A stretch of 64,000 bases of DNA from Halorussus limi (GTDB taxonomy: Archaea; Halobacteriota; Halobacteria; Halobacteriales; Haladaptataceae), in assembly GCF_023238205.1 (NCBI RefSeq), contig NZ_CP096659.1, positions 1,488,001 to 1,552,000 on the forward strand, written 5' to 3'. A model generated the notes under the pieces. It ran no database searches. It was not told where the DNA came from and worked only from the letters and a program-made list of their open reading frames with translations. The translations under genes and the position numbers were made by a program. Below are positions 1 to 64,000 of the stretch, piece after piece. Numbering within the stretch: the stretch's first letter is position 1; each line of letters begins with the position of its first letter.

Positions 1-1
1 C

Positions 2-538
2 GGCGGCGTCGCCCTGCCCGCCTCGGTCGCCGAGATTCCGGAGGACCGCGTGGTCGCGGGCCGGACCGGGGCCGGGTGGCTCTGGGTGTCGCTCGCGGTA
101 CTAGCGCTGGCGGGCATCGTCCTCGCGTCGATGCTGCTGGAGACCGGGTCGGAGGTCGTCGTGAAGGCGACGGGAATCGACGGGACCCTCTTCGGCGCGA
201 CCGTCCTGACAGCCATCCTGACATTCGAGGACGTGATGCTCACGCTCGAACCGGTCCGGCGCGGCGTTCCCGAAATCGGCGTCGGCAACGTCGTCGGGAG
301 CGTCCTCTTCTCGGTCACGGGCAACGTCGGCGTCGTCGTGCTCCTGAGCGACCTCACCATCTCGCGGTCGGTGCTGACCTTCCACCTCCCGGCGGTCGTC
401 GTCGTCACGGCGCTCGCGGCCTACTTCCTCCAGCAGGGCCGCCTGAAGCGGTGGCACGGCTACCTGCTCGGAGGCTGTTACGTCGCCTACTGGGTGCTCG
501 CGCTCGCGGCGTTCGGCGGGGTTCCCGTCGGCGGGTGA
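2..538 (+). CDS. Sodium/calcium exchanger family membrane protein, C-terminal part (5' end outside window)
   Basis: The frame is open from the window edge, so the true start lies upstream. The visible 178 residues contain about five hydrophobic segments. They carry the second alpha-repeat signature of the CaCA cation antiporter family: a GSE motif in a helix, then a FEDVMLTLEPVRRG-type stretch and GVGNVVGSVLFS, matching the family pattern of a conserved acidic helix followed by G-N-x-x-G-S. Members exchange Ca2+ or another cation for Na+ or H+ across the cell membrane. The first repeat is missing only because of the window edge. The ion specificity cannot be read from this part. Confidence 0.8.
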   Translation, partial: GGVALPASVAEIPEDRVVAGRTGAGWLWVSLAVLALAGIVLASMLLETGSEVVVKATGIDGTLFGATVLTAILTFEDVMLTLEPVRRGVPEIGVGNVVGSVLFSVTGNVGVVVLLSDLTISRSVLTFHLPAVVVVTALAAYFLQQGRLKRWHGYLLGGCYVAYWVLALAAFGGVPVGG

Positions 539-573
539 GTCGGACGCGGGAATCGCCTCCGCTCCCCCTCTGC

Positions 574-1260
574 TCACTCGCCGCCGTCGATTTCGGCCCG
601 ACCGCTCGTCGCGCTTCGGATGCGGTCGCGCAGTTGCGCGCCCTCCTCGACTGGCACTCGGACCGCGAACGTCACGCGCTCGGCGTAGTCGGCGTCGAAC
701 TCGACGCCTCCTCGCGGCTCCGCCGCTCGCTCCTCGCGGGGCGCTTCGCGCCCCGCGCTCTCCAAAATCCCGCGCACGGTCCCCGAGTCGTCGTACTCGA
801 CGGCGACCGAGAACCGCTCGCGGGGGCGCTCCTCGACGATGCCGGCGTCCTCGATGGCGTCCTTGACGCCCCGCGAGTAGGCCCGCGCCAACCCGCCGAC
901 GCCGAGGTTCGTCCCGCCGTAGTACCGGGTCACGACCGCGACGGCGTTTTCGACGCCCTCCTGCTGGAGGACGTTCAGGGCGGGCTTGCCCGCCGACCCG
1001 GAGGGTTCGCCGTCGTCGTCGCCGTACTCCCGGAGCATCCCGCTGGCGGCCGCTCGCTCGGCGTCGCCGCTCGACTCCCGGACTCGGTAGGCCGGGACGT
1101 TGTGGGTCGCGTCGTCGTACTCGCCTCGAACCTCGGCGACGAACGCCTCGGCCTCCTCGCGGTCCGCGGCGGGCGCGGCGTGACCGACGAACTCCGAGCC
1201 CCGAATCTCGAAGGTCGCTCGGCCGCGGCCCGCCAGCGTCAGATAGGTGTCGTCGGTCAT
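574..1260 (-). CDS. YigZ/IMPACT (UPF0029) family protein
   Basis: 228 residues. The N-terminal UPF0029 domain shows the family core VTRYYGGTNLGVGGLARAYS and the upstream H-N-x-x-A-Y-R pattern (THNVPAYRV). A C-terminal ferredoxin-like (DUF1949-type) domain follows. The biochemical role is not settled; family members have been linked to translation control. The ATG at 1260 overlaps the stop of the upstream AI-2E gene by 4 bases (ATGA), which fixes the start; the longer open frame into that gene is spurious. Between ILESA and GVEFDADY there is a stretch of about 15 residues rich in Arg, Glu and Ala, encoded by a double palindrome at 711-757. It looks like an in-frame insertion. Confidence 0.85.
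   Translation of the reverse strand: MTDDTYLTLAGRGRATFEIRGSEFVGHAAPAADREEAEAFVAEVRGEYDDATHNVPAYRVRESSGDAERAAASGMLREYGDDDGEPSGSAGKPALNVLQQEGVENAVAVVTRYYGGTNLGVGGLARAYSRGVKDAIEDAGIVEERPRERFSVAVEYDDSGTVRGILESAGREAPREERAAEPRGGVEFDADYAERVTFAVRVPVEEGAQLRDRIRSATSGRAEIDGGE
711..757. repeat. Composite palindrome inside yigZ (hairpins A and B)
   Basis: Hairpin A is GCGGC-TCC-GCCGC at 714-726, inside CTCGCGGCTCCGCCGCTCG (711-729). Hairpin B at 735-757 has perfect 10-base arms, CGCGGGGCGC and its complement, around a TTC loop. The segment is translated in frame as an Arg/Glu/Ala-rich peptide that interrupts the conserved C-terminal domain. The same A-then-B order with a 6-base spacer (5 here) occurs inside the helicase gene at 53062-53105. 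Confidence 0.7.
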
Positions 1261-2477
1261 TCCTCGCGTTCGGAGGCGGGTTCGGTCTCCGCGGTCTTCC
1301 CTCCGTCGGTCGTCGTCTCGTCGCCGCTGTCGGGCACCGCGCCGTCGCTCCCGTCGGTCGCGGGACTCTCGACGACCGTCTCGGGGTCGGCCCCGAGCGA
1401 CTGGGCGGTCAGCACCTCCCCCGTGACGCTGTCGCCGTGGACGAGACCCGGCAGGACGATTCTGGCGAGGTGGACGCCCACGACGACCAGCAGGGGACCG
1501 AGGAACAGGCCGTACCAGCCGAACAGCATCGTCCCGCCGATGTAGGCGAATATCATGAGACCGCCGTGGATGTTGCGGCCCGCGATGTACGGCCGGAGGA
1601 CCGCGACCGGCAGGAGGTCGAGCAGCAGGAAGCAGGCGACGAAGAACACCGCAGGGAACCAGAGCGGCCCCGGCCCGGTCGCGGCCTGATAGCCGAGGTA
1701 GAGACCCACCGGAACGTAGACTATCTTCCCGACGACCAGCGGAACGAGCGTCGCCAACCCGGTCAGCAGCGCCAGCAGGGTCGGCACCGGGACGCCGATG
1801 GTCTCGGGCGAGAGGAAGTTCAGTCCGTTGTAGACGACCAGTCCCAGCACGATGACCGCGAACACCGTCAGGACGTTGCCGACGTAGACCGTGTGGAGGT
1901 CCTCGTCCACCGCCTCGCCGTAGGCGTAGGCCGCCGACCCCTCGGGGGCGAACTGGTCGCGGAACCACGCCGCGATTCGGGCGTCCTCGCGCAGGAGCGT
2001 GAACGCCAGCAGGAACGAGAGGACGAGGTGGGCCAGTCCCGCGGTCAGCGCGGTGAACGCCGACACCGCCGTCGAGAGCACCTCCTGCATCTGGCCCTGC
2101 ATCGGGCCGGGACCGAGGAGTCCCCGCGCGTTCTCGACCAGTGCGGTCGCCTGCTCGGTCGAACCCGGCACGAACCGGGCGTACGATTCGAGCGAGGCCC
2201 CGGTCAACTGGCTCAACTGGTCGAGACCCACGAGGACCGTGTAGCCGACCAGCGCCAGTACGGGCACGAGGACGATGAGCAGGGTGAGGTCGGCGGCGTG
2301 GTCCGAGGAGAACTCCGTCCGGAGTCGCCGGTAGAGCGGGCGCGCGCCGTAGTAGAGGAACACGCCCAGCACGATGGTCCCGACGAACGACCAGAGGACG
2401 AACGCGAAGATGCCCGCGACGGCCAGCGTGAGAACCCACCACGCGAGACGCTCGCGTTCCTCGGGGAGTCCGACCAT
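1257..2477 (-). CDS. AI-2E family transporter (PerM-like permease), first copy
   Basis: 406 residues with about eight membrane helices in the AI-2E exporter family layout: paired N-terminal helices, a large loop, then a long hydrophobic C-terminal half with P-x-P-T-L-L and GPLLVVVGVHL motifs. Haloarchaeal members have no proven substrate; exporters of small metabolites and Na+/H+ antiporters both exist in this family. The C-terminal tail of about 60 residues is acidic and Ser/Thr-rich, probably disordered. A TATA-like element (rev. AACTTTACC near 2503-2510) lies about 26-33 bases before the ATG. It is followed by yigZ with a 4-base overlap, so the two are probably co-transcribed. A paralogue lies at 46135-47124. 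Confidence 0.85.
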   Translation of the reverse strand: MVGLPEERERLAWWVLTLAVAGIFAFVLWSFVGTIVLGVFLYYGARPLYRRLRTEFSSDHAADLTLLIVLVPVLALVGYTVLVGLDQLSQLTGASLESYARFVPGSTEQATALVENARGLLGPGPMQGQMQEVLSTAVSAFTALTAGLAHLVLSFLLAFTLLREDARIAAWFRDQFAPEGSAAYAYGEAVDEDLHTVYVGNVLTVFAVIVLGLVVYNGLNFLSPETIGVPVPTLLALLTGLATLVPLVVGKIVYVPVGLYLGYQAATGPGPLWFPAVFFVACFLLLDLLPVAVLRPYIAGRNIHGGLMIFAYIGGTMLFGWYGLFLGPLLVVVGVHLARIVLPGLVHGDSVTGEVLTAQSLGADPETVVESPATDGSDGAVPDSGDETTTDGGKTAETEPASEREE

Positions 2478-2603
2478 GCCCTCATCTTGTCACCGAGACG
2501 GTAAAGTTTCGCGGGCCGCGCGAAACCGAGACGGCGCGCTCGCCGGGGGAGTCGGACGCCACGCCGAGACGACCTCGACGCTACGCCGAGACGAGTTCGG
2601 CTA

Positions 2604-3983
2604 TCACGCCGGGACGACCCGGTGGAGGCCGCCGCCGTCGTCGCCGCTCGACAGGACGTACACCTCGCCGTCGGCGTCTCGGCCGAACGAGTAGACCCGA
2701 CTCGCCTTCCCGGCGTCGCCGTCGGCCACGTCCACGACCTGCGTCGGCCAGAGGCCGCCGTCGGAGTCGCGCGACGGAATCGCGGCGAACAGTCGCCCGC
2801 TGGCCGCGAGGTCCGCGAAGAGGTAGGTCCCCGAGAGTTCGGGAATCGCCGACCCGCGGTAGACCTGTCCGCCGATGACCGAGACGCCGGTGACGCCCTC
2901 GCCGGAGTGGGGGTACTCGACGACCGGGTCGCGGAGCGGTTCGCCGCCGCGAACGCCGTCCGGCGTTCGGTCGGGGCAGTCGTCCGCGGAGTAGCAGTGG
3001 GCGCCCTCCTTGACGTTCCAGCCGTAGTTGCCGCCCTTCTCGACCAGACTCACCTCCTCGTAGGCGCTCTGGCCAACGTCAGCGACGAAGAGGTCTCCCC
3101 GGTCGAACGCCATCCGCCACGGGTTCCGGAAGCCCCACGCGAAGTGTTCGGGGAGGCCCGCGCCGCCGTCGCCGTCGTCGCCGGCGAAGGGGTTGTCGTC
3201 GGGAATGGCGTAGGGCTTCCCTCCTTGCTCGTTGTCGTTGTCGATGCGGAGGACGCTCCCGAGCAGGTTCTCGGTCACGTCCTGCCCGTTGCCGCCCGCG
3301 ACCGCGTCGTACCAGTCGGAGACGTGGCCGGTGCCCTGGTCGCCGCCCGACCCGCCGTCGCCGACGCCGACGTAGAGGTAGCCGTCCGGCCCGAAGAGGA
3401 CGGACCCGGCGTTGTGGTTGCCCTGCGGTTCCGGGATTTCGAGGACGGTCCGCTCGGAGTCGCGCTTCGCCCGCCTGCCGTTCGCGGTCGCCTCGAACTC
3501 CGAGAGGACGAACGTGTGGCTGTACCCGTCGGGCGTGCCGTCGCGGGGCGGGGCGCTGTACCGGACGAAGACGCGGCGGTTCTCGGCGAAGTTCGGGTGG
3601 AGCGCGAGGCCGAGCAGGCCGGTCTCGCTCCCGACCGTGACGGCGTCGCGCAGGTCGAGGAAGGGTTCCTCGCGCAGGCCGTCGGGACCGTGGACGAAGA
3701 TGCGACCCTGCTGGTCGGCGACGTAGCGCCGGTCGGCGTCGGGTGCGAACGCCACGGCGAGTGGAACCTCGAAGCCGGTCGCCAGCGTCTCCAGTCCGAC
3801 CGCGTCGGGGAGGGAGTCGCTCCCTGCCGGGGTTTCGGTGGTCGCCGTCCCGCCCGAATCGGTCGTCTCGGTGGTCGTGCTCTGGTCGGCCGACGGCGCG
3901 CCTCCCGAGCAACCGGCGAGGCCGACCGCCCCGCTCGTGGCCGCGAGCGCGAGAAACCGCCGTCGCGTCGAGTCGAAGGTCAC
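2604..3983 (-). CDS. PQQ-dependent sugar (glucose/sorbosone-type) dehydrogenase, exported lipoprotein
   Basis: 459 residues with a GTG start. The N-terminus has a twin-arginine motif (STRRRFLAL), a hydrophobic stretch and a lipobox (LAGC), indicating Tat export and lipid anchoring outside the cell. A Thr/Ser-rich linker follows. The rest is a six-bladed beta-propeller of the soluble glucose dehydrogenase/Hhip type: LLGLALHPNF, GNHNAGSVLFGPDGYLYVGV, FRNPWRMAF and YGWNVKEG are family landmarks. It probably oxidises aldose sugars with PQQ and calcium. A TATA element at 4009-4014 lies 26-31 bases upstream, supporting the GTG start. Substrate and cofactor are inferred from the family. Confidence 0.88.
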   Translation of the reverse strand: MTFDSTRRRFLALAATSGAVGLAGCSGGAPSADQSTTTETTDSGGTATTETPAGSDSLPDAVGLETLATGFEVPLAVAFAPDADRRYVADQQGRIFVHGPDGLREEPFLDLRDAVTVGSETGLLGLALHPNFAENRRVFVRYSAPPRDGTPDGYSHTFVLSEFEATANGRRAKRDSERTVLEIPEPQGNHNAGSVLFGPDGYLYVGVGDGGSGGDQGTGHVSDWYDAVAGGNGQDVTENLLGSVLRIDNDNEQGGKPYAIPDDNPFAGDDGDGGAGLPEHFAWGFRNPWRMAFDRGDLFVADVGQSAYEEVSLVEKGGNYGWNVKEGAHCYSADDCPDRTPDGVRGGEPLRDPVVEYPHSGEGVTGVSVIGGQVYRGSAIPELSGTYLFADLAASGRLFAAIPSRDSDGGLWPTQVVDVADGDAGKASRVYSFGRDADGEVYVLSSGDDGGGLHRVVPA

Positions 3984-4008
3984 GACAGTCTTCTAGGGAC
4001 GGAAACAG

Positions 4009-4014
4009 AAATAA
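4009..4014 (-). promoter_or_regulatory. TATA element of the sugar dehydrogenase gene
   Basis: On the minus strand the sequence reads GTTATTT, 26-31 bases before the GTG at 3983. This is the spacing of a leaderless haloarchaeal promoter and supports GTG as the start. Confidence 0.55.
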
Positions 4015-4078
4015 CTGAGCGGGGTCGCTCGCGTCGAAAGCCGGTCCGCGCACTCTCCCGGAAAACCGCATCGGGCCG

Positions 4079-4582
4079 CTATTGCAGTTCGATTTTCCGC
4101 ACGAAGTCGAGGTTCTTCAACTCGTTCAGCAGGTCGCCGGGGACCTCCGCGTCGGTCACGACGTAGAGTCGCGGTTCGTCGGTGAACTCCGGGTCCTCGC
4201 TGATGGTCTGGCGGATGGAGATGTCGCTGTCCGCGAGCAGGGTCGTCACCTTCGCCACGATGCCGGGCCGGTCGGCGTCGGAGACTTCGACGGTCAGGAC
4301 GTGCAGGTCGAGGACGGGCGCGAGGTCCATCAGGCTCGGAATCGAGGAGATGTTCTGGAAGATGCGCCGGAGCTGTTCGTCGGCGAGGATGGCGTCGGTC
4401 GTCGAGTCCACGACGCGCCGGTCCACGTCGATTTCCCGAGCGATTTGCGTGTTCGGAATCTCGATGCTGCCGGAGACGACCCGACCCTCGTCGTTGACCG
4501 AGAAGCCGCGTTCGAGGAGCAGTCGGATGACCGCCTGCTGGGAGGGGCTTCCCTCGAACTTCTGCATAATCTCGTCGAACAT
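4079..4582 (-). CDS. HTH-ACT regulator of amino acid metabolism
   Basis: 167 residues. The N-terminal part (about 1-75) is a winged-helix-like segment, with QAVIRLLLERGFSVN and TQIAREIDVDRRVV as the recognition region. The C-terminal part (about 90-167) is an ACT domain (LHVLTVEVSDADRPGIVAKV), which in this archaeal family senses amino acids. It is probably a cytoplasmic transcriptional regulator. The start at 4582 (MFDEIMQ) was chosen because CTTAAG at 4605-4610 lies 23-28 bases upstream, as for a leaderless transcript; the longer open frame from 4645 would begin upstream of that TATA box. Ligand and target genes are unknown. hisB, hisA and serB lie a few kb away. Confidence 0.85.
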   Translation of the reverse strand: MFDEIMQKFEGSPSQQAVIRLLLERGFSVNDEGRVVSGSIEIPNTQIAREIDVDRRVVDSTTDAILADEQLRRIFQNISSIPSLMDLAPVLDLHVLTVEVSDADRPGIVAKVTTLLADSDISIRQTISEDPEFTDEPRLYVVTDAEVPGDLLNELKNLDFVRKIELQ

Positions 4583-4604
4583 GGACGCAATTTCGGAAGC
4601 GGTT

Positions 4605-4610
4605 CTTAAG
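4605..4610 (-). promoter_or_regulatory. TATA element deciding the HTH-ACT start
   Basis: CTTAAG sits 23-28 bases before the ATG at 4582. It excludes the upstream in-frame ATG at 4645, which would lie outside the transcript. Confidence 0.6.
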
Positions 4611-4665
4611 GGTCTCCCGGTCGGCCTACTACTTTGATGTGCCACCGGTGCGTACCGACCGTAAA

Positions 4666-5988
4666 ATGTCGCACCGCCAACCGGATGTCGTGGGCTTCCA
4701 GACGGGGCCTCGTACCGCTTCGCTCGTCTCGACGGGATACAGTACCGAGACGGGGGCCGGCGTCGCGTTGGAGTGGGTCGCGACGGCCACGAGCAACTCC
4801 CCCGCCGTCCTCCGGGCGACGGTCACCAACCGGAACGAGTTCCGAGCTAAGTTCCGGACGAGTTCGGTCCCGCCGTTCGACCGCGTCAGTTTCTCACGTC
4901 TACGCGGGTCGGACCGCTCCGACGATGGAACTCTCAATCTCGCGCCGACCGAGGACCACCCGCTCGTGGACGAACCGCCGGAGTACGAGCGACGAGATGG
5001 CGGTCACTGGCACGCGACCGAGGTCCCGCCGGAACAACCCGACTCGCTCTGGCTCGACCCCGACGAGTCGGTCGTCGGCGAGTACTACCTGCTCGGCGGT
5101 TCCGACGCCGACGACATCGCGCCGGGTCGGTACCGATTCGGCAACCCGCCGGACGGCTTCGCGATTTCGGTCTGGGACACCGACGCGCCGGGACCCGACG
5201 GCGACTCGGCGCTGGCGGGAACCGACCTGCCGCCGTTTCCGGACGCCGACGCGATGGCGTGGTACCACGAGGCCGACGCGACGACCGAGGTGTATCTTGA
5301 ACCGAGCGCGGAGGAGGCCGTCGTTCCGGGCCGACTCGACTTCGAGTTCGTCAACCGCTCGCACGAAATCGTGGAAGGGAATCCGCTGGAGTGGCACCTC
5401 TACAAACTCTCGGACGGGGAGTGGCTCCACGTCGCACCGGCCGTGACGCCGCTCCCGTCGAGGCGCCTCTACCCCGGAAACACCCGAACGGACGCCCTGC
5501 GCGTCTTCCACGGCGAACCGGTTCCCTGCGACGACGGCCACGACGTGGGGCATCTTGGCGGGGGTCGGTACGCCTTCACCGTCGGGATGGACGACCGCGC
5601 GACCCACGCTGTCGCGTTCGACCTGCTCGGAGACCCGGTAGAAGTGACCCCGAGCGACGCGATTTCGAGCGTCGAGCGCGACGGCGACTCGCTGAGTGCG
5701 ACGGCGACGTACGGAGACCCCGACGACGAGTGGAGTCGCCGAGCGAGGTACACGCTCGCCCGAGTCGATTCGCCTCCCGCAGACGCAGAACCCCCGCGGT
5801 TCGTCGCGGAGCAGGTACTGCGCCGCGAGCAACTGCGCGACGCGCTCGGACTCCTCCGCGAGTACGACGCCGCGGAGGTGACGATAGAAGCGTACGATTC
5901 GACTCGCCCGCCGTTCGGCGTCCGCGAATCCCTGTTTGTCGAGTACGACGGAGCCACGTATCGCGTCGCGACGGCGGCCGACGAGTGA
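4666..5988 (+). CDS. Uncharacterised three-segment protein, probably beta-rich
   Basis: 440 residues, not assigned to a known family. It has no signal peptide or membrane segment, so it is probably cytoplasmic. Two parts look like diverged copies of one beta-sandwich-like unit: each has a strand ending in a ...VTNRNEF or FVNRSHE element, and later an (A/G)-PGRYRF or GGRYAFTVG strand. A third C-terminal segment of about 100 residues ends in YDGATYRVA. ATG 4666 was chosen over the in-frame GTG at 4639 because the TATA-like ACTTTGAT at 4631-4638 lies 28-35 bases upstream of 4666. The divergent neighbour is the HTH-ACT regulator. No function is proposed. Confidence 0.75.
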   Translation: MSHRQPDVVGFQTGPRTASLVSTGYSTETGAGVALEWVATATSNSPAVLRATVTNRNEFRAKFRTSSVPPFDRVSFSRLRGSDRSDDGTLNLAPTEDHPLVDEPPEYERRDGGHWHATEVPPEQPDSLWLDPDESVVGEYYLLGGSDADDIAPGRYRFGNPPDGFAISVWDTDAPGPDGDSALAGTDLPPFPDADAMAWYHEADATTEVYLEPSAEEAVVPGRLDFEFVNRSHEIVEGNPLEWHLYKLSDGEWLHVAPAVTPLPSRRLYPGNTRTDALRVFHGEPVPCDDGHDVGHLGGGRYAFTVGMDDRATHAVAFDLLGDPVEVTPSDAISSVERDGDSLSATATYGDPDDEWSRRARYTLARVDSPPADAEPPRFVAEQVLRREQLRDALGLLREYDAAEVTIEAYDSTRPPFGVRESLFVEYDGATYRVATAADE

Positions 5989-6096
5989 CTCGGTTCGTCG
6001 CGGGTCCCTCATCACCCACCATCGCGGACCGCGGCCGACCGCGAGACGCCGCGTCGTGGCGAGGAACTATGTACCGCTTCTGCGATAGCTCCGACC

Positions 6097-6318
6097 ATGT
6101 CCGACCTGTCCGAACTCGGAGTCAGTGTACCCGTCGCCGGCATCGCGGCCGCCGCGCTCGGCGTCGCCGGCCTCGAACTCGGCGGCCTGACGACTCGACT
6201 CCTCGGCGGAGCGGTCCCCGTCCACGTCGCGCTCGCGGGCGGGGCGCTCGCCGCCCTCGCCGGCGGTGCGGTCGGATTCTGGTTCGGGTCGGTCCGACCG
6301 GACGCGCCCGACGACTGA
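6097..6318 (+). CDS. Small two-helix membrane protein
   Basis: 73 residues with two Ala/Gly/Leu-rich hydrophobic segments (about 12-30 and 42-62) separated by a short polar loop, and an acidic C-terminus (PDAPDD). It is not recognised as a named family. It lies convergent to hisB with 37 bases between the stops. The frame has haloarchaeal third-position GC bias and clear boundaries, so it is probably a real gene. Confidence 0.6.
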   Translation: MSDLSELGVSVPVAGIAAAALGVAGLELGGLTTRLLGGAVPVHVALAGGALAALAGGAVGFWFGSVRPDAPDD

Positions 6319-6355
6319 ACCCCTGCCGAGGCCGCGACGGCGGCCGGACCCCGAC

Positions 6356-6943
6356 CTACAACTGTCCCTTCGTACTCGCCACGTCGCCGCGGCGCTCGTC
6401 GATTCGGGTCGCGTCGTCCAGCGCCCGCGCCAGCGACTTGAACAGCGCCTCGATTTCGTGGTGCGCGTTCTCGCCGGAAACCTCGACGTGGAGCGTCAGG
6501 CCCGCGTTCATCGCCAGCGAGCGCGCGAAGTGCTTGGCCATGTGGCTGGTCATGTCGCCGACGCTCGACTGGGAGAACTCGCCGTCGAACTCGAAGAGGG
6601 GTCGCCCGCTCACGTCCACGACGACGCCCGCGACCGCCTCGTCCAGCGGGACCTTCCGGTCGGCGAACCGCTCGATGGCGCGCTTGTCGCCCAGCGCCTC
6701 CGCGAAGGCGTCGCCGAGGGTGATAGCCACGTCCTCTACGGTGTGGTGGTCGTCGATTTCGAGGTCGCCGTCGCACCGCACCGTCACGTCGAACAGGCCG
6801 TGCTTGGCGAAGCTTTCGAGCATGTGGTCGAAGAACCCCACGCCGGTCTCGACCGTGGCGTCGCCGTCGCCGTCCAGGTCGAGGGTCACGTCGATGTCCG
6901 TCTCCGCGGTCTCGCGCGTCACCGCGGCGGTTCGGTCGCTCAT
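6356..6943 (-). CDS. hisB: Imidazoleglycerol-phosphate dehydratase
   Basis: 195 residues, the usual length for the monofunctional enzyme. It dehydrates imidazole glycerol phosphate to imidazole acetol phosphate in histidine synthesis. Metal-binding repeats are visible: [37 protein letters not shown] and [16 protein letters not shown] 6943 gives the expected N-terminus (MSDRTAAV); the upstream in-frame ATG at 6967 would add eight residues of little character. hisA lies about 300 bases upstream on the same strand, separated by a small gene on the other strand. Confidence 0.96.
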
Positions 6944-7012
6944 ACCCGACAGTTCGTCCCGAGGCACAAGGTCGTTGCCCTCGCGACATTAGATGACGAG
7001 CGTCTGACAAAG

Positions 7013-7020
7013 TTATATTA
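7013..7020 (+). promoter_or_regulatory. TATA box of the 59-residue membrane protein
   Basis: TTATATTA lies 29-36 bases before ATG 7049. It is an AT-rich island in a GC-rich context and supports the small downstream frame as an expressed gene. Confidence 0.55.
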
Positions 7021-7048
7021 GCCGGCTGACCGTACGTCCAATCGGAAA

Positions 7049-7228
7049 ATGCGTAAAATAGACGTTCTGACGCTGCTCGGCCTGTTCGTGGGCGGACTCA
7101 TGTCGCTCGGCGACGGCGCGGTCCTCGGCGTACCGCTGCTCGCCGCCAGCGCGTACCTGCTGGCCAAACCGCGAGCGCGACCGACCGGAAGACGCCTGTC
7201 CGCCGCGGTGACCGCGTTCGCGAGATAG
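7049..7228 (+). CDS. 59-residue hydrophobic protein between hisB and hisA
   Basis: This small frame starts MRKIDVLTLLGLFVGG and ends ...SAAVTAFAR. It encodes two hydrophobic segments (about 6-20 and 25-42) and a basic C-terminus with several Arg, suggesting a small membrane protein. A TATA box at 7013-7020 supports transcription. It is encoded opposite to the flanking his genes: hisB diverges from it and hisA converges on it. No homologue can be named from the sequence. Confidence 0.55.
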   Translation: MRKIDVLTLLGLFVGGLMSLGDGAVLGVPLLAASAYLLAKPRARPTGRRLSAAVTAFAR

Positions 7229-7260
7229 CTCCCGCGGTCGGGCCGAATCGAATCCGCGGT

Positions 7261-7989
7261 CTAAACTGATTTCGCTTCTTCGAGCGTGAACTCGCCCTCG
7301 TAGAGTGCGGTCCCGACGACGACGGCCGCGGCCCCGGCCTCGCGGAGCGCGCGCACGTCGTCGAGCGTGGCGACGCCGCCCGACGCCACGACCGGGATAT
7401 CGACCGCCTCGACCACCTCGCGCACGCGGTCGGTCTGGACGCCCGCGAGTTGCCCCTCCACGTCCACGTCGGTGAACAGAATCGCGCCCGCGCCCAACTC
7501 CTCGTAGCGCGCCGCGGCCTCGGCGGGGTCGAGTCCCGTGGCCTCGGTCCACCCCGAGACGACGACTTCGCCGTCCTTGGCGTCGAGACTGACGGTCACG
7601 GAACCGGGGTACTCCGCCGAGATTTCCTCGACTATCTCCGGGTTCTCGACCGCCGCGGTGCCCAGAATCACGCGGTCCACGCCCCGCGAGAGCAGGTCCG
7701 TGGCGTCCGCGACGGTCCTGATGCCGCCGCCCAACTGCACGTCCGCGTCGTCGCCGACCGCGTCGATGACGGCCTCGACCGCCGCGGCGTTCTCGCGTTC
7801 GCCCTCGAACGCGCCGTCGAGGTCCACGAGGTGGAGGGTCTCCGCGCCGCGTTCGACCCACTGTTCGGCGGCCTCCACCGGGTCGCCGTAGGTCTTCTCG
7901 GTGCCGCGTTCGCCCGCGACCAACTGGACGACTTCGCCGTCCTGCATGTCCACCGCGGGCACCACCTCGAACTCGGGGAACTGCGTCAT
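7261..7989 (-). CDS. hisA: Phosphoribosylformimino-AICAR phosphate isomerase
   Basis: 242 residues, standard length. This TIM-barrel enzyme of histidine synthesis catalyses the Amadori rearrangement of ProFAR to PRFAR. Landmarks are VVPAVDMQDGEVVQL with the first catalytic Asp, LGGGIRTV, FTDVDVEGQLAGVQ with the second catalytic Asp, and the phosphate-binding ASGGVATLDDV and VVVGTALYEG near the C-terminus. The position of the small opposite-strand gene means hisA and hisB are probably separate units although they are close and codirectional. Confidence 0.96.
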   Translation of the reverse strand: MTQFPEFEVVPAVDMQDGEVVQLVAGERGTEKTYGDPVEAAEQWVERGAETLHLVDLDGAFEGERENAAAVEAVIDAVGDDADVQLGGGIRTVADATDLLSRGVDRVILGTAAVENPEIVEEISAEYPGSVTVSLDAKDGEVVVSGWTEATGLDPAEAAARYEELGAGAILFTDVDVEGQLAGVQTDRVREVVEAVDIPVVASGGVATLDDVRALREAGAAAVVVGTALYEGEFTLEEAKSV

Positions 7990-8070
7990 GGGAGTCGGTA
8001 GGTCGAGCGGCGGTTAAAGGCTCACCCTTCGGCGGCCGTCGGGAGGGCCGGACTTCGGAGTGGTTAGGGT

Positions 8071-8077
8071 TTTAATA
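8071..8077 (+). promoter_or_regulatory. TATA element deciding the start of the 8101 membrane protein
   Basis: TTTAATA overlaps an in-frame ATG at 8077. A TATA box here places transcription start near 8098-8102, so translation most likely begins at ATG 8101 on a leaderless mRNA. Confidence 0.6.
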
Positions 8078-8100
8078 TGTCTGCGACGGAGAGGTCCGGT

Positions 8101-8508
8101 ATGAAGCAGTCGTCGTTCCGGTATCTGGGCGCGTTCGACCTGCTGCTCGTCGCGGCGTTCGTCGCCGCTTTCGGCGTCCGGGCGCTCGCGGCGAGCGTCG
8201 TCGTCTCGGCCATGGCGCTCGCCGGCGTCTCGGCCCTCGTCGCCGGAAGCGTCGCGGAGGTGTCGCTCGGACCGGTCGCGCTCTCGTGGCGGCACTTCGT
8301 CGCGCTCACGTACGGACTCTTCGGCCTGATACTGCCCGGCAGTTACCCCCCCGGCGCCCTCGAGGGGACCGCGAGTCGGGCAGAACTCGCGCTGTTCGCC
8401 GTCACCTCGGTGGGCGCGCTCTCGCTGCTGTTCTACGGCTACGACGTGGCCCGCGGCGGCGGCAACTTCGATGTCGAACCCGACGTGGAGACGGTCGTCG
8501 GCCGGTAG
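8101..8508 (+). CDS. Four-helix membrane protein, uncharacterised
   Basis: 135 residues (MKQSSFRYL start) with four hydrophobic segments: about 10-25, 29-48, 60-78 and 94-112. The C-terminal tail is acidic. The start at 8101 is preferred over 8077 because the TATA box TTTAATA covers 8071-8077. It is divergent from hisA with a short shared promoter region. No family recognised. Confidence 0.7.
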   Translation: MKQSSFRYLGAFDLLLVAAFVAAFGVRALAASVVVSAMALAGVSALVAGSVAEVSLGPVALSWRHFVALTYGLFGLILPGSYPPGALEGTASRAELALFAVTSVGALSLLFYGYDVARGGGNFDVEPDVETVVGR

Positions 8509-8595
8509 CGCGCCCGCCGTCCCGTTTCCGCGGCCGCCCTCGCACTAACCGCGCCTTCCGTTCGTTTCAAGCCCCCGGCAGACGAACCACCGGCC

Positions 8596-9234
8596 ATGAC
8601 GCTGGTCGCGTTCGACTTCGACGGCACGCTCTCGGACTCCGAGATGACGGTCCTCCTCGGCGAGCAGATGGGAGTGGCCGACGAGATGGCGACGATTACC
8701 GAGCGAGCGATGAACGACGAGATTAGCTACGCCGAGAGCCTCCGGGACCGGGCCGCTCTGCTGGAGGGTCTCTCCGACGACAAGGCCGAGGAGGCCTTCG
8801 ACGGGGTGTACCTCCGGCCGGACACCGCGACCGTGATTCGGGAACTCAACGAGGCGGGCGTGACAACCGCGGTCCTGACCGGCGGGTTCGAGCGCGGCGT
8901 CGAAGTCGCGCTGGAGCGCGAGGGCGTCTCGGTCGATACCATCGTCGCCAACCGCCTCCCCGTTGCAGACGGCGAACTCACCGGCGAGGTCGAGGGACCG
9001 CTCATCGAGGGCACGAAGGACGACGCCCTCGAACGACTCGCGGGCGAGCGCGAAATCGCCATGAGCGACACCGTCGCGGTCGGCGACGGCGCGAACGACC
9101 TCCCGATGCTGGAAGTCGCCGGACTCTCGGTCGGGTTCGCCCCGAAACCGGCGGTCCGACCCGCGTGCGACGTCGTGGTAGCAACGATGGAGCGGCTCCG
9201 AGAGGTGTTCGACGAGGAGGGACTGCTGGACTGA
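8596..9234 (+). CDS. serB: Phosphoserine phosphatase (HAD superfamily)
   Basis: 212 residues. HAD motifs are complete: motif I VAFDFDGTLSD with the nucleophile Asp6 and acid/base Asp8, motif II VLTGGF, a Lys in the GTKDDAL region, and motif IV GDGANDLPML. The cap insertion between motifs I and II matches SerB. It hydrolyses phosphoserine in the last step of serine synthesis. The TATA-like TTTCAA at 8565-8570 lies 26-31 bases before the ATG, so the mRNA is probably leaderless. Other HAD phosphatase activities cannot be fully excluded. Confidence 0.9.
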   Translation: MTLVAFDFDGTLSDSEMTVLLGEQMGVADEMATITERAMNDEISYAESLRDRAALLEGLSDDKAEEAFDGVYLRPDTATVIRELNEAGVTTAVLTGGFERGVEVALEREGVSVDTIVANRLPVADGELTGEVEGPLIEGTKDDALERLAGEREIAMSDTVAVGDGANDLPMLEVAGLSVGFAPKPAVRPACDVVVATMERLREVFDEEGLLD

Positions 9235-9279
9235 CGAGAACCGCGAGAAAGCGACGGCCCGAGGGCGGTCTCGTGCCGT

Positions 9280-9549
9280 TCAGGGGGACGCGGTATCGAG
9301 GTGCCAACCCGGGTCGTGGCCCGTCCGCTCGATGCGGTCGGAGCGACACGCCGGACAGTAGTCGGGGGTGGCAGTCAGACTTCGGGGGACGTAGACCGCA
9401 CCGCCGCACTCCACGCAGGCGTCGGGGACGACAGTCGCGCAGTCGACGCAGACGTTGAAGTCGTCGACCGTGAGTTCGCGCAGGGGTTCGAGTTGTTTGT
9501 CCAAGATGTACTCGTCGATGACCGCCTGACAGTTTTGGCACGGTTTCAT
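9280..9549 (-). CDS. Small double zinc-ribbon protein
   Basis: 89 residues starting MKPCQNCQAV. Four CxxC pairs are visible (CQNC, CVDC, CVEC, CPAC), enough for two zinc ribbons. The N-terminus is MKPCxNC and the C-terminus contains a GHDPGWHLD motif. It resembles a conserved haloarchaeal zinc-ribbon family of unknown role; such proteins often bind nucleic acid or protein partners. ATG 9549 was chosen over the in-frame 9582 codon because it places the first zinc knuckle directly at the N-terminus. Confidence 0.75.
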   Translation of the reverse strand: MKPCQNCQAVIDEYILDKQLEPLRELTVDDFNVCVDCATVVPDACVECGGAVYVPRSLTATPDYCPACRSDRIERTGHDPGWHLDTASP

Positions 9550-9653
9550 AGCGATGCGCTCGGTACCATGCGACCCCAACACAAAGACCTACCGCCCGTG
9601 TGAAATCTTACCGTCGGTTATCCGTCGCCTACCGCCGATTACGCTCTGCCTGT

Positions 9654-9682
9654 CGCGGCCCTTCGGCGTCACGCGGGCCGCG
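9654..9682. repeat. Perfect 8-bp hairpin in the 9550-9793 intergenic region
   Basis: CGCGGCCC (9654-9661) and GGGCCGCG (9675-9682) are perfect complements around a 13-base loop. It lies between the divergent starts of the zinc-ribbon gene and the flavoprotein gene, so it is more likely an operator or structural element than a terminator. Confidence 0.4.
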
Positions 9683-9793
9683 AAAGTCCCGGGCGTGCGA
9701 ACGCGAGGGTGAGACCGCGAGCGCGGAACGACGGACAGGTCGCGTTTCCGCGGTCGGACAACCCTTTTGCCGCGCGACTCCGTCGGTTCGACC

Positions 9794-10837
9794 ATGACCC
9801 GAATCGCCGTCGTGGGCGCGGGCGCTGCCGGACTCGGGGCCGCGTACGCGCTCCGCGAGACAGACGCCGAGGTGACGGTGTTCGAGCGCCGCGAGTCGGT
9901 CGGCGGCCGGGCGGCGACTCGCCGGCGCGACGATTGCGTCTACGACGTGGGCGCTAACTACTGCAAGGACGACGACGAGCGCGTCTCCCGCCTCGTCTCC
10001 GAGGAACTCGCCGACGGTCTCGTGGAGGCCGAGGGGCCGGTCTGGACCTTCGACGCGGACGGCGAGATCTCGAAGGGCCGGGGCGACGACGCGCGCAAGT
10101 GGACCTACCGCGAGGGACTGGCGTCGCTCGGCGAGCGACTCCGCGACGCCGGCGGCGCGACGGTCCGGACCGGAACCGAGGTCACGGGCCTCGCCCGCGA
10201 GGACGACGAGTGGCGCGTCGAGTACGAGTCGGCGGACGACGCGCTGGCGGCCGGTGACGCCCGCGCGGACGCCCTCGTCCTCACGCCGCCCGCGCCGGCG
10301 ACCGCCTATCTGCTCGACCGGGCCGACTGGGACGACCCCCTGCGCGAGGACCTCGTGGAGGCGGCGGCCGACGTGCCCTACCGGACGCTGCTCTCGGTCG
10401 CGCTCCACTACCCCGAGCGCACCGACCTGCCCTACTACGGTCTCGTGAACGCCGACAAGGACCACGAACTCGGCTGGGTCTCCCGCGAGGAGTGCAAGCC
10501 CGGCCACGTCCCCGACGGCGAGAGCCTGTTGGTCGTCCAGCCGTCTCCCGGGTGGTCGCGCCACCGGTACGACGACGCCGACGACGAAATCGCGGTGCAG
10601 GCCGCCGACCTGACCGCCGAACTGCTCGACGACCCGGACCGGTATCAGTTCGACTGGGCCGACGTGGTCCGGTGGCGCGACGCGCTCCCGGACGGCGGGG
10701 CCGACGCCCGACTCCTCGGCCGCGGCGAGCGCTCCGACCTCTTCTTCGCCGGCGACTGGGTGGCGGGCGAGGGCCGCGTCCACGCCGCGCTCGCGAGCGG
10801 CTTGGAGACCGGCGAGCGCGTCGCCGAGAGATTCTAA
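9794..10837 (+). CDS. Renalase-like NAD(P)/FAD-dependent oxidoreductase
   Basis: 347 residues. The N-terminus has a Rossmann dinucleotide motif (VVGAGAAGLGAAYAL) followed by an acidic strand end (VTVFERRESVGGRAAT), typical of flavin amine oxidases. The C-terminal FFAGDWVAGEGRVHAALASG motif is the second FAD-binding element of this family. Overall length and the R-x-D-x-x-YDVGANY stretch fit renalase-like proteins. The substrate is unknown. ATG 9794 puts the FAD motif right at the N-terminus. Its stop overlaps the stop of the convergent membrane protein gene. Confidence 0.85.
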   Translation: MTRIAVVGAGAAGLGAAYALRETDAEVTVFERRESVGGRAATRRRDDCVYDVGANYCKDDDERVSRLVSEELADGLVEAEGPVWTFDADGEISKGRGDDARKWTYREGLASLGERLRDAGGATVRTGTEVTGLAREDDEWRVEYESADDALAAGDARADALVLTPPAPATAYLLDRADWDDPLREDLVEAAADVPYRTLLSVALHYPERTDLPYYGLVNADKDHELGWVSREECKPGHVPDGESLLVVQPSPGWSRHRYDDADDEIAVQAADLTAELLDDPDRYQFDWADVVRWRDALPDGGADARLLGRGERSDLFFAGDWVAGEGRVHAALASGLETGERVAERF

Positions 10838-11673
10838 GAGCGTCGGAGCAGCGACGCCGACGCGCCCGAGACCAGCGTCACCGCCGCGACGTGGCCGACG
10901 ACGGCCCAGACGAGCAGGCTCTGGCTCCGGACGAACGCCGCCAGCGGGAGGTGGAGGAGCGCGAACGCGACCGTCAACAGGTCGGCGCGCCGGAGTCGCG
11001 CCCGGGCCCGCGCGTCGAACCGGTCTCGGTACCGCACCGTCCGCGCGAGTCCGGTGACGCTGGCCCACCACGCCGTACCGATGCGGTAACAGAGGTCCCA
11101 CGCCACCAGCAGCGCCAGCGCGACCGCCGCCACCGGCGGCGTCTCGCCGAGGAGCGACGCGAACAGGGGGACCTGCCCGCTCCGGGCGCCCGCCGCGAAC
11201 AGGTAGGTCAGGAGCGCGACGAACGACACCACGCCCAGTACCACCTCGACGTTGGACGAGAAGAGCGCTCGCCGGTACGCCGCCGGCGTCCCGACCCCTC
11301 GAATCTCCTCGCCGAGCGCGAGCATCAGGTAACTCCCCGCGGCGGCGACCCCGACCGCGGCGGTCCCCGCGGGAACCGCGCTCCAGAGGTCGTAGACGGC
11401 CGCGAGCGCCAGCACCAGTCCCTCGAACACCGCGAACTGGACGCCGACTGCGACCGGCCGGGACGGCGACAGGCCGGGAATCGCGCCGACGATGCTCTCG
11501 TAGACCCACGCCTCGCCGTACCGAGTGGTCGGGTCGGAGTCGGCGGGGCGAGAGTCAGCGGAGTCGGAATCGGCAGGCCCGAAGCCAGCGGGGTCGGAGT
11601 TGGTAGGCTTCGGGTCGGCGAGACCGGCGTCGTCGGGGTCGAGACCGCCGGGACTCGGGCGCTCGCCGCTCAT
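10834..11673 (-). CDS. Multi-spanning membrane protein with repetitive polar N-terminus
   Basis: 279 residues. Residues 1-50 are a low-complexity tail of degenerate Pro-Ala-Asp-Ser units (PADSDSADS-like), probably disordered. The rest has six or so hydrophobic segments ending with an Arg-Ser C-terminus (SLLRRS). The central loop contains RYRDRFDARARARLRRAD, a basic amphipathic stretch. It is a membrane protein of unknown role. The stop codons of this gene and the flavoprotein gene overlap tail to tail. Confidence 0.72.
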   Translation of the reverse strand: MSGERPSPGGLDPDDAGLADPKPTNSDPAGFGPADSDSADSRPADSDPTTRYGEAWVYESIVGAIPGLSPSRPVAVGVQFAVFEGLVLALAAVYDLWSAVPAGTAAVGVAAAGSYLMLALGEEIRGVGTPAAYRRALFSSNVEVVLGVVSFVALLTYLFAAGARSGQVPLFASLLGETPPVAAVALALLVAWDLCYRIGTAWWASVTGLARTVRYRDRFDARARARLRRADLLTVAFALLHLPLAAFVRSQSLLVWAVVGHVAAVTLVSGASASLLRRS

Positions 11674-11924
11674 CCGTCGTCCGCCGGCGCGCGCTCGACG
11701 GATTTCCCCGGGAACGCCGGTTCGACGTTCTCGGCGGGCGTCGGTTCGACCGGCAGTACCCCGCCGGTGGGTCTCGTCGTTTCAATCGCCAACGCACACA
11801 TTTTCCGGGGCTTGGGACCGGGCGACCATAACTGTCGGCGGTCGCTCGCCCGACTCGACTCCGGTCCGCGTCCGCACGCCGTCGCGCGGCGACGCGGAGA
11901 CTCGTCGGGGGCCGCGACGCGGGG

Positions 11925-11933
11925 ATTTTTTGG
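11925..11933 (+). promoter_or_regulatory. TATA element before the 93-residue gene
   Basis: ATTTTTTGG lies 23-31 bases before ATG 11956 and supports that start. The rest of the 282-base gap (11674-11955) shows no other gene. Confidence 0.5.
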
Positions 11934-11955
11934 CTCGCCGCGTCAAGCGACGGTC

Positions 11956-12237
11956 ATGTCCGAACTGAACGCCTTGGAGTCGCTCCCGGACCGAGCGATG
12001 AAGCGGTCCGAACTCGACGGTCTCGCCGAGAGCGAGTCCATCGACTGGGTCGAACCGCTTCGGAGCGGCGTCAGCGAGCGCCGCAACATGGTGAACGCGT
12101 GGATTCTCGAAACCGACGGGACCGCCCACGTCCTGCTGTACGAGATTCAGGGGTGGATGCCGCAGGGGTCGTTCGACGCCGAGGGACTGTCCCCGGACGA
12201 GAAGCGCGAGCGCGGCGACGAGATTCTGGACTTCTGA
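11956..12237 (+). CDS. Small soluble protein, uncharacterised
   Basis: 93 residues (MSELNALESLPDRAM...), acidic, without signal or membrane segment. The ...RNMVNAWILETDGTAHVLLYEIQGW... stretch predicts beta-strands. It is not recognised. The start is supported by the TATA element at 11925-11933. It converges on the HtrA-type gene with 5 bases between the stops. Confidence 0.65.
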   Translation: MSELNALESLPDRAMKRSELDGLAESESIDWVEPLRSGVSERRNMVNAWILETDGTAHVLLYEIQGWMPQGSFDAEGLSPDEKRERGDEILDF

Positions 12238-12242
12238 GTCGG

Positions 12243-13529
12243 CTAACTCGGCGTAGCGGTTCGCTCGCGCTCCCGTACGGTCGTGGTCTCGCTCGGCGCG
12301 GTCGTTCCGTTCGGCGCGGTCGTCCTATCCGGCGTGGTCGTCTGGTTCGTCACGGTCGCGTTCTCCGTCGGACGGGGCGGTATCGCGGGTCGCTCGCCGA
12401 GCGTCACCTCCACCGTCCGGTTCTCGCCGTTCCGTAGCACGGTGAGAGACACCGTCTCGTTCGGGCGAGTCTCCAGCAGGAGATACGAGAGCAGGTCCTC
12501 TCTGTCCGATATACGGGTCCCGTCGACGGCGAGGACGACGTCGCCGTCGTACGGCACGTACTCCGTCAGGTGGAAGGCGGGCGCTTCGCGCAACTTCCCG
12601 TCGGACGGGCCGCCGGGTTCGACCGCGGTCACCATGACGCCCGTCGAGACGGGGAGGTCGTTGGCCTCGGCGATGTCCGGTCCGACGTTCGCCACGTCGG
12701 CGCCGAGCGACGAGTGGGGGTAGCTTCCGTTCGCGACGAGGGCCGGGACGACTTCGCGGACGACCCGCGCCGAGATGGCGAAGTTGACGCCCGCGTTGGT
12801 GAAGCCCCAACCGCTGTTCAGGACGCCGAGGACCGCTCCCTCGCAGTTCAGGAGCGGACCGCCGCTGTTCCCGGGGTTGGCGGCGGCGTCCGTCTGAATC
12901 ATGTCGGCCCACGTGACGTTGAGTCCGGGCAACGCCTCCACGGTGACCAGTCGGTCCTCGCCGCTGACGATGCCCCGGGTTATCGACGCCTCCCAGTCGT
13001 TCCGGAACGGCGTGCCGACCAGCGCGACGGACTGGCCCCGCCGGGGCGAACTCTCGACGACGGGGAGCGCCCGCGCCGTCGAGGGCGGGTTCTCGACGGC
13101 GACGACCGCGAGGTCGGTCCAGAGGTCCGACCCGACCACCGTCGCGTTGCGCCAGCCCTGCTCGCCGAACTGGACGTCCACGTCGGTGGCGTTGTGCGTG
13201 ACGTGCCAGTTCGTGACGACGTACGCCGTTCCGTTCTCGACGCTGTAGACCCATCCGCTCCCGCCCCACCCGTAGCTCTCGTTCTCGGCGCTCACCGAGA
13301 CGACCGAACGCTCCGCGGCCCCGAAGGTGGTCGTGTAGTTGCAGTCCGTTCCCTGTCTCCCGAGGTTTCCGGCAATCGGTTCGGCCGCTCTGCCGGCGTC
13401 GCTCCCGGATTCGGCCGTTCGTGCGTGTTCGCCGCTCCGGTCCGTCGCCCCGCCGACAGTCCCTACGCCGACACCCCCTGCGCTCACCAGTGCGAGGACG
13501 AGAACCCCCGCCAGTACTCTGTTCCCCAT
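12243..13529 (-). CDS. Exported HtrA/DegP-type serine protease with PDZ domain
   Basis: 428 residues. An N-terminal signal segment (about 5-27) indicates secretion. The trypsin-like domain (about 60-260) carries the full triad: His109 in TNWHV, Asp139 in WTDLAVV and Ser222 in GNSGGP. Cys63 and Cys229 could form a disulfide. A PDZ domain follows (about 275-375, with YDGDVVLAVDGTRISDREDL), then a Thr/Pro-rich tail of about 45 residues that could carry glycans. It probably performs extracytoplasmic protein quality control or processing. The GTVGGATD region is a plausible cleavage area. Confidence 0.9.
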   Translation of the reverse strand: MGNRVLAGVLVLALVSAGGVGVGTVGGATDRSGEHARTAESGSDAGRAAEPIAGNLGRQGTDCNYTTTFGAAERSVVSVSAENESYGWGGSGWVYSVENGTAYVVTNWHVTHNATDVDVQFGEQGWRNATVVGSDLWTDLAVVAVENPPSTARALPVVESSPRRGQSVALVGTPFRNDWEASITRGIVSGEDRLVTVEALPGLNVTWADMIQTDAAANPGNSGGPLLNCEGAVLGVLNSGWGFTNAGVNFAISARVVREVVPALVANGSYPHSSLGADVANVGPDIAEANDLPVSTGVMVTAVEPGGPSDGKLREAPAFHLTEYVPYDGDVVLAVDGTRISDREDLLSYLLLETRPNETVSLTVLRNGENRTVEVTLGERPAIPPRPTENATVTNQTTTPDRTTAPNGTTAPSETTTVRERERTATPS

Positions 13530-13582
13530 TCCCGACTACCGACCCGACGGGGCCGGCAATGAAAGTACGGGTGGCCCGAGGG

Positions 13583-14806
13583 TCACTTCCCGAACAGACT
13601 CGCGTGGACCGGGGCGAACTCCCGTTCGTCGGCGTCACTGACCGCCCGGCCCTCGACGCCCGCGTCGAGGAAGTCCCGGAGCGGCGGCCCGACCTCCTCG
13701 GGTTCCACGAGGAAGGCGTCGTGGCCGTGGTCGCTCTCCACGACGTGGTGGGCCGCGTCGACGCCGACGGTCTCGAAGGCGTCGGCGAGACGCTCGGCCT
13801 GCTCGACGGTGAAGTGCCAGTCGCCGGTGAAGCTAATCACCAGCGCCTCGCCGGAGAACCCGGCGAGCGCGTCGGCGTCCGAGTCGTAACCCGACGAGAG
13901 GTCGTAGTGGTCCATCGCCCGCGTCAGGTAGAGGTAGCTGGTGGCGTCGAAGCGCTCGACGAACTTCTCGGCCTGATAGTCGAGGTACGACTCGACCTCC
14001 CGGTAGGGGAAGTACTCGCCCGCGGGGTCGTCGGGCGCGAAGGCGTCGGCCATCGCGGCCCGGCCCGCCGACCGGCGGCCGAACTTCCGGTCCATCGACT
14101 CCTTCGAGAGGTAGCCGACGTGGCCCAACTGGCGGGCGACGGCGAGGCCGTCGGTGGGTCGCTCGCGGTCCTCGCCGTGGTAGTCCCCGTCGTTCCAGTT
14201 CGGGTCGGTCGTGATGGCCCGGCGCGCGATGGCGTCGATGGCGAGCATCTGGGGGTCGAGGCGGGCCGCCGTGGCGACCGGCACCACCCGGTCTACGCGC
14301 TCGGGATACCGCTTGGCCCACTCCAAGACGTTCATCCCGCCGACGCTCCCGCCGACGACGGCGTGGAGCGGGCCGACCCCGAGGTGGTCGAGGAGTCGGG
14401 CCTGCGCCCGGGTCCAGTCGCCGACCGTCACGGCCGGGAAGTCGGTGCCGTACGCCTCGCCGGTCTCGGGGTCGATACTGGCCGGGCCGGTCGTGCCGTA
14501 GCACGACCCCGGCACGTTCGCGCAGACGACGTAGTAGCGCCGGGTGTCGATTGCCTTCCCCGGTCCCACCACGTCGCTCCACCACGCTGCGGCCTGTCCG
14601 TCGGTCGCCGCGCCGTCGCCGTCGTCTCCGTCGCGCGCCCGCTTCGGCCCGGTCACGTGCGCGCTCCCGGTCAGCGCGTGACAGACCAGCACCGCGTTGT
14701 CGCCGTCGTACTCGCCGTAGGTCTCGTAGGCGACTTCGAGGGGGACCGACCGGCCGCACTCGAACTCGAAGCGACCGAGGTCGGCGGTGTCGCGGGTCCG
14801 GTTCAT
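13583..14806 (-). CDS. metX: Homoserine O-acyltransferase (acetyltransferase type)
   Basis: 407 residues, an alpha/beta-hydrolase fold enzyme. The nucleophile Ser154 sits in GGSVGGMN, and Asp329 (FTGDWHF) and His362 (SDHGHDAF) complete the triad. It activates homoserine by acyl transfer, normally from acetyl-CoA; acetyl versus succinyl preference cannot be read safely by eye. It overlaps the upstream metY by 4 bases (ATGA). Together they make methionine by direct sulfhydrylation: MetX makes O-acylhomoserine, MetY adds sulfide. The acidic insert around residues 55-72 ([14 protein letters not shown]) is a haloadapted loop. Confidence 0.93.
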
Positions 14807-16182
14807 GTCGGGTCCGTCGCTCCTCCTCGGCGTTCGACGGACTCCTCGATGGCTCGGTCGATGTCGGCCAGCAGGTCGGCGGGGTCCTCGATGCCGACCG
14901 AGAGCCGAATCAGGTCGGGCGAGACTCCCGCCGACCGCTGTTCCTCGGGCGAGAGTTGGGCGTGAGTCGTGCTGGCGGGGTGGATGACCAGCGTCTTCGC
15001 GTCGCCGACGTTGGCAAGAAAGCTCGCCAACTCGACGTTCTCGCAGAACGCCTTCCCGGCCTCAAAGCCGTCCTCAAGTCCGAACGCTATCATCCCGCCG
15101 TACCCTCCGTCCAGATACTCGCTGGCGTTCTCGTGGGTCTCGTGGCTCTCCAAGCCCGGATACGCGACCCACGCCACGTCGTCGTGGTCCGCGAGGTACT
15201 CGGCCACGATGGCGGCGTTCTCGCAGTGGCGCTCCATCCGGAGCGGCAGGGTCTCCAACCCTTGGAGGGTCTGCCACGCGTCGAACGGCGACTGCTGGTT
15301 GCCCAGACTCCGGAGCGCCCGCCAGCGCGCCGCCGCGGCCAGCGGCGCGTCGGGGAAGTCCCGCGAGAAGTCGGTGTCGTGGTAGGCCGCGTTGTCGCCG
15401 GCGAGTTCGGGGTAGCTGTCGGCGTGGGCCCGCCAGTCGAAGCTCCCGCCGTCCACCAGCACGCCGCCGACGGTCGTACCGCTCCCGTGGAGCCACTTGG
15501 TCGTGGACTCCCAGACGGCGTCCGCGCCGTGGTCGAGGGGATTGCAGAGGTACGGCGTGGCGAACGTGTTGTCCACGACGAGGGGTGCCCCGGCGTCGTG
15601 GGCGATGTCCGCGACTCGCTCGAAGTCGGGCGTCACCAGCGAGGGGTTGCCGACGGTCTCGACGTGGACGAACGCGGTGTCCGAATCGACCGCCTCCTCG
15701 TAGGCCGCGTAGTCGAGCGTGTCGACGAACCGGGGTTCGACCCCGCGCTTGCTCGCGGTGTGGCTGAGGTGGGCGGTCGTCCCGCCGTAGGTGTCGGTCG
15801 AGCAGACCACGTTGTCGCCCCCGTCGGCCAGCACGAGGACCAGCGAGTCGAACGCGGCCATCCCGCTGGCGGTCGCCACCGCGTCCGCCCCGCCTTCGAG
15901 CGAGGCGAGGCGGTCTTCGAGCGAGCGCGTCGTCGGGTTCGAGATGCGCGAGTAGATGTCGTCGTCGGCGTCGAGTGCGTAGAGGTCCGCGGCGTGGTCG
16001 GCGTCCTCGAACTCGTAGGAGGTGGTCTGGTAGAGCGGCGGCGCGCGCGCCCCGGTGGCGGGGTCGGCGCCGTGGCCCGCGTGGAGGCTCCGGGTGTCGA
16101 AGCGGGGCCGGTCGTCCGCCTCGTCGTGCCACGCTCGATTGCTCGACGAGCGCGGCTCGTCGGCGTCCTCGGAGTCGGTCAT
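14803..16182 (-). CDS. metY: O-acetylhomoserine sulfhydrylase (aminocarboxypropyltransferase)
   Basis: 459 residues of the Cys/Met-metabolism PLP family. The PLP lysine is in the [11 protein letters not shown] motif, and family landmarks SGMAAFDSL and [17 protein letters not shown] precede it. The length (longer than gamma-lyases) and pairing with metX support O-acetylhomoserine sulfhydrylase. It converts O-acetylhomoserine and sulfide to homocysteine. A TATA-like TTATAAC (minus strand, 16212-16218) lies about 30-36 bases upstream of the ATG. It is the first gene of a two-gene operon with metX. Confidence 0.93.
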
Positions 16183-16276
16183 GTACTACACGCATATTTC
16201 TACGCGAAGTTATAACCGCCAGTTACGGCAAGGATTGCAGGCGGCGAACGGGCGCTCGACTCGACCGGACGGAACG

Positions 16277-16283
16277 CTTTTGG
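16277..16283 (+). promoter_or_regulatory. TATA-like element before the GH43 gene
   Basis: CTTTTGG lies 23-29 bases before the GTG at 16306 and supports use of this GTG as start of a leaderless mRNA. Confidence 0.45.
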
Positions 16284-16305
16284 GGCTCGTTGGCATACGA
16301 CCTGC

Positions 16306-17403
16306 GTGAATCGGCGCGAACTTCTCACCGCCGCAGGGGTCGCCTGCTTCGGGACTGGTCACTCCGAGGCAACTATGTCCGGAAGCGTCCGCGAGAACTC
16401 GCCGGACTCCTCTCGACCCCAGTCGCCGGACACCTACCGGAACCCGGTCTACGACCGCGTCTTTCCGGACCCCGACGTGCTCCGGGTCGGGAGTACCTAC
16501 TACGCCTACGGCACTTACCACCCGTGGAAACCCGGCGTCGGTCCCGAGCGCCAACTGGTTCCCGTCCTGCGGTCGCCCGACCTCGTGAACTGGGAACCGG
16601 TCGGTCCGGCGTTCGCCGGGGACCCCGAGTGGTCGCAGTACAGAGGCCTGTGGGCGCCCGGCGTCGGACGACTCGACGGTCGGGTTCTGCTCTACTACTC
16701 GGACTCGGAGTTCGGCGCCGACAATCCCGGCATCGGCGTCGCCACCGCGCCCGACCCCGCGGGACCGTTTCGGCCGCGGGGCGGCCTGTTCCGGAGCGAG
16801 GGCATCGGCGTCCCCAACTCCATCGACCCGATGCTGTTCGTCCGCGACGGCACGCCGTACCTGTTCTGGGGGAGCCACCGGGGCATCTACGGGATTCGAC
16901 TCGCCGCCGACGGTCTCTCGACAGCGGGCGAGAAGTTCCGAATCGCGGGCCGCGGGGTCGAAGCGCCCTACGTCGTCGAGCGCGACGGCTACTTCTACTT
17001 CTTCGGCTCTCGGGGCACCTGCTGTGCGGGCGCGAAGAGTACTTACTACCTCGTCGTCGGGCGGGCCGAGAAACTTCGGGGACCGTACCGCAACCGCGCC
17101 GGGGAACGCCTCACCGTCGCCGACGCGACCGGAACGACGATTCTGGAAGGCGGCGAGCGGTTCCTCGCGCCGGGCCACTGCGCGGTGGTCCGGGACGAGA
17201 ACGGCGGGTGGTGGATGCTCTACCACGCCTACGAGGCCGGTAAACCGTGGATTCAGGACACGCCGCGCCGAGTCCTCATGCTCGACCGGGTTCGGTGGCG
17301 AGACGGGTGGCCGGTGGTCGGCGAGAACGGGACGCCGAGTCTGACGGGACGGATTCCGCCGGTCGGGAACCGACTCCGTCCCCGACTCACAGTCCCTCCT
17401 TGA
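16306..17403 (+). CDS. Glycoside hydrolase family 43-like protein
   Basis: 365 residues with a GTG start. The N-terminus has MNRRELLTAAGVAC, resembling a short twin-arginine signal, so export is likely. The body is a five-bladed propeller of GH43 type: PDPDVLRVGSTYYAYGT (catalytic base Asp region), NSIDPMLFVRDGTPYLFWGS (pKa-modulating Asp region) and VEAPYVVERDGYFYFFGS (general acid Glu region). Arabinan or xylan side-chain hydrolysis is typical for the family. No other glycan-degrading gene lies nearby, so the substrate is unknown. Its 3' end overlaps the convergent small membrane gene by 17 bases. Confidence 0.85.
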   Translation: MNRRELLTAAGVACFGTGHSEATMSGSVRENSPDSSRPQSPDTYRNPVYDRVFPDPDVLRVGSTYYAYGTYHPWKPGVGPERQLVPVLRSPDLVNWEPVGPAFAGDPEWSQYRGLWAPGVGRLDGRVLLYYSDSEFGADNPGIGVATAPDPAGPFRPRGGLFRSEGIGVPNSIDPMLFVRDGTPYLFWGSHRGIYGIRLAADGLSTAGEKFRIAGRGVEAPYVVERDGYFYFFGSRGTCCAGAKSTYYLVVGRAEKLRGPYRNRAGERLTVADATGTTILEGGERFLAPGHCAVVRDENGGWWMLYHAYEAGKPWIQDTPRRVLMLDRVRWRDGWPVVGENGTPSLTGRIPPVGNRLRPRLTVPP

Positions 17404-17674
17404 GCGCGAACAGGAAGACCGCGACGAGACCGAGGAATCCGAGACCGACCGCGGCGAGGCCCAGTTTCAGTATCAGGTCGCCGCCGACGTGGACGAGTTC
17501 GACCAACACCAGCACGGCGAGTAGAAGCGCCAGTCGGTCGAGTCGGGATTCGAGACGGCCGAACCGGTCGGCGAGTCGGTCCGCGTCGTCGCCGAGACCG
17601 TCGAGTTTCGCTTCGAGGCGGTCGAGTTCCGCGGTTCGGTCGGCGGCGTCCTCGGCCGCGCGGTCGTCGGTCAT
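17387..17674 (-). CDS. Small coiled-coil plus membrane-anchor protein (LDRL family, member 1)
   Basis: 95 residues. The N-terminal half is an acidic/basic heptad-rich segment (about 10-45, with ELDRLEAKLDGLGDDADRL and RLESRLDRL), predicted coiled coil. The C-terminal half has two hydrophobic helices ending FLFALKEGL. The start overlaps the stop of the next small gene by one base (TGATG), so the two are one unit. The LESRLDRLALLLAVL segment resembles the membrane entry segments of the genes at 17674 and 20367. It may form oligomers at the membrane; no function is known. Confidence 0.65.
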   Translation of the reverse strand: MTDDRAAEDAADRTAELDRLEAKLDGLGDDADRLADRFGRLESRLDRLALLLAVLVLVELVHVGGDLILKLGLAAVGLGFLGLVAVFLFALKEGL

Positions 17675-17919
17675 CAGACTCCCTCCCCGGAGAGCAGTCC
17701 GACGACCGACCGGCCCCAGAGGTACGCGAATCCGAAGACGAAGACCGCGACGCCGGCGAGCAGGAGATAGAGCGCGTCGACCCGCAGCAGTTCGAGCAGT
17801 TCGACCGCGAGGAGGGCGACCAGCAGGAGGGCGATTCTGTCGAGGCGGGCGAGACGCGAAGCGTCTCGAAACGCGAACGGTGAAACCGTGAGTGGGGCGA
17901 GCAGTTCGGGGTCGGCCAT
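17674..17919 (-). CDS. Small two-helix membrane protein (LDRL family, member 2)
   Basis: 81 residues (MADPELLAPL start). It contains RLARLDRIALLLVALLAVELLELL followed by a second hydrophobic helix ending in LWGRSVVG. The pattern matches the neighbour at 17387-17674. The start at 17919 was chosen since the longer open frame runs through the divergent peptidase promoter. An 8-base palindrome with a 3-base loop (17850-17868) lies within the coding sequence and encodes FRDASRLA, just before the shared motif. Confidence 0.6.
   Translation of the reverse strand: MADPELLAPLTVSPFAFRDASRLARLDRIALLLVALLAVELLELLRVDALYLLLAGVAVFVFGFAYLWGRSVVGLLSGEGV
17850..17868. repeat. Perfect 8-bp palindrome inside the 81-residue gene
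   Basis: CGAGACGC and GCGTCTCG flank a GAA triloop (plus strand). It has the same short-loop format as the palindromes in yigZ (735-757) and the helicase (53087-53138), but without an adjacent hairpin A. Confidence 0.5.
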
Positions 17920-18022
17920 GCGCGATTGCTGGCAGGGGACTGCCATCAAGGTGTGGGTTCGCCGTGGGACTCGCTGTCGCGCCTCCGAAAACCATAGGAA
18001 ACCCGACACCGAACCGGTGGCT

Positions 18023-19087
18023 ATGAGCGAATTCGTCGTCCCGCCGGCGCTGGACCGCGGCGACAGAGTGGCCGTCGTCGCGCCCGGGTCCAACCGAGCG
18101 ACCGACTACCCGCACGTCTACGAATTGGGACTCGAACGCCTCCGGGAGGTCTTCGACCTCGAACCGGTCGAGTTCCCCACCGCGACGAAGTCCAGCGACT
18201 ACCTCTACGACCACCCCGAGGAGCGCGCCCGGGACGTGATGGACGCCTTCGCGGACCCCGAGATTTCGGGCGTCGTGACCGTCATCGGCGGCTTCGACCA
18301 GATTCGAATCCTGAAGCACCTCGACCCCGCTACCCTCCGGGAGAACCCGACCCGATTCTACGGCATCAGCGACAACACCAATCTCGCGAGTTACCTCTGG
18401 AACCTCGGCGTCGTCTCGTTCTACGGCGGGACGGTGATGACCGACCTCGCCATGCAGGGGTCGATGCACGACTACACCGTCGAGTATCTGGAGACGGCGT
18501 TCTTCGCCGACGACCTCGACGCCTTCGGCGACCTCCGGCCCGCCGAGGAGTTCACCGACGAGGACTTGGACTGGGAGGACCCCGAGAAGTTGGACCAGCA
18601 CCGCGAGACGGAGCCGAATCCGGGGTGGAGCTTCCGCGGTGCGGAGACCGCGGTCTCCGGCCGGACGTGGGGTGGCTGTCTTAGCACGCTCGACATGCAG
18701 TTGCGGACCGGCCGATACCTCCCCGCGCCCGAGGACCTCGACGGGCGAATCCTCCTACTCGAAACGTCCGAGGAACTGCCCTCCGCGCTGGCGGTCCGCG
18801 AAGTCCTCATCGGGATGGGCGAGCGCGGTCTGCTGGAGCGGTTCGCGGGCGTCCTCGTCGGTCGCGCCAAGGCCCGCAACCTCTTCGAGGACCCCGGCCC
18901 GGAGGCCCGCGCCGAGTACCGCGAGGACCAGCGAGAGACCGTCGCGGACGTGGTGGCGGAGTACAACCCGGACGCGCCGGTCGTCTTCGACGTGGACTTC
19001 GGTCACACCGCACCGGTCGTGCCGATGCCGGTCGGCGGACGCGTGGAAATCGACCCCGCGAGCGAGGCGATTTCGGTCGGCGACTGA
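18023..19087 (+). CDS. S66 (LD-carboxypeptidase/MccF-type) homologue lacking the usual nucleophile serine
   Basis: 354 residues. The N-terminal GDRVAVVAPGSNRA, the ISGVVTVIGGFDQIRIL segment, FYGISDNTNL, LLLETSEE and the C-terminal VDFGHTAPVVPMP all align with peptidase family S66. In MccF and LdcA the position after GG(F/Y)(N/G) is the nucleophile Ser; here residues 89-93 read GGFDQ, so Gln93 replaces it. The Glu and His partners appear present. S66 enzymes cleave peptidoglycan or microcin C-type acyl bonds; haloarchaea lack murein, so the substrate is not obvious. It may be inactive, use another residue or act as a binding protein. The ATG at 18023 gives the family N-terminus. Confidence 0.82.
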   Translation: MSEFVVPPALDRGDRVAVVAPGSNRATDYPHVYELGLERLREVFDLEPVEFPTATKSSDYLYDHPEERARDVMDAFADPEISGVVTVIGGFDQIRILKHLDPATLRENPTRFYGISDNTNLASYLWNLGVVSFYGGTVMTDLAMQGSMHDYTVEYLETAFFADDLDAFGDLRPAEEFTDEDLDWEDPEKLDQHRETEPNPGWSFRGAETAVSGRTWGGCLSTLDMQLRTGRYLPAPEDLDGRILLLETSEELPSALAVREVLIGMGERGLLERFAGVLVGRAKARNLFEDPGPEARAEYREDQRETVADVVAEYNPDAPVVFDVDFGHTAPVVPMPVGGRVEIDPASEAISVGD

Positions 19088-19123
19088 CCCGGAATCACGG
19101 GTTACAAGACGCCTCGCTCCCCA

Positions 19124-20341
19124 GTGTCGAACGTTCCCGTGACCTCCGTTCGACGCGACAGACTCCGACTCGCGACCGTGGTGTTCGCCGTTCTGCTCGC
19201 GCAGGTCCTCCTCTACCCCGGCGTCCCCGACCTCGTGGCGGCGGTCGGCGCGACCACGGCGCTCGACGCGAGCATGTGGTTCCTCGCCGCCGAGTTCGCG
19301 GCGTTCGTCGCCTTCGCGGGGGTCTGGGGCGCGGTCAGCGACCGGTTCGGTCGCCGGACGCCGCTGGTCGTGGCCGGTGCGCTCGGCGGGTCGGTCGGCT
19401 ACTTCGCGCTGGCGCTCCTGCCCGGCGCGCTTTCGCTGTCGTTCGGCGCGGTGCTGGCGCTCCGGGCGGCGCAGGGCGCGACCACCATCGGCGCGTTCTC
19501 GCTGGCGATGACGATGCTGATGGACTTGGAGGGCGGCCACGGCAAGAACATGGGCGCGGCGGGCATCGCCATCGGTCTCGGGACCGCGGTAGGCGCACCG
19601 CTCGGCGGGCGACTCTACGGCGTGGGGCCGCTGGTTCCGCTCTACGCCGCCGGGGGTCTGCTGGTCGTCGCCGGAGCGGTGGCCGCCTCGATACCCGACC
19701 GCGCGCCGCCCTCCGGCGGCGGGGAGAGCGCCCGATTTCGCCGTGCCGTCGCCACCCTGACCGAGCGCCCCGTGCTGGGACTGCCCTACGTCTTCGGGTT
19801 CGTGGACCGGTTCACCGCCGGGTTCTTCGCGCTGGTCGGGACGGTCTACTTCCGCGAGGCGTTCGGACTCGACGCCGCCGCGACCGGCCTGCTGCTCGGC
19901 CTGTTCTTCGCGCCGTTCGCGCTCCTCCAGTACCCGTTCGGCGTCCTCTCGGACCGCATCGGCCGGACCGGTCCCATCGTCGCCGGGTCGGCGCTGTACG
20001 GGTTCGCCGTGGTCGGGGTCGGACTCGCGCCGACCGTTCCGACCGCCGCGGTGGGGATGGTCGTCGTGGGCGTCATCGGGGCGTTGATGGCCCCGGCGAC
20101 GATGGCGCTGGTCACCGACTTGTCGTCGGACGCCGGGCGCGGGACCGCGATGGCGGGGTTCAACGCCTTCGGGAGCATGGGCTTTCTCGCGGGCATCCTC
20201 GTCGGCGGGACGGTCGCCGACGAGTTCGGCTTCCTCGCGGCGTTCCTGACCGCGGGTGCCCTCGAAATCGCCATCGCCGTGGTCTCGATTCCGACGTTCC
20301 TCCGCATCGACCCCGAGAGCGCGAGCGCGTTCGGCGGGTAG
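19124..20341 (+). CDS. Major facilitator superfamily transporter
   Basis: 405 residues with twelve predicted membrane helices. The loop 2-3 MFS signature is present (GAVSDRFGRRTPLVV), with an analogous GVLSDRIGRTGPI motif in the second half. The substrate is unknown; the fold resembles drug or metabolite exporters. The start is uncertain: GTG 19124 and GTG 19139 are both possible, and the TATA-like TTACAAG at 19102-19108 fits 19139 slightly better. It follows the S66 gene by 36 bases and may be expressed from its own promoter. Confidence 0.85.
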   Translation: MSNVPVTSVRRDRLRLATVVFAVLLAQVLLYPGVPDLVAAVGATTALDASMWFLAAEFAAFVAFAGVWGAVSDRFGRRTPLVVAGALGGSVGYFALALLPGALSLSFGAVLALRAAQGATTIGAFSLAMTMLMDLEGGHGKNMGAAGIAIGLGTAVGAPLGGRLYGVGPLVPLYAAGGLLVVAGAVAASIPDRAPPSGGGESARFRRAVATLTERPVLGLPYVFGFVDRFTAGFFALVGTVYFREAFGLDAAATGLLLGLFFAPFALLQYPFGVLSDRIGRTGPIVAGSALYGFAVVGVGLAPTVPTAAVGMVVVGVIGALMAPATMALVTDLSSDAGRGTAMAGFNAFGSMGFLAGILVGGTVADEFGFLAAFLTAGALEIAIAVVSIPTFLRIDPESASAFGG

Positions 20342-20366
20342 GTTTCCGCGTCTGCCGAGGCGGTCG

Positions 20367-20558
20367 TCACCCGTTCGCGTTGTACACCACGCCGAGGAGC
20401 AGGCCGAAGACGAGAAAGAGGACGAGTCCGCCCCACCCGAGGCCGAGCAGGTCAGTCGCTTGCAGGACGACCACGCCGAACAGGAGGTAGGTGATGCGGT
20501 CGAGTTTCGCGGCGAGGGCGTTCAGGTCGGAGGGTGAGGGGGAGTCGTGAGCGGACAT
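20367..20558 (-). CDS. Small membrane protein (LDRL family, member 3)
   Basis: 63 residues. A polar N-terminus (MSAHDSPSPSDLNALAA) leads into KLDRITYLLFGVVVLQATDLL and a second hydrophobic helix ending VVYNANG. The K/R-LDR-(I/L)-x-x-LL entry motif repeats that of the two genes at 17387-17919. The TATA-like TTTTTCAAA (minus strand, near 20580-20590) lies 22-32 bases before the ATG. It converges on the MFS gene. Confidence 0.65.
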   Translation of the reverse strand: MSAHDSPSPSDLNALAAKLDRITYLLFGVVVLQATDLLGLGWGGLVLFLVFGLLLGVVYNANG

Positions 20559-20635
20559 GTACGGGAATTCGGAGACCGATTTGAAAAATGTCGGGTTTCG
20601 TCCTCTTACCGAACGAGGCCGACGCTCGCTTGTCG

Positions 20636-20767
20636 CTACGAGAGCAGTTCGTACGCTGGCGTTGCACCGAAGAGAGACGAGAGGAGGGCGAACGCACCGA
20701 ACACTGCGACGAGAACGATGATGGCCCGTAGCAGTCCTTGCAGGTCTTCGTCAATATCTTCTGACAT
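20636..20767 (-). CDS. 43-residue single-helix membrane protein
   Basis: The frame begins MSEDIDEDLQGLLRAIIVL and has one hydrophobic segment (about 12-35), an acidic N-terminus and a short C-terminal tail. ATG 20767 was preferred over 20824 because GTTTTACG (minus strand, near 20795-20802) looks like a TATA box 28-35 bases upstream. The role is unknown. It sits among other small membrane genes. Confidence 0.5.
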   Translation of the reverse strand: MSEDIDEDLQGLLRAIIVLVAVFGAFALLSSLFGATPAYELLS

Positions 20768-20893
20768 CACGTCCGACGTGGTCAGTACTCGCTCGTAAAA
20801 CCCGGGGCGACGGTATCGCTTCAATCGGATGGGGTAGAAAGGAATATAATGCTTTGAGAAACCTGTAGTGAGTTCGAGGACCGCTCGAAACGC

Positions 20894-22081
20894 CTACCGC
20901 AGAATCTCGCGCGCCGCCTCGACGCCCGCCTCGGCGTCCACGTCCTCGCCGGTCTCCTCGAAGGCCTCGCCGATGGTACGGACGCCACGCAGAATCTGCT
21001 CCGAGGAGAGACCGCCCATGTTGCTCACGCGGAAGATTTCGCCGCCGAGGTGGGCCTGCCCGCCCGAGATGGAGACGCCGCGGTCCTCGACGGCGTCGAA
21101 GAAGGCCTCGGGGTTCTCGCGGGTGTGGGCCGGGAGCGACACCGCAGTCAGGGTGTTGGAGTACTCGGTCGCGTCGTTGCGCTCGGCGAAGAGGTCGAGT
21201 CCCATCGCGGTGAACGCCTCGCGGAACGCCCGCGACTGCTCGCGGTGGCGCTCGATTCGCTCGCCCATTCCCTCCTCGACGATGTCCTCGACTGCGACCG
21301 CGAGACCGCGGAACAGCGGGACGGCGCTCGTGAACGGCGTCTGGTGGGAGTCGGCCTTCCGGAGGTGCCAGTCGAGGTCCTCGTAGAACGGCGCGGCGTC
21401 GCCGTCGAACGCCTTCTGTGCGGCCTCGGTGGCGTACATCGCGGAGGTCCCCGGCGGTGCCGCCAGACACTTCTGGGCGTCGGTGACGGCCACGTCCACG
21501 TTCCAGTCGTCGATGCGGAACTCGTCGCCGCCGATGGAGGTCACGCCGTCCACGACGAAGTGGGCGTCGTGTTCCGCCGCGATTTCGCCGACCGCCTCGA
21601 CCGGGTTCAGCAGGCCCGTGGAGGTCTCGTTGTGGACCATCGTCACCACGTCGGTGTCGTCGTCCACGGTCTCGGCGACCGCGTCGAGGTCGAGCGAGTG
21701 GCCCCACGTCGCCTTCACGGGGTCGACCGAGGCGTACCGGTCGGCGATTCGCTCGAAGCGTCGGCCGAACTTGCCGTTGACCAGCGGGACGACCTTGCCG
21801 TCGTCGCCGCGTCCGCTGAGCGTACCGACGAGGTTCGCCACGGCGGCCTCCATCGCCATCGTCGCCGTGCCGTTGAAGACGAGACTGGTGCCGTCGCTCG
21901 CGGTCGTCTCGCCGTCGAGCGTCGATTGGGTAAACACGTGGTCGAGCGCGTCCTGCGCTCGCTCGTAGACGGCCTCGAACTCGGCGGAGCGGTGCGAGAC
22001 CATGGGTTCGCTCATCGCCTGTCGTACCTCGCGGGTCACGGGAACCGGCCCGGGATTCAGCAGGAGGAAGTCCTCGCGCAT
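20894..22081 (-). CDS. Class V aminotransferase (alanine-glyoxylate/serine aminotransferase type)
   Basis: 395 residues of PLP fold type I. The N-terminal LLNPGPVPVTREVRQAM is the hallmark of the alanine-glyoxylate/serine-pyruvate group. The PLP lysine lies in VTDAQKCLAAPPG, and FVVDGVTSIGGDEF holds the conserved Asp. The TATA box CTTAAG at 22106-22111 lies 25-30 bases before ATG 22081, so the extended frame from 22129 is not used. It could act in glycine/serine metabolism or as a phosphonate-type aminotransferase; the exact substrates are not determined. Confidence 0.88.
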   Translation of the reverse strand: MREDFLLLNPGPVPVTREVRQAMSEPMVSHRSAEFEAVYERAQDALDHVFTQSTLDGETTASDGTSLVFNGTATMAMEAAVANLVGTLSGRGDDGKVVPLVNGKFGRRFERIADRYASVDPVKATWGHSLDLDAVAETVDDDTDVVTMVHNETSTGLLNPVEAVGEIAAEHDAHFVVDGVTSIGGDEFRIDDWNVDVAVTDAQKCLAAPPGTSAMYATEAAQKAFDGDAAPFYEDLDWHLRKADSHQTPFTSAVPLFRGLAVAVEDIVEEGMGERIERHREQSRAFREAFTAMGLDLFAERNDATEYSNTLTAVSLPAHTRENPEAFFDAVEDRGVSISGGQAHLGGEIFRVSNMGGLSSEQILRGVRTIGEAFEETGEDVDAEAGVEAAREILR

Positions 22082-22105
22082 GTGTCCACCCTCGTACGGA
22101 TTCGG

Positions 22106-22111
22106 CTTAAG
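22106..22111 (-). promoter_or_regulatory. TATA element of the class V aminotransferase
   Basis: CTTAAG lies 25-30 bases before ATG 22081, indicating a leaderless mRNA and fixing the start. Confidence 0.6.
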
Positions 22112-22271
22112 TACGCGGGGTCTTCGCAATACCCGCCATCTCTACAAAGAGCGATTGATTCCGGTCGCCTCGTCCCCGACCCCGGTGAGACCGGAGGACC
22201 GCCCGGTCGAAACCGACCTGACAGTCGAAGGCCACAGTACCCATCAGGGACCCTGTGGTACGTCCGTTGCT

Positions 22272-22508
22272 ATGGCACAGTTCAGTGACAGCGACGAGGG
22301 CAAACCCGTCATGATGGGCGACGACAAGGTGGGAATGGTGCAGGAGGTCCGCGGCGACACCGCCTACGTCAACCCGGACGCCGGCATCACGGACAAGATC
22401 AAGGCGTCGCTCGACTGGGGCGACACCGACGAGGACACCTACCCGCTCGACGGGAGTAACGTAGACGCCGTCACCGACGACGAGATTCGACTCCGGAGCG
22501 ACCTGTAA
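22272..22508 (+). CDS. PRC-barrel-like small protein
   Basis: 78 residues, strongly acidic. The KPVMMGDDKVGMVQEVRGDT opening and the D-G-S-N-V-D-A-V-x-D-D-E-I-R-L-R ending fit the PRC-barrel-like beta fold found in many small haloarchaeal proteins. It is probably cytoplasmic; a regulatory or binding role is only inferred. A 6-base inverted repeat (CCACAG at 22232, CTGTGG at 22253) lies just upstream in the divergent promoter region shared with the aminotransferase gene. A T-rich tract follows at 22536-22549. Confidence 0.7.
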   Translation: MAQFSDSDEGKPVMMGDDKVGMVQEVRGDTAYVNPDAGITDKIKASLDWGDTDEDTYPLDGSNVDAVTDDEIRLRSDL

Positions 22509-22535
22509 CGGCGACTCGCGTTCGACCGCAGACGC

Positions 22536-22549
22536 TCTTCTTTCGTTTT
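22536..22549 (+). terminator. T-rich terminator after the PRC-barrel-like gene
   Basis: TCTTCTTTCGTTTT begins about 28 bases after the stop codon. Archaeal termination commonly uses such T tracts, and the opposing TraB-like gene ends just beyond it. Confidence 0.45.
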
Positions 22550-22558
22550 CCGGCCCGT

Positions 22559-25670
<3,112 letters not shown>

Positions 25671-25692
25671 CGGGTCGGAGCGGCGGACCGGA

Positions 25693-26577
25693 TTAGAGGT
25701 CCGACTTCTCGAACACCAGATAGCCGAGCGCGACCGGGACGAGCAACCAGAGCAGGAACTGGGCCAGCACGACCCAGTCCGACAGGTAGAACGGCAGGTC
25801 GCCGAACTGCTGGGTGATGACCTGCCGTTGCATCCTGCCGACGCTGTAGAGTCGCGCGCTGAGGACGCTGTCGGTGTAGAGTCGGGTCACGAGGCTCTCG
25901 TAGGCCCGAATCGGGTTGAAGAACTTGATGAACAGTCCGTACTTCAGGAGCGTCATCTGTTCCCAACCGAGACCGAGTTTGTCGTTGAACACGAGCAGGA
26001 CGCGCCGGACCTGCGTCCAGAGCATCGTGAGGACGACGTAGAGTCCGACCGTGCCGAGCATCGCCCGCCGGTTCGTGGACGCCGCGGCGGAGACGCCGAC
26101 CGCGAGGTTGACGAACACGACCCCGAGCAGGAGCGTCAGGCCGACGAACGCGAGATACTTCAGCGGTCCCACGTCGACGCCGTAGATGGCGAGGAGAATC
26201 GCCGCGAGGAGCATCGCCACGAGTATCGGGAGCGCGAGGACGCTGCTCCGGCCGGTGGCCTTCCCCGCGACCACGTCCTGTCGGGAGTGGGGCAGCGAGA
26301 GGAGCAACTTCAGCGACCCCGACTCGCGTTCGCCGATGATGGAACTGTAGGCGACGACGATGGCGACCAGCGGGACGATGAGCGCGACGACGCGGTTCCC
26401 GAGCGTCGGGACGAACACCTCGCCGGTCAGCGACCCGTTCCCGCTCGACTGGACGTTCGACCCGATGAGGTAGGCGCTTCCGACGAACAGGCCGAAGAAG
26501 ATGGCCGACAGCGCCCACAGCCACTTCGAGCGCACCGCGTCCCGGAAGTCCTTCCGGGCGATGGCCTGCCACGTCAT
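25693..26577 (-). CDS. ABC-2 type transporter permease
   Basis: 294 residues with six predicted membrane helices. The cytoplasmic N-terminus (ARKDFRDAVRSKWLW) and the S-S-I-I-G-E-R-E-S-G-S-L-K-L-L-L-S-L-P segment before helix 3 are typical of the NosY/ABC-2 permease family. It pairs with the ATPase just upstream, overlapping it by 4 bases (ATGA). The exporter substrate is unknown. Confidence 0.9.
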   Translation of the reverse strand: MTWQAIARKDFRDAVRSKWLWALSAIFFGLFVGSAYLIGSNVQSSGNGSLTGEVFVPTLGNRVVALIVPLVAIVVAYSSIIGERESGSLKLLLSLPHSRQDVVAGKATGRSSVLALPILVAMLLAAILLAIYGVDVGPLKYLAFVGLTLLLGVVFVNLAVGVSAAASTNRRAMLGTVGLYVVLTMLWTQVRRVLLVFNDKLGLGWEQMTLLKYGLFIKFFNPIRAYESLVTRLYTDSVLSARLYSVGRMQRQVITQQFGDLPFYLSDWVVLAQFLLWLLVPVALGYLVFEKSDL

Positions 26578-27500
26578 GCTTCGACCTCCTGTTTGTCGGT
26601 GGTGTAGTCCATGAACAGTTCTTCGAGCGAGGCCTCGTCGGTCTCGAAGTCCACCACGTCCACGCCGGTCTCCTCCAGCGTCGAGAGGACGGTCGTCTTC
26701 GCGTCGCTCTGGCAGGAGACGGTCAGGAGACCGCCGCCCTCGTCGAGTTCGACCTCGGAGACGCCGTCGAGGTCGCGCACGTCGTCGAGCGCCGCCTCGG
26801 AAACGTCGCCGACCGTGACCCGGAGGACGGTGTCGGCGCTGGTCGCCTCGCGCAGGCCCTCGATGGAGTCCTCGGCGACCAACTGGCCGTCGCGGAGGAT
26901 GCCCACGCGGTCACAGACCGACTCGACCTGCCCGAGGATGTGGCTGGAGAAGAAGACCGTCGCGCCGCGGTCGGCCTCCTCGCGCACGATGTCGCGCATC
27001 TGGCGGGCGCCCTGCGGGTCGAGTCCGGTCGAGGGTTCGTCCAGCACCAGCAGGTCGGGGTCGCCGACCAGCGCCATCCCGAGGACGAGGCGCTGGGCCA
27101 TCCCCTTCGAGTAACCGCCGGCCTTCCGGTCGCCGTCGCCGGAGAGGCCGACGCGTTCGAGGATGGCGTCGGGGTCGTCGTCCGCTTCCTTCGACTCGAT
27201 GGCGAACTCGAGGTGCTGTCTCCCGGTCAGTCGGTCGTACACCGAGAACCCCTCGGGGAGGACGCCGAGGTGGTCGCGAACCGCGACGCTCTCGTCGTGA
27301 ACGTCGCGGCCGAGGACCCGGATGTCTCCCTCGGTCGGGCGAACGAAGTCCAGCAGCATGTTGATGGTGGTGGACTTGCCCGCGCCGTTGGGGCCGAGGA
27401 AGCCGAACACCTCGCCTTCTTCGACTTCGAAGGAGAGGTCGCGGACGGCGACCACGTCGCCGTACCGCTTCGTTACTCCGTCTATTTCGATGGCGGCCAT
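26574..27500 (-). CDS. ABC transporter ATP-binding protein (NosF/CcmA type)
   Basis: 308 residues. Walker A GPNGAGKST, Q-loop, signature YSKGMAQR and Walker B LLVLDEPSTGLDP are all present, followed by a switch His (FFSSHILGQVE). A C-terminal regulatory-like extension (about 215-308) predicts an alpha/beta fold. It energises the ABC-2 permease encoded next. The longer ABC-2 ATPases are used for export or copper-related maturation (NosF), but nothing around this pair says which. Confidence 0.92.
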   Translation of the reverse strand: MAAIEIDGVTKRYGDVVAVRDLSFEVEEGEVFGFLGPNGAGKSTTINMLLDFVRPTEGDIRVLGRDVHDESVAVRDHLGVLPEGFSVYDRLTGRQHLEFAIESKEADDDPDAILERVGLSGDGDRKAGGYSKGMAQRLVLGMALVGDPDLLVLDEPSTGLDPQGARQMRDIVREEADRGATVFFSSHILGQVESVCDRVGILRDGQLVAEDSIEGLREATSADTVLRVTVGDVSEAALDDVRDLDGVSEVELDEGGGLLTVSCQSDAKTTVLSTLEETGVDVVDFETDEASLEELFMDYTTDKQEVEA

Positions 27501-27626
27501 GGTCGCGCCTTTTGCGCTCTCCTACGTAAACCCTTGTCTTATCGTGTCGGCCGAACTGGATACTCGCGCCGCGCTCCCGTGCGAAACGTAACCAAACGTA
27601 CCGAGACGATATTTATTAGAAGAAGA

Positions 27627-27632
27627 TTTAAA
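27627..27632 (+). promoter_or_regulatory. TATA box of the secreted nuclease gene
   Basis: TTTAAA lies 23-28 bases before the GTG at 27655, inside an unusually AT-rich stretch (27608-27650). It supports the GTG as the leaderless start. Confidence 0.6.
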
Positions 27633-27654
27633 CTAAAAACTATATCGGATAGGC

Positions 27655-28575
27655 GTGCGACGAAAACAGCTCCTTTCGATAATCACGGCGGTAGCGCTCG
27701 TGGGAAGTCTGACGGTGGCCGGAAGCGCGGCGGTCCTCCCGACGACCCACGACGCGTCCACGAGTAGCATCAGCGACAGCGTGACCGTCACGGTCACGAG
27801 CGCGGCCGACGGCGACACGGTCGACGTCAGGTACTCCAACGGGTCGACCGACACGGTCCGACTCCTCGGCGTCGACACGCCGGAGGTCAACGTCGAGAAC
27901 ACGCCCGGCGAGTTCGAGGGCGTCCCCAACACCCAAGCGGGCAAGGACTGTCTCCGGAGCGCGGGGAAGAACGCGAGCCAGTTCACCAAGGACACTCTCG
28001 TCGGTAAGACGGTCACGCTGAAGTTCGACAGCCAGTCCGACCGGCGCGGCGACTACGGCCGCCTGCTGGCGTACGTCTACCTGAACGGCGAGAACTTCAA
28101 CCTCGACCTCATCGAGAAGGGCCACGCCCGCGTCTACGACAGCACGTTCAGTCAGCGCGAAACGTTCTACAGCGCCGAGAACGAGTCGCAGGCCAACCTG
28201 CGCGGCCTCTGGCACTGTCGGACTATCGACGACGGCGGCGACGGCGGTAGCGGCGATAGCGGCACGGCCTCCGTCGAGTGGGTATACGCCGAGGCGAGCA
28301 ATCCGAACGACGAACGCGTCCAGGTCAAGAACACCGGAAGCGGCGAACTCGACCTGTCGGGCTACACGCTCGAAGACGCGGCCGGACACACCTACACCTT
28401 CCCGAGCGGCTTCACGCTCGCTTCGGGCGACTCGGTCTGGGTCCACTCCGGGAGCGGTACCGACGACTCGGACGACCTCTACGCCGCCTTCGGCCACGAA
28501 ATCTGGAACGACGGCGGCGACACGGCGTACCTCTACGACGAGAACGGCGACGAAGTCGACCGGCGCTCGTACTGA
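27655..28575 (+). CDS. Secreted thermonuclease (SNase) fused to a lamin-tail domain
   Basis: 306 residues with a GTG start and an N-terminal signal (about 5-26, ending near AGSAA). The SNase domain (about 42-190) keeps the active-site Arg69 (TVRLLGVDTPE), Glu77 and Arg136 (GDYGRLLAYVY) by alignment with staphylococcal nuclease. Cys99 and Cys188 could form a disulfide at its edges. A Gly/Asp linker (about 192-203) joins a C-terminal lamin-tail (LTD) Ig-like domain (EWVYAEASNPNDERVQVKNT ... GSGTDDSDDLYAAFGHEIW). It probably degrades extracellular DNA or RNA. The TATA box lies at 27627-27632, and a T6 tract follows the gene. Confidence 0.9.
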   Translation: MRRKQLLSIITAVALVGSLTVAGSAAVLPTTHDASTSSISDSVTVTVTSAADGDTVDVRYSNGSTDTVRLLGVDTPEVNVENTPGEFEGVPNTQAGKDCLRSAGKNASQFTKDTLVGKTVTLKFDSQSDRRGDYGRLLAYVYLNGENFNLDLIEKGHARVYDSTFSQRETFYSAENESQANLRGLWHCRTIDDGGDGGSGDSGTASVEWVYAEASNPNDERVQVKNTGSGELDLSGYTLEDAAGHTYTFPSGFTLASGDSVWVHSGSGTDDSDDLYAAFGHEIWNDGGDTAYLYDENGDEVDRRSY

Positions 28576-28596
28576 CGCCGATTCCCGTCCGCGGCC

Positions 28597-28602
28597 TTTT
28601 TT
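28597..28602 (+). terminator. T6 terminator after the nuclease gene
   Basis: TTTTTT begins 22 bases after the stop in the GC-rich stretch GCGGCC...CCGAAG. It is the simplest form of archaeal intrinsic terminator. Confidence 0.6.
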
Positions 28603-28631
28603 CCGAAGCGAGCGACCTACGACGAGAGCGG

Positions 28632-28892
28632 TCAGACCGCGTCGTCCGGGTCGTGTTGCTCGGCCATGCGCGTCGCCTCGCTGGCGTACCGCTCGCGGGT
28701 CTCCTCGTCGTCCACAGCGTCCAGCGACTCGGGGTCGGCGTCCACGGCCGCGGTCACGTCCACGTGGTTGAGCATGTTCATCGACCGCTGCTTCTGGATG
28801 TACCGCTCGCCGTCGGTGGTCGCGTACACCAGCGAGACGAGTCCCTTGTCGGTGTACGTCCGCTCGACCAGCCAGAGTTTCGCGTCGTCCAT
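28632..28892 (-). CDS. Small soluble protein, uncharacterised
   Basis: 86 residues (MDDAKLWLVERTYTDKGLVS...). It predicts a short beta region followed by an acidic alpha-helical tail (ESLDAVDDEETRERYASEAT). Not recognised; it looks like a conserved haloarchaeal small protein. ATG 28892 is supported by TTTCAA at 28916-28921 (24-29 bases upstream). The three 25-base repeats at 28935-29006 lie directly upstream. Confidence 0.6.
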   Translation of the reverse strand: MDDAKLWLVERTYTDKGLVSLVYATTDGERYIQKQRSMNMLNHVDVTAAVDADPESLDAVDDEETRERYASEATRMAEQHDPDDAV

Positions 28893-28934
28893 GCCCCGAA
28901 CCTGTCCCGGGAGCGAGTTGAAACCTCCGGGTCG

Positions 28935-29006
28935 GACGCCGACGTCGCTCGCACCGATTGGCGTCAACGTCGCTCACACCGGCGGACGCCAACGTTACTC
29001 ACACCG
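28935..29006. repeat. Three imperfect 25-bp tandem repeats
   Basis: The units start at 28935, 28960 and 28985 with shared core (G/C)-ACG(C/T)C(G/A)ACGT(C/T)(G/A)CTC(G/A)CACCG. They lie between two divergent genes, next to the TATA box of the minus-strand gene. This layout suits a protein-binding array, but nothing identifies the protein. Confidence 0.6.
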
Positions 29007-29138
29007 ACGATGCCAGTAGGGTTAAGATGGAAAGCGGCGTACCGAGATACAAATGATGGACCACGGGTGGCACGACTGCTGGGGTCGCGGACGACGAGGT
29101 ACTGGCCGCAACCGTTTCGGCCCGCTCCCGGCGACCCG

Positions 29139-29753
29139 ATGACGACGACCCAGTCCCCGCTGTCGCAGGCGACGGACGACCGCCTCTCCCAGATGCTGTT
29201 TCAGGGCGAGGAGGTCGAGGAGGAGTTCACCGTCGAGGGGGCCCGCGTCGCGGTCACGACCCACCGCGTCCTCGTGTTCACGCCCGACGGCGACGGACGG
29301 CGGTTCGACCACGCCGACCGGCCCAACGTCCTCGACGCCACCGTCGAGACCACCGGAAGCGACTCCTACGTCGGGTGGGGCGTCCGGTCGGGAGTCTACG
29401 GCGCGGTGCTGTTCGGCGGCGGCGTCCTCCTCCAAACCAGCGGCATTCTCGACAGTCTCAGCGGCGTCACCCCGCCCGAGGACGCGCCGGGCGCCGGCAT
29501 CGCGCAACTCGTCTCCGTCCTCCCGAAGGCCCTCGGCATGCTCACCACCGTTCTGCTGGTCGGCGGCGGCCTGCTGGTCGTCGGTGCGCTCGCGCTCGTC
29601 GCTCTCTACTTCAGTTCTCGCGAGCGCGAACTCGTCATCGAGCGCGCGGGCCGGGACCCGATGCGGGTGCCGGTCAGCGACGACGACGCCGAGGACGTCG
29701 CCCGACGGCTCCGGGCCGCGGTAGGAACAGGTTCAAAGCCGCGTAGCGACTAG
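29139..29753 (+). CDS. Membrane protein with N-terminal PH-like domain
   Basis: 204 residues. An N-terminal beta-rich part (about 20-75, EEEFTVEGARVAVTTHRVLVFTP) has the layout of bacterial PH-like domains. Two hydrophobic segments (about 80-102 and 128-165) follow, then a basic/acidic C-terminal helix. It is probably a membrane-associated protein of unknown role. ATG 29139 lies immediately 5' of the PH-like domain. The gene carries the TATA box of uvrC at its 3' end. Confidence 0.65.
   Translation: MTTTQSPLSQATDDRLSQMLFQGEEVEEEFTVEGARVAVTTHRVLVFTPDGDGRRFDHADRPNVLDATVETTGSDSYVGWGVRSGVYGAVLFGGGVLLQTSGILDSLSGVTPPEDAPGAGIAQLVSVLPKALGMLTTVLLVGGGLLVVGALALVALYFSSRERELVIERAGRDPMRVPVSDDDAEDVARRLRAAVGTGSKPRSD
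29732..29738 (+). promoter_or_regulatory. uvrC TATA element inside the upstream gene
   Basis: TTCAAAG lies 25-31 bases before ATG 29763, within the last codons of the preceding gene. uvrC can therefore be transcribed independently. Confidence 0.5.
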
Positions 29754-29762
29754 CTGCGCTCG

Positions 29763-31589
29763 ATGGACGGGGATGCGGTACGCGAGCGCGCCGGGGAGTT
29801 GCCTCGCCAACCGGGGGTCTACCAGTTCGAGGACGGCGAGACGGTGGTCTACGTCGGCAAGGCCGTGGACCTCCGGGACCGCGTGCGGTCGTACGCCGAC
29901 CCGCGGGGCGAGCGTATCCGTCGGATGGTCGAACGCGCCGACAGCATCGACTACTCGGTCACGGACACCGAGACGCAGGCCCTCCTGTTGGAGGCCAACC
30001 TCATCAAGCGGTTCCAGCCGCGGTACAACGTCCGACTGAAGGACGACAAGTCCTACCCGCTGGTCCAACTCACCGACCACGAGTTCCCCCGCATCGAGAT
30101 TACCCGCGACCCGGACCCCGAAGCCCGCGCCCGACGCGACGGCGGCGGGGTCGGCGCGTCAGGCGGCGGTCCCGCCGTCTCCGGCCCGCGCGTGTTCGGG
30201 CCCTTTACGCGGAAGACGCAGGTCGAGACGGTCGTGAAGGCGCTCCGGGAGACCTACGGCGTCCGTGGGTGTTCGGACCACAAGTACAGCAACCGCGACC
30301 GGCCCTGCCTCGACTACGACATCGGTCTCTGCACCGCGCCCTGCACCGACGAAATCGACCGCGAGTCGTACGTCGCCGACGTGGAGTCGGTGGTCCGCTT
30401 CTTCGAGGGCGAGACCGGCGTCCTCGCCGACCCGCTCCGCAGGCAGATGGAGGACGCCGCCGCGAACCGGGAGTTCGAGCGCGCGGCCAACCTCCGGGAC
30501 AAACTCGACGCGGTCGAGGGGTTCCACGGCGGCGCCGGCGAGGCGGTCGCCAGCGAAAGCGACGAGCGCACCGTGGACGTGCTGGGCGTCGCGCTCGAAG
30601 GCGACTCGGCGACCGTCGCGCGCCTCCACAGCGAGTCGGGCCAACTCGTGGACCGCGAGCGCCACGCCGTGACGATTCCCGAGGGCGACGCCGAGACCGA
30701 CGCGCCCGACGCCGACACCCGGGCCGGCGCGGTCCTCTCGGCGTTCGTCACCCAGTTCTACACCGAGCGCGACCTGCCCGACGCCCTGCTGTTCTCCGAC
30801 CGGCCCGACGACGAGGAGGTCCTCGACTGGTTGGAGGGCGAGGGCGTCGCGGCCCGGGTGCCGGGCGCCGGCCGGGAGGCGACGCTGGTGGACCTCGCGC
30901 TCAAGAACGCCCGGCGGGGCGCGAGCGAACCCGACGCACTGGCCGCCCTCCGGGACGCGCTGGACCTCGACAGGGTGCCCCGGCGCATCGAGGGCTTCGA
31001 CGTGAGCCACGCCCAAGGAAAGCACGCGGTCGGCAGCGACGTGGTGTTCGAGGACGGTTCGGCCGACAAGTCGGGCTACCGCCGGAAGAAACTCGACGAC
31101 CGGAACGACGACTACGCCAACATGTACGACCTCGTCCGGTGGCGGGCGTCTCGCGCCGTCGAGGGCCGCGACGACCGGCCGGACCCCGACCTCCTGCTCA
31201 TCGACGGCGGCGAGGGCCAACTCGGCGCGGCCCGCGATGCGCTCGCGGACGCCGAGTGGGACGTGCCCGCGATAGCGCTCGCCAAGGACGAGGAGGTCGT
31301 GATTACGCCCGACGGAACGTATGACTGGCCGAGCGACGCCGACCACCTCCACGTCCTCCAGCGCGTCCGCGACGAGGCCCACCGCTTCGCGGTTCGGTAC
31401 CACCAGACGCTCCGGGACGACGTGTCGACCGAACTCGACAACGTGCCCGGCATCGGCCCGGAGACCCGCCGGAAACTCCTCCGGCGGTTCGGGAGCGTCG
31501 AGGGGATTCGGGCCGCGTCGGTCGCGGAGTTGCGGGAAGTCGAGGGCGTCGGCGAGAAGACCGCGGAGACCATCGAGCGGCAGTTGTGA
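29763..31589 (+). CDS. uvrC: UvrABC excinuclease subunit C
   Basis: 608 residues. The GIY-YIG nuclease is at the N-terminus (QPGVYQF...[14 protein letters not shown]), followed by a Cys cluster (GC...[14 protein letters not shown]) that in UvrC holds an iron-sulfur cluster. The UVR domain, the RNase H-like second nuclease ([30 protein letters not shown]) and tandem helix-hairpin-helix motifs ([25 protein letters not shown]) complete it. It makes both incisions in nucleotide excision repair. uvrB lies 3.5 kb downstream on the other strand; uvrA is not in the window. Bacterial-type uvr genes in haloarchaea are a known acquisition. Confidence 0.96.
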
Positions 31590-31599
31590 CGCCTATCGC

Positions 31600-31932
31600 T
31601 CAACCCTCGCTCAAGTGTTCGCGCGTCCGGCCCGAGTATCCGACGACGACTGCGACCAGCAGCAACGTCGTCAGGCCGACGAAGAACGGGTTGAACCGCT
31701 GTAACACCACCTCTGCGAGCATCCCGACCCCGCCGACGGCCGCGAGCCTGTAACGCCCGGTCCAGATGCCCGCCGCGGCCGCCGTCGAGAACAGGAGAGC
31801 GAGCAGATACGCCAGTAGGAAGTCCACACCACCGAATCCGCCCTCGAACAGGACGGCCCCACCGCTCAGTAGGAGGATGACGACCACACCGACCGAGAAC
31901 CCTTTCGCCAGAGCGACGCGCGTGTTGGCCAT
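31600..31932 (-). CDS. Four-helix membrane protein, uncharacterised
   Basis: 110 residues with four hydrophobic segments and short polar ends (MANTRVALAKG start, SGRTREHLSEG end). No family recognised. CATAAA at 31956-31961 (minus TTTATG) lies 24-29 bases before the start. It is divergent from the SPFH gene with a shared AACGT-CAA-ACGTT palindrome. Confidence 0.65.
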   Translation of the reverse strand: MANTRVALAKGFSVGVVVILLLSGGAVLFEGGFGGVDFLLAYLLALLFSTAAAAGIWTGRYRLAAVGGVGMLAEVVLQRFNPFFVGLTTLLLVAVVVGYSGRTREHLSEG

Positions 31933-31959
31933 ACTTCCCTTTGTCCGGCCAGCGACATA

Positions 31960-31972
31960 AACGTCAAACGTT
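31960..31972. promoter_or_regulatory. Palindrome between two divergent TATA boxes
   Basis: AACGT-CAA-ACGTT (5-base arms) sits between the TATA elements of the 110-residue gene (CATAAA, 31956-31961) and the SPFH gene (GTTAAG, 31970-31975). It could be a shared regulator site or part of back-to-back BRE elements. Confidence 0.45.
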
Positions 31973-31999
31973 AAGCCGCCTTAGCCTCGATTGAGCGAC

Positions 32000-33160
32000 A
32001 TGAACAATCCGTTCTACGAGTTGGGGCGACTCACCGCCGGCCGGAACGTCTCGCGCCTGCTGGCGGGCGTCGTCGCGGTCCTCGCGCTCCTCTTTCTCCT
32101 CCCCATGCTGGACACCCTGACGGTCGTCGGTCTGCTGGCGCTGGGACTCGTCGTCGCGGTTCTCGCCAGCGCGGTCGAAATCGTCGGTCCCTACGAGAAG
32201 CGCGCGCTGACGGTGTTCGGCGAGTACCGGGGACTGCTTGGTCCCGGCCTGAACCTGATTCCGCCGCTCGTGAGCAGGACTCACACCTTCGACATGCGGA
32301 CCCAGACGCTCGACGTGCCCGAACAGGAGGCCATCACGGAGGACAACTCGCCCGTGACCGCCGACGCGGTCATCTACATCCGAGTGATGGACGCCGAGAA
32401 GGCGTATCTGCAGGTCGAGAACTACGAGAAGGCGGTCTCGGACCTCGCCCAGACCACGCTCCGGGCGGTGGTGGGCGACATGGAACTCGACGAGACGCTC
32501 CGACAGCAAAAGGAGATAAACTCGCGCATCCACCGGGAACTCGACCGGCCGACCGACGACTGGGGCGTCCGGGTCGAAGCCGTCGAGGTCCAGTCGGTGA
32601 TGCCGACCCCGACTGTCGTGAGCGCGATGGAGCAACAGACCGCGGCCGAGCGGCGGCGACGCGCGATGATTCTGGAGGCGCAGGGCGAGCGCCGGAGCGC
32701 CATCGAGACGGCCCGAGGCGAGAAGGCCGCGAACGTCATCCGAGCGCAGGGCGAGAAGCAGAGCCAGATTCTGGAGGCGCAGGGCGACTCGATTTCGACC
32801 GTCCTCGGCGCGAAGTCCGCCGAGTCGATGGGCGAACGCGCGGTCATCGACAAGGGACTGGAGACGCTCGACGCCATCGGACAGGGCGACTCGACCAGTT
32901 TCGTCCTCCCGCAGGAACTCACCTCGATGGTCGGCCGGTACGGCAAGCACCTCACGGGGAGCGACGTGGCCGGAGACGGCCGATCGCTCGACAGCCTCGA
33001 CTTCGACGCCGAGACCGAGGAACTGCTCGGACTGGATGACGTGGAGGAGATGCTGTCGCCGGAGGACGGCGAGGGCGACGGGGTGAACTTCGACGAGACG
33101 GACTTCGACGAGGCCGACGAAACCACGGAGCGCGCCCCCGAGTACTCGACGTCGGAATAA
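32000..33160 (+). CDS. SPFH/Band 7 (stomatin-prohibitin) membrane protein
   Basis: 386 residues. A double hydrophobic N-terminus (about 20-60) anchors an SPFH domain (about 62-230): VGPYEKRALTVFGEYRGLLGPGLNLIPPLVSR... A coiled coil rich in Glu/Arg/Gln follows (AMEQQTAAERRRRAMI... about 210-265), then an acidic tail. Family members organise membrane microdomains or regulate proteases; no NfeD partner gene is adjacent. ATG 32000 fits the TATA at 31970-31975 (25-30 bases); the in-frame TTG at 31991 is less likely. Confidence 0.92.
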   Translation: MNNPFYELGRLTAGRNVSRLLAGVVAVLALLFLLPMLDTLTVVGLLALGLVVAVLASAVEIVGPYEKRALTVFGEYRGLLGPGLNLIPPLVSRTHTFDMRTQTLDVPEQEAITEDNSPVTADAVIYIRVMDAEKAYLQVENYEKAVSDLAQTTLRAVVGDMELDETLRQQKEINSRIHRELDRPTDDWGVRVEAVEVQSVMPTPTVVSAMEQQTAAERRRRAMILEAQGERRSAIETARGEKAANVIRAQGEKQSQILEAQGDSISTVLGAKSAESMGERAVIDKGLETLDAIGQGDSTSFVLPQELTSMVGRYGKHLTGSDVAGDGRSLDSLDFDAETEELLGLDDVEEMLSPEDGEGDGVNFDETDFDEADETTERAPEYSTSE

Positions 33161-33240
33161 GCGACGCTCCGACGCTCACCGTCAGTTCTCTGCCTGCTCT
33201 CCGCTCGTTCTCCGCCGTTCCTTCGAGTCCGCTCCGTCGG

Positions 33241-34521
33241 TCAGTCGTCACCGACGTGGAAGTTCGGCGACTCGTTCCGGGGCGCGGCCGCTTCGAGGAA
33301 CTGGAGTCCGGGACTCCCGACGAAGGCGATTAGACTTGCCAAGAATATCGGCGTGATGCTCGCGCCGTCGGTCAGCGCAATCGCGATGAGCGCCGACGAG
33401 AGCGGCGTCGCCGTCACGACCGAGTTGAACGCCGCCATCCCGGCGAGCATGGCGAACGTCGGCGGGAGACTCGGGACGACGAGCGCGGCGGCCTGCCCGA
33501 CGAGCGCGCCCATGAACATGTGCGGGATGATGAGACCGCCGAGCCAGTTCCCGTGAATCGTGAGCGCCGCCGCGACCATCGTGCCCGCGAGCGTGAGCAA
33601 CAGCACCTCCAGCGAGAGCGTCTCCGACAGCAGGACGTTCATCTTCGACCCGCCGTAGAAGTACGTCAGCGGGAGCGCGTATCCGAGGACGCCGATACCG
33701 AGACCCGCCAGCGTCGTCCGGACGTACACCGCCGGCGACCACCTGTTGAAGAGTCGCCCCACGAACGCGAACGTCTGGGTGTACGCGAACCCGAAGGGGA
33801 CGCAGACGCACCCGACGCCGATTGCCGCGACCAACTGCCACGGTTCGACCGGAACGAGGGTGCTCGCGCGCCACGCGGGGAACAGTTCCATCCCGCCCAA
33901 CAGCACCTCGGTGAGATACCCCGCGAAACTGGCCACGAACGTCGGCACGACGGCCTCGTAGTATTCGAGACCCCGCTTGTGCGGGAGTTCCAACCAGAGG
34001 AGCGCCCCGCCGATGGGCGCCCCCAGAATCGCGCCGAACCCCGCGCCCATCCCCGCGAGCGTCAGCAACTTCGTGGAACTCTCGAACCCGAACAATTCCG
34101 CTATCTTCGTTCCGAACGACCCGCCGACGACGCTCATCACGCCTTCGGGGCCGGCGTTCTGTCCGGCGACGAGTCCGACGAGTCCCACCGGAACGACCGG
34201 GACGTTCTCCTCGATAGGGACGTGTCCCTCGCGGTGAAACTGCTGGACGAGCGCGGAGAGCGCGCCCGGGTAGAAGGTACGGTAGAGGATACCCCCGATG
34301 AGCAGTCCCGCGGCGGTGCTGACCGCGACTCGCCAGTACAGTTGGGGGAGCGCGGACCAGAGGTGGTGCTTGAGAAACAGCCACACGACGCGGAACGCCG
34401 TCGCCACGAGTCCCACGGCGACGCCGAGTATCGCGGCCACCAACAGGTGGTGGTGGAAGTTGCGCTCGTCGGCCCACCGGAGCACGCCGTGTAACCCGTC
34501 CGCCGCTACGCGTCTCGTCAT
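33241..34521 (-). CDS. ClC-type chloride channel/transporter
   Basis: 426 residues with about ten membrane helices. ClC landmarks are present in modified form: VAGQNAGPEGVM (the usual G-K/R-E-G-P region) and GGLIIPHMFMGALVG (the GxFxP filter region), with the A-P-I-G-G-A-L-L-W helix. The usual E in GREGP appears displaced (GPEG), so channel versus H+-exchange mode is unclear. It is shorter than animal ClC and has no CBS domain. The gene is monocistronic, downstream of the Usp gene on the same strand. Confidence 0.85.
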   Translation of the reverse strand: MTRRVAADGLHGVLRWADERNFHHHLLVAAILGVAVGLVATAFRVVWLFLKHHLWSALPQLYWRVAVSTAAGLLIGGILYRTFYPGALSALVQQFHREGHVPIEENVPVVPVGLVGLVAGQNAGPEGVMSVVGGSFGTKIAELFGFESSTKLLTLAGMGAGFGAILGAPIGGALLWLELPHKRGLEYYEAVVPTFVASFAGYLTEVLLGGMELFPAWRASTLVPVEPWQLVAAIGVGCVCVPFGFAYTQTFAFVGRLFNRWSPAVYVRTTLAGLGIGVLGYALPLTYFYGGSKMNVLLSETLSLEVLLLTLAGTMVAAALTIHGNWLGGLIIPHMFMGALVGQAAALVVPSLPPTFAMLAGMAAFNSVVTATPLSSALIAIALTDGASITPIFLASLIAFVGSPGLQFLEAAAPRNESPNFHVGDD

Positions 34522-34571
34522 CTACGTCTCCCTCGCTCTTCGAGACAGTCGTGGCTTACGTTTCGCGCCGC

Positions 34572-34997
34572 CTACTCGCGCTGGACCGCCACGACCGGCA
34601 CGTCGCCCGTGCGGATGACTCGCTCCGTGACGCTGCCCATGACGACCCTGTCGACGCCCGACCGGCCGTGCGTACTCATGACGACGAGGTCGATGTCGCG
34701 CTCGTCGGCGTACGAGAGGATGGTACGGTGTGGAGTCCCGACTTCGACGTCGTCGGTCACTGACACTCCCCGCTGGCTGGCCTCCGTCACGATGGACGAC
34801 ATCGAGTCTTCCACTCGCGCTTCGACGGCCTGCTGGCGCTCGTCGCCGTGACCGACGATGGACGTGGTCTCCGTCTCGTCGACGACGTGAAGCACGTACA
34901 GTTCGGCGTCGTATCGCTCGGCGTGACTGACGGCGTGGGACACGGCCGATTCGGCGGCCCGACTCCCGTCGGTCGGAAGCAGTATCCTGTCGTACAC
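34572..34997 (-). CDS. Universal stress protein (UspA family)
   Basis: 141 residues with a GTG start. The N-terminus YDRILLPTDGSRAAESAV and the C-terminal nucleotide-binding motif STHGRSGVDRVVMGSVTERVI (G-x2-G-x-type loop ending in G-S) are canonical, so it probably binds ATP. CTTAAG at 35022-35027 lies 25-30 bases upstream, supporting the GTG. The role is general stress response, otherwise undefined. Two further Usp genes lie at 55071 and 56096. Confidence 0.92.
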   Translation of the reverse strand: MYDRILLPTDGSRAAESAVSHAVSHAERYDAELYVLHVVDETETTSIVGHGDERQQAVEARVEDSMSSIVTEASQRGVSVTDDVEVGTPHRTILSYADERDIDLVVMSTHGRSGVDRVVMGSVTERVIRTGDVPVVAVQRE

Positions 34998-35021
34998 GTC
35001 CGACGGTTCGGCGCGTTTCGC

Positions 35022-35027
35022 CTTAAG
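35022..35027 (-). promoter_or_regulatory. TATA element of the 34997 Usp gene
   Basis: CTTAAG lies 25-30 bases before the GTG at 34997 and supports that start. Confidence 0.6.
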
Positions 35028-35120
35028 TTTGGTAACGACTGACTCGCGCTCTCCGAAGGCGCGTCGCGCCCCGGCATTTCGTCGGAAAAGCGGTCGGACT
35101 CGTCTCGCCGTCGGGGACGC

Positions 35121-37184
<2,064 letters not shown>

Positions 37185-37324
37185 TGTAACGCGAGGTAGG
37201 GATTGAAGCTACTTTACCCTCTCGTCGCGGCGGTGTTCGCTCCGTCCGTCACGGTTCGACGACCGGTCCCGACGGAAACACCGTCCTGCGCAAGCACTTT
37301 GTCGCTCCTCCGAGATGTCGGACT

Positions 37325-38089
37325 ATGGACGCCCGGCTTCCGGTCGAAATAGTCGAGCGCGAACCCTCCGCGGTGTACCGCGGGACGGTGTACGACCAGG
37401 ACGTGGTGGTCCGCGCAGACGGGTCCGATTTCAGGGTGTTCGACAAGAACGCCGTCGTGACCCCCGTTATGGTCGGGACGACGCGAAATATCGACTTGCA
37501 CGTCTGGGGTTACGAGGCGACCATCGGACTCGCCGACGAACGACGCGGCCTCGAACCGGGCGAGCACGGGTTCACCGTGCGCGGGGCGGTCAATGACCTC
37601 GAACGAGAACTGCTCGACGTGGGTCCGGGCACGGTCAAAATCGACGTCGAGGACTTGCCGGACGGTACCGAGGAGGGCGACTTCGTGGAGTTGCGGGCCG
37701 CGTGCGCCAAGTACCTCTCCGACGTGGCGGGTCGTCGCAACTACGAAGAACGGTACGAGTACTTCCTCGAACGCTTACGCGACGACGACCCGGATGTGCG
37801 GGCGGAAGCGGCGAAGTATCTGGCCGAGCGGGGGTCGACGCGGTGTCTCGACGCACTGATTTCGACGGCGGAGGACGACCCGGTCCCCGAGGTACGCGCC
37901 GCCGCTACGCAGGCGCTCGGCGTTATCGGTGCGGCCACCTCCACTTCCAGCGAGGACGCCGCCCCGCGAATCCGGCGGTCGCTGGAGCGAGTGCGCGAAG
38001 ACGAAGCCGAAGCGGTGCGTGAGGCGGTTCGAGACGCCGAGGAGGCCTTCGAGGACTACGATGCTGCGTCAGCGCTCGTTCTGAAGTGA
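37325..38089 (+). CDS. HEAT-repeat protein, uncharacterised
   Basis: 254 residues. The first 110 or so form a beta-rich domain of unknown type (PVEIVEREPSAVYRGTVYDQDVVV...). The C-terminal half holds HEAT/PBS lyase-like repeats: (L)RDDDPDVRAEAAKYLAERG, DDPVPEVRAAATQALGVIG and a third partial unit. It is probably a cytoplasmic scaffold or regulator. No signal or membrane segment. It converges on the ferritin-like gene, with 5 bases between the stops. Confidence 0.7.
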   Translation: MDARLPVEIVEREPSAVYRGTVYDQDVVVRADGSDFRVFDKNAVVTPVMVGTTRNIDLHVWGYEATIGLADERRGLEPGEHGFTVRGAVNDLERELLDVGPGTVKIDVEDLPDGTEEGDFVELRAACAKYLSDVAGRRNYEERYEYFLERLRDDDPDVRAEAAKYLAERGSTRCLDALISTAEDDPVPEVRAAATQALGVIGAATSTSSEDAAPRIRRSLERVREDEAEAVREAVRDAEEAFEDYDAASALVLK

Positions 38090-38094
38090 TCCGG

Positions 38095-38727
38095 TTAACA
38101 GACCGGTTTCGGATTCACGCCCATCCCTTCCAGCGTCTCGGTGTACTCCTCGTAAGCCGCCTGAATCGCGCCGGCGGCGGCCTCCAGCGCGGCGTCCCAG
38201 TCCTCGTCGCTCTCGCAGACCGACTCCAGAAGCTCTCTTCCGCGCTCCAGTTGTCCGTCCAGGTCGTCGCCCAAGTCCCGAAACAGTTGGGCGGTCTGCG
38301 GGTCGGCCTGCCCGACGAAGAAGCCGACCATCTGCTCCTTGGACTTCTCGCTGGCGAGCGTCCGACCCAAGAACCCGCCGACGCGGGCGGCGTCGCCGTC
38401 GAGGCCGCGCAGGTATTCGTGGATGGCGGGCACCTCGCTCGGTTCGTGGTCGCCGTCCAACTTGCCGACGACCTGCTCGTAGTGGTCGCGTTCCTGCTCG
38501 GCGAAGTCGGCGAACGTCTCGCGGACCGCCTCGGCGGCGTTCCCGTCGTCGGCCCACTGCTGGAACGTCTCGCTGGCGGCGTACTCGGCCTCCGCGGCGG
38601 CGCGAAACACGGTCTCGGGTTCCATCTCGCCCTCGGTCTCGGCGTAGAGCGACTTCGAGGACCCGAGTCGCGAGAGCGCGGTCTCGTTGTCGTCGCGGAC
38701 GGTGTCGAGGAATTCCTCCGGGTTCAT
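38095..38727 (-). CDS. Ferritin-like (rubrerythrin-type) four-helix protein
   Basis: 210 residues, almost entirely helical. Candidate metal ligands lie in AAEAEYAASETFQ (helix 1) and FAEQERDHYEQVV, an ExxxH-like motif of ferritin-like proteins; a second pair is not obvious. Rubrerythrin-type members handle peroxide or store iron. The annotation is by fold; activity is not proven because the complete diiron ligand set is not seen. Confidence 0.65.
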   Translation of the reverse strand: MNPEEFLDTVRDDNETALSRLGSSKSLYAETEGEMEPETVFRAAAEAEYAASETFQQWADDGNAAEAVRETFADFAEQERDHYEQVVGKLDGDHEPSEVPAIHEYLRGLDGDAARVGGFLGRTLASEKSKEQMVGFFVGQADPQTAQLFRDLGDDLDGQLERGRELLESVCESDEDWDAALEAAAGAIQAAYEEYTETLEGMGVNPKPVC

Positions 38728-38930
38728 GCTCGGGCATACGGAAACCAGTCGCTTGTAAGTAGCGTCTGCGGCGAGAAATCGAATCGGCCGACCGAACCCG
38801 CTGCCGTGGTCGAGTTGCGTAGACTGCGGTCGCCGGTCGGTACCGCTACCTCGTCGTCCGAGATGCCCCGCCCGTCGTCGGCGACTCGGACTGCTCTAAG
38901 AGGCGGAAGGAGGACTTGCGGACGCCTTCT

Positions 38931-39746
38931 CTACGACCTGCCCTTCGACTGCTCGTATGCTTCCCCGAGCCAGTCCGGCCGTTCCACCGTCACATTGCTA
39001 CCCACTTTGACTCGGTACTCTCGGCGAACTCTCACCGTCTTGTTCCCTTTCGACAGGGTGTATCGGTGGGTGATTCGATGAATGAGGCCTCGCTCGTCGA
39101 TTACCGCGATACTGGTGAAGTTCGTCGCGTCTACCGGGAACCAAGTGTAGTTATCTTGGTGGAATCGATACTCGATGAACGTTCGGCCGTCTCGGCGGTA
39201 GGCTTCTGTTTCCGTGTAGTTCACCGTCCGAAAGAGTTCTGTCGCGGAAGTCGGCAAGATGGAAGCGGTGTCGTTGGACCACGTGTTTTCCCGGTGCCAC
39301 TCTCGGTGGCGCGTGTCGTTGAAACCGACTTCCTTCCGAGGTTTGACGAGGTACAACGAGGATGTCCCGCTCATGTCTTGTTTCCGAAACACGGTCGTTT
39401 CGTTGACAAAGAGTGCGGGCGTGGTCCCATCTCCTCGTTCCATACGAACTCTGAGCTGTCTCGTATCGAGATTGCTCTCCGTGACCGAACGAATGACGGT
39501 AGTGTTTTCGCCTCGGTCCCTTCGAATCTCGAACGTTGCCTCGTAGTTCTTGTCAGCGAGAAAGTCATCGTGATTGTTGACGACTGTCTGCCGATTTTCG
39601 ATTCCGGATTCGTTCGTCCCTTCCGGGAAAGTCACCTCTTCGAGGGGGACTGACGCTCTCGAATCGGTAGTTCCGGTCAGCGAACCGGCACACCCCGACA
39701 GAACGAGAAGGGCGAACAGACTGACTGTCAGTAGTGTTTTCCGCAT
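38931..39746 (-). CDS. Lipoprotein of unknown function, AT-richer than neighbours
   Basis: 271 residues. The signal MRKTLLTVSLFALLVLSGC ends in a lipobox (LSGC), so it is probably a membrane-anchored surface lipoprotein. The mature part is beta-rich with many N-x-T/S sites (NETT, NDTA, NYTE, NFTS). The DNA is visibly less GC-rich than its surroundings and the AT-rich stretch continues to about 39850. ATATTTATCAATAG near 39770 supplies a TATA box. Its composition hints at horizontal transfer. Function unknown. Confidence 0.75.
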   Translation of the reverse strand: MRKTLLTVSLFALLVLSGCAGSLTGTTDSRASVPLEEVTFPEGTNESGIENRQTVVNNHDDFLADKNYEATFEIRRDRGENTTVIRSVTESNLDTRQLRVRMERGDGTTPALFVNETTVFRKQDMSGTSSLYLVKPRKEVGFNDTRHREWHRENTWSNDTASILPTSATELFRTVNYTETEAYRRDGRTFIEYRFHQDNYTWFPVDATNFTSIAVIDERGLIHRITHRYTLSKGNKTVRVRREYRVKVGSNVTVERPDWLGEAYEQSKGRS

Positions 39747-39894
39747 CGTATTGTATCAGATTCCTCTTCTATTGATAAATATTCATAATACCGGTGATTG
39801 GACGTGCGTAGGTTTACACCGAGGTCACGAGACTGAATAGTTGAAATTTGGAAGAAATAAGCGGTTAGCGGCGCGTCGTCTTACTCCGGGATAG

Positions 39895-39978
39895 GGCCGC
39901 TATTCTCCACTGCTAGCGTCAGTGGTGAATACGTTGCCTCGCGGCCTGCCGGCACGCTCGGCCGCTATTCTCCACTGC
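39895..39978. repeat. 19-bp direct repeat duplicating the 3' end of the rhodanese gene
   Basis: GGCCGCTATTCTCCACTGC occurs at 39895-39913 and again at 39960-39978, 65 bases apart. The second copy contains the rhodanese stop codon and last codons (SGE-stop on the minus strand). A 46-base spacer lies between them; a 6-base inverted repeat, CCACTG/CAGTGG (39907-39912 and 39920-39925), spans the end of copy 1 and the start of the spacer. It resembles a duplication left by insertion or recombination. Confidence 0.7.
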
Positions 39979-40831
39979 CGGTCTCGATGGGCGCGTCCAC
40001 GAGGTTGCCCCACTCGGTCCACGACCCGTCGTAGTTGACGGTGTCGTCGTAGCCGAGCAGTTCGTGGAGCGCGAACCACGCGACCGACGAGCGCTCGCCG
40101 ATGCGGCAGTACGCGACCGTGGTGCCCTCGCCGTCGATGCCTTCCTCGGCGTAGAGGTCTTCGAGTTCGTCGCGGGTCTTGAACGTGCCGTCCTCGTTAG
40201 TGACGGCCGCCCACGAGATATTCTTCGCGCCCGGGATGTGGCCGCCGCGCTGGGCGGTCTCCTGGAGTCCCGGCGGGGCGAGGACCTCGCCGCTGTACTC
40301 CTCGGGCGACCGGACGTCCACGAGGGGAACGCCGCGGTCGATGGCCTTCTCCACGTCGTCGCGGTAGGCCCGGATGGACTCGCGGGGACCCGCGGCGTCG
40401 TAGCTCTGTTCGGAGAAGTCGGGCGTCTCGTCGGTGGTCTCGTAGTCGTTCTCGACCCAGTACTCGCGGCCGCCGTCGAGCAGGCGCACGTCGTCGTGGC
40501 CGTAGTACTTGAACTGCCAGTAGGCGTAGGCCGCGAACCAGTTGGAGTTGTCGCCGTAGAGGACCACGGTGGAGTCCTCGGTGATGCCGTGAGAGCCCAG
40601 CAGGTCCTCGAAGTCGCCCTTCTCGAGGATGTCGCGCTGGGTCTGGTCCTGCAACTGGGTCTCCCAGTTGAAGCCGATTGCGCCCGGCGCGTGGGCCTCG
40701 TCGTAGGCCTCGGTGTCCACGTCTACCTCCACGAGTCGGTACTCGGGGTCGTCGCTCTGGAACTCGTCGAGGTGGTCGGCCACCCAGTCGGCCGTGACGA
40801 GGACGTCGTTCGCGTACTCTGAATCGCTCAT
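39965..40831 (-). CDS. Thiosulfate/3-mercaptopyruvate sulfurtransferase (tandem rhodanese), copy 1
   Basis: 288 residues with two rhodanese domains. The C-terminal one holds the active-site loop YCRIGERSS (Cys near residue 245), the thiosulfate sulfurtransferase type. Domain landmarks VDVRSPEEYSGE and GHIPGAKNISW are present. It probably moves sulfane sulfur in the cytoplasm. ATG 40831 is preferred over 40837. TTATAT at 40859-40864 lies 28-33 bases upstream. The paralogue at 41066 is divergent with 234 bases between, and the gene's 3' end is duplicated downstream. Confidence 0.92.
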   Translation of the reverse strand: MSDSEYANDVLVTADWVADHLDEFQSDDPEYRLVEVDVDTEAYDEAHAPGAIGFNWETQLQDQTQRDILEKGDFEDLLGSHGITEDSTVVLYGDNSNWFAAYAYWQFKYYGHDDVRLLDGGREYWVENDYETTDETPDFSEQSYDAAGPRESIRAYRDDVEKAIDRGVPLVDVRSPEEYSGEVLAPPGLQETAQRGGHIPGAKNISWAAVTNEDGTFKTRDELEDLYAEEGIDGEGTTVAYCRIGERSSVAWFALHELLGYDDTVNYDGSWTEWGNLVDAPIETGSGE

Positions 40832-40858
40832 AACCATCTAGGTCTACACGACCTCGCG

Positions 40859-40864
40859 TTATAT
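40859..40864 (-). promoter_or_regulatory. TATA element of rhodanese copy 1
   Basis: The minus strand reads GGATATAACG here, 28-33 bases before ATG 40831. Confidence 0.55.
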
Positions 40865-41065
40865 CCTCTTTACTTACGGTAGGTAACGCCATCTGTCCCC
40901 CGTTCCGGAGAGTATTGCCGATAGCCGCCTCGCTGGTCCCTGACCGGTCGGGGCCGACATGTCTCGCTTCCCGAGAAGCGGATTATCTCGCCGGTAGCTG
41001 TGAGACCGGGCGAATCGCCGGCCGGAACCCGAGACATTTAGCGGCGGCCGTTCTACCCCCGCCCG

Positions 41066-41884
41066 ATGAACGAGAACGTCGTAGTCAGCGCCGACTGGCT
41101 CGCCGAGCGCCTCGACGAGGTGACGGTCGTGGACGTGCGCGAGTCGTGGGAGTACGACGGCATCGGCCACGTTCCCGGCGCGGTCAACGTCCCCTTCGAT
41201 TCGTTCCGCGACGAGGAGGGCGAGAGCGAAAGCGCGGAACGGAGTGGCTCGGACCCGCGAGACGCCGGGACCCTTCCGGGCGCGGAGACGTGGGCCGACC
41301 TGATGGGCGAGGCGGGCGTCTCGGCCGACGACACCGTGGTCGCCTACGACGACACCCACGGCGTCTTCGCCGCGCGGTTCCTCGTGACCGCCGAAGCCTA
41401 CGGCCACACCGACCTCCACCTGCTCGACGGCGACTACAGTTCGTGGATGCGCGAACACGAGACGTCCGGCGACGCGCCCGACCCGGACCCGACGACGTAC
41501 GAGGTCCGCGACCCGGAACACTCTCCGTTCGTGGGCCGCGAGGAGGTCGAAGCGGCGATAGACGACCCCGACAGCGTCCTCGTGGACACCCGCGACGACT
41601 GGGAGTTCGAGGAGGGCCACCTCCCCGGCGCGGTCAACCTCGACTGGCGCGAACTCGTCGACGACGAGACCCGCGGGCTGAAACCCCGCGACGAGTTGGA
41701 GTCGATTTTGGACGCTCACGACATCACGCCCGACAAGCGCGTGGTCCTCTACTGCAACACGGCCCGGCGAATCAGCCACACCTACGTCGTCCTCTCGTCG
41801 CTCGGCTACGAGAACGTCGCCTTCTACGAGGGCAGTCTGACCGACTGGGAGTCGGTCGGCGGCCCCATAGAGACGGAGTCGTAA
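41066..41884 (+). CDS. Sulfurtransferase (tandem rhodanese), copy 2
   Basis: 272 residues with two rhodanese domains. The active-site loop is YCNTARRISH (Cys near residue 231), different from copy 1 and more 3-mercaptopyruvate-like in spacing. Landmarks VVDVRESWEYDGIGHVPGAV and VDTRDDWEFEEGHLPGAVN are clear. An acidic insert (about 50-65) is haloadapted. ATTTAG at 41036-41041 supports ATG 41066. Divergence from copy 1 suggests old duplication or separate recruitment. Confidence 0.92.
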   Translation: MNENVVVSADWLAERLDEVTVVDVRESWEYDGIGHVPGAVNVPFDSFRDEEGESESAERSGSDPRDAGTLPGAETWADLMGEAGVSADDTVVAYDDTHGVFAARFLVTAEAYGHTDLHLLDGDYSSWMREHETSGDAPDPDPTTYEVRDPEHSPFVGREEVEAAIDDPDSVLVDTRDDWEFEEGHLPGAVNLDWRELVDDETRGLKPRDELESILDAHDITPDKRVVLYCNTARRISHTYVVLSSLGYENVAFYEGSLTDWESVGGPIETES

Positions 41885-41943
41885 CCGCTCGCGTCTCCGA
41901 CGCGCCACACATCCGCTCGGACCAACAGGTCACGAACGGTATG

Positions 41944-41950
41944 ATTTATG
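41944..41950 (+). promoter_or_regulatory. TATA element of the beta-helix protein gene
   Basis: ATTTATG lies 24-30 bases before the GTG at 41974, supporting that start. Confidence 0.55.
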
Positions 41951-41973
41951 GGTTTCATCTCTGAACTGTCGGT

Positions 41974-44900
41974 GTGAACCGCGCGCCACCTCGGACGCTC
42001 GCCCTGCTGTTGGTCTCTGTTCTGGCGCTCTCGGCTGTAGCCCCCGCGACGGCCGGACTCGCGGCGGACGCGGCATCGGCCGGCGACGCGTCGGTCGGTG
42101 ACGCATCGACCAGTGACGCGTCGGCCGGTGCCGCCGACCTGACCTACGTCGAGAGCGACATCACCGAGGACACGACGTGGAACGCCGCCGACGGCCCCTA
42201 CCGAATCGCGGCGGACGTGACCGTCGAGGCGGGCGCGACGCTCACGGTGGAACCCGGAACCACCGTCCAACCCGCGGCGGGCATCCGGATTACGGTCGAG
42301 GGCAACCTCACCGCCGAGGGAACCGAGAGCGACCCGATTACCGTCGCGACCGCGCCGCAGGCACCCGACGCCGTTCGCTGGGCCTCGATTCGGTACGAGG
42401 GCGGGCCGCGCTCGCACCTCTCGCTCGCACACGCGACGCTCGAAAACGCGACGAACGCGCTCACGGTCGGCAGTTCGGCCGGCCGAATCGACGTTACCGG
42501 CGTCACCGTCAGAAACGCCAGTCGGGACGGAATCCGGGTGGTGAACGGGACCGGGACGCCGAAACTGACCGTCGAGGACTCGACGTTCACCGACATCGGC
42601 GAGCGGGGTATCGCCGTCACGCCCGGCGTCGGCGCGGTCGGCGAGTCGCGCGTCACGTCGAACTCGAGTTCTCCCGGCAACCGGACCGAACACCAACTCG
42701 CGCTCGCGCTCGGTGCCGACACGACGATGGACGCCTTCCGGGTCGCCTACCGCGGCCACGGCGGCGTCGGCGAGGTCGACCGGAGTTCGATTCGCAAGTT
42801 CGGACTCGACCTCGACGGCAACGGCAGCGTGGACTGGAACCTGTTGCCCCTCGTGAAGACCGTCGTCGACCGGTCGAACAGCTACGAGATACGACTCCGT
42901 CGGACGGTCACGGTTCCCGCCGACGCGACGGTCCGCGTCGCGTACGAGGGCGTGGAGAACCCGCGGACCTACGGGACGTATCCGGTCGAAGTCGACCTCC
43001 GGACGAACGGCGTCGCCCAGACCGCGACCACCGTCCTCTCCTTCGACCTCCGGTCGTCCGGCGAGCAGTCGGCGCTCGACTCGCCGCCGAGTCGCGCGAG
43101 CGACTTCTCCGTCACGGGGTCGACGTTCGACTCCACGGGCGAACAGGGCGTGTTCGTCGCGGCCGACGTCGCCCGTGAGTTTCGAATCACCGGCAACTCG
43201 TTCTCGGACACCCGCGGGTCGGGAATCGCGCTCCGCGGGCGGCGGGTCGATTCGGTCACCGTCCGCGGGAACCGCCTCGCGGAAATCGGCCGCGAGGCCG
43301 ACGGCGTCCGAATCGCCGGGCGGCGGCTTTCGGACCTGACGGTTCGCCGGAACCGAATCGCCGGCGCGGACGCGGGCGTCGGCCTCTACGCCCGCAACGA
43401 GAACGCCGACCGGATTCGGGTCGTCTCGAACGTCGTCACCGACAGTACGACCGGAGTGCGCGTCCGCCACCGCGCGGAACACTACTCTCAGCACCTCTCG
43501 ATGACGCTCGCCGACAACGAACTCGCGGACAACGCGGGCCGGGGTCTCTCGGTGGTCGCACCGTCGACGCGACTCGAAGGAGTCACCGTTCGCGGGAACG
43601 AGATTTCGGGGAACGGGAACGCCGGCCTCTCCGTCGAGGCGAACGTCCTCACCGGAACCGCGGTCCGGGACAACGTAATCGAGGACAACGACGCCGCCGG
43701 GGCGCGCTTGCTCGCCGGCCGGTTCGTCCGCTCGGCGGTCCGGAACAACACCGTCGCCCGGAACCGCGGCGACGGCCTCTCCGTTCGGACGGAACTGGTC
43801 GTCCACGACGTGTCGGTCACGGACAACCGCGTCCTCGACAACGCGGGCGTCGGCCTGAACGTGAACAACAGTCTGACCCACGCCGGAGCGGTCGAGTTGT
43901 CCCGGAACCTCGTGGCTGCGAACGCCTACGGCATCCGGGTCGCCGGCGCGTTCGGCGCCCGAATCCTGAACAACACGGTCGTCTACAACACCTACGGTCT
44001 CGGCGCGCCGGTCCGGACGGACGGCTATCGGCCGGGGACCGGAATCGTGGTCGAGGAGGGCGAGGCGGGCGCCATCTTCCGGACCGGCGAGGTCACCGAA
44101 CCGCTCCGAGAACTCGTCGACGACCGTCAGGTCGGGCGAATGCTCGACCGCCGCTCGCCCGACACCTACACCGTGGTCCTCCGGCCGAACGAGGCGGCCC
44201 ACGTCTGGGAGGGCGGCGACGCCGCGCTCACGGTTCGGGCGCTCTCGGCGGACATCCCCACGGGCGTCGTGCTTCGGAAGAGCGACGAGAGCCGCCAGCG
44301 GGTCGTCGTCCGGGGCAACGACGTGTACGGCCACGACCGCGGGATGACCGTGAACGTCAGCACGCTGGTGGACGCCAACACGACCGCGAGACTGTTCGTC
44401 AACGCGACCCGGACGGTGGTCGCCGAGCGCAACTACTGGGGCGCCGAGTCCGGGCCGACCCACGCCTCGATTCACCCCGAGGGCACCGGCGACCGAGTCG
44501 TGACCCGGCGCGGGTGGGTCGATTTCGTCCCCTCTGCCGCCTCGCCCCACGGACCTCGGTACCATCGGCCGGTGGCGAACGTCACCGCCTCGCCGAACCC
44601 CGCGGCGGTCGGCGAGCGCGTCGTCCTTTCGGGCCGCGAATCGAGCGACGGCGACGGTCGGGTCGAGACCTACCGCTTCGCAGTTGCCCCGAGGCAGAAC
44701 GTCACGGGACCGACCGCGGAGACGCCGTCGTCCCCGACCGCGACCGCCTCCTTCGGCGAGACTGGCAACTACACCGTCTCGCTGGTCGTGGCAAACGAAC
44801 TGGGCGTAGAGAGCGCCGACCCCGCCACCGCGACGGTCGCCGTTCGGAATCGGAGCGCGACCCCCACAACTGCTGAAGCCGCGATGACCGACCCGGCCGC

Positions 44901-45255
44901 GACGACGGCCGCCGAGCGGTCCGCGAACCCGACCACCACGCTCTCGGCGAACGGCGAGGGCGGTCTCGTCTCGCAGTTGTCGGTCCTCGCGACGCTCGGT
45001 GGTCTCCTCGGTCTCGTCCTCTACGGCGGGGCGCTGGCCCTCGGCGCGGTCGGCGCGGTCCAGACCGTCCGGCGGGCGGGCGTCCCGGTCGGCGGGAAGA
45101 CCATCAACGGCCTCGCGGTCGCCGGGATGGCCGTCTGGGTCGCCGCCGGCCTGTTGGGCACCGACGGACTGCTCGCGGTCGGCGTCGGCAGTGGCGTGCT
45201 GTGGGTCGCGCTCGTCGTCCTGCTGTGGGCGCTGACCCGATTCATCTACGACTGA
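41974..45255 (+). CDS. Large exported beta-helix surface protein with PKD-like domain and C-terminal membrane helices
   Basis: 1093 residues, GTG start. A signal peptide (about 8-28) is followed by a Ser/Ala/Asp-rich linker with DAS repeats. Most of the chain is right-handed beta-helix (CASH/NosD-like) with many N-N-x-(I/V) and G-N-x-(I/L) turns (for example RNNTVARNRGDGLSV, LDNAGVGLNV). A PKD-like domain (about 865-960, NVTASPNPAAVGERVVLSG) comes next, then three hydrophobic C-terminal segments (about 990-1090). It carries many N-glycosylation sites. It is probably an extracellular, membrane-anchored binding or carbohydrate-acting protein; no catalytic residues are assigned. Domain limits are approximate. 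Confidence 0.85.
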   Translation: MNRAPPRTLALLLVSVLALSAVAPATAGLAADAASAGDASVGDASTSDASAGAADLTYVESDITEDTTWNAADGPYRIAADVTVEAGATLTVEPGTTVQPAAGIRITVEGNLTAEGTESDPITVATAPQAPDAVRWASIRYEGGPRSHLSLAHATLENATNALTVGSSAGRIDVTGVTVRNASRDGIRVVNGTGTPKLTVEDSTFTDIGERGIAVTPGVGAVGESRVTSNSSSPGNRTEHQLALALGADTTMDAFRVAYRGHGGVGEVDRSSIRKFGLDLDGNGSVDWNLLPLVKTVVDRSNSYEIRLRRTVTVPADATVRVAYEGVENPRTYGTYPVEVDLRTNGVAQTATTVLSFDLRSSGEQSALDSPPSRASDFSVTGSTFDSTGEQGVFVAADVAREFRITGNSFSDTRGSGIALRGRRVDSVTVRGNRLAEIGREADGVRIAGRRLSDLTVRRNRIAGADAGVGLYARNENADRIRVVSNVVTDSTTGVRVRHRAEHYSQHLSMTLADNELADNAGRGLSVVAPSTRLEGVTVRGNEISGNGNAGLSVEANVLTGTAVRDNVIEDNDAAGARLLAGRFVRSAVRNNTVARNRGDGLSVRTELVVHDVSVTDNRVLDNAGVGLNVNNSLTHAGAVELSRNLVAANAYGIRVAGAFGARILNNTVVYNTYGLGAPVRTDGYRPGTGIVVEEGEAGAIFRTGEVTEPLRELVDDRQVGRMLDRRSPDTYTVVLRPNEAAHVWEGGDAALTVRALSADIPTGVVLRKSDESRQRVVVRGNDVYGHDRGMTVNVSTLVDANTTARLFVNATRTVVAERNYWGAESGPTHASIHPEGTGDRVVTRRGWVDFVPSAASPHGPRYHRPVANVTASPNPAAVGERVVLSGRESSDGDGRVETYRFAVAPRQNVTGPTAETPSSPTATASFGETGNYTVSLVVANELGVESADPATATVAVRNRSATPTTAEAAMTDPAATTAAERSANPTTTLSANGEGGLVSQLSVLATLGGLLGLVLYGGALALGAVGAVQTVRRAGVPVGGKTINGLAVAGMAVWVAAGLLGTDGLLAVGVGSGVLWVALVVLLWALTRFIYD

Positions 45256-45282
45256 GCGTCGTCGCCGGGACCCCGAGCGAGG

Positions 45283-45945
45283 TCAGGCGCCGGACTGCGT
45301 GGTCGTGGTGGTCGCGTTTCTCGTCTGGAGTCCGAGCAGCGTCCCGTTCGTCGCCGCCACGAGCGCCTGCGTCTGTCTCCCGTCGGGGGTCCGTAGCCCG
45401 ACTCCGTAGACGAGTTCGCCCCGCCTGATTCCTGCGTTGACCACCGTGCCGTTCGTCTCGTTCCGGACTAGCCGAATTGCCTCGTCCACGGTCCGCAACT
45501 CGGCGTAGTCGAACGCCTCGCCGCCGAGGAACTGCCGGTCGACGACCGTGATGTTGCGACGAACACCGAGGACGCTCCGGTCGGTCGCGTCGACCGTGAC
45601 CTGCGAGACGCTCCGGTTCTCCGCGAGGACCGACACGTTGAACACGGGCGTGCCGTTCTGCGTCGCGAGTCCCACGACGACCGCCTTCCCGTCGGTCCTG
45701 TTCTGAGCGGTTTCGACCGCCTCGACCGCCGAGACGTTGAGTCCGCTCACGTTCACCTGTCCGCCCTGTTGGAGCGCGTTCGTCACGCCGTCCGCCTGCG
45801 GTGCGACGGCGCTCTCCGTCGGTCGCTCGGTCGCTCCCGTCGTCTGGGACTCCGCCGAAAGCGAGTCCGCACCGGTCACTCCGGCCAGTCCCCCTCCGAG
45901 CAGACAGAGCACGAGACCGACCGATACGAGTCTGTTGTAGTTCAT
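45283..45945 (-). CDS. Exported PepSY-like protein
   Basis: 220 residues with an N-terminal signal (about 5-26). The mature part shows PepSY-like repeats (VSAVEAVETAQNRTDGKAVVVGLATQNGTPVF, and LRTVDEAIRLVRNETNGTVVNAG), domains associated with protease inhibition or modulation. It has many N-x-T/S sites and a Thr-rich end. It lies beside the beta-helix protein gene, convergent. Probably extracytoplasmic; role unknown. Confidence 0.7.
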   Translation of the reverse strand: MNYNRLVSVGLVLCLLGGGLAGVTGADSLSAESQTTGATERPTESAVAPQADGVTNALQQGGQVNVSGLNVSAVEAVETAQNRTDGKAVVVGLATQNGTPVFNVSVLAENRSVSQVTVDATDRSVLGVRRNITVVDRQFLGGEAFDYAELRTVDEAIRLVRNETNGTVVNAGIRRGELVYGVGLRTPDGRQTQALVAATNGTLLGLQTRNATTTTTQSGA

Positions 45946-46018
45946 CTTCGAAAATCCGTCTCGTCATTCGAGAAACTGTTTCAAGAGCGTGCTGGCCGAC
46001 CCCGTGAAAGCCCGAAAC

Positions 46019-46038
46019 GCGACCGGATGTCCGGTCGC
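46019..46038. repeat. Near-perfect palindrome upstream of the PepSY-like gene
   Basis: GCGACCGGA and TCCGGTCGC (9-base arms) flank a TG spacer. It lies about 75 bases before the PepSY-like start. It contains the sequence CCGGATGT, the same half-site as the thi operator at 47216-47245. Confidence 0.55.
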
Positions 46039-46134
46039 CGCCGTTCGACGACGACCCACCGCAGGACCGCCTCACCGTTGGACAGACTGACCGTCGGAAC
46101 ACCTCACCGCTGGAACGTCACACCGCCGACCGCC

Positions 46135-47124
46135 TCACCCGTGGCCGTTGACCTCGGCGGCCAGCAACTCGCTGGCCTCCGCGAGGAGCGCGACGACTAG
46201 CGGTCCGGCGATGAACCCGATGGGACCGAGACTGAGCAGGCCGCCCGTGAACCCGATGAAGTAGAGGCTCCCCGGCAGGTCGGCCGTCTCTCGGGCGAGT
46301 CGCGTCCGGATGACCGCGTCGGGCAACCAACCGACGACCACGCCGCCCACTACGAAGACGAGCACCGCGGCGACCACCTCGTTCGCGGTCAGGCGGTAGG
46401 CGGCCAGCAGGGCGACCAGAAACGACGGACCGACGATTGGGAGAAACTGGAGGAATCCGGCGACGAGCGCGAGCGTGAAGACGAACTGGTAGTCGAGGGC
46501 GTAGAAGACAGGGAGCGCGACGAGGAAGGTCGCTACGGCCGTCGCGGCTTGCAGGACGTAGATGGCGTAGAGCGTGTCCCGCGTGCGCTCGTGGAACGCG
46601 GCGGCGACGTCGCGGTAGGCCGGCGGAACCGGTGCGAGGAGCGCGCGGCGTGCCTGCCCGCGGTTGACCAGCAGGGCAAACACCAGCAGCGCGAACAGCG
46701 TGCCCTTGAGCGCGAGGACCGGCGCGAGGCGGGCGAGACCGAGCGCCACGACGCCGAGGTACTCGCGCGTGACCTCTATCACGACGCCGGCGTCCACGGT
46801 GTACGCCGCCCCGAGCAGTTCGAAGGTGACGCTCTCGGGGAGGTCGAGCAGGAACCGGACCAACTCGCCGCGCCGCCGGTAGAGGAGGAAGCCGAACGAC
46901 AGGAAGAAGAGGAGGACGCTCACGAACGCGACGGCGGTCGCGGCCGCGCTGGCCCACCACGACGGCACCCCGCGCCGGACGAACCGCTCGTGGAGGGGCA
47001 CGAGGACGTAGGCGACCGTGATGGCGAAGAAGACGGTGCTCAGTACGTCGAACAGCACCGCGGCCGCGAGCAGGCCCAACAGCGCCAGCACGCTCGCCAG
47101 CACCCACTCGCGCGACGTAGACAT
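46135..47124 (-). CDS. AI-2E family transporter (PerM-like), second copy
   Basis: 329 residues with about eight hydrophobic helices. Like the copy at 1257-2477, it has the P-I-V-G-P-S-F-L segment and GPLVVALLAEASELL end of the AI-2E family. ATG 47124 gives a sensible N-terminus (MSTSREW); the longer open frame into the thi promoter is not used. The substrate is unknown. It is divergent from the thiamine operon. Confidence 0.85.
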   Translation of the reverse strand: MSTSREWVLASVLALLGLLAAAVLFDVLSTVFFAITVAYVLVPLHERFVRRGVPSWWASAAATAVAFVSVLLFFLSFGFLLYRRRGELVRFLLDLPESVTFELLGAAYTVDAGVVIEVTREYLGVVALGLARLAPVLALKGTLFALLVFALLVNRGQARRALLAPVPPAYRDVAAAFHERTRDTLYAIYVLQAATAVATFLVALPVFYALDYQFVFTLALVAGFLQFLPIVGPSFLVALLAAYRLTANEVVAAVLVFVVGGVVVGWLPDAVIRTRLARETADLPGSLYFIGFTGGLLSLGPIGFIAGPLVVALLAEASELLAAEVNGHG

Positions 47125-47215
47125 ACCCGCCACATCGAACCCGCGTACGAAAACGTTTCGGCTGTCGCCCCGGCGGCGCTCTCCGGGAGGTCGGCCGACG
47201 AACCGCGACGGTTCC

Positions 47216-47245
47216 ACATCCGGCCAGTTAAGTATCACCGGATGT
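47216..47245. promoter_or_regulatory. Operator-like inverted repeat around the thi operon TATA box
   Basis: ACATCCGG (47216-47223) and CCGGATGT (47238-47245) form a perfect 8-base inverted repeat with a 14-base spacer. The spacer contains TTAAGTA (47228-47234), the TATA box 24-30 bases before ATG 47258. A dimeric regulator bound here would block or modulate transcription. No TPP riboswitch motif is visible. Confidence 0.65.
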
Positions 47246-47257
47246 AACCACTCGGTA

Positions 47258-48412
47258 ATGAAACGACGGACGCTGCTGAAACACGGCGGAACCGCCACTG
47301 TCGTCGGTCTCGCCGGTTGTACGGGCGGCGGGAACGGCGGACAGGAGACGACTACCGACGAGACCACGACGACCGAGGCGACTGCGACCGAGACCACCGA
47401 GGAGACCGAGACGACCACCGAGACGGGTCTCAGCGGCACGCTCAAGGTCGCCACGTACAGTTCGTTCGTGGACGCGCCGAGTTCGTCGCCGGGCGCGTGG
47501 CTCAAAAACGAGTTCGAGAAGCGCCACCCCGACGTGACGGTGAAGTACGAGACGCCCGAGAACGAACTCAACTACTACATCCAACGGGCCGCGCAGGGCG
47601 TGGACATCTCGACCGACGTGTACGTCGGCCTGAACGTGGACCACCTCATCCGCATCGACGAGAAACTCGGCGACCGGTCGCTGTTCGCGCCGATGGCCGA
47701 CCGACTCTCCCACTACGGCCACGTCAAGGACGGTCTCAAGTTCGACCCCCAACAGCGCGCGATTCCCTACGACACCGGGTACATCAGCCTCGTCTACGAC
47801 GAGAGCGGCGTCGAGAAGCCCCCCGAGACGTTCCGAGACCTACTGAAGGACCGGTACGCGGGCGACCTCATCGTCCAGAACGCCAAGACCGCCGCCACGG
47901 GCCGGGCCTTCCTGCTGTGGACGGTCAACACCGTCGGCGAGGACCGGTACCTCGACTACTGGACGAAGTTGAAGAACAACGGGGTCAAGATTCTGGGGTC
48001 GTGGAGCGACGCCTACACCGCCTACGAGAACGGCGAGGCCCCGATGGTCGTCTCCTACTCGACCGACCAGGTGTACGCCAACCGCCAGAACAAGGACCTG
48101 ACGAAGCATCAGGTCGGCTTCCTCAACGACCAAGGGTACGCCAACCCCGAGGGGATGGCGAAGTTCGCCGACACCGACAACCCCGAACTCGCCGCGGCGT
48201 TCATGGACTTCCTGCTGTCGAAGCGCGCCCAGAAGAAGATCGCCCAACTCAACGTCCAGTTCCCGGCGACCGACTGGGCGCCCCTCAGCGAGGAGTTCCA
48301 GAAGTACGCCAAGACGCCGAAGAACCCGGTCACGTTCACCTACGAGGAACTACAGGGCAACCTCGACTCGTGGGTCGACTCGTGGGCGCGCGAGATAGCG
48401 GGCGGTCAGTAA
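47258..48412 (+). CDS. thiB: Thiamine ABC transporter substrate-binding lipoprotein
   Basis: 384 residues. A twin-arginine-like signal (KRRTLLKHGG) and lipobox (LAGC) anchor it outside the cell, followed by a Thr/Glu linker. The binding domain matches ThiB: GTLKVATYSSFVDAPSSSP, IPYDTGYISLVYD, GSWSDAYTAYENGEAPMVVSYST and a C-terminal FTYEELQGNLDSWVDSW. It captures thiamine and hands it to ThiP. A leaderless promoter with the inverted repeat at 47216-47245 precedes it. The next gene starts 8 bases downstream. Confidence 0.92.
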   Translation: MKRRTLLKHGGTATVVGLAGCTGGGNGGQETTTDETTTTEATATETTEETETTTETGLSGTLKVATYSSFVDAPSSSPGAWLKNEFEKRHPDVTVKYETPENELNYYIQRAAQGVDISTDVYVGLNVDHLIRIDEKLGDRSLFAPMADRLSHYGHVKDGLKFDPQQRAIPYDTGYISLVYDESGVEKPPETFRDLLKDRYAGDLIVQNAKTAATGRAFLLWTVNTVGEDRYLDYWTKLKNNGVKILGSWSDAYTAYENGEAPMVVSYSTDQVYANRQNKDLTKHQVGFLNDQGYANPEGMAKFADTDNPELAAAFMDFLLSKRAQKKIAQLNVQFPATDWAPLSEEFQKYAKTPKNPVTFTYEELQGNLDSWVDSWAREIAGGQ

Positions 48413-48419
48413 CCGACCC

Positions 48420-50246
48420 GTGACCCGAGGCGAGGAGGTCGGCGGCGAGGGCGACGCGGCCCGACGCGACGCCCGCACCGACCGCCCCGCGCCCGCCCGG
48501 TGGGTCGAACGCCACGCCATCTCCATCCTCGGAGTCGCGACTGCAATCGTCCTCGCGGTCGTCTTCTACTACCCGGTCCTCACGGTCTTCGCCGACGCGG
48601 TCCGGGTCGGCGGCGAGTGGACCGGCGCGGTCGTCCGCGGCGTCCTCACCGACCCCTTCTACTTCGGCGTCCTCGCCCCGATTCTCGGCGGCGACTTCGG
48701 CGCGGTCGCGGAAGTCGCCGCGGAGTCGCCGCTGGGCCTGTTCGGCTTCACGGCGTTTCAGGCGCTGCTCTCGACGGTCGCGAGCGTCCTGCTCGGCCTG
48801 CCGGGCGCCTACGTCCTCTCGCGCTACGAGTTCCCCGGCAGGCGGACGCTCCGGTCGCTGACCATCCTCCCGTTCGTGATGCCCTCCATCATGGTCGCCA
48901 TCGGCTTCGTCGCCTTCTTCGGGACGAACGGCCCGCTGAACGACCTGCTCGCGCTCTTCGGTCTCGGGCCCGTGAACCTGCTTTTCACCCTCGAAGCCAT
49001 CGTGGTCGCCCACGCCTTCTACAACGCGCCGCTGGTCGCCCGCGTCACGACCGCGGCGTGGGAGAGCGTGGACGCTCGGATGGTCGAGACCGCCCGGTCG
49101 CTCGGCGCGAACCCGTGGCGCGCGTTCAGGGACGTGCTGGCGCCGCAACTCCTGCCCGCGGTTCTGACCGGCGCGCTCCTGACGTTCGTCTTCACGTTCA
49201 TGTCGTTCCCCATCGTCCTCGCGCTCGGCGGGTTCCAACTCGCCACGGTCGAGGTGTGGGTCTACTCGCTGGTGCAGGAGTTGGAGTACGCGGAAGCCGC
49301 CACGCTCGCGGTCGCCGAGACCGCCGTCTCGCTCGCGCTGACCTACGCCTACCTCCGGTACGAGGCCCGACAATCCGGCGGCGGTCGGGCCGCGAACCCG
49401 CCGCCCAGAAAACGCCTGCTCCCCGACTCCCCGTCGCCGCTCGCCGCGTTCGAACGCGTCGGGGTCTTCGCGTACGCCGCCATGGTCGCGGTGGTCTTCG
49501 TCGGTCCCATCGCCACCATGGTCGCCGAGAGCGTGACCGGCCCCTCCGGGTTCACGCTCCGGTACTACGAGTTTCTGGTCCAGCGGCAGGTCGAGGGCGC
49601 CTCGTTCCAGACCAAGCCGGGGGTCGCGGTCCGCAACTCCCTGCTGTTCGGAGTCGCCACCCTGCTCGTCGCGCTCCCGATGGGCGTGACCGTCTCGGTG
49701 CTCACCTCGCGCGGCGGCAGGGCGGGCCGACTCGCCGACGTGGCCGCGATGGCACCCCTCGCGGTCAGCGGCGTCGTCGTCGGTCTCGGGATGCTCCGGG
49801 GCCTCGTCTTCGGGGTCGAACTCTGGGGCCACCGCCTGCAGGTGACGGGACCGGTCGCCATCGTCGCGGCCCACGGCGTCGCGGCCTACCCCTTCGTGGT
49901 CCGGAACGTCGCGCCCCTGCTCGGCGGCGTGGACCGCTCGGTCGTGGAGTCGGCCCGCGCGCTCGGCGCGACTCGCGTCCGGGCGCTGCTCGACGTGGAA
50001 CTCCCGCTGGTGGCCTCGGGCGTCGCGGCCGGGGCCGCGTTCGCGTTCGCCATCAGCATCGGCGAGTTCGATTCGACGGTGATTTTGGCGACCGGAAGCA
50101 GTAGTTACACGATGCCAGTCGCCGTCGAGCGCTACATCGGCAACCGGACGCTCGGTCCCGCGACAGCGATGGGGACCGTCCTGCTCGTCGTGACGAGTCT
50201 GAGCTTCGTCGTGGTCGATAGGCTCGGGGGTCGATGGGAGGCATGA
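48420..50246 (+). CDS. thiP: Thiamine ABC transporter permease
   Basis: 608 residues, GTG start, about twelve membrane helices in two homologous BPD_transp_1 halves. The EAA-loop is present twice: ETARSLGANPWRAFRDV and ESARALGATRVRALLDV, as expected for a fused permease like ThiP. It forms the membrane channel of the importer. The stop overlaps the thiQ start by 4 bases (ATGA). Confidence 0.92.
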   Translation: MTRGEEVGGEGDAARRDARTDRPAPARWVERHAISILGVATAIVLAVVFYYPVLTVFADAVRVGGEWTGAVVRGVLTDPFYFGVLAPILGGDFGAVAEVAAESPLGLFGFTAFQALLSTVASVLLGLPGAYVLSRYEFPGRRTLRSLTILPFVMPSIMVAIGFVAFFGTNGPLNDLLALFGLGPVNLLFTLEAIVVAHAFYNAPLVARVTTAAWESVDARMVETARSLGANPWRAFRDVLAPQLLPAVLTGALLTFVFTFMSFPIVLALGGFQLATVEVWVYSLVQELEYAEAATLAVAETAVSLALTYAYLRYEARQSGGGRAANPPPRKRLLPDSPSPLAAFERVGVFAYAAMVAVVFVGPIATMVAESVTGPSGFTLRYYEFLVQRQVEGASFQTKPGVAVRNSLLFGVATLLVALPMGVTVSVLTSRGGRAGRLADVAAMAPLAVSGVVVGLGMLRGLVFGVELWGHRLQVTGPVAIVAAHGVAAYPFVVRNVAPLLGGVDRSVVESARALGATRVRALLDVELPLVASGVAAGAAFAFAISIGEFDSTVILATGSSSYTMPVAVERYIGNRTLGPATAMGTVLLVVTSLSFVVVDRLGGRWEA

Positions 50247-51337
50247 CCGAGTTGCATCTCGAACACCTCTCGAAGTCCTTCGACGGCGTGGACGCGCTCC
50301 GCGACGTGACCCTCGACGTGGCGGACGGCGAGTTCTTCACGCTGGTCGGCCCCTCGGGATGCGGTAAGACCACGACTCTGCGAGCCATCGCCGGGTTCGA
50401 GTCGCCCGACTCGGGGTCGGTCCGGTTCGGCGACCGCGAGATGGCGGGCGTGCCCCCGGAGGACCGCGACGCGGGCATCGTCTTCCAGAACTACGCGCTG
50501 TTTCCGCACATGACGGTCGGCGAGAACGTCGCCTACGGGCTTCGATTCCGGGACGCGCCCGGCGGTCGGTCGAACGACGAGCGCGTCGCTGAACTGCTCG
50601 AACTCGTCGATTTACCGGGGTTCGAAGAGCGCGACCCCGACGAGTTGTCGGGCGGCCAGCGCCAGCGCGTCGCGTTGGCGCGGGCTCTCGCGCCCGGTCC
50701 GGACGTTCTCCTGCTCGACGAACCGATGAGCGCGCTCGACGCGCGACTCCGGCAGGACCTCCGGACGCAGGTCAAGCGAATTCAGTCCGAACTCGGAATC
50801 ACGACGGTCTACGTCACCCACGACCAGGAGGAGGCGCTCGCGGTGAGCGACAGGGTGGCCGTCATGAACGACGGTCGGGTCGAACAGGTCGGCGCGCCCG
50901 AGGCGGTCTACCGCGAACCCGACACCCGCTTCGTCGCGGAGTTCCTCGGGGAGAACAACGTCTTCGCGGGGGAGGCGGTCGCCGACGGGGCGGCGGGGCG
51001 CGGGGGAGACGCCCCGACCGGTGCGGTCCGCGTCGGCCCCGCGACGTTCCACCTCCCGGTCGACGCGCCCGCGGGGAGCGAAGTCGTCTTCTGCGTCCGC
51101 CCGGAGAAACTGGTCCGCGGGCCGAGCGAGAACGGGTTCGAGGCGACCGTCGAGACCGTCGAGTTCCTCGGCGAGTCGTTCCGCGCGCACCTCGACTGGG
51201 AGGGGAGGGACGTGACCCTGCGGACCGCCGAGCGGCCGACCGACGAGCGCCTGCGGGTCGGGTTCGCCCCGGAGGACGCCCACGTGGTTTCGGGGGACGG
51301 CCGAGAGCGAGAGGTCCTCGAGGAGCGGGAGCGATGA
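50243..51337 (+). CDS. thiQ: Thiamine ABC transporter ATP-binding protein
   Basis: 364 residues. Walker A LVGPSGCGKTTT, Q-loop FQNYALFPHM, signature LSGGQRQR, Walker B VLLLDEPMSALD and the switch His (THDQEEA) are complete. The C-terminal part (about 240-364) is a TOBE-like regulatory extension, so the protein is longer than E. coli ThiQ (about 230 residues) and resembles FbpC/PotA-type ATPases. The assignment to thiamine rests on the thiB neighbour. ATG 50243 overlaps the thiP stop; an in-frame ATG at 50234 is the alternative. Confidence 0.92.
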   Translation: MTELHLEHLSKSFDGVDALRDVTLDVADGEFFTLVGPSGCGKTTTLRAIAGFESPDSGSVRFGDREMAGVPPEDRDAGIVFQNYALFPHMTVGENVAYGLRFRDAPGGRSNDERVAELLELVDLPGFEERDPDELSGGQRQRVALARALAPGPDVLLLDEPMSALDARLRQDLRTQVKRIQSELGITTVYVTHDQEEALAVSDRVAVMNDGRVEQVGAPEAVYREPDTRFVAEFLGENNVFAGEAVADGAAGRGGDAPTGAVRVGPATFHLPVDAPAGSEVVFCVRPEKLVRGPSENGFEATVETVEFLGESFRAHLDWEGRDVTLRTAERPTDERLRVGFAPEDAHVVSGDGREREVLEERER

Positions 51338-51338
51338 C

Positions 51339-51599
51339 CTACTCGCGCGGGAAGCAGTTCGTGCAGTCGTCGTAGAAGACGGTCTGGCGGGCAGAGAGTC
51401 TCCGCCACTCGGCGTCGTCTCGCTGGAGGAACGCCCGGCACGCGGGTTCGTCGCCGGTCTCGTCGGGCCGGTGGCGCTTCTTCCCCGTCGCGGTCGGACT
51501 GACGAGATACCGCTCCTCGCTGTTCTCGGGAGCGGTGCGCTCGCCGCCCTCCGAAGGCGTTCGCTCGCCGTCTTCGCCGGTGGCGGGTCCCGCGCTCAT
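51339..51599 (-). CDS. Small Cys-containing protein, uncharacterised
   Basis: 86 residues. The N-terminal half is acidic and low complexity. The C-terminal half has three Cys (PACRAF, DDCTNC) that could bind a metal, and YDDCTNCF near the end. It overlaps the 55-residue gene by 4 bases (ATGA), so the two are an operon. Its stop is next to the thiQ stop. Confidence 0.55.
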   Translation of the reverse strand: MSAGPATGEDGERTPSEGGERTAPENSEERYLVSPTATGKKRHRPDETGDEPACRAFLQRDDAEWRRLSARQTVFYDDCTNCFPRE

Positions 51600-51763
51600 C
51601 GCCAGTCCTCCAGTTCGACGGTGTTCGACCGCGCGGCGTTTATCCACTCGTGGGGCGCGTCGGGGTTGTAGAAGACGAGTTCCGACTCGCCGTCGCTGTC
51701 GGTCCGCGCGTAGGTCTCGATTCGGTCGCGGGTTTCGTCGGTGGGGGTGGCTCGTGTGTTCAT
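51596..51763 (-). CDS. 55-residue haloarchaeal protein (DUF7331-like)
   Basis: The frame begins MNTRATPTDETRDRIETYA and ends ...NTVELEDWR, with a central SELVFYNPDAPHEWINA. It resembles the small haloarchaeal DUF7331 family, in which a ...LVIYD...AWIQSD... core is seen; this match is from memory and not certain. A purine-rich GGGAGG at 51772-51777 (minus strand) lies 8 bases from the ATG, a good Shine-Dalgarno site in a region where leaderless genes dominate. Confidence 0.55.
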   Translation of the reverse strand: MNTRATPTDETRDRIETYARTDSDGESELVFYNPDAPHEWINAARSNTVELEDWR

Positions 51764-51771
51764 CTGGGGTG

Positions 51772-51777
51772 CCTCCC
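51772..51777 (-). promoter_or_regulatory. Shine-Dalgarno site of the 55-residue gene
   Basis: The minus strand reads GGGAGG, spaced 8 bases from ATG 51763. Most genes here have no such site. Confidence 0.5.
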
Positions 51778-51944
51778 GTAGGGTCGGATGGGAGAATAGG
51801 CGTCTCGGAGGGTTAAACGCGAGCCATGGGCGCGGTGAAAGTGAAACTGGACGGGTCGAACTCCGCTCGGCGAGCGACCTCCCCACCGATTGCTCGATGC
51901 GGAGCGTAGACTTATCCGTCAAAGAACTGTCCGTAGGTGTGGGA

Positions 51945-52178
51945 ATGGCTCCGCTCGACTGGCTCACTCCGGAACGAGTCTCCGCCTTCCTCGATAGGTT
52001 CGGCGCACTCGCGTTCCTCGGGTTGGGAGTTTTATCGCTGTATCAGGGCCTAACTGGCCCGCAGACAGACGTGTACTTCGGAGCTGACGCCTTCGTTTGG
52101 GTCGGTATCGGCTGGATACTCTCGGGCCTCTACTTCTGGTTTTCTCGGCACTATTCGAAGGGGCTCTCGGAGAGCTAA
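51945..52178 (+). CDS. Small two-helix membrane protein
   Basis: 77 residues (MAPLDWLTPERVSAFLDRF start). Two hydrophobic segments (about 20-38 and 44-62) with FWFSRHYSKG afterwards. ATG 51945 is supported by CTTATCC at 51910-51917 (28-35 bases upstream). The longer frame from 51741 is not used. It converges on the helicase gene. The 122-base gap 52179-52300 shows nothing else. Confidence 0.6.
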   Translation: MAPLDWLTPERVSAFLDRFGALAFLGLGVLSLYQGLTGPQTDVYFGADAFVWVGIGWILSGLYFWFSRHYSKGLSES

Positions 52179-52300
52179 TGGTCGTACTGCTCGGTTTGCA
52201 CTTCAACTCGTCGTCCCGACTGCTACTGAATCCGGAGGGTCCGCGGGGGCGAACTTGCACGTTCACCCCGAACGCCGGAGTGAAAGAAGACCGCACTTCC

Positions 52301-54760
52301 CTACTCGTGCCCGCGCCAGAACCGCTCCAGGCCGAGCGACAGCATGTCCGGACTCACCGGTTGGAACTCCTTGCGCTCGGTTTCCGGGAAGTACGTCCGG
52401 ACGCTGTCCCACGAGTCGCGGGCGTACCGGGAGTCCACGAGGACGCGGACGCCGACCTCCTCCGGACCGCGAATCACGCGGCCGAGGGCTTGGCGGGCCT
52501 TCCGCACCGCGGGGACGGTCAGCGCGTACTCGAAGCCGTCGCCGAACGCGCGGTCGTAGGCTGTCTGGACCGCTTTCGTCCGGGGGCTGGCGGTGTTGAT
52601 GATGGGGACGCCACAGACAACCGCGGCGCTGAGTTTGTCGCCCTCGTAATCGACGCCCTCGGTGAGGGTGCCCCGGAGGCTGGTCACGAGGACCTTCGAC
52701 TCGCCCCCGAAGAACTCGGCTTTCAGGTCCTCCGTCGCGTCGTCGGCGCTGCTCTCGTCCAGCAGGACCGGCTTCTCGACCCGCGGATTCTCGCGGAGGG
52801 TCTCGGCGGCCCACTCCGCCTCGGCGTAGTTGGGCATCCCGACGAGGACGTTTCCGGGCGTCTCGCGCGCCACGTCGCGGAGCGCGTCGGCGTACATCCG
52901 CCGGGCTTGGGTCTCCTCGCCCGGCGCACCCCGATTGTCGTAGGTGAACTTCGGAACGTCCACCGCGAAGCTCTCGCGGTTCTCCGCCGGGAAGTTGAGG
53001 CCGTAGGTCCGCTCCTCGACCGGGCGGCCCTCCTCGGCCGCTCGCGGTTCGTCACCGTCGTCTCGCGGCGTTGCCGCTCGACTGTCCGCGGAGCTTCGCT
53101 CCGCGCTACTCGCGTTCTTCGAGGCGCTTTGCGCCTCGCCTGCTATGTGGTTCAGCCCCGTCACCTCCTCGAACACGTCGATGGGTTCGAGGGTCGCGCT
53201 CATCAGGACGCCGCCGCCGAACTCCGCGAGTCGCTCGCCGATGGCGTCGCTGGGCACGCAGTTCTGCATGGCGAGGCTGGCGTTGTACGCGCGCCGCCAC
53301 GAGGTGTCGGGTTCCTTCTCGTTCCACGTGCGTTCGAGTTCGATTTCCCGGAAGTAGCGCTCGTGGTCGTTGCGGTACCACTCGCCGAGGACCCGACCCG
53401 CGGCCGGGGCCGCCCGCTCCTTCTCGTCGTCTTCGGCCTCGTTCAGGATGCGTGCGACGACTGCGCCGACCGCCTCGGCCTTGACCCAGATACCGTCGTG
53501 GTATCCCTCCGACTCGGCCCACGCGGAAATCTCGTCCTGCTGTGGTTCGGTGGGGTCCCGGAGCGGAATCTCGTCGTCGGGCAGGTCGTGGAGGTTCGAC
53601 TTCCAGCCGCGGTGTTCGCGTTCGAGGTGGGCCGTGACCCGGCGGTCCAACTCCTCGCGCAACTCTCGGAAGAAGTCGCGGGTCGCTTCGAGGTCCGAGA
53701 GGCTCACGTCGCTGTCTTCGAGTTCGCCGCGGACGAGGTCGGCGTCGGCGGCGGTGTGAGTCTCCTTGTCGCCGTCGAATTTGAGGGGCTGGATGACCCG
53801 CGTGAGTTCCGACTCGGCGTCCCGGAGGGTCTTGTCGCCCACCGCGTCGCTCACGAGGTCCCTGACGCGGGGTTCGAGCATGTGGGCCTCGTCGCAGACG
53901 ACGAAGGTGGACGAATCGAGCAGGGCGCCCGTGAATCCGCCGGTCGTCACGGGGTCGAACGCGTGGTAGTAGTTCCCGACGACGACCTCCGCGTGGGGCA
54001 GTATCGCGCCCATCATCGAGTGGGGACAGGTGCCGTGCTGGACCGACAGCGAGACCAACTCCTCGGGGTCGATGAGTCCCATGCCGTCGAAGTCGAAGGG
54101 GACCGCCTCCACGGCGTCGCCGTCCTCGGGCACGTCTTCGAGGAACCGGGCGTAGAACGGACAGTACTCCACGTCGTCGTACTCGGGCATCTCCGGCGGG
54201 TAGGGCGTCGGTTCGCCGGCGGTCTCCAGATAGCTCGCCGCGGCCCGGCCCTGCGCTCCCGAGTCGGCCAGTCCGGTCTGCTGGCTCCGGGCGCGCGAGA
54301 CGAGGTTCCCCGCGGTGGTCGCGCCGCCCTCGCCGGTAATCGCGCGGGTGTCTTCCCGGAGCGACTCGCACCGCTCGTAGACGTTCCCGTCGTCGATGCC
54401 GCCCGCGTTCTCGCGGTTGTACGGGCAGACGTCGGCCTTCCCGACGAGGGTCAGAGTCGTCACCGGGTCCCAGTCGGTCGGCAGGTTCGCGTTGATTGTC
54501 CGGAGGTCCTCCTCGAACTGGCGGAGCTGTTGTTTGACGCTGGTGAGGACGACCACGCGCTCGTAGTCGCTCTGGGGGTCGCGGACGAGGTCGATGCCCG
54601 CGGTCAGCGCCAGCATGGTCTTGCCGGTCCCGCAGGCACCCTCGACCACCGCGAACCCGCCCTCCTCGGCGGTGTCGATGGCGGTCTCGATGCCGTCGAC
54701 CTGCTCGTCGTACGGGTCGGCGTGGCCGAACACCTCGCGCCACGAATCGCTTGCGGTCAC
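52301..54760 (-). CDS. XPD/DinG-type ATP-dependent DNA helicase
   Basis: 819 residues, GTG start. Walker A is at GACGTGKTMLAL (Lys47), motif II is VVCDEAHML, and later motifs GVLMSATLEPI and TAVPAVRKARQALGRVIRGP are clear. Four Cys (DVCPYN, ERCESL, EYCPFY, GTCPHS) likely hold the iron-sulfur cluster of XPD/DinG helicases. It unwinds DNA in repair or resolves structures. GTTTGAA at 54785-54791 (minus TTCAAAC) lies 25-31 bases upstream, supporting the GTG; the extra 5' open frame is spurious. A low-complexity stretch just before GLNFPAEN is encoded by palindromes at 53062-53138. Confidence 0.92.
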   Translation of the reverse strand: MTASDSWREVFGHADPYDEQVDGIETAIDTAEEGGFAVVEGACGTGKTMLALTAGIDLVRDPQSDYERVVVLTSVKQQLRQFEEDLRTINANLPTDWDPVTTLTLVGKADVCPYNRENAGGIDDGNVYERCESLREDTRAITGEGGATTAGNLVSRARSQQTGLADSGAQGRAAASYLETAGEPTPYPPEMPEYDDVEYCPFYARFLEDVPEDGDAVEAVPFDFDGMGLIDPEELVSLSVQHGTCPHSMMGAILPHAEVVVGNYYHAFDPVTTGGFTGALLDSSTFVVCDEAHMLEPRVRDLVSDAVGDKTLRDAESELTRVIQPLKFDGDKETHTAADADLVRGELEDSDVSLSDLEATRDFFRELREELDRRVTAHLEREHRGWKSNLHDLPDDEIPLRDPTEPQQDEISAWAESEGYHDGIWVKAEAVGAVVARILNEAEDDEKERAAPAAGRVLGEWYRNDHERYFREIELERTWNEKEPDTSWRRAYNASLAMQNCVPSDAIGERLAEFGGGVLMSATLEPIDVFEEVTGLNHIAGEAQSASKNASSAERSSADSRAATPRDDGDEPRAAEEGRPVEERTYGLNFPAENRESFAVDVPKFTYDNRGAPGEETQARRMYADALRDVARETPGNVLVGMPNYAEAEWAAETLRENPRVEKPVLLDESSADDATEDLKAEFFGGESKVLVTSLRGTLTEGVDYEGDKLSAAVVCGVPIINTASPRTKAVQTAYDRAFGDGFEYALTVPAVRKARQALGRVIRGPEEVGVRVLVDSRYARDSWDSVRTYFPETERKEFQPVSPDMLSLGLERFWRGHE
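53062..53138. repeat. Three palindromes inside the helicase gene (hairpins A, B, C)
   Basis: Hairpin A: CTCGCGGC-GTT-GCCGCTCG (53062-53080). Hairpin B: CGCGGAGC-TTC-GCTCCGCG (53087-53105), 8-base arms. Hairpin C: CGAGGCGC-TTT-GCGCCTCG (53120-53138), 8-base arms. A and B have the same order and almost the same spacing as in yigZ (711-757). The encoded peptide includes SRAATPRD, close to ERAAEPRG in yigZ. Confidence 0.7.
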
Positions 54761-55070
54761 TGGCCCGGGGTTGGTCGGCGTCGGGTTTGAACGTTTGGAA
54801 TCGCCGAATCCGGCGCGAGCGTGACCGCGGACCGGTGCACCGGCGACCGTCGACAAATCGACTGGAGAACAATATATAGGAGTGTTACGAGACAGAACAT
54901 ATTCCGTATAGCAATGAATTTGTTTCCTTCGGTCGGCACGTGCGGGCACGTCGTGGGCGACGCGCCCACCGCGAGAGGTCGTGCCGAGCGGACCGAAGCA
55001 CCGACGAGTCGGTCGCGACGCCGAGCGCTCGAAGCGAGGATTTTTGCCCGATGCCCGTCCACGTAGAGAC
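54761..55070. other. 310-base gap with strong promoter and possible structured RNA
   Basis: A leaderless helicase promoter is at the left (TTCAAAC, 54785-54791). ATATATA at 54872-54878 is the most AT-rich TATA box here and points right. Downstream is a nested structure: CGGCACG/CGTGCCG (54934-54940, 54980-54986) outside GTGGGC/GCCCAC (54953-54958, 54964-54969). A 50-codon frame 54914-55066 (MNLFPSVGTCGH...) is open but has poor coding character. The Usp TATA TTTTTG is at 55041-55046. Confidence 0.45.
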
Positions 55071-55526
55071 ATGACCGAGCCGCCGCTCGAAGTCGAGACC
55101 GTCCTCGTCCCCGTCGACGGAAGCGACGAGTCGGTCGAGGCCGTCGAGTACGCCGCCGCCGTCGCCGAGCAGTACGACGCCTCAGTCCACGCGATGTACG
55201 TCATCGGCGAGGAACTCGTCCGGGGCATCGAACGCGGGGCCGTCGACGAGGAGGAGGTTCTCTCGGACACCGAGACGTTCATGGACCAAGTCCGGGACCT
55301 CGCCGCGGAGTACGACGTCGACCTCTCGACTTCGAACGCCTACGGCTTCTCGACCACCAGAAAGACTCAGCACCCCGGAAGCGCGGTCCTCGACACCGCC
55401 GAGGACATCGACGCCGACTTCATCGTGATTCCGCGCGAACCTCTGAGCGGCGAACCCGGCGAGGTGCTGGAGAAGGCCGCGGAGTACGTGCTGCTGTACG
55501 CGAGCCAGCCCGTGCTGTCGGTCTGA
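55071..55526 (+). CDS. Universal stress protein without the usual ATP-binding loop
   Basis: 151 residues with the Usp N-terminus (VETVLVPVDGSDESVEAVEYA) and ADFIVIPR-type strand. The C-terminal G-x2-G-x9-G-S/T motif is not visible (PREPLSGEPGEVLEKAAEYVLLYAS), so ATP binding is doubtful. TTTTTG at 55041-55046 lies 25-30 bases upstream of the ATG. The role is unknown. Its 3' end faces a hairpin at 55537-55560 and then the GNAT gene. Confidence 0.9.
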   Translation: MTEPPLEVETVLVPVDGSDESVEAVEYAAAVAEQYDASVHAMYVIGEELVRGIERGAVDEEEVLSDTETFMDQVRDLAAEYDVDLSTSNAYGFSTTRKTQHPGSAVLDTAEDIDADFIVIPREPLSGEPGEVLEKAAEYVLLYASQPVLSV

Positions 55527-55536
55527 GGTCTTCTAC

Positions 55537-55560
55537 CGCGAGCGGCGTTCATGCCGCGAG
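55537..55560. repeat. Intergenic hairpin with the GAGCGGC/GCCGCGAG core
   Basis: GCGGC (55542-55546) and GCCGC (55553-55557) pair around GTTCAT, flanked by GCGA repeats. On the minus strand it reads CTCGCGGC-N6-GCCGCTC, the hairpin A sequence of the yigZ and helicase elements with a longer loop. It lies between two convergent genes and could act as a terminator stem. Confidence 0.5.
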
Positions 55561-55577
55561 CGAAGCAAACGGTCGTC

Positions 55578-56099
55578 TCACAGTCGCAAGACCATCTCTA
55601 TCTCGAAGCTCTCGGTGCCGTTGGTCTCGAAGCCGACCGACTCGTAGAGGTTCACCGCGGCGTGGTTCCAGCGCTCTACCGTCAGCCAGACCTTCTCGAC
55701 GCCTTCGGCCTGTCCGTAGCCGAGCAGCGCCCGGATGAGCGTCGACCCGATGCCGGCGCGCTGGTAGTCCTGATGGACGAAGATGGCGAGTTCAGAGGCG
55801 TCCTCGTCGGGCACGAGCGTGGCGTGGCCGACCGCCCGGTCGTCGTGCCACGCGACGACGTTCAGGCCGTCGAGCAGGTTCTCCAACCAGTCGCGGACCC
55901 GCGACTCGGTGGCGGGCGGGATGCCCTGTGCGCGGTCGGCGGGGTCGAAGTCGGCGTACATCTCCACGACCGCGTCGAAGTCGCCGTCCTCGTAGGGCCG
56001 AATCTCGATTGGTCTGCCCTCCTTGTCCTCCAACGACACCGGCGGTTCGGGGAACGACTCGGCCTCGCCGTCGGGATAGTCTCGCTCGCCCGGACTCAT
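55578..56099 (-). CDS. GNAT-family acetyltransferase
   Basis: 173 residues. The GNAT core is clear: IEIRPYEDGDFDAVVEMY at the N-terminus and ELAIFVHQDYQRAGIGSTLIRALL holding the acetyl-CoA-binding R-x-x-G-(I/L)-G motif, then VWLTVERWNHAAVNLYESVGFE. It transfers an acetyl group to an unknown amine or lysine. It overlaps the upstream Usp gene by 4 bases (ATGA), so both are probably one operon; acetylation of a protein partner is a possibility only. Confidence 0.85.
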   Translation of the reverse strand: MSPGERDYPDGEAESFPEPPVSLEDKEGRPIEIRPYEDGDFDAVVEMYADFDPADRAQGIPPATESRVRDWLENLLDGLNVVAWHDDRAVGHATLVPDEDASELAIFVHQDYQRAGIGSTLIRALLGYGQAEGVEKVWLTVERWNHAAVNLYESVGFETNGTESFEIEMVLRL

Positions 56100-56464
56100 C
56101 GTACCAGCTTGACGCTGACCGGGGAGTTCAGGAGGACGAACTCCGCGATGTGGCCCAGTTTTATCTTCCCCATCGGACTGCGCTGGCCGCCCCCGAGGAC
56201 TATCTGGTCGAACCCCTCGCGCTCGGCGAGGTCCACGAGTTGGCTCCCGGGGTCGCCCGAGACGTGCCGGACCTCGGCCGCGAACTCCGCCGTCTCCAGC
56301 GTCTCGAACACTCGCGTCTCGATGTCCCCGGTCTCGCGGTCGCTCTCGGGGTTTTCGAGGATGGCTACGGTGAGGTCGTCACCGGCGGCCTGCGCGCGGC
56401 CTACGGTCTCTTCGAGCGCACGAAGCGAATCGTCGCTTCCGCCGATTCCGAGCAGAACGTTCAT
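56096..56464 (-). CDS. Small universal stress protein
   Basis: 122 residues, MNVLLGIGGSDDSLRALEE start. The nucleotide motif LGGGQRSPMGKIKLGHIAEFVLLNS fits G-x2-G-type Usp ATP binding better than the 55071 protein. ATG 56464 is the natural start; the longer frame from 56599 runs into the divergent gene's promoter. Overlaps the GNAT gene. Confidence 0.85.
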   Translation of the reverse strand: MNVLLGIGGSDDSLRALEETVGRAQAAGDDLTVAILENPESDRETGDIETRVFETLETAEFAAEVRHVSGDPGSQLVDLAEREGFDQIVLGGGQRSPMGKIKLGHIAEFVLLNSPVSVKLVR

Positions 56465-56613
56465 ACCTCTCCCAATCGCCCCCTGCGTCAAAACAGTTAC
56501 TGGTGGCCCCGAGACGCGAGCGAGTCCGCCGTCGGGAGGACGCTCGCCCCTCGCGGAGCGCGCCAATCCCGCCAGACGATACGCTTTTCCACCTCCCACC
56601 GCTACCCAGATTC

Positions 56614-57516
56614 ATGGCAGACGACCCACTGCGTCCGTCCGAGAACGACAAGCAGGACGCCGACCAGTCCGCCGACTCGCCGACCGACGCCCGCGAGGAG
56701 ACCGAACCGGTCGGCGATGCAGTCGCCGAGACGAACGAAGATGTCGCCGAGTCAGACGGCGCGACCGAGGCCGACGACGCCACCGACGAACGCGACGCTG
56801 CCGAGATAGACGCTACGACTGAGGAAGGCGACGCCACCGACGACGGAGATATCGCCGACGCAGACGCTACGACTGAGGAAGACGACGCCACCGGGGAAGA
56901 CCCCGAGAGCGAAGCGGGCGCTCCGACCGACGAAAACCCCGGCGAAGACGCCGACGTTCCGTCGGACGTGCGCAAGTACGAGCGATTCAAGAAGGTGGAC
57001 GGCGCGCAGTACGACCGAGTCAACGAGTTCCTGCGCGACCGGACCTACATCACGGCCCGCGAGTGGGCCATCGCCCGACTCTGCGCCGACTTCCGGACCG
57101 AGACCGGGGTCGAGATGACCAAAATCGGCGAGAACCTCCCCGAACTCGTCCCGTTCATGACCGACACCTACACCCCGCAGGCGGTCAATCAGGCCCGGTC
57201 GTCGTTCGAGGGGAAGGTCCGGCAGGCGGGCGCGACGTTCCTCTACGGCGCGATGTCGGGGTTCTTCACCGCCGAGGAGTTAGACGACATGATGTACGAG
57301 GTGACTGAGGTCGCCAAGTTCCTGCTCGAAGTCGAGGGCGTCGACCTCGCGGTCGAGGAGGAGTTGGAGGCCGAAGACCGCATCTCGGGCGTCATGCGCG
57401 AGGTCCGGTCGGCCAGCGAGGAGTTGCGCCACGACGAACTGGAGTGTCCCCACTGCGGCCACGAGATGGAGGCCTCGGAGGCCGACACGGTCGACACCGC
57501 GGAAGGCGACGACTGA
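56614..57516 (+). CDS. DUF5806-type haloarchaeal protein with acidic repeat tail
   Basis: 300 residues. The first 110 are an extremely acidic, Ala/Thr/Asp-rich tail containing two copies of an 18-residue unit (DATTEEGDATDD and DATTEEDDATGE regions). The conserved domain (about 125-275) has KYERFKKVDGAQYDRVNEF, TAREWAIARLCADFRTETG and QAVNQARSSFEGKVRQAGATF, which I match by memory to haloarchaeal DUF5806. A lone CPHCGHEM near the end could bind a metal. Function unknown. Confidence 0.8.
   Translation: MADDPLRPSENDKQDADQSADSPTDAREETEPVGDAVAETNEDVAESDGATEADDATDERDAAEIDATTEEGDATDDGDIADADATTEEDDATGEDPESEAGAPTDENPGEDADVPSDVRKYERFKKVDGAQYDRVNEFLRDRTYITAREWAIARLCADFRTETGVEMTKIGENLPELVPFMTDTYTPQAVNQARSSFEGKVRQAGATFLYGAMSGFFTAEELDDMMYEVTEVAKFLLEVEGVDLAVEEELEAEDRISGVMREVRSASEELRHDELECPHCGHEMEASEADTVDTAEGDD
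56808..56893. repeat. 32-bp direct repeat inside the DUF5806-type gene
   Basis: 56808-56839 and 56862-56893 are near-identical (one mismatch) with a period of 54 bases, so 18 residues are duplicated in frame. This lies in the disordered acidic tail. Confidence 0.75.
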
Positions 57517-57538
57517 ACCGAACCCCACCGTCCCCGTA

Positions 57539-58585
57539 CTACTCCTCGTGCTGTTCGCTCCCGGCGACGAAGGGACCGATGAACAGCGTCGATTGGGAGA
57601 CGGTCGCCAGCCGCGAGATGTACGAGATGAGCGTCAGAAACGGGACGAGCGCGGTCGTCGCGGCGATACTGACGAACCAGAGCCGGTTCTCGACGCCGAG
57701 CGTCTGGCCGGGGAAGACGTTGGGGTCGTACATCTGCGAGGCCCAGAAGGCTATCAGAAGCGACGGCAGACCGATGAACAGCAGCGCCCGCGAGAAGTTG
57801 ATGAACTCCGTGCGGATGTAGGTCGTCTTGAGGTAGCCCCGGGCGGTGACGAACAGTTCGAGCGCGTCGACCATCTCCTCGAGCGACTCGGTCTCGTCGT
57901 CGTCCAGTTGCTCGCCGTACTCCTTGCGAATCCGACGCAGTTGCCGTATCTTGTCCGACGTGTCGAAGTCCATGACCGCGGCGACCGCCTCGAAGTCGCC
58001 GAACTTGGTGCCGCGCAGTTCCGCGTTCACGCCCTCGGTGTCCGCGACGAGTCGCCGGGCGACGTCGGTCACGTCGGACTCCAGTTCGGGACCGCCGGTC
58101 ACGTCCGTCTCCAGCGTCTGGGCGCGGTCGTGGAGTGCGGACACGAGGTCGTCCAGAAACTGCCCCGGCGAGAGCGGACTCACGGTGGCTTCGAGCAGGC
58201 CCTCGCTCCGCTGGCGAAGTTCCATCGTGTCCTCCAGTCGCTCTCGCTGGTCGCTCACGGGGCCGAGTCCGGGCGACAGGGCGAGTTGGTTGATGGAGAG
58301 GACGATGGTCGTGACCGAGACGATGGTCTTGAGCAGTTCCACCAGCGCGGTCGCGGGCGAGACGCCCTCGGCGAGGAACTGCCGGACGGACACCGGGCCG
58401 AACGTCCCGACGAGGACGGTCGAACCGAAGGTTCCGGCCGCGAGGACGCCAACGACGAACCAGCGGTTCGCATCGAGGAGAAACCAGCGTTTGAAGTTCA
58501 AGAACGCCTTCCTGATAGGTCCGCGGTCGGGTTGCTCGATGGTATCGGTAATCTCGGTCGGCGAGTCGATGTCCGCGCCAGTCAT
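57539..58585 (-). CDS. Four-helix membrane protein with large cytoplasmic loop
   Basis: 348 residues. Two hydrophobic segments lie at about 42-65 and 80-105, a soluble helical loop of about 160 residues follows, then two more at about 265-290 and 305-330. The loop contains RIRKEYGEQLDDDETESLEEM. Not recognised, though it looks like a conserved haloarchaeal membrane protein. No signal peptide. Confidence 0.7.
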   Translation of the reverse strand: MTGADIDSPTEITDTIEQPDRGPIRKAFLNFKRWFLLDANRWFVVGVLAAGTFGSTVLVGTFGPVSVRQFLAEGVSPATALVELLKTIVSVTTIVLSINQLALSPGLGPVSDQRERLEDTMELRQRSEGLLEATVSPLSPGQFLDDLVSALHDRAQTLETDVTGGPELESDVTDVARRLVADTEGVNAELRGTKFGDFEAVAAVMDFDTSDKIRQLRRIRKEYGEQLDDDETESLEEMVDALELFVTARGYLKTTYIRTEFINFSRALLFIGLPSLLIAFWASQMYDPNVFPGQTLGVENRLWFVSIAATTALVPFLTLISYISRLATVSQSTLFIGPFVAGSEQHEE

Positions 58586-58667
58586 CCGGACGCCAAAATG
58601 GGGCGTCCGGCCGTATTGTTCCGTCGGCCGGAAATCGGCTCTGGCCTCGGTTCCGGCGTCGGCGCTC

Positions 58668-59297
58668 TCAGTTCGACTCGGCCGCTTCGTCGGTCTCGCC
58701 GTCGACCTGGGGCGCGAAGTTCTCGGGGTCCTCGTGGGTGAACTCGACCTGCTCGTTGGTCAGCGTCCGGACGTAGGTCCGCATCTCGCCCGCCTGCTCG
58801 GCGGCCGCGAGCATCCCCCGAGCGTTCTCGGCGTCGTAGTACGCGGGGTAGAGGACCGCGACTTCGGCGTCGGGGTCCTCCATGGCGACCACGAACAGCA
58901 CGAGTCCGTCGGCCATCGCTCGGAACGCCTCGTAACTGTCGAACGAGACCTCGCCCTCCAGCAGCGATTCGAGTTCGGCGAACTCGTCGTCGGGCACCAA
59001 CACGTCGATGCCGAACCGGTCGTCGTCCTCTTCCGGAACGAGCGCGGTCACGTCGCCGGGGTGGAGTTGGAGCGTCTCCCAGCCCTCGGTCTCGTACTCG
59101 TCGGCGGTCGCCTCCATGTCGCCGACGATGTCGTCCCAGAACTCCGCGGCCCGGAGGTGGGTGCCGGGGAGTTCGCCCACCTGCTCGAACGCCGCGGCCG
59201 GGTCCTCTTCGGCGAGTGCTTCGAGGTCCGCTTCGCCGTCCGCGGGTACTCCGGCGTCGTCCCGCAACTCGTCGTGTTCCTCGTCGTCGTCGCTCAT
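58668..59297 (-). CDS. Acidic soluble haloarchaeal protein, uncharacterised
   Basis: 209 residues. A very acidic N-terminus (about 1-35) precedes a mixed alpha/beta domain with AAEFWDDIVGDMEATADEY, LQLHPGDVTALVPEE and VLYPAYYDAENARGM. It looks like a conserved haloarchaeal family without known function. ATG 59297 is preferred over 59510 because the codons between are non-conserved in character. Confidence 0.65.
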   Translation of the reverse strand: MSDDDEEHDELRDDAGVPADGEADLEALAEEDPAAAFEQVGELPGTHLRAAEFWDDIVGDMEATADEYETEGWETLQLHPGDVTALVPEEDDDRFGIDVLVPDDEFAELESLLEGEVSFDSYEAFRAMADGLVLFVVAMEDPDAEVAVLYPAYYDAENARGMLAAAEQAGEMRTYVRTLTNEQVEFTHEDPENFAPQVDGETDEAAESN

Positions 59298-59552
59298 GGT
59301 TTCGAACGCGACGGTACGCGGTAAAAATCTTGGTACTCCGAGACGTGACGCGAGCGGTGATGCGCCCCGACTTCGGCGCTCCGTGAGACGAACACCGAGA
59401 CGACCGGAGCGCTGACTGTCACGGGGAAAGACAGCGAGACTCGCGTCTGTGCCGTGGAATGTGGAGACTCCCGTCTGCGCACGTGGAAATATACGACCGG
59501 AAGGGGTCAACTGAGAGGATTCGCCTGCGGAGGTTCGGTCGAGCGCGGCGGC

Positions 59553-59993
59553 CTACTCGTCCAGTCCCTGCGCGATGTCGGCCAGACTCTCGTCGGGCGA
59601 CTCGGTGGCCTCGTAGAAGGCGCGTTCGCCGGGTTCGCGCAGGCCGTACTTGAACCCCGGTTCGATGACGTCCACGAGGACCGACTGGTCGAACTCGACG
59701 TTCGCGTCCGCCACCCACGCCGAGAGGTGGTTCTCGCCGTCCTCCGGGTTGCGCGCGAGCGTCGGCGACTCGTAGAGGCCCCGAATCTCGCGGCCGTCGC
59801 CGGTCAGCGGAGACTCGATGCGGGCGCGGTACTCGGTGTCGTCGGCGACGATTCGGACGAGTTCGCCGTCGGGGAACGAGTCGGCGGCGTCGGCGGGAAT
59901 CTCGACTTTCGGGCGGTCCAGTCCGCCGCTCCGGACGAGCGTCGCGCGGACGGTCGTGAGCGAGGAGTGGTCGCTGGAGATGCGGTCGGCCAT
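59553..59993 (-). CDS. Uncharacterised conserved haloarchaeal protein (DUF7112-like)
   Basis: 146 residues, no signal or membrane segment. TTVRATLVRSGGLDRPKVEIPADAADSF and DVIEPGFKYGLREPGERAFYEA are strong landmarks that I associate with DUF7112, from memory. ATG 59993 gives the expected MADRISSDHSS start. The upstream T5 tract may be the S6e terminator. Confidence 0.65.
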   Translation of the reverse strand: MADRISSDHSSLTTVRATLVRSGGLDRPKVEIPADAADSFPDGELVRIVADDTEYRARIESPLTGDGREIRGLYESPTLARNPEDGENHLSAWVADANVEFDQSVLVDVIEPGFKYGLREPGERAFYEATESPDESLADIAQGLDE

Positions 59994-60027
59994 AGCGAGT
60001 GCTGAGTGGCGTTTCGAGCGTGAACGC

Positions 60028-60032
60028 AAAAA
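60028..60032 (-). terminator. T5 terminator after rps6e
   Basis: The minus strand reads GTTTTTGC 23 bases after the S6e stop codon. It could also serve as the AT-rich element of the next gene's promoter. Confidence 0.45.
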
Positions 60033-60054
60033 CGGTGCTGGTCGGCGACCGTCG

Positions 60055-60462
60055 TTACTCGTCGTCTTCGTCTTCCTCGCCGCCCTCGCCGAAGAGGTCC
60101 TCGACGGACTCCTCGCCGTACTCGCTGACCTTGACGTTGAGTTGGGCGGTGGCCTCGCTGACTTCGCCGCCGCGGACGGTCACGCGCTTGCGCTCGCCGT
60201 CGCGCGAGGGCTTGTAGCCGACGCCGCCGTCGAGGAGGACCTCCTTGAGGTTCGGGCCAGAGACGTCGCCGCGCATCGGTCGCCCCGCGTCGTCGGAGCC
60301 GCCGGTAATCTCGACCGTGTAGCCGTCGAGACCGACCGCGCCGCCGTCGACCTCCTCGCCGATGGATTTGCCGAGGAATCGGTTCGCGTCCTGTCCGTCC
60401 ACGTCGCGCTGGTAGGTCGCCCCGGAGTCGGGGTCCGCGACGACGACCTGAAAGTCAGCCAT
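60055..60462 (-). CDS. rps6e: 30S ribosomal protein S6e
   Basis: 135 residues, usual archaeal length. [51 protein letters not shown] and [16 protein letters not shown] are the S6e landmarks, followed by an acidic tail (EEDEDDE) characteristic of halophiles. It is a structural protein of the small ribosomal subunit. TATTTTTAGG (minus strand, about 60486-60494) lies 24-32 bases before the ATG. This gene also confirms the archaeal origin. Confidence 0.97.
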
Positions 60463-60593
60463 ACGGGTGAGAAAGAGGACGTTCCCTAAAAATACGTCGA
60501 AGTGCCACGGGGCGAGGCCGACGGCGGGTCCGAGGCCCGCGACCGTTCGACGCCGGCGAGTGACCTTTTGAGTCCGCGCGGCCTACTCCCGTT

Positions 60594-61274
60594 ATGCGAA
60601 CTCGAACCAAGGCACTACTCGCCGGCGCGGGCGGACTCCTCGCGGCGTGGGCCGGGTGGGGAGCGTACGTCGACCGGACGACCGAGCGCGTGCCCTCGGA
60701 CACCGTCGCGGAGTTCGACGGCGTGGAACTCCGGCGCTACCCGCGACTCGTCCTCGCCGAGACGACCGCTCCCGACGAGGACGCCGCGTTCGACCGACTC
60801 TTCCGGTACATCTCCGGCGAGAACGAGACCGGCGAGGAGGTCTCGATGACCGCGCCCGTGGCGACGAAGGGGACGACGATTTCGACAGCGACCCCGTCCG
60901 ACCGCCCCGCCGGCGAGGCAATCTCGATGACAGCGCCGGTTCGCACGACCCGCGACGAGGGCGAGGTGACGATGGCGTTCTACCTCCCGGCCGACTACGA
61001 CCCCGGCGACGCGCCGATTCCGACGAACCCCGCGGTCCGACTGGCCGTCGAACCGCCCCGGACGATCGCGGTCACGCGGTTCTCGTGGTACGCGAGCGAC
61101 GGCCGCGTCCGGAAACACCGGGAGTCGCTGCTCGATGCGCTCGACGCTCGCGGCATCGAACCCCGGACGCGTCCGACCCTGCTCCAGTACGACGACCCGT
61201 GGACGCCGCCGTTCATGCGCCGGAACGAGGTTGCTGTCGAGGTGGACCACGAGGCGGTCCGCCGCGTCGAGTGA
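60594..61274 (+). CDS. SOUL-family heme-binding-type protein
   Basis: 226 residues with an N-terminal hydrophobic segment (about 5-25), probably a membrane anchor. The SOUL/HEBP domain is clear: VELRRYPRLVLAETT, FRYISGENETGEEVSMTAPVAT, ISMTAPVRT, MAFYLPADYDP and RFSWYASDGRVRKHRESLLDAL. Family members bind heme or tetrapyrroles weakly. CTTTTG at 60565-60570 supports ATG 60594. Confidence 0.88.
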   Translation: MRTRTKALLAGAGGLLAAWAGWGAYVDRTTERVPSDTVAEFDGVELRRYPRLVLAETTAPDEDAAFDRLFRYISGENETGEEVSMTAPVATKGTTISTATPSDRPAGEAISMTAPVRTTRDEGEVTMAFYLPADYDPGDAPIPTNPAVRLAVEPPRTIAVTRFSWYASDGRVRKHRESLLDALDARGIEPRTRPTLLQYDDPWTPPFMRRNEVAVEVDHEAVRRVE

Positions 61275-61314
61275 ACTCCGGTAGACGGTGGACCGACGGC
61301 AGACCGACCTTCGC

Positions 61315-62052
61315 TCAGAAACTGTCGAGACTCGCGTTGACCCGATACGCTCGCTCGCCGGAATCGCCGTCCTCGGGCGCGACTTTCCGGACCCACGCGG
61401 TGTAGCTATCTGGCAACTCCTCTAACTCGACGCGAATCTTGAGGACGGTCGCCTCCCGGGCCTTCGCCCGCATGGCCTCGCGCTGACTCCGCTCGAACGA
61501 CCCGTCGCCGGACTTGACCTCGCAGAAGTACTCGGTCAGGACCGGGCGGTCCGGGCCGAGTCGAACCACCGCGCGGCAGTCGGGTTCCCACCGCCGGTCG
61601 GACCGGACCGCCACCGGGTCGGGGTCGGTGTCGAGTTCGACGCGCACCTCGCTGTCCGCGTCGAGGTCGGCGTCCACTCGCGCGAAGTGCGTGAGCAGCG
61701 GCGGGTTCACCTCGGGCGTGCAGACGACGGCCTCGCCCAGCGCGCCGTACTGGTTGGCCTCGGTGTCGAACGTCAGCCCCTCGGTCGGCGACCCGTCGGG
61801 CGTCTGGTGGCGGCGCTGGGGCCACCCGACGAGGTAGCCGTCCACGTCGTCGGGGTCCTGCGGAGCGGCGCGCTGGACCTTGACGGCCGACTCGCCCTCG
61901 GCGGAGAGTTCTCTGGCCCGGCGGTGGGCCTCGGCCTCGGAGGCGAACGCCACGCGGTCGCCCTCGATGGTCGCCAGCCTGCGGGCGGGTTCGTTTGCCT
62001 CCCGCGCGCTCTCCTTGACCGCGACGGTGAACGGTTCGGCGTCGAAGGTCAT
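61315..62052 (-). CDS. PD-(D/E)XK-like conserved protein
   Basis: 245 residues. The C-terminal third has WEPDCRAVVRLGPDRPVLTEYFCEVKSGDGSFERSQREAM in outline: an Asp (PDC), then E-x-K (CEVKSG), then SQREAM, the order of a PD-(D/E)XK nuclease core. The N-terminal part contains an alpha/beta region (RLATIEGDRVAFASEAEAHRRA). No nuclease partner is adjacent. Activity is not proven. ATG 62052 is the natural start. Confidence 0.7.
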   Translation of the reverse strand: MTFDAEPFTVAVKESAREANEPARRLATIEGDRVAFASEAEAHRRARELSAEGESAVKVQRAAPQDPDDVDGYLVGWPQRRHQTPDGSPTEGLTFDTEANQYGALGEAVVCTPEVNPPLLTHFARVDADLDADSEVRVELDTDPDPVAVRSDRRWEPDCRAVVRLGPDRPVLTEYFCEVKSGDGSFERSQREAMRAKAREATVLKIRVELEELPDSYTAWVRKVAPEDGDSGERAYRVNASLDSF

Positions 62053-62167
62053 TACGCGGGTGGTCTCGGGCGCGGTATTTGTATCTGAAGATGCCGACCG
62101 ACCGCGTCGAAGAGACGTATCGCCCCGGTCCGAATACAGCGGACGAACGCTGTCCTGAATCCGTTGG

Positions 62168-62383
62168 TCACTCCTGCTCGTTGGGGTTGAAGAGATAATA
62201 GACGACGGCCATCGTAAGACCCATCGTGACTGCCTGAACTGTCACTAATTCACCGCCGAACAGCGCGCCAACGATAAACACGGCCACAGTGGACGTGAGG
62301 CCAGCGAGAGAAGCGTACTCGACTCGGGATAGGTTCCGCGTCCACTCGTCGAGGCGACGGTACAACTGACTCGTTTTGCTCAT
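62168..62383 (-). CDS. Small two-helix membrane protein
   Basis: 71 residues (MSKTSQLYRRLDEWTRNL start). Two hydrophobic segments (about 28-45 and 48-64), then NPNEQE. A TATA-like GGAAATACAG near 62411 supports the start. Function unknown. Confidence 0.6.
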   Translation of the reverse strand: MSKTSQLYRRLDEWTRNLSRVEYASLAGLTSTVAVFIVGALFGGELVTVQAVTMGLTMAVVYYLFNPNEQE

Positions 62384-62730
62384 ATTTCACGTTGACACGA
62401 CCGACACAACTGTATTTCCACTGAAGATACATCTCTCTCGCGCGGTGGACCGACACGGAAACGCGCCGAGTCGGACTGTCGACATGCATGACTCAACGAC
62501 GAGAGTTCGGTTGCTCGACTCAACTATCACTGGTTGCAGTGGCAGTACGGTCGCGGTTCGCATCAGTCATTGACCGCGAGCGAACGGACGTGAGCGAGCG
62601 GGCCAAGGAATCCCTCGAGGCCTCGCCGAGCGAAGCGAGGGGAGGCTGAGGGGGTGACGCAGTGCTTTTGGTCGAGCTTTTTATCGAACGGGTCGCCGAC
62701 GGCGACCCCGTTCGCAATAAAAAGGTCGCT
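62384..62730. other. 347-base gap with no gene, dispersed-repeat-like sequence and a long hairpin
   Basis: After the promoter of the 71-residue gene, the stretch from about 62570 on has CCGCGAGCGAAC, GTGAGCGAGCGG and CCTCGC/GCGAGG units resembling intergenic sequence often seen in haloarchaeal genomes (impression, not verified). A large imperfect inverted repeat (62678-62723) with TTTTTAT at both ends follows, ending at the aldehyde dehydrogenase terminator. No frame in it looks coding. Confidence 0.5.
62685..62723 (-). terminator. Hairpin plus T tract after the aldehyde dehydrogenase gene
   Basis: The minus strand has TTTTTATT (62723-62716) right after the stop region, then GCGAACGGGGTCGCC pairing with GGCGACCCGTTCG (62701-62714 with 62685-62697, one bulge), then another ATAAAAAG. 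This is a strong terminator-like structure; the T tract alone would suffice in archaea. Confidence 0.55.
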
Positions 62731-63999
62731 TCAGAACGGGTAGTCGCGCTTCTCGGTCTGGGTCGAAATCCACTTCGTCTGGGTGAGTTCGTGGAGAATC
62801 TCCTCGCCGTCGTACCGGCCGATGCCCGAGGCCTTCATGCCGCCGAACGGGATGTTCGGCTCCTCGTTGACCGGTTGGTCGTTGATGTGGACCATGCCCG
62901 CCTCGATGGACTCGGCGATTTCCTTCGCGCGGTCGAGGTCGCCGCCGTGGACCGCGGCCGCCAGACCGTGTTCGGTGTCGTTGGCGAGTTCGACGGCTTC
63001 CTCCTCGTCCGAGAAGGGAATCACGGGTGCCACGGGACCGAAGTGTTCGTTGCAGGCCGCGGCCATGTCGTTGGTCGCGCCCGAGAGGACCGTCGGTTCG
63101 ACGTAGAGGTCGTCGTGGTCGCCGCCCGCTTCGAGGGTCGCGCCCTGCTCGACGGTCTGTTCGACGTATTCGAGAATCTGGTCGCGCTGACTCTCGTCGA
63201 TGACGGGACCGACGACGTTCTCGCGCTCGCGCGGGTCGCCGATGGGCAGGCTTTCGGCGCGTTCGGCCAACTGCTCGACGTACTCGTCGTAGAGCGATTC
63301 GTGAACGAGGTGGCGGTTGATGGAGATGCAGATCTGGCCCTGATGGAGGAACGACCCGAAGACCGCCGAATCGACCGCGGCGTCCACGTCGGCGTCCTCG
63401 GTCACGACGAACGGGTTGTTGCCCCCGAGTTCCATCGCCGGGATGGCGAGGTTCTCGGCGGCCTGCGCCGCGACGTTCCGGCCGACCTCGGTCGACCCGG
63501 TGAACGCCATCACGTCGAGTTCGGGGTGGCCCGCGACGCGGTCGCCGATGTCCGACCCGTGGCCCGTCACGACGTTCAGCACGCCGTCGGGGAGGCCGGC
63601 CTCCTCGAAGATGCGCGCGATGAGCAGGCCGCCCGTGACCGGCGTCGAGGAGGCGGGCTTGAGGACCACCGCGTTGCCCGTGGCCAGCGCGGGCGCGACC
63701 GCCCGCACCGAGAGGTTGAACGGGAAGTTCCACGGCGAGATGACGCCCACGACGCCCTCGGGGACCCGCCGGACCTCGTTTTCCTTGCCGGGAATCATCG
63801 AGTCGGAGGTTTCGACCTCGTCCATCTTCCCGGCCAGACTCTTCGCGTGGTGGCACATCCCCTGTGCGGTCTGCCACTCGGCGAACGCCTTCGCGTTGGC
63901 GCTGCCGGACTCGACCGCCAGCGCCTCCAAGATGTCGTCGCGCCGGTCGTCCAGAGTCTCGATGGCGTCCTCGATTACCGAGACGCGCTCGTCTACTGA
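62731..63999 (-). CDS. NAD(P)-dependent aldehyde dehydrogenase, 5' end outside window
   Basis: The frame is open to the window edge (63999), so the N-terminus is cut. Visible features: ISPWNFPFNLSVRAVAPALATGNAVVLKPAS (nucleotide binding), FTGSTEVGRNVA, AMELGGNNPFVV with the catalytic Glu, and FLHQGQICISINR with the catalytic Cys. It oxidises an aldehyde to the acid; the substrate is unknown. The stop is followed by a hairpin terminator at 62685-62723. Confidence 0.92.
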   Translation of the reverse strand, partial: SVDERVSVIEDAIETLDDRRDDILEALAVESGSANAKAFAEWQTAQGMCHHAKSLAGKMDEVETSDSMIPGKENEVRRVPEGVVGVISPWNFPFNLSVRAVAPALATGNAVVLKPASSTPVTGGLLIARIFEEAGLPDGVLNVVTGHGSDIGDRVAGHPELDVMAFTGSTEVGRNVAAQAAENLAIPAMELGGNNPFVVTEDADVDAAVDSAVFGSFLHQGQICISINRHLVHESLYDEYVEQLAERAESLPIGDPRERENVVGPVIDESQRDQILEYVEQTVEQGATLEAGGDHDDLYVEPTVLSGATNDMAAACNEHFGPVAPVIPFSDEEEAVELANDTEHGLAAAVHGGDLDRAKEIAESIEAGMVHINDQPVNEEPNIPFGGMKASGIGRYDGEEILHELTQTKWISTQTEKRDYPF

Positions 64000-64000
64000 C

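Follow-up and report, generated by a model that had tools for sequence, protein, structure and literature searches.

The yigZ gene of Halorussus limi raises the question of how a protein gene came to carry a short segment encoded by palindromic DNA, and whether this segment is one copy of a dispersed element. The window, by which we mean the whole 64,000-nucleotide stretch of H. limi DNA that was analysed, contained the following features, where R1 denotes a covariance model built from seven copies of the element:

574..1260, minus strand: yigZ (UPF0029 / DUF1949) gene, bearer of the insertion (translation; Pfam PF01205 and PF09186)
708..760, minus strand: palindromic element, yigZ copy (R1 match, E=9e-13; net +45 bp; orthologue sites empty)
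17845..17895, plus strand: third copy in the window (R1 match, E=2e-10)
52304..54700, minus strand: helicase gene, bearer of the second copy (part of the gene was used as a query)
53030..53143, minus strand: composite (nested) copy in the helicase gene (R1 match at 53059-53110, E=5e-14; net +102 bp)

A sequence-only reading had claimed that a palindromic element at 711-757 was inserted in frame into yigZ. This claim held, as the bases were as described and the insert was missing in most orthologues. Motif A, CTCGCGGC-TCC-GCCGCTCG (711-729), was followed by the spacer CTCCT (730-734) and by hairpin B (735-757), which had perfect 10-bp arms (CGCGGGGCGC/GCGCCCCGCG) and a TTC loop. On the coding (minus) strand the element read GAGAGCG CGGGGCGC-GAA-GCGCCCCG CGAGGAGC GAGCGGC-GGA-GCCGCGAG. 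The description of motif A as a hairpin held only in part, since its stem was 5 bp long (GCGGC/GCCGC) and the conserved CTC/TCG flanks were non-complementary.

The insert comprised 15 residues (GREAPREERAAEPRG) and was missing from 27 of 30 aligned orthologues, so that the idea survived this check. In those 27, from Halorussus and other haloarchaea, ILES led to VEFDADY directly or via a few residues. At the DNA level, the gap at this site was typically 12 nt in all the yigZ loci gathered and 57 nt here, a difference of 45 bp. The Pfam match to DUF1949 started only where the insert ended. The same site was occupied in two Halorussus relatives. In one of them (G017), whose YigZ protein was 71% identical to the one studied here, the hairpins were intact and different, and in the other (G005) the copy was decayed. 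In the AlphaFold model of YigZ (25 aligned orthologues, mean pLDDT 81.6), the insert was predicted to be a disordered loop linking a helix to a strand, with pLDDT <50 at residues 173-182. The yigZ gene of Halomarina oriensis had its own copy, in a different loop.

A second low-confidence loop of YigZ (SSGDAERAAASG) was found at residues about 62-73, at about 1020-1080 of the window. Its DNA, GAGTCGAGCGGCGACGCCGAGCGAG, resembled a decayed motif A. The intact Halomarina oriensis copy (L276 8181-8235) was located in the loop corresponding to these residues.

Searching with the yigZ segment as a DNA query recovered three further copies in the genome, all within or at the end of genes. The R1 model produced 37 genome matches at E<=0.01, including 26 at E<=5e-6. 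A control model, R2, was made by reversing R1's sequences, with composition and pairing preserved, and it produced one genome match at E<=0.01 (best E 0.0045). In 1.27 Mb of other named haloarchaeal loci there were 27 matches to R1 and none to R2. The A-B architecture, which was to be sought in the genome and its relatives against a matched control, was thus strongly enriched, with many copies in genes and in frame. It occurs far above chance, and the element is a real dispersed family.

Copies were present in 18 out of 18 Halorussus genomes, with 17-64 matches each. Within Halobacteriales, matches at E<=1e-4 were detected in 168 of 195 genomes, representing 55 of the 66 genera, and the order-wide copy counts are to be read as "at least", as the candidates per genome were limited. 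In a phylum-wide draw, only one genome outside Halobacteriales had a match, which was single and weak (E=1.7e-5). These out-of-order genomes serve as a weak control because most yielded far fewer candidates, probably being less GC-rich. In 7.3 Gb of plasmids, the 52-nt consensus matched haloarchaea only. The four plasmid records examined, from Halorussus, Natrinema and Halorientalis, had the copy on the sense strand within an annotated CDS, where it encoded peptides such as NSEAQRASNSRAGEPRD and ESEARSASEQSSGEQGDPRD. No match to the element was found in phage records. Genome sampling relied on a 400-kb set of stretches, and the searches were otherwise of whole genomes.

Hairpins in general were not enriched in the window (24 vs 17-30 in shuffles), and generic hairpin counting would therefore have overlooked the element. 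The pattern CTCGCGGC-N3-GCCGCTCG with 1 mismatch was uninformative, with 15 matches against 18 for the backwards pattern. A regex grammar applied to 464 kb returned 5 matches, too few for judgement. These methods gave way to the covariance model with its reversed control.

The unit was about 48-54 bp long and had two hairpins. Its consensus order was a lead xx[T/G]AGCG, hairpin B, a 6-9 nt spacer and motif A, followed mostly by C or A. Motif A had the consensus GAGCGG[C/T]-NNN-[G/A]CCGCGAG. Hairpin B had 8-10 bp arms of variable sequence, usually CGAGGCGC-[GAA/AAC]-GCGCCTCG. Arms such as CGAGGCGC, CGCGGAGC, CGCGGCGC and CGAGACTC were found among the copies, together with others, and complementarity was kept. 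In 58 aligned copies, 98.2% of 742 cells were paired, a value that 0 of 500 shuffles reached, and double-sided changes (75) far outnumbered one-sided ones (4). The paired percentage is inflated because R1 rewards pairing; G-U pairs, though, would have been tolerated by R1. The near lack of G-U intermediates indicates a DNA-level process and not RNA selection. We infer that arm complementarity is maintained at the DNA level, either by template correction within the hairpin or by re-copying from other elements.

The alternative is that the copies are RNA-level elements, that is, mRNA hairpins under selection for stability, pausing or regulation. Strong covariation supports this, as does the finding that copies are nearly always on the sense strand of genes. 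However, G-U intermediates are almost missing, no Rfam family was recovered at the gathering threshold, positions within genes vary, and most orthologues have no copy. Decayed copies are also known (yigZ of G005 and aspA of G009). We consider an RNA-level origin very unlikely.

Coding calls relied on a simple codon model, for which 97 ORFs served as the training set. Of the 73 copies examined, 50 were inside genes and in frame: 46 were in phase 0 on the sense strand, 3 in phase 1 sense (yigZ among them) and 1 antisense. In the H. limi genome, this was the case for 21 of the 25 classified copies. The dominant sense frame encodes S-E-A-R-S-A-S ... S-G-E-x and has no stops and few Arg/Pro or hydrophobic residues. 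Such a frame bias has a chance probability of ~7e-28, assuming equal use of five open frames, although orthologous copies were counted and the events are not fully independent. The hosts included UDG, MutL (C-terminal domain), PurL, PurD, PurK, a SAM hydroxide adenosyltransferase, an M42 peptidase, a sulfatase and GNAT proteins, as well as genes that we take to be FBPase and an aspA-like deacylase, these names being our own reading of the sequences. Pfam domains were recognisable around the insert in host genes. The element appears to add a hydrophilic loop of about 16 amino acids, rich in Ser, Ala, Glu and Arg, without breaking the protein. This is inferred from sequence alone, and translation of the loop and its retention in the mature protein are likewise inferred.

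Information per codon position in the element was 1.27, 1.43 and 1.66 bits. Since third positions were the most conserved, the likeness among copies is one of DNA, and the similarity of the yigZ and helicase peptides, to which the sequence-only reading had pointed, is a by-product. GC bias contributes to third-position conservation, yet the order in which G and C alternate is fixed. These data bear on a further alternative, in which hydrophilic low-complexity loops of halophiles arose convergently and the hairpins resulted from codon bias in GC-rich DNA. In its favour, host sites are often variable loops, where other genera can have acidic inserts that are unrelated (as at the peptidase S9 site). 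Against it are the third-position maximum, the nearly empty reversed-model control, the use of the same DNA in different frames (phase 1 in yigZ) and the existence of identical intergenic copies. Convergence can be all but excluded.

The insertions are precise, relatives have empty sites at the same places, and within genes the insertion lengths are multiples of three. The aspA anchors were separated by 51 nt in H. limi and one other genome (G002), by 39 nt in G009, where the copy is decayed, and by 3 nt in all others shown, so that the insertion amounted to a net +48 bp relative to empty sites in close relatives. For FBPase, three Halorussus genomes gave distances of 66, 48 and 111 nt and a genome from a different genus in the family gave 48 nt, compared with -9 to 15 nt elsewhere. 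Other pairs of occupied and empty sites measured 51 vs 3, 54 vs 6, 57 vs 6 and 63 vs 6 nt. No clear target-site duplication was found at the element borders, where there was an ambiguous 2-3 bp GA/GAG repeat at both ends, and no terminal inverted repeat was seen there in a comparison with MITEs. Several sites were occupied in more than one species (FBPase, aspA, yigZ, thioredoxin, NEIRDRNWG and LTPPEF). Either some copies are old, therefore, or the sites are hot spots, or genes have been exchanged.

A peptidase-like loop (LTPPEF...YPLV) was occupied in several genera (L299, L298, L311, L301, L292 and L115), representing either a hot spot or an old insertion.

Some copies were composite or nested. 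The claim of a second copy in the helicase gene, at 53062, held, and the copy proved to be a composite with two B hairpins (53120-53138 and 53087-53105), motif A at 53062-53080 and an outer remnant at about 53040-53059. The site was empty in all 16 Halorussus congeners in which an orthologue was found, with 12 nt between the anchors against 114 nt here. In the other relatives shown the gap was 9-12 nt, with the exception of one that had an unrelated insert there. The helicase composite was 91% identical over 102 bp to the purK copy of another species (G004), with the same nested structure. H. limi had a simple purK copy, lacking the inner unit, at the same site as that of G004. Copies, the nested composite included, are thus present in unrelated genes, as their sequence identity shows. 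That one composite occurs at 91% identity in unrelated genes from two species argues strongly for copying. Mobility in the strict sense remains unproven, as there is neither a transposition enzyme nor an experiment.

The hairpins could instead have formed where they stand, if replication switched template at GCGAG-like targets, without any copy having moved. Part of the left arm is already present in some empty sites (GGCGAG in the helicase gene, AGCGCGG in yigZ), and the arms are variable yet complementary, both of which fit this explanation. However, folding in place cannot account for motif A, loop and lead being conserved from one unrelated site or genus to another, nor for a composite 91% identical in two genes. 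We consider it unlikely.

As judged from ORFs and the coding profile, the third copy in the window (17845-17895) seems to lie close to the N-terminal end of a small ORF for a putative membrane protein, in antisense orientation. Alternatively, it is located in the gap preceding a gene that starts near 17888 on the plus strand.

The best overall explanation, and in our judgement very likely the correct one, is that the yigZ segment belongs to a dispersed, non-autonomous family of palindromic DNA elements in Halobacteriales, of which it is one copy. Its spread and the selection acting on it are inferred. The element would spread in the form of a DNA hairpin, either because an unidentified enzyme acts on it in trans or because replication switches template. 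Insertion would be broad, and purifying selection would then leave in-frame copies in soluble surface loops. No mobilising enzyme was identified for the element.

One candidate source of such an enzyme is suggested by the possibility that IS200/IS605-type transposons left the copies behind as remnants, similar to PATEs and moved by a hairpin-recognising Y1 (HUH) transposase. Their size and subterminal hairpins are PATE-like, and there is no clear target duplication (PMC3119063). However, no PF01797 Y1 transposase was found in the H. limi genome or in 7 other Halorussus genomes, all of which have copies. A resident Y1 transposase is therefore not needed, and as the mover in H. limi it is ruled out. 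In addition, R1 gave only weak matches, none above 19 bits, in eight loci of other genera that encode Y1 transposases, tnpB-only elements being outside the scope of this search, and PATEs are described as having conserved ends, whereas the arms of the element vary. A transposon-remnant origin is unlikely. A bolder form of our preferred reading, the dispersed element, would see here a new order-wide class of mobile archaeal coding palindromes that have no resident HUH transposase, whose arms are rewritten in concert by DNA-level copying and which give extra surface loops to housekeeping proteins of Halobacteriales. We would not venture to say whether this version is right or wrong.

Rickettsia is the chief known host of dispersed in-frame coding palindromes. 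The comparison with Rickettsia palindromic elements (RPE) made in the sequence-only reading held as one of kind, and homology is not claimed. Like RPE (Ogata et al. 2000, as described in PMC10969869), the haloarchaeal elements are short palindromic DNA that is scattered through unrelated genes for proteins, keeps the reading frame, adds a peptide and has no enzyme of its own. They are multi-copy, and their in-frame insertions are missing in orthologues, as expected of this kind. Unlike RPE (about 100-150 bp), the haloarchaeal element is archaeal, GC-rich, about 50 bp long and a modular two-hairpin unit with interchangeable arms. That it works like RPE is suggested by analogy only.

REP and REPIN sequences, associated with RAYT transposases, are also small hairpins that are often paired or nested, with some intragenic cases (PMC3733652). 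Typical REPs are extragenic and GTAG- and CGTC-tagged (PMC3733652; REP/RAYT features are also given in PMC12306157). In contrast, a GTAG tag was present in 10 and CGTC in 0 of 73 copies of the element, no RAYT (Y1 transposase) was found in the H. limi genome, and its classified copies were mainly inside genes and in frame, as counted above. The coding palindromes of Nematomorpha mitochondria are inverted repeats within translated genes, perfect ones in that case. Unlike those of the element, both of their arms encode conserved protein sequence, and they do not represent one family inserted at dispersed places (PMC6649704).

PATEs are the nearest described haloarchaeal repeats (PMC3119063). PATEs and SMRs of Haloquadratum walsbyi resemble the element in being transposase-free palindromic repeats with nested targeting of one another's palindromes and no clear target duplication. 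PATEs derive from IS605-type ends, with terminal-only forms of 52 bp (PMC3119063). Unlike the element, an in-frame coding family is not described in the bearing sections of that paper. No link between the element and PATEs was found, given the weak R1 matches (<=19 bits) in the 8 Y1 loci and with tnpB-only elements not covered. The sequence-only reading knew of no such family in haloarchaea, and we found no earlier description in the open-access literature searched either. Most subscription papers were outside this search, and priority is uncertain.

The element represents an independent family across a whole archaeal order, found in DNA repair and purine synthesis genes. As haloarchaea are culturable and genetically tractable, movement of the element, arm complementarity and the gain of protein loops become testable. 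Annotation and alignment of haloarchaeal proteins are also affected, as these inserts came in as DNA repeats and are not conserved protein features.

Longer and nested forms were also found. In G017, five intergenic copies (L128-L132) had the same 53-bp core, each within a longer cassette of multiple hairpins. T-rich tracts precede these copies, which probably reflect the recent expansion of a related form found between genes. In L133 and L144 another hairpin (GGCGGT / GAAACCGCC) carried the element in its loop. By analogy with the targeting of PATEs by SMRs in Haloquadratum, it is possible that elements target one another. In Halobaculum gomorrense, a longer-armed relative occurred as two identical intergenic copies in tandem (L310, 6516-6581 and 6642-6707).
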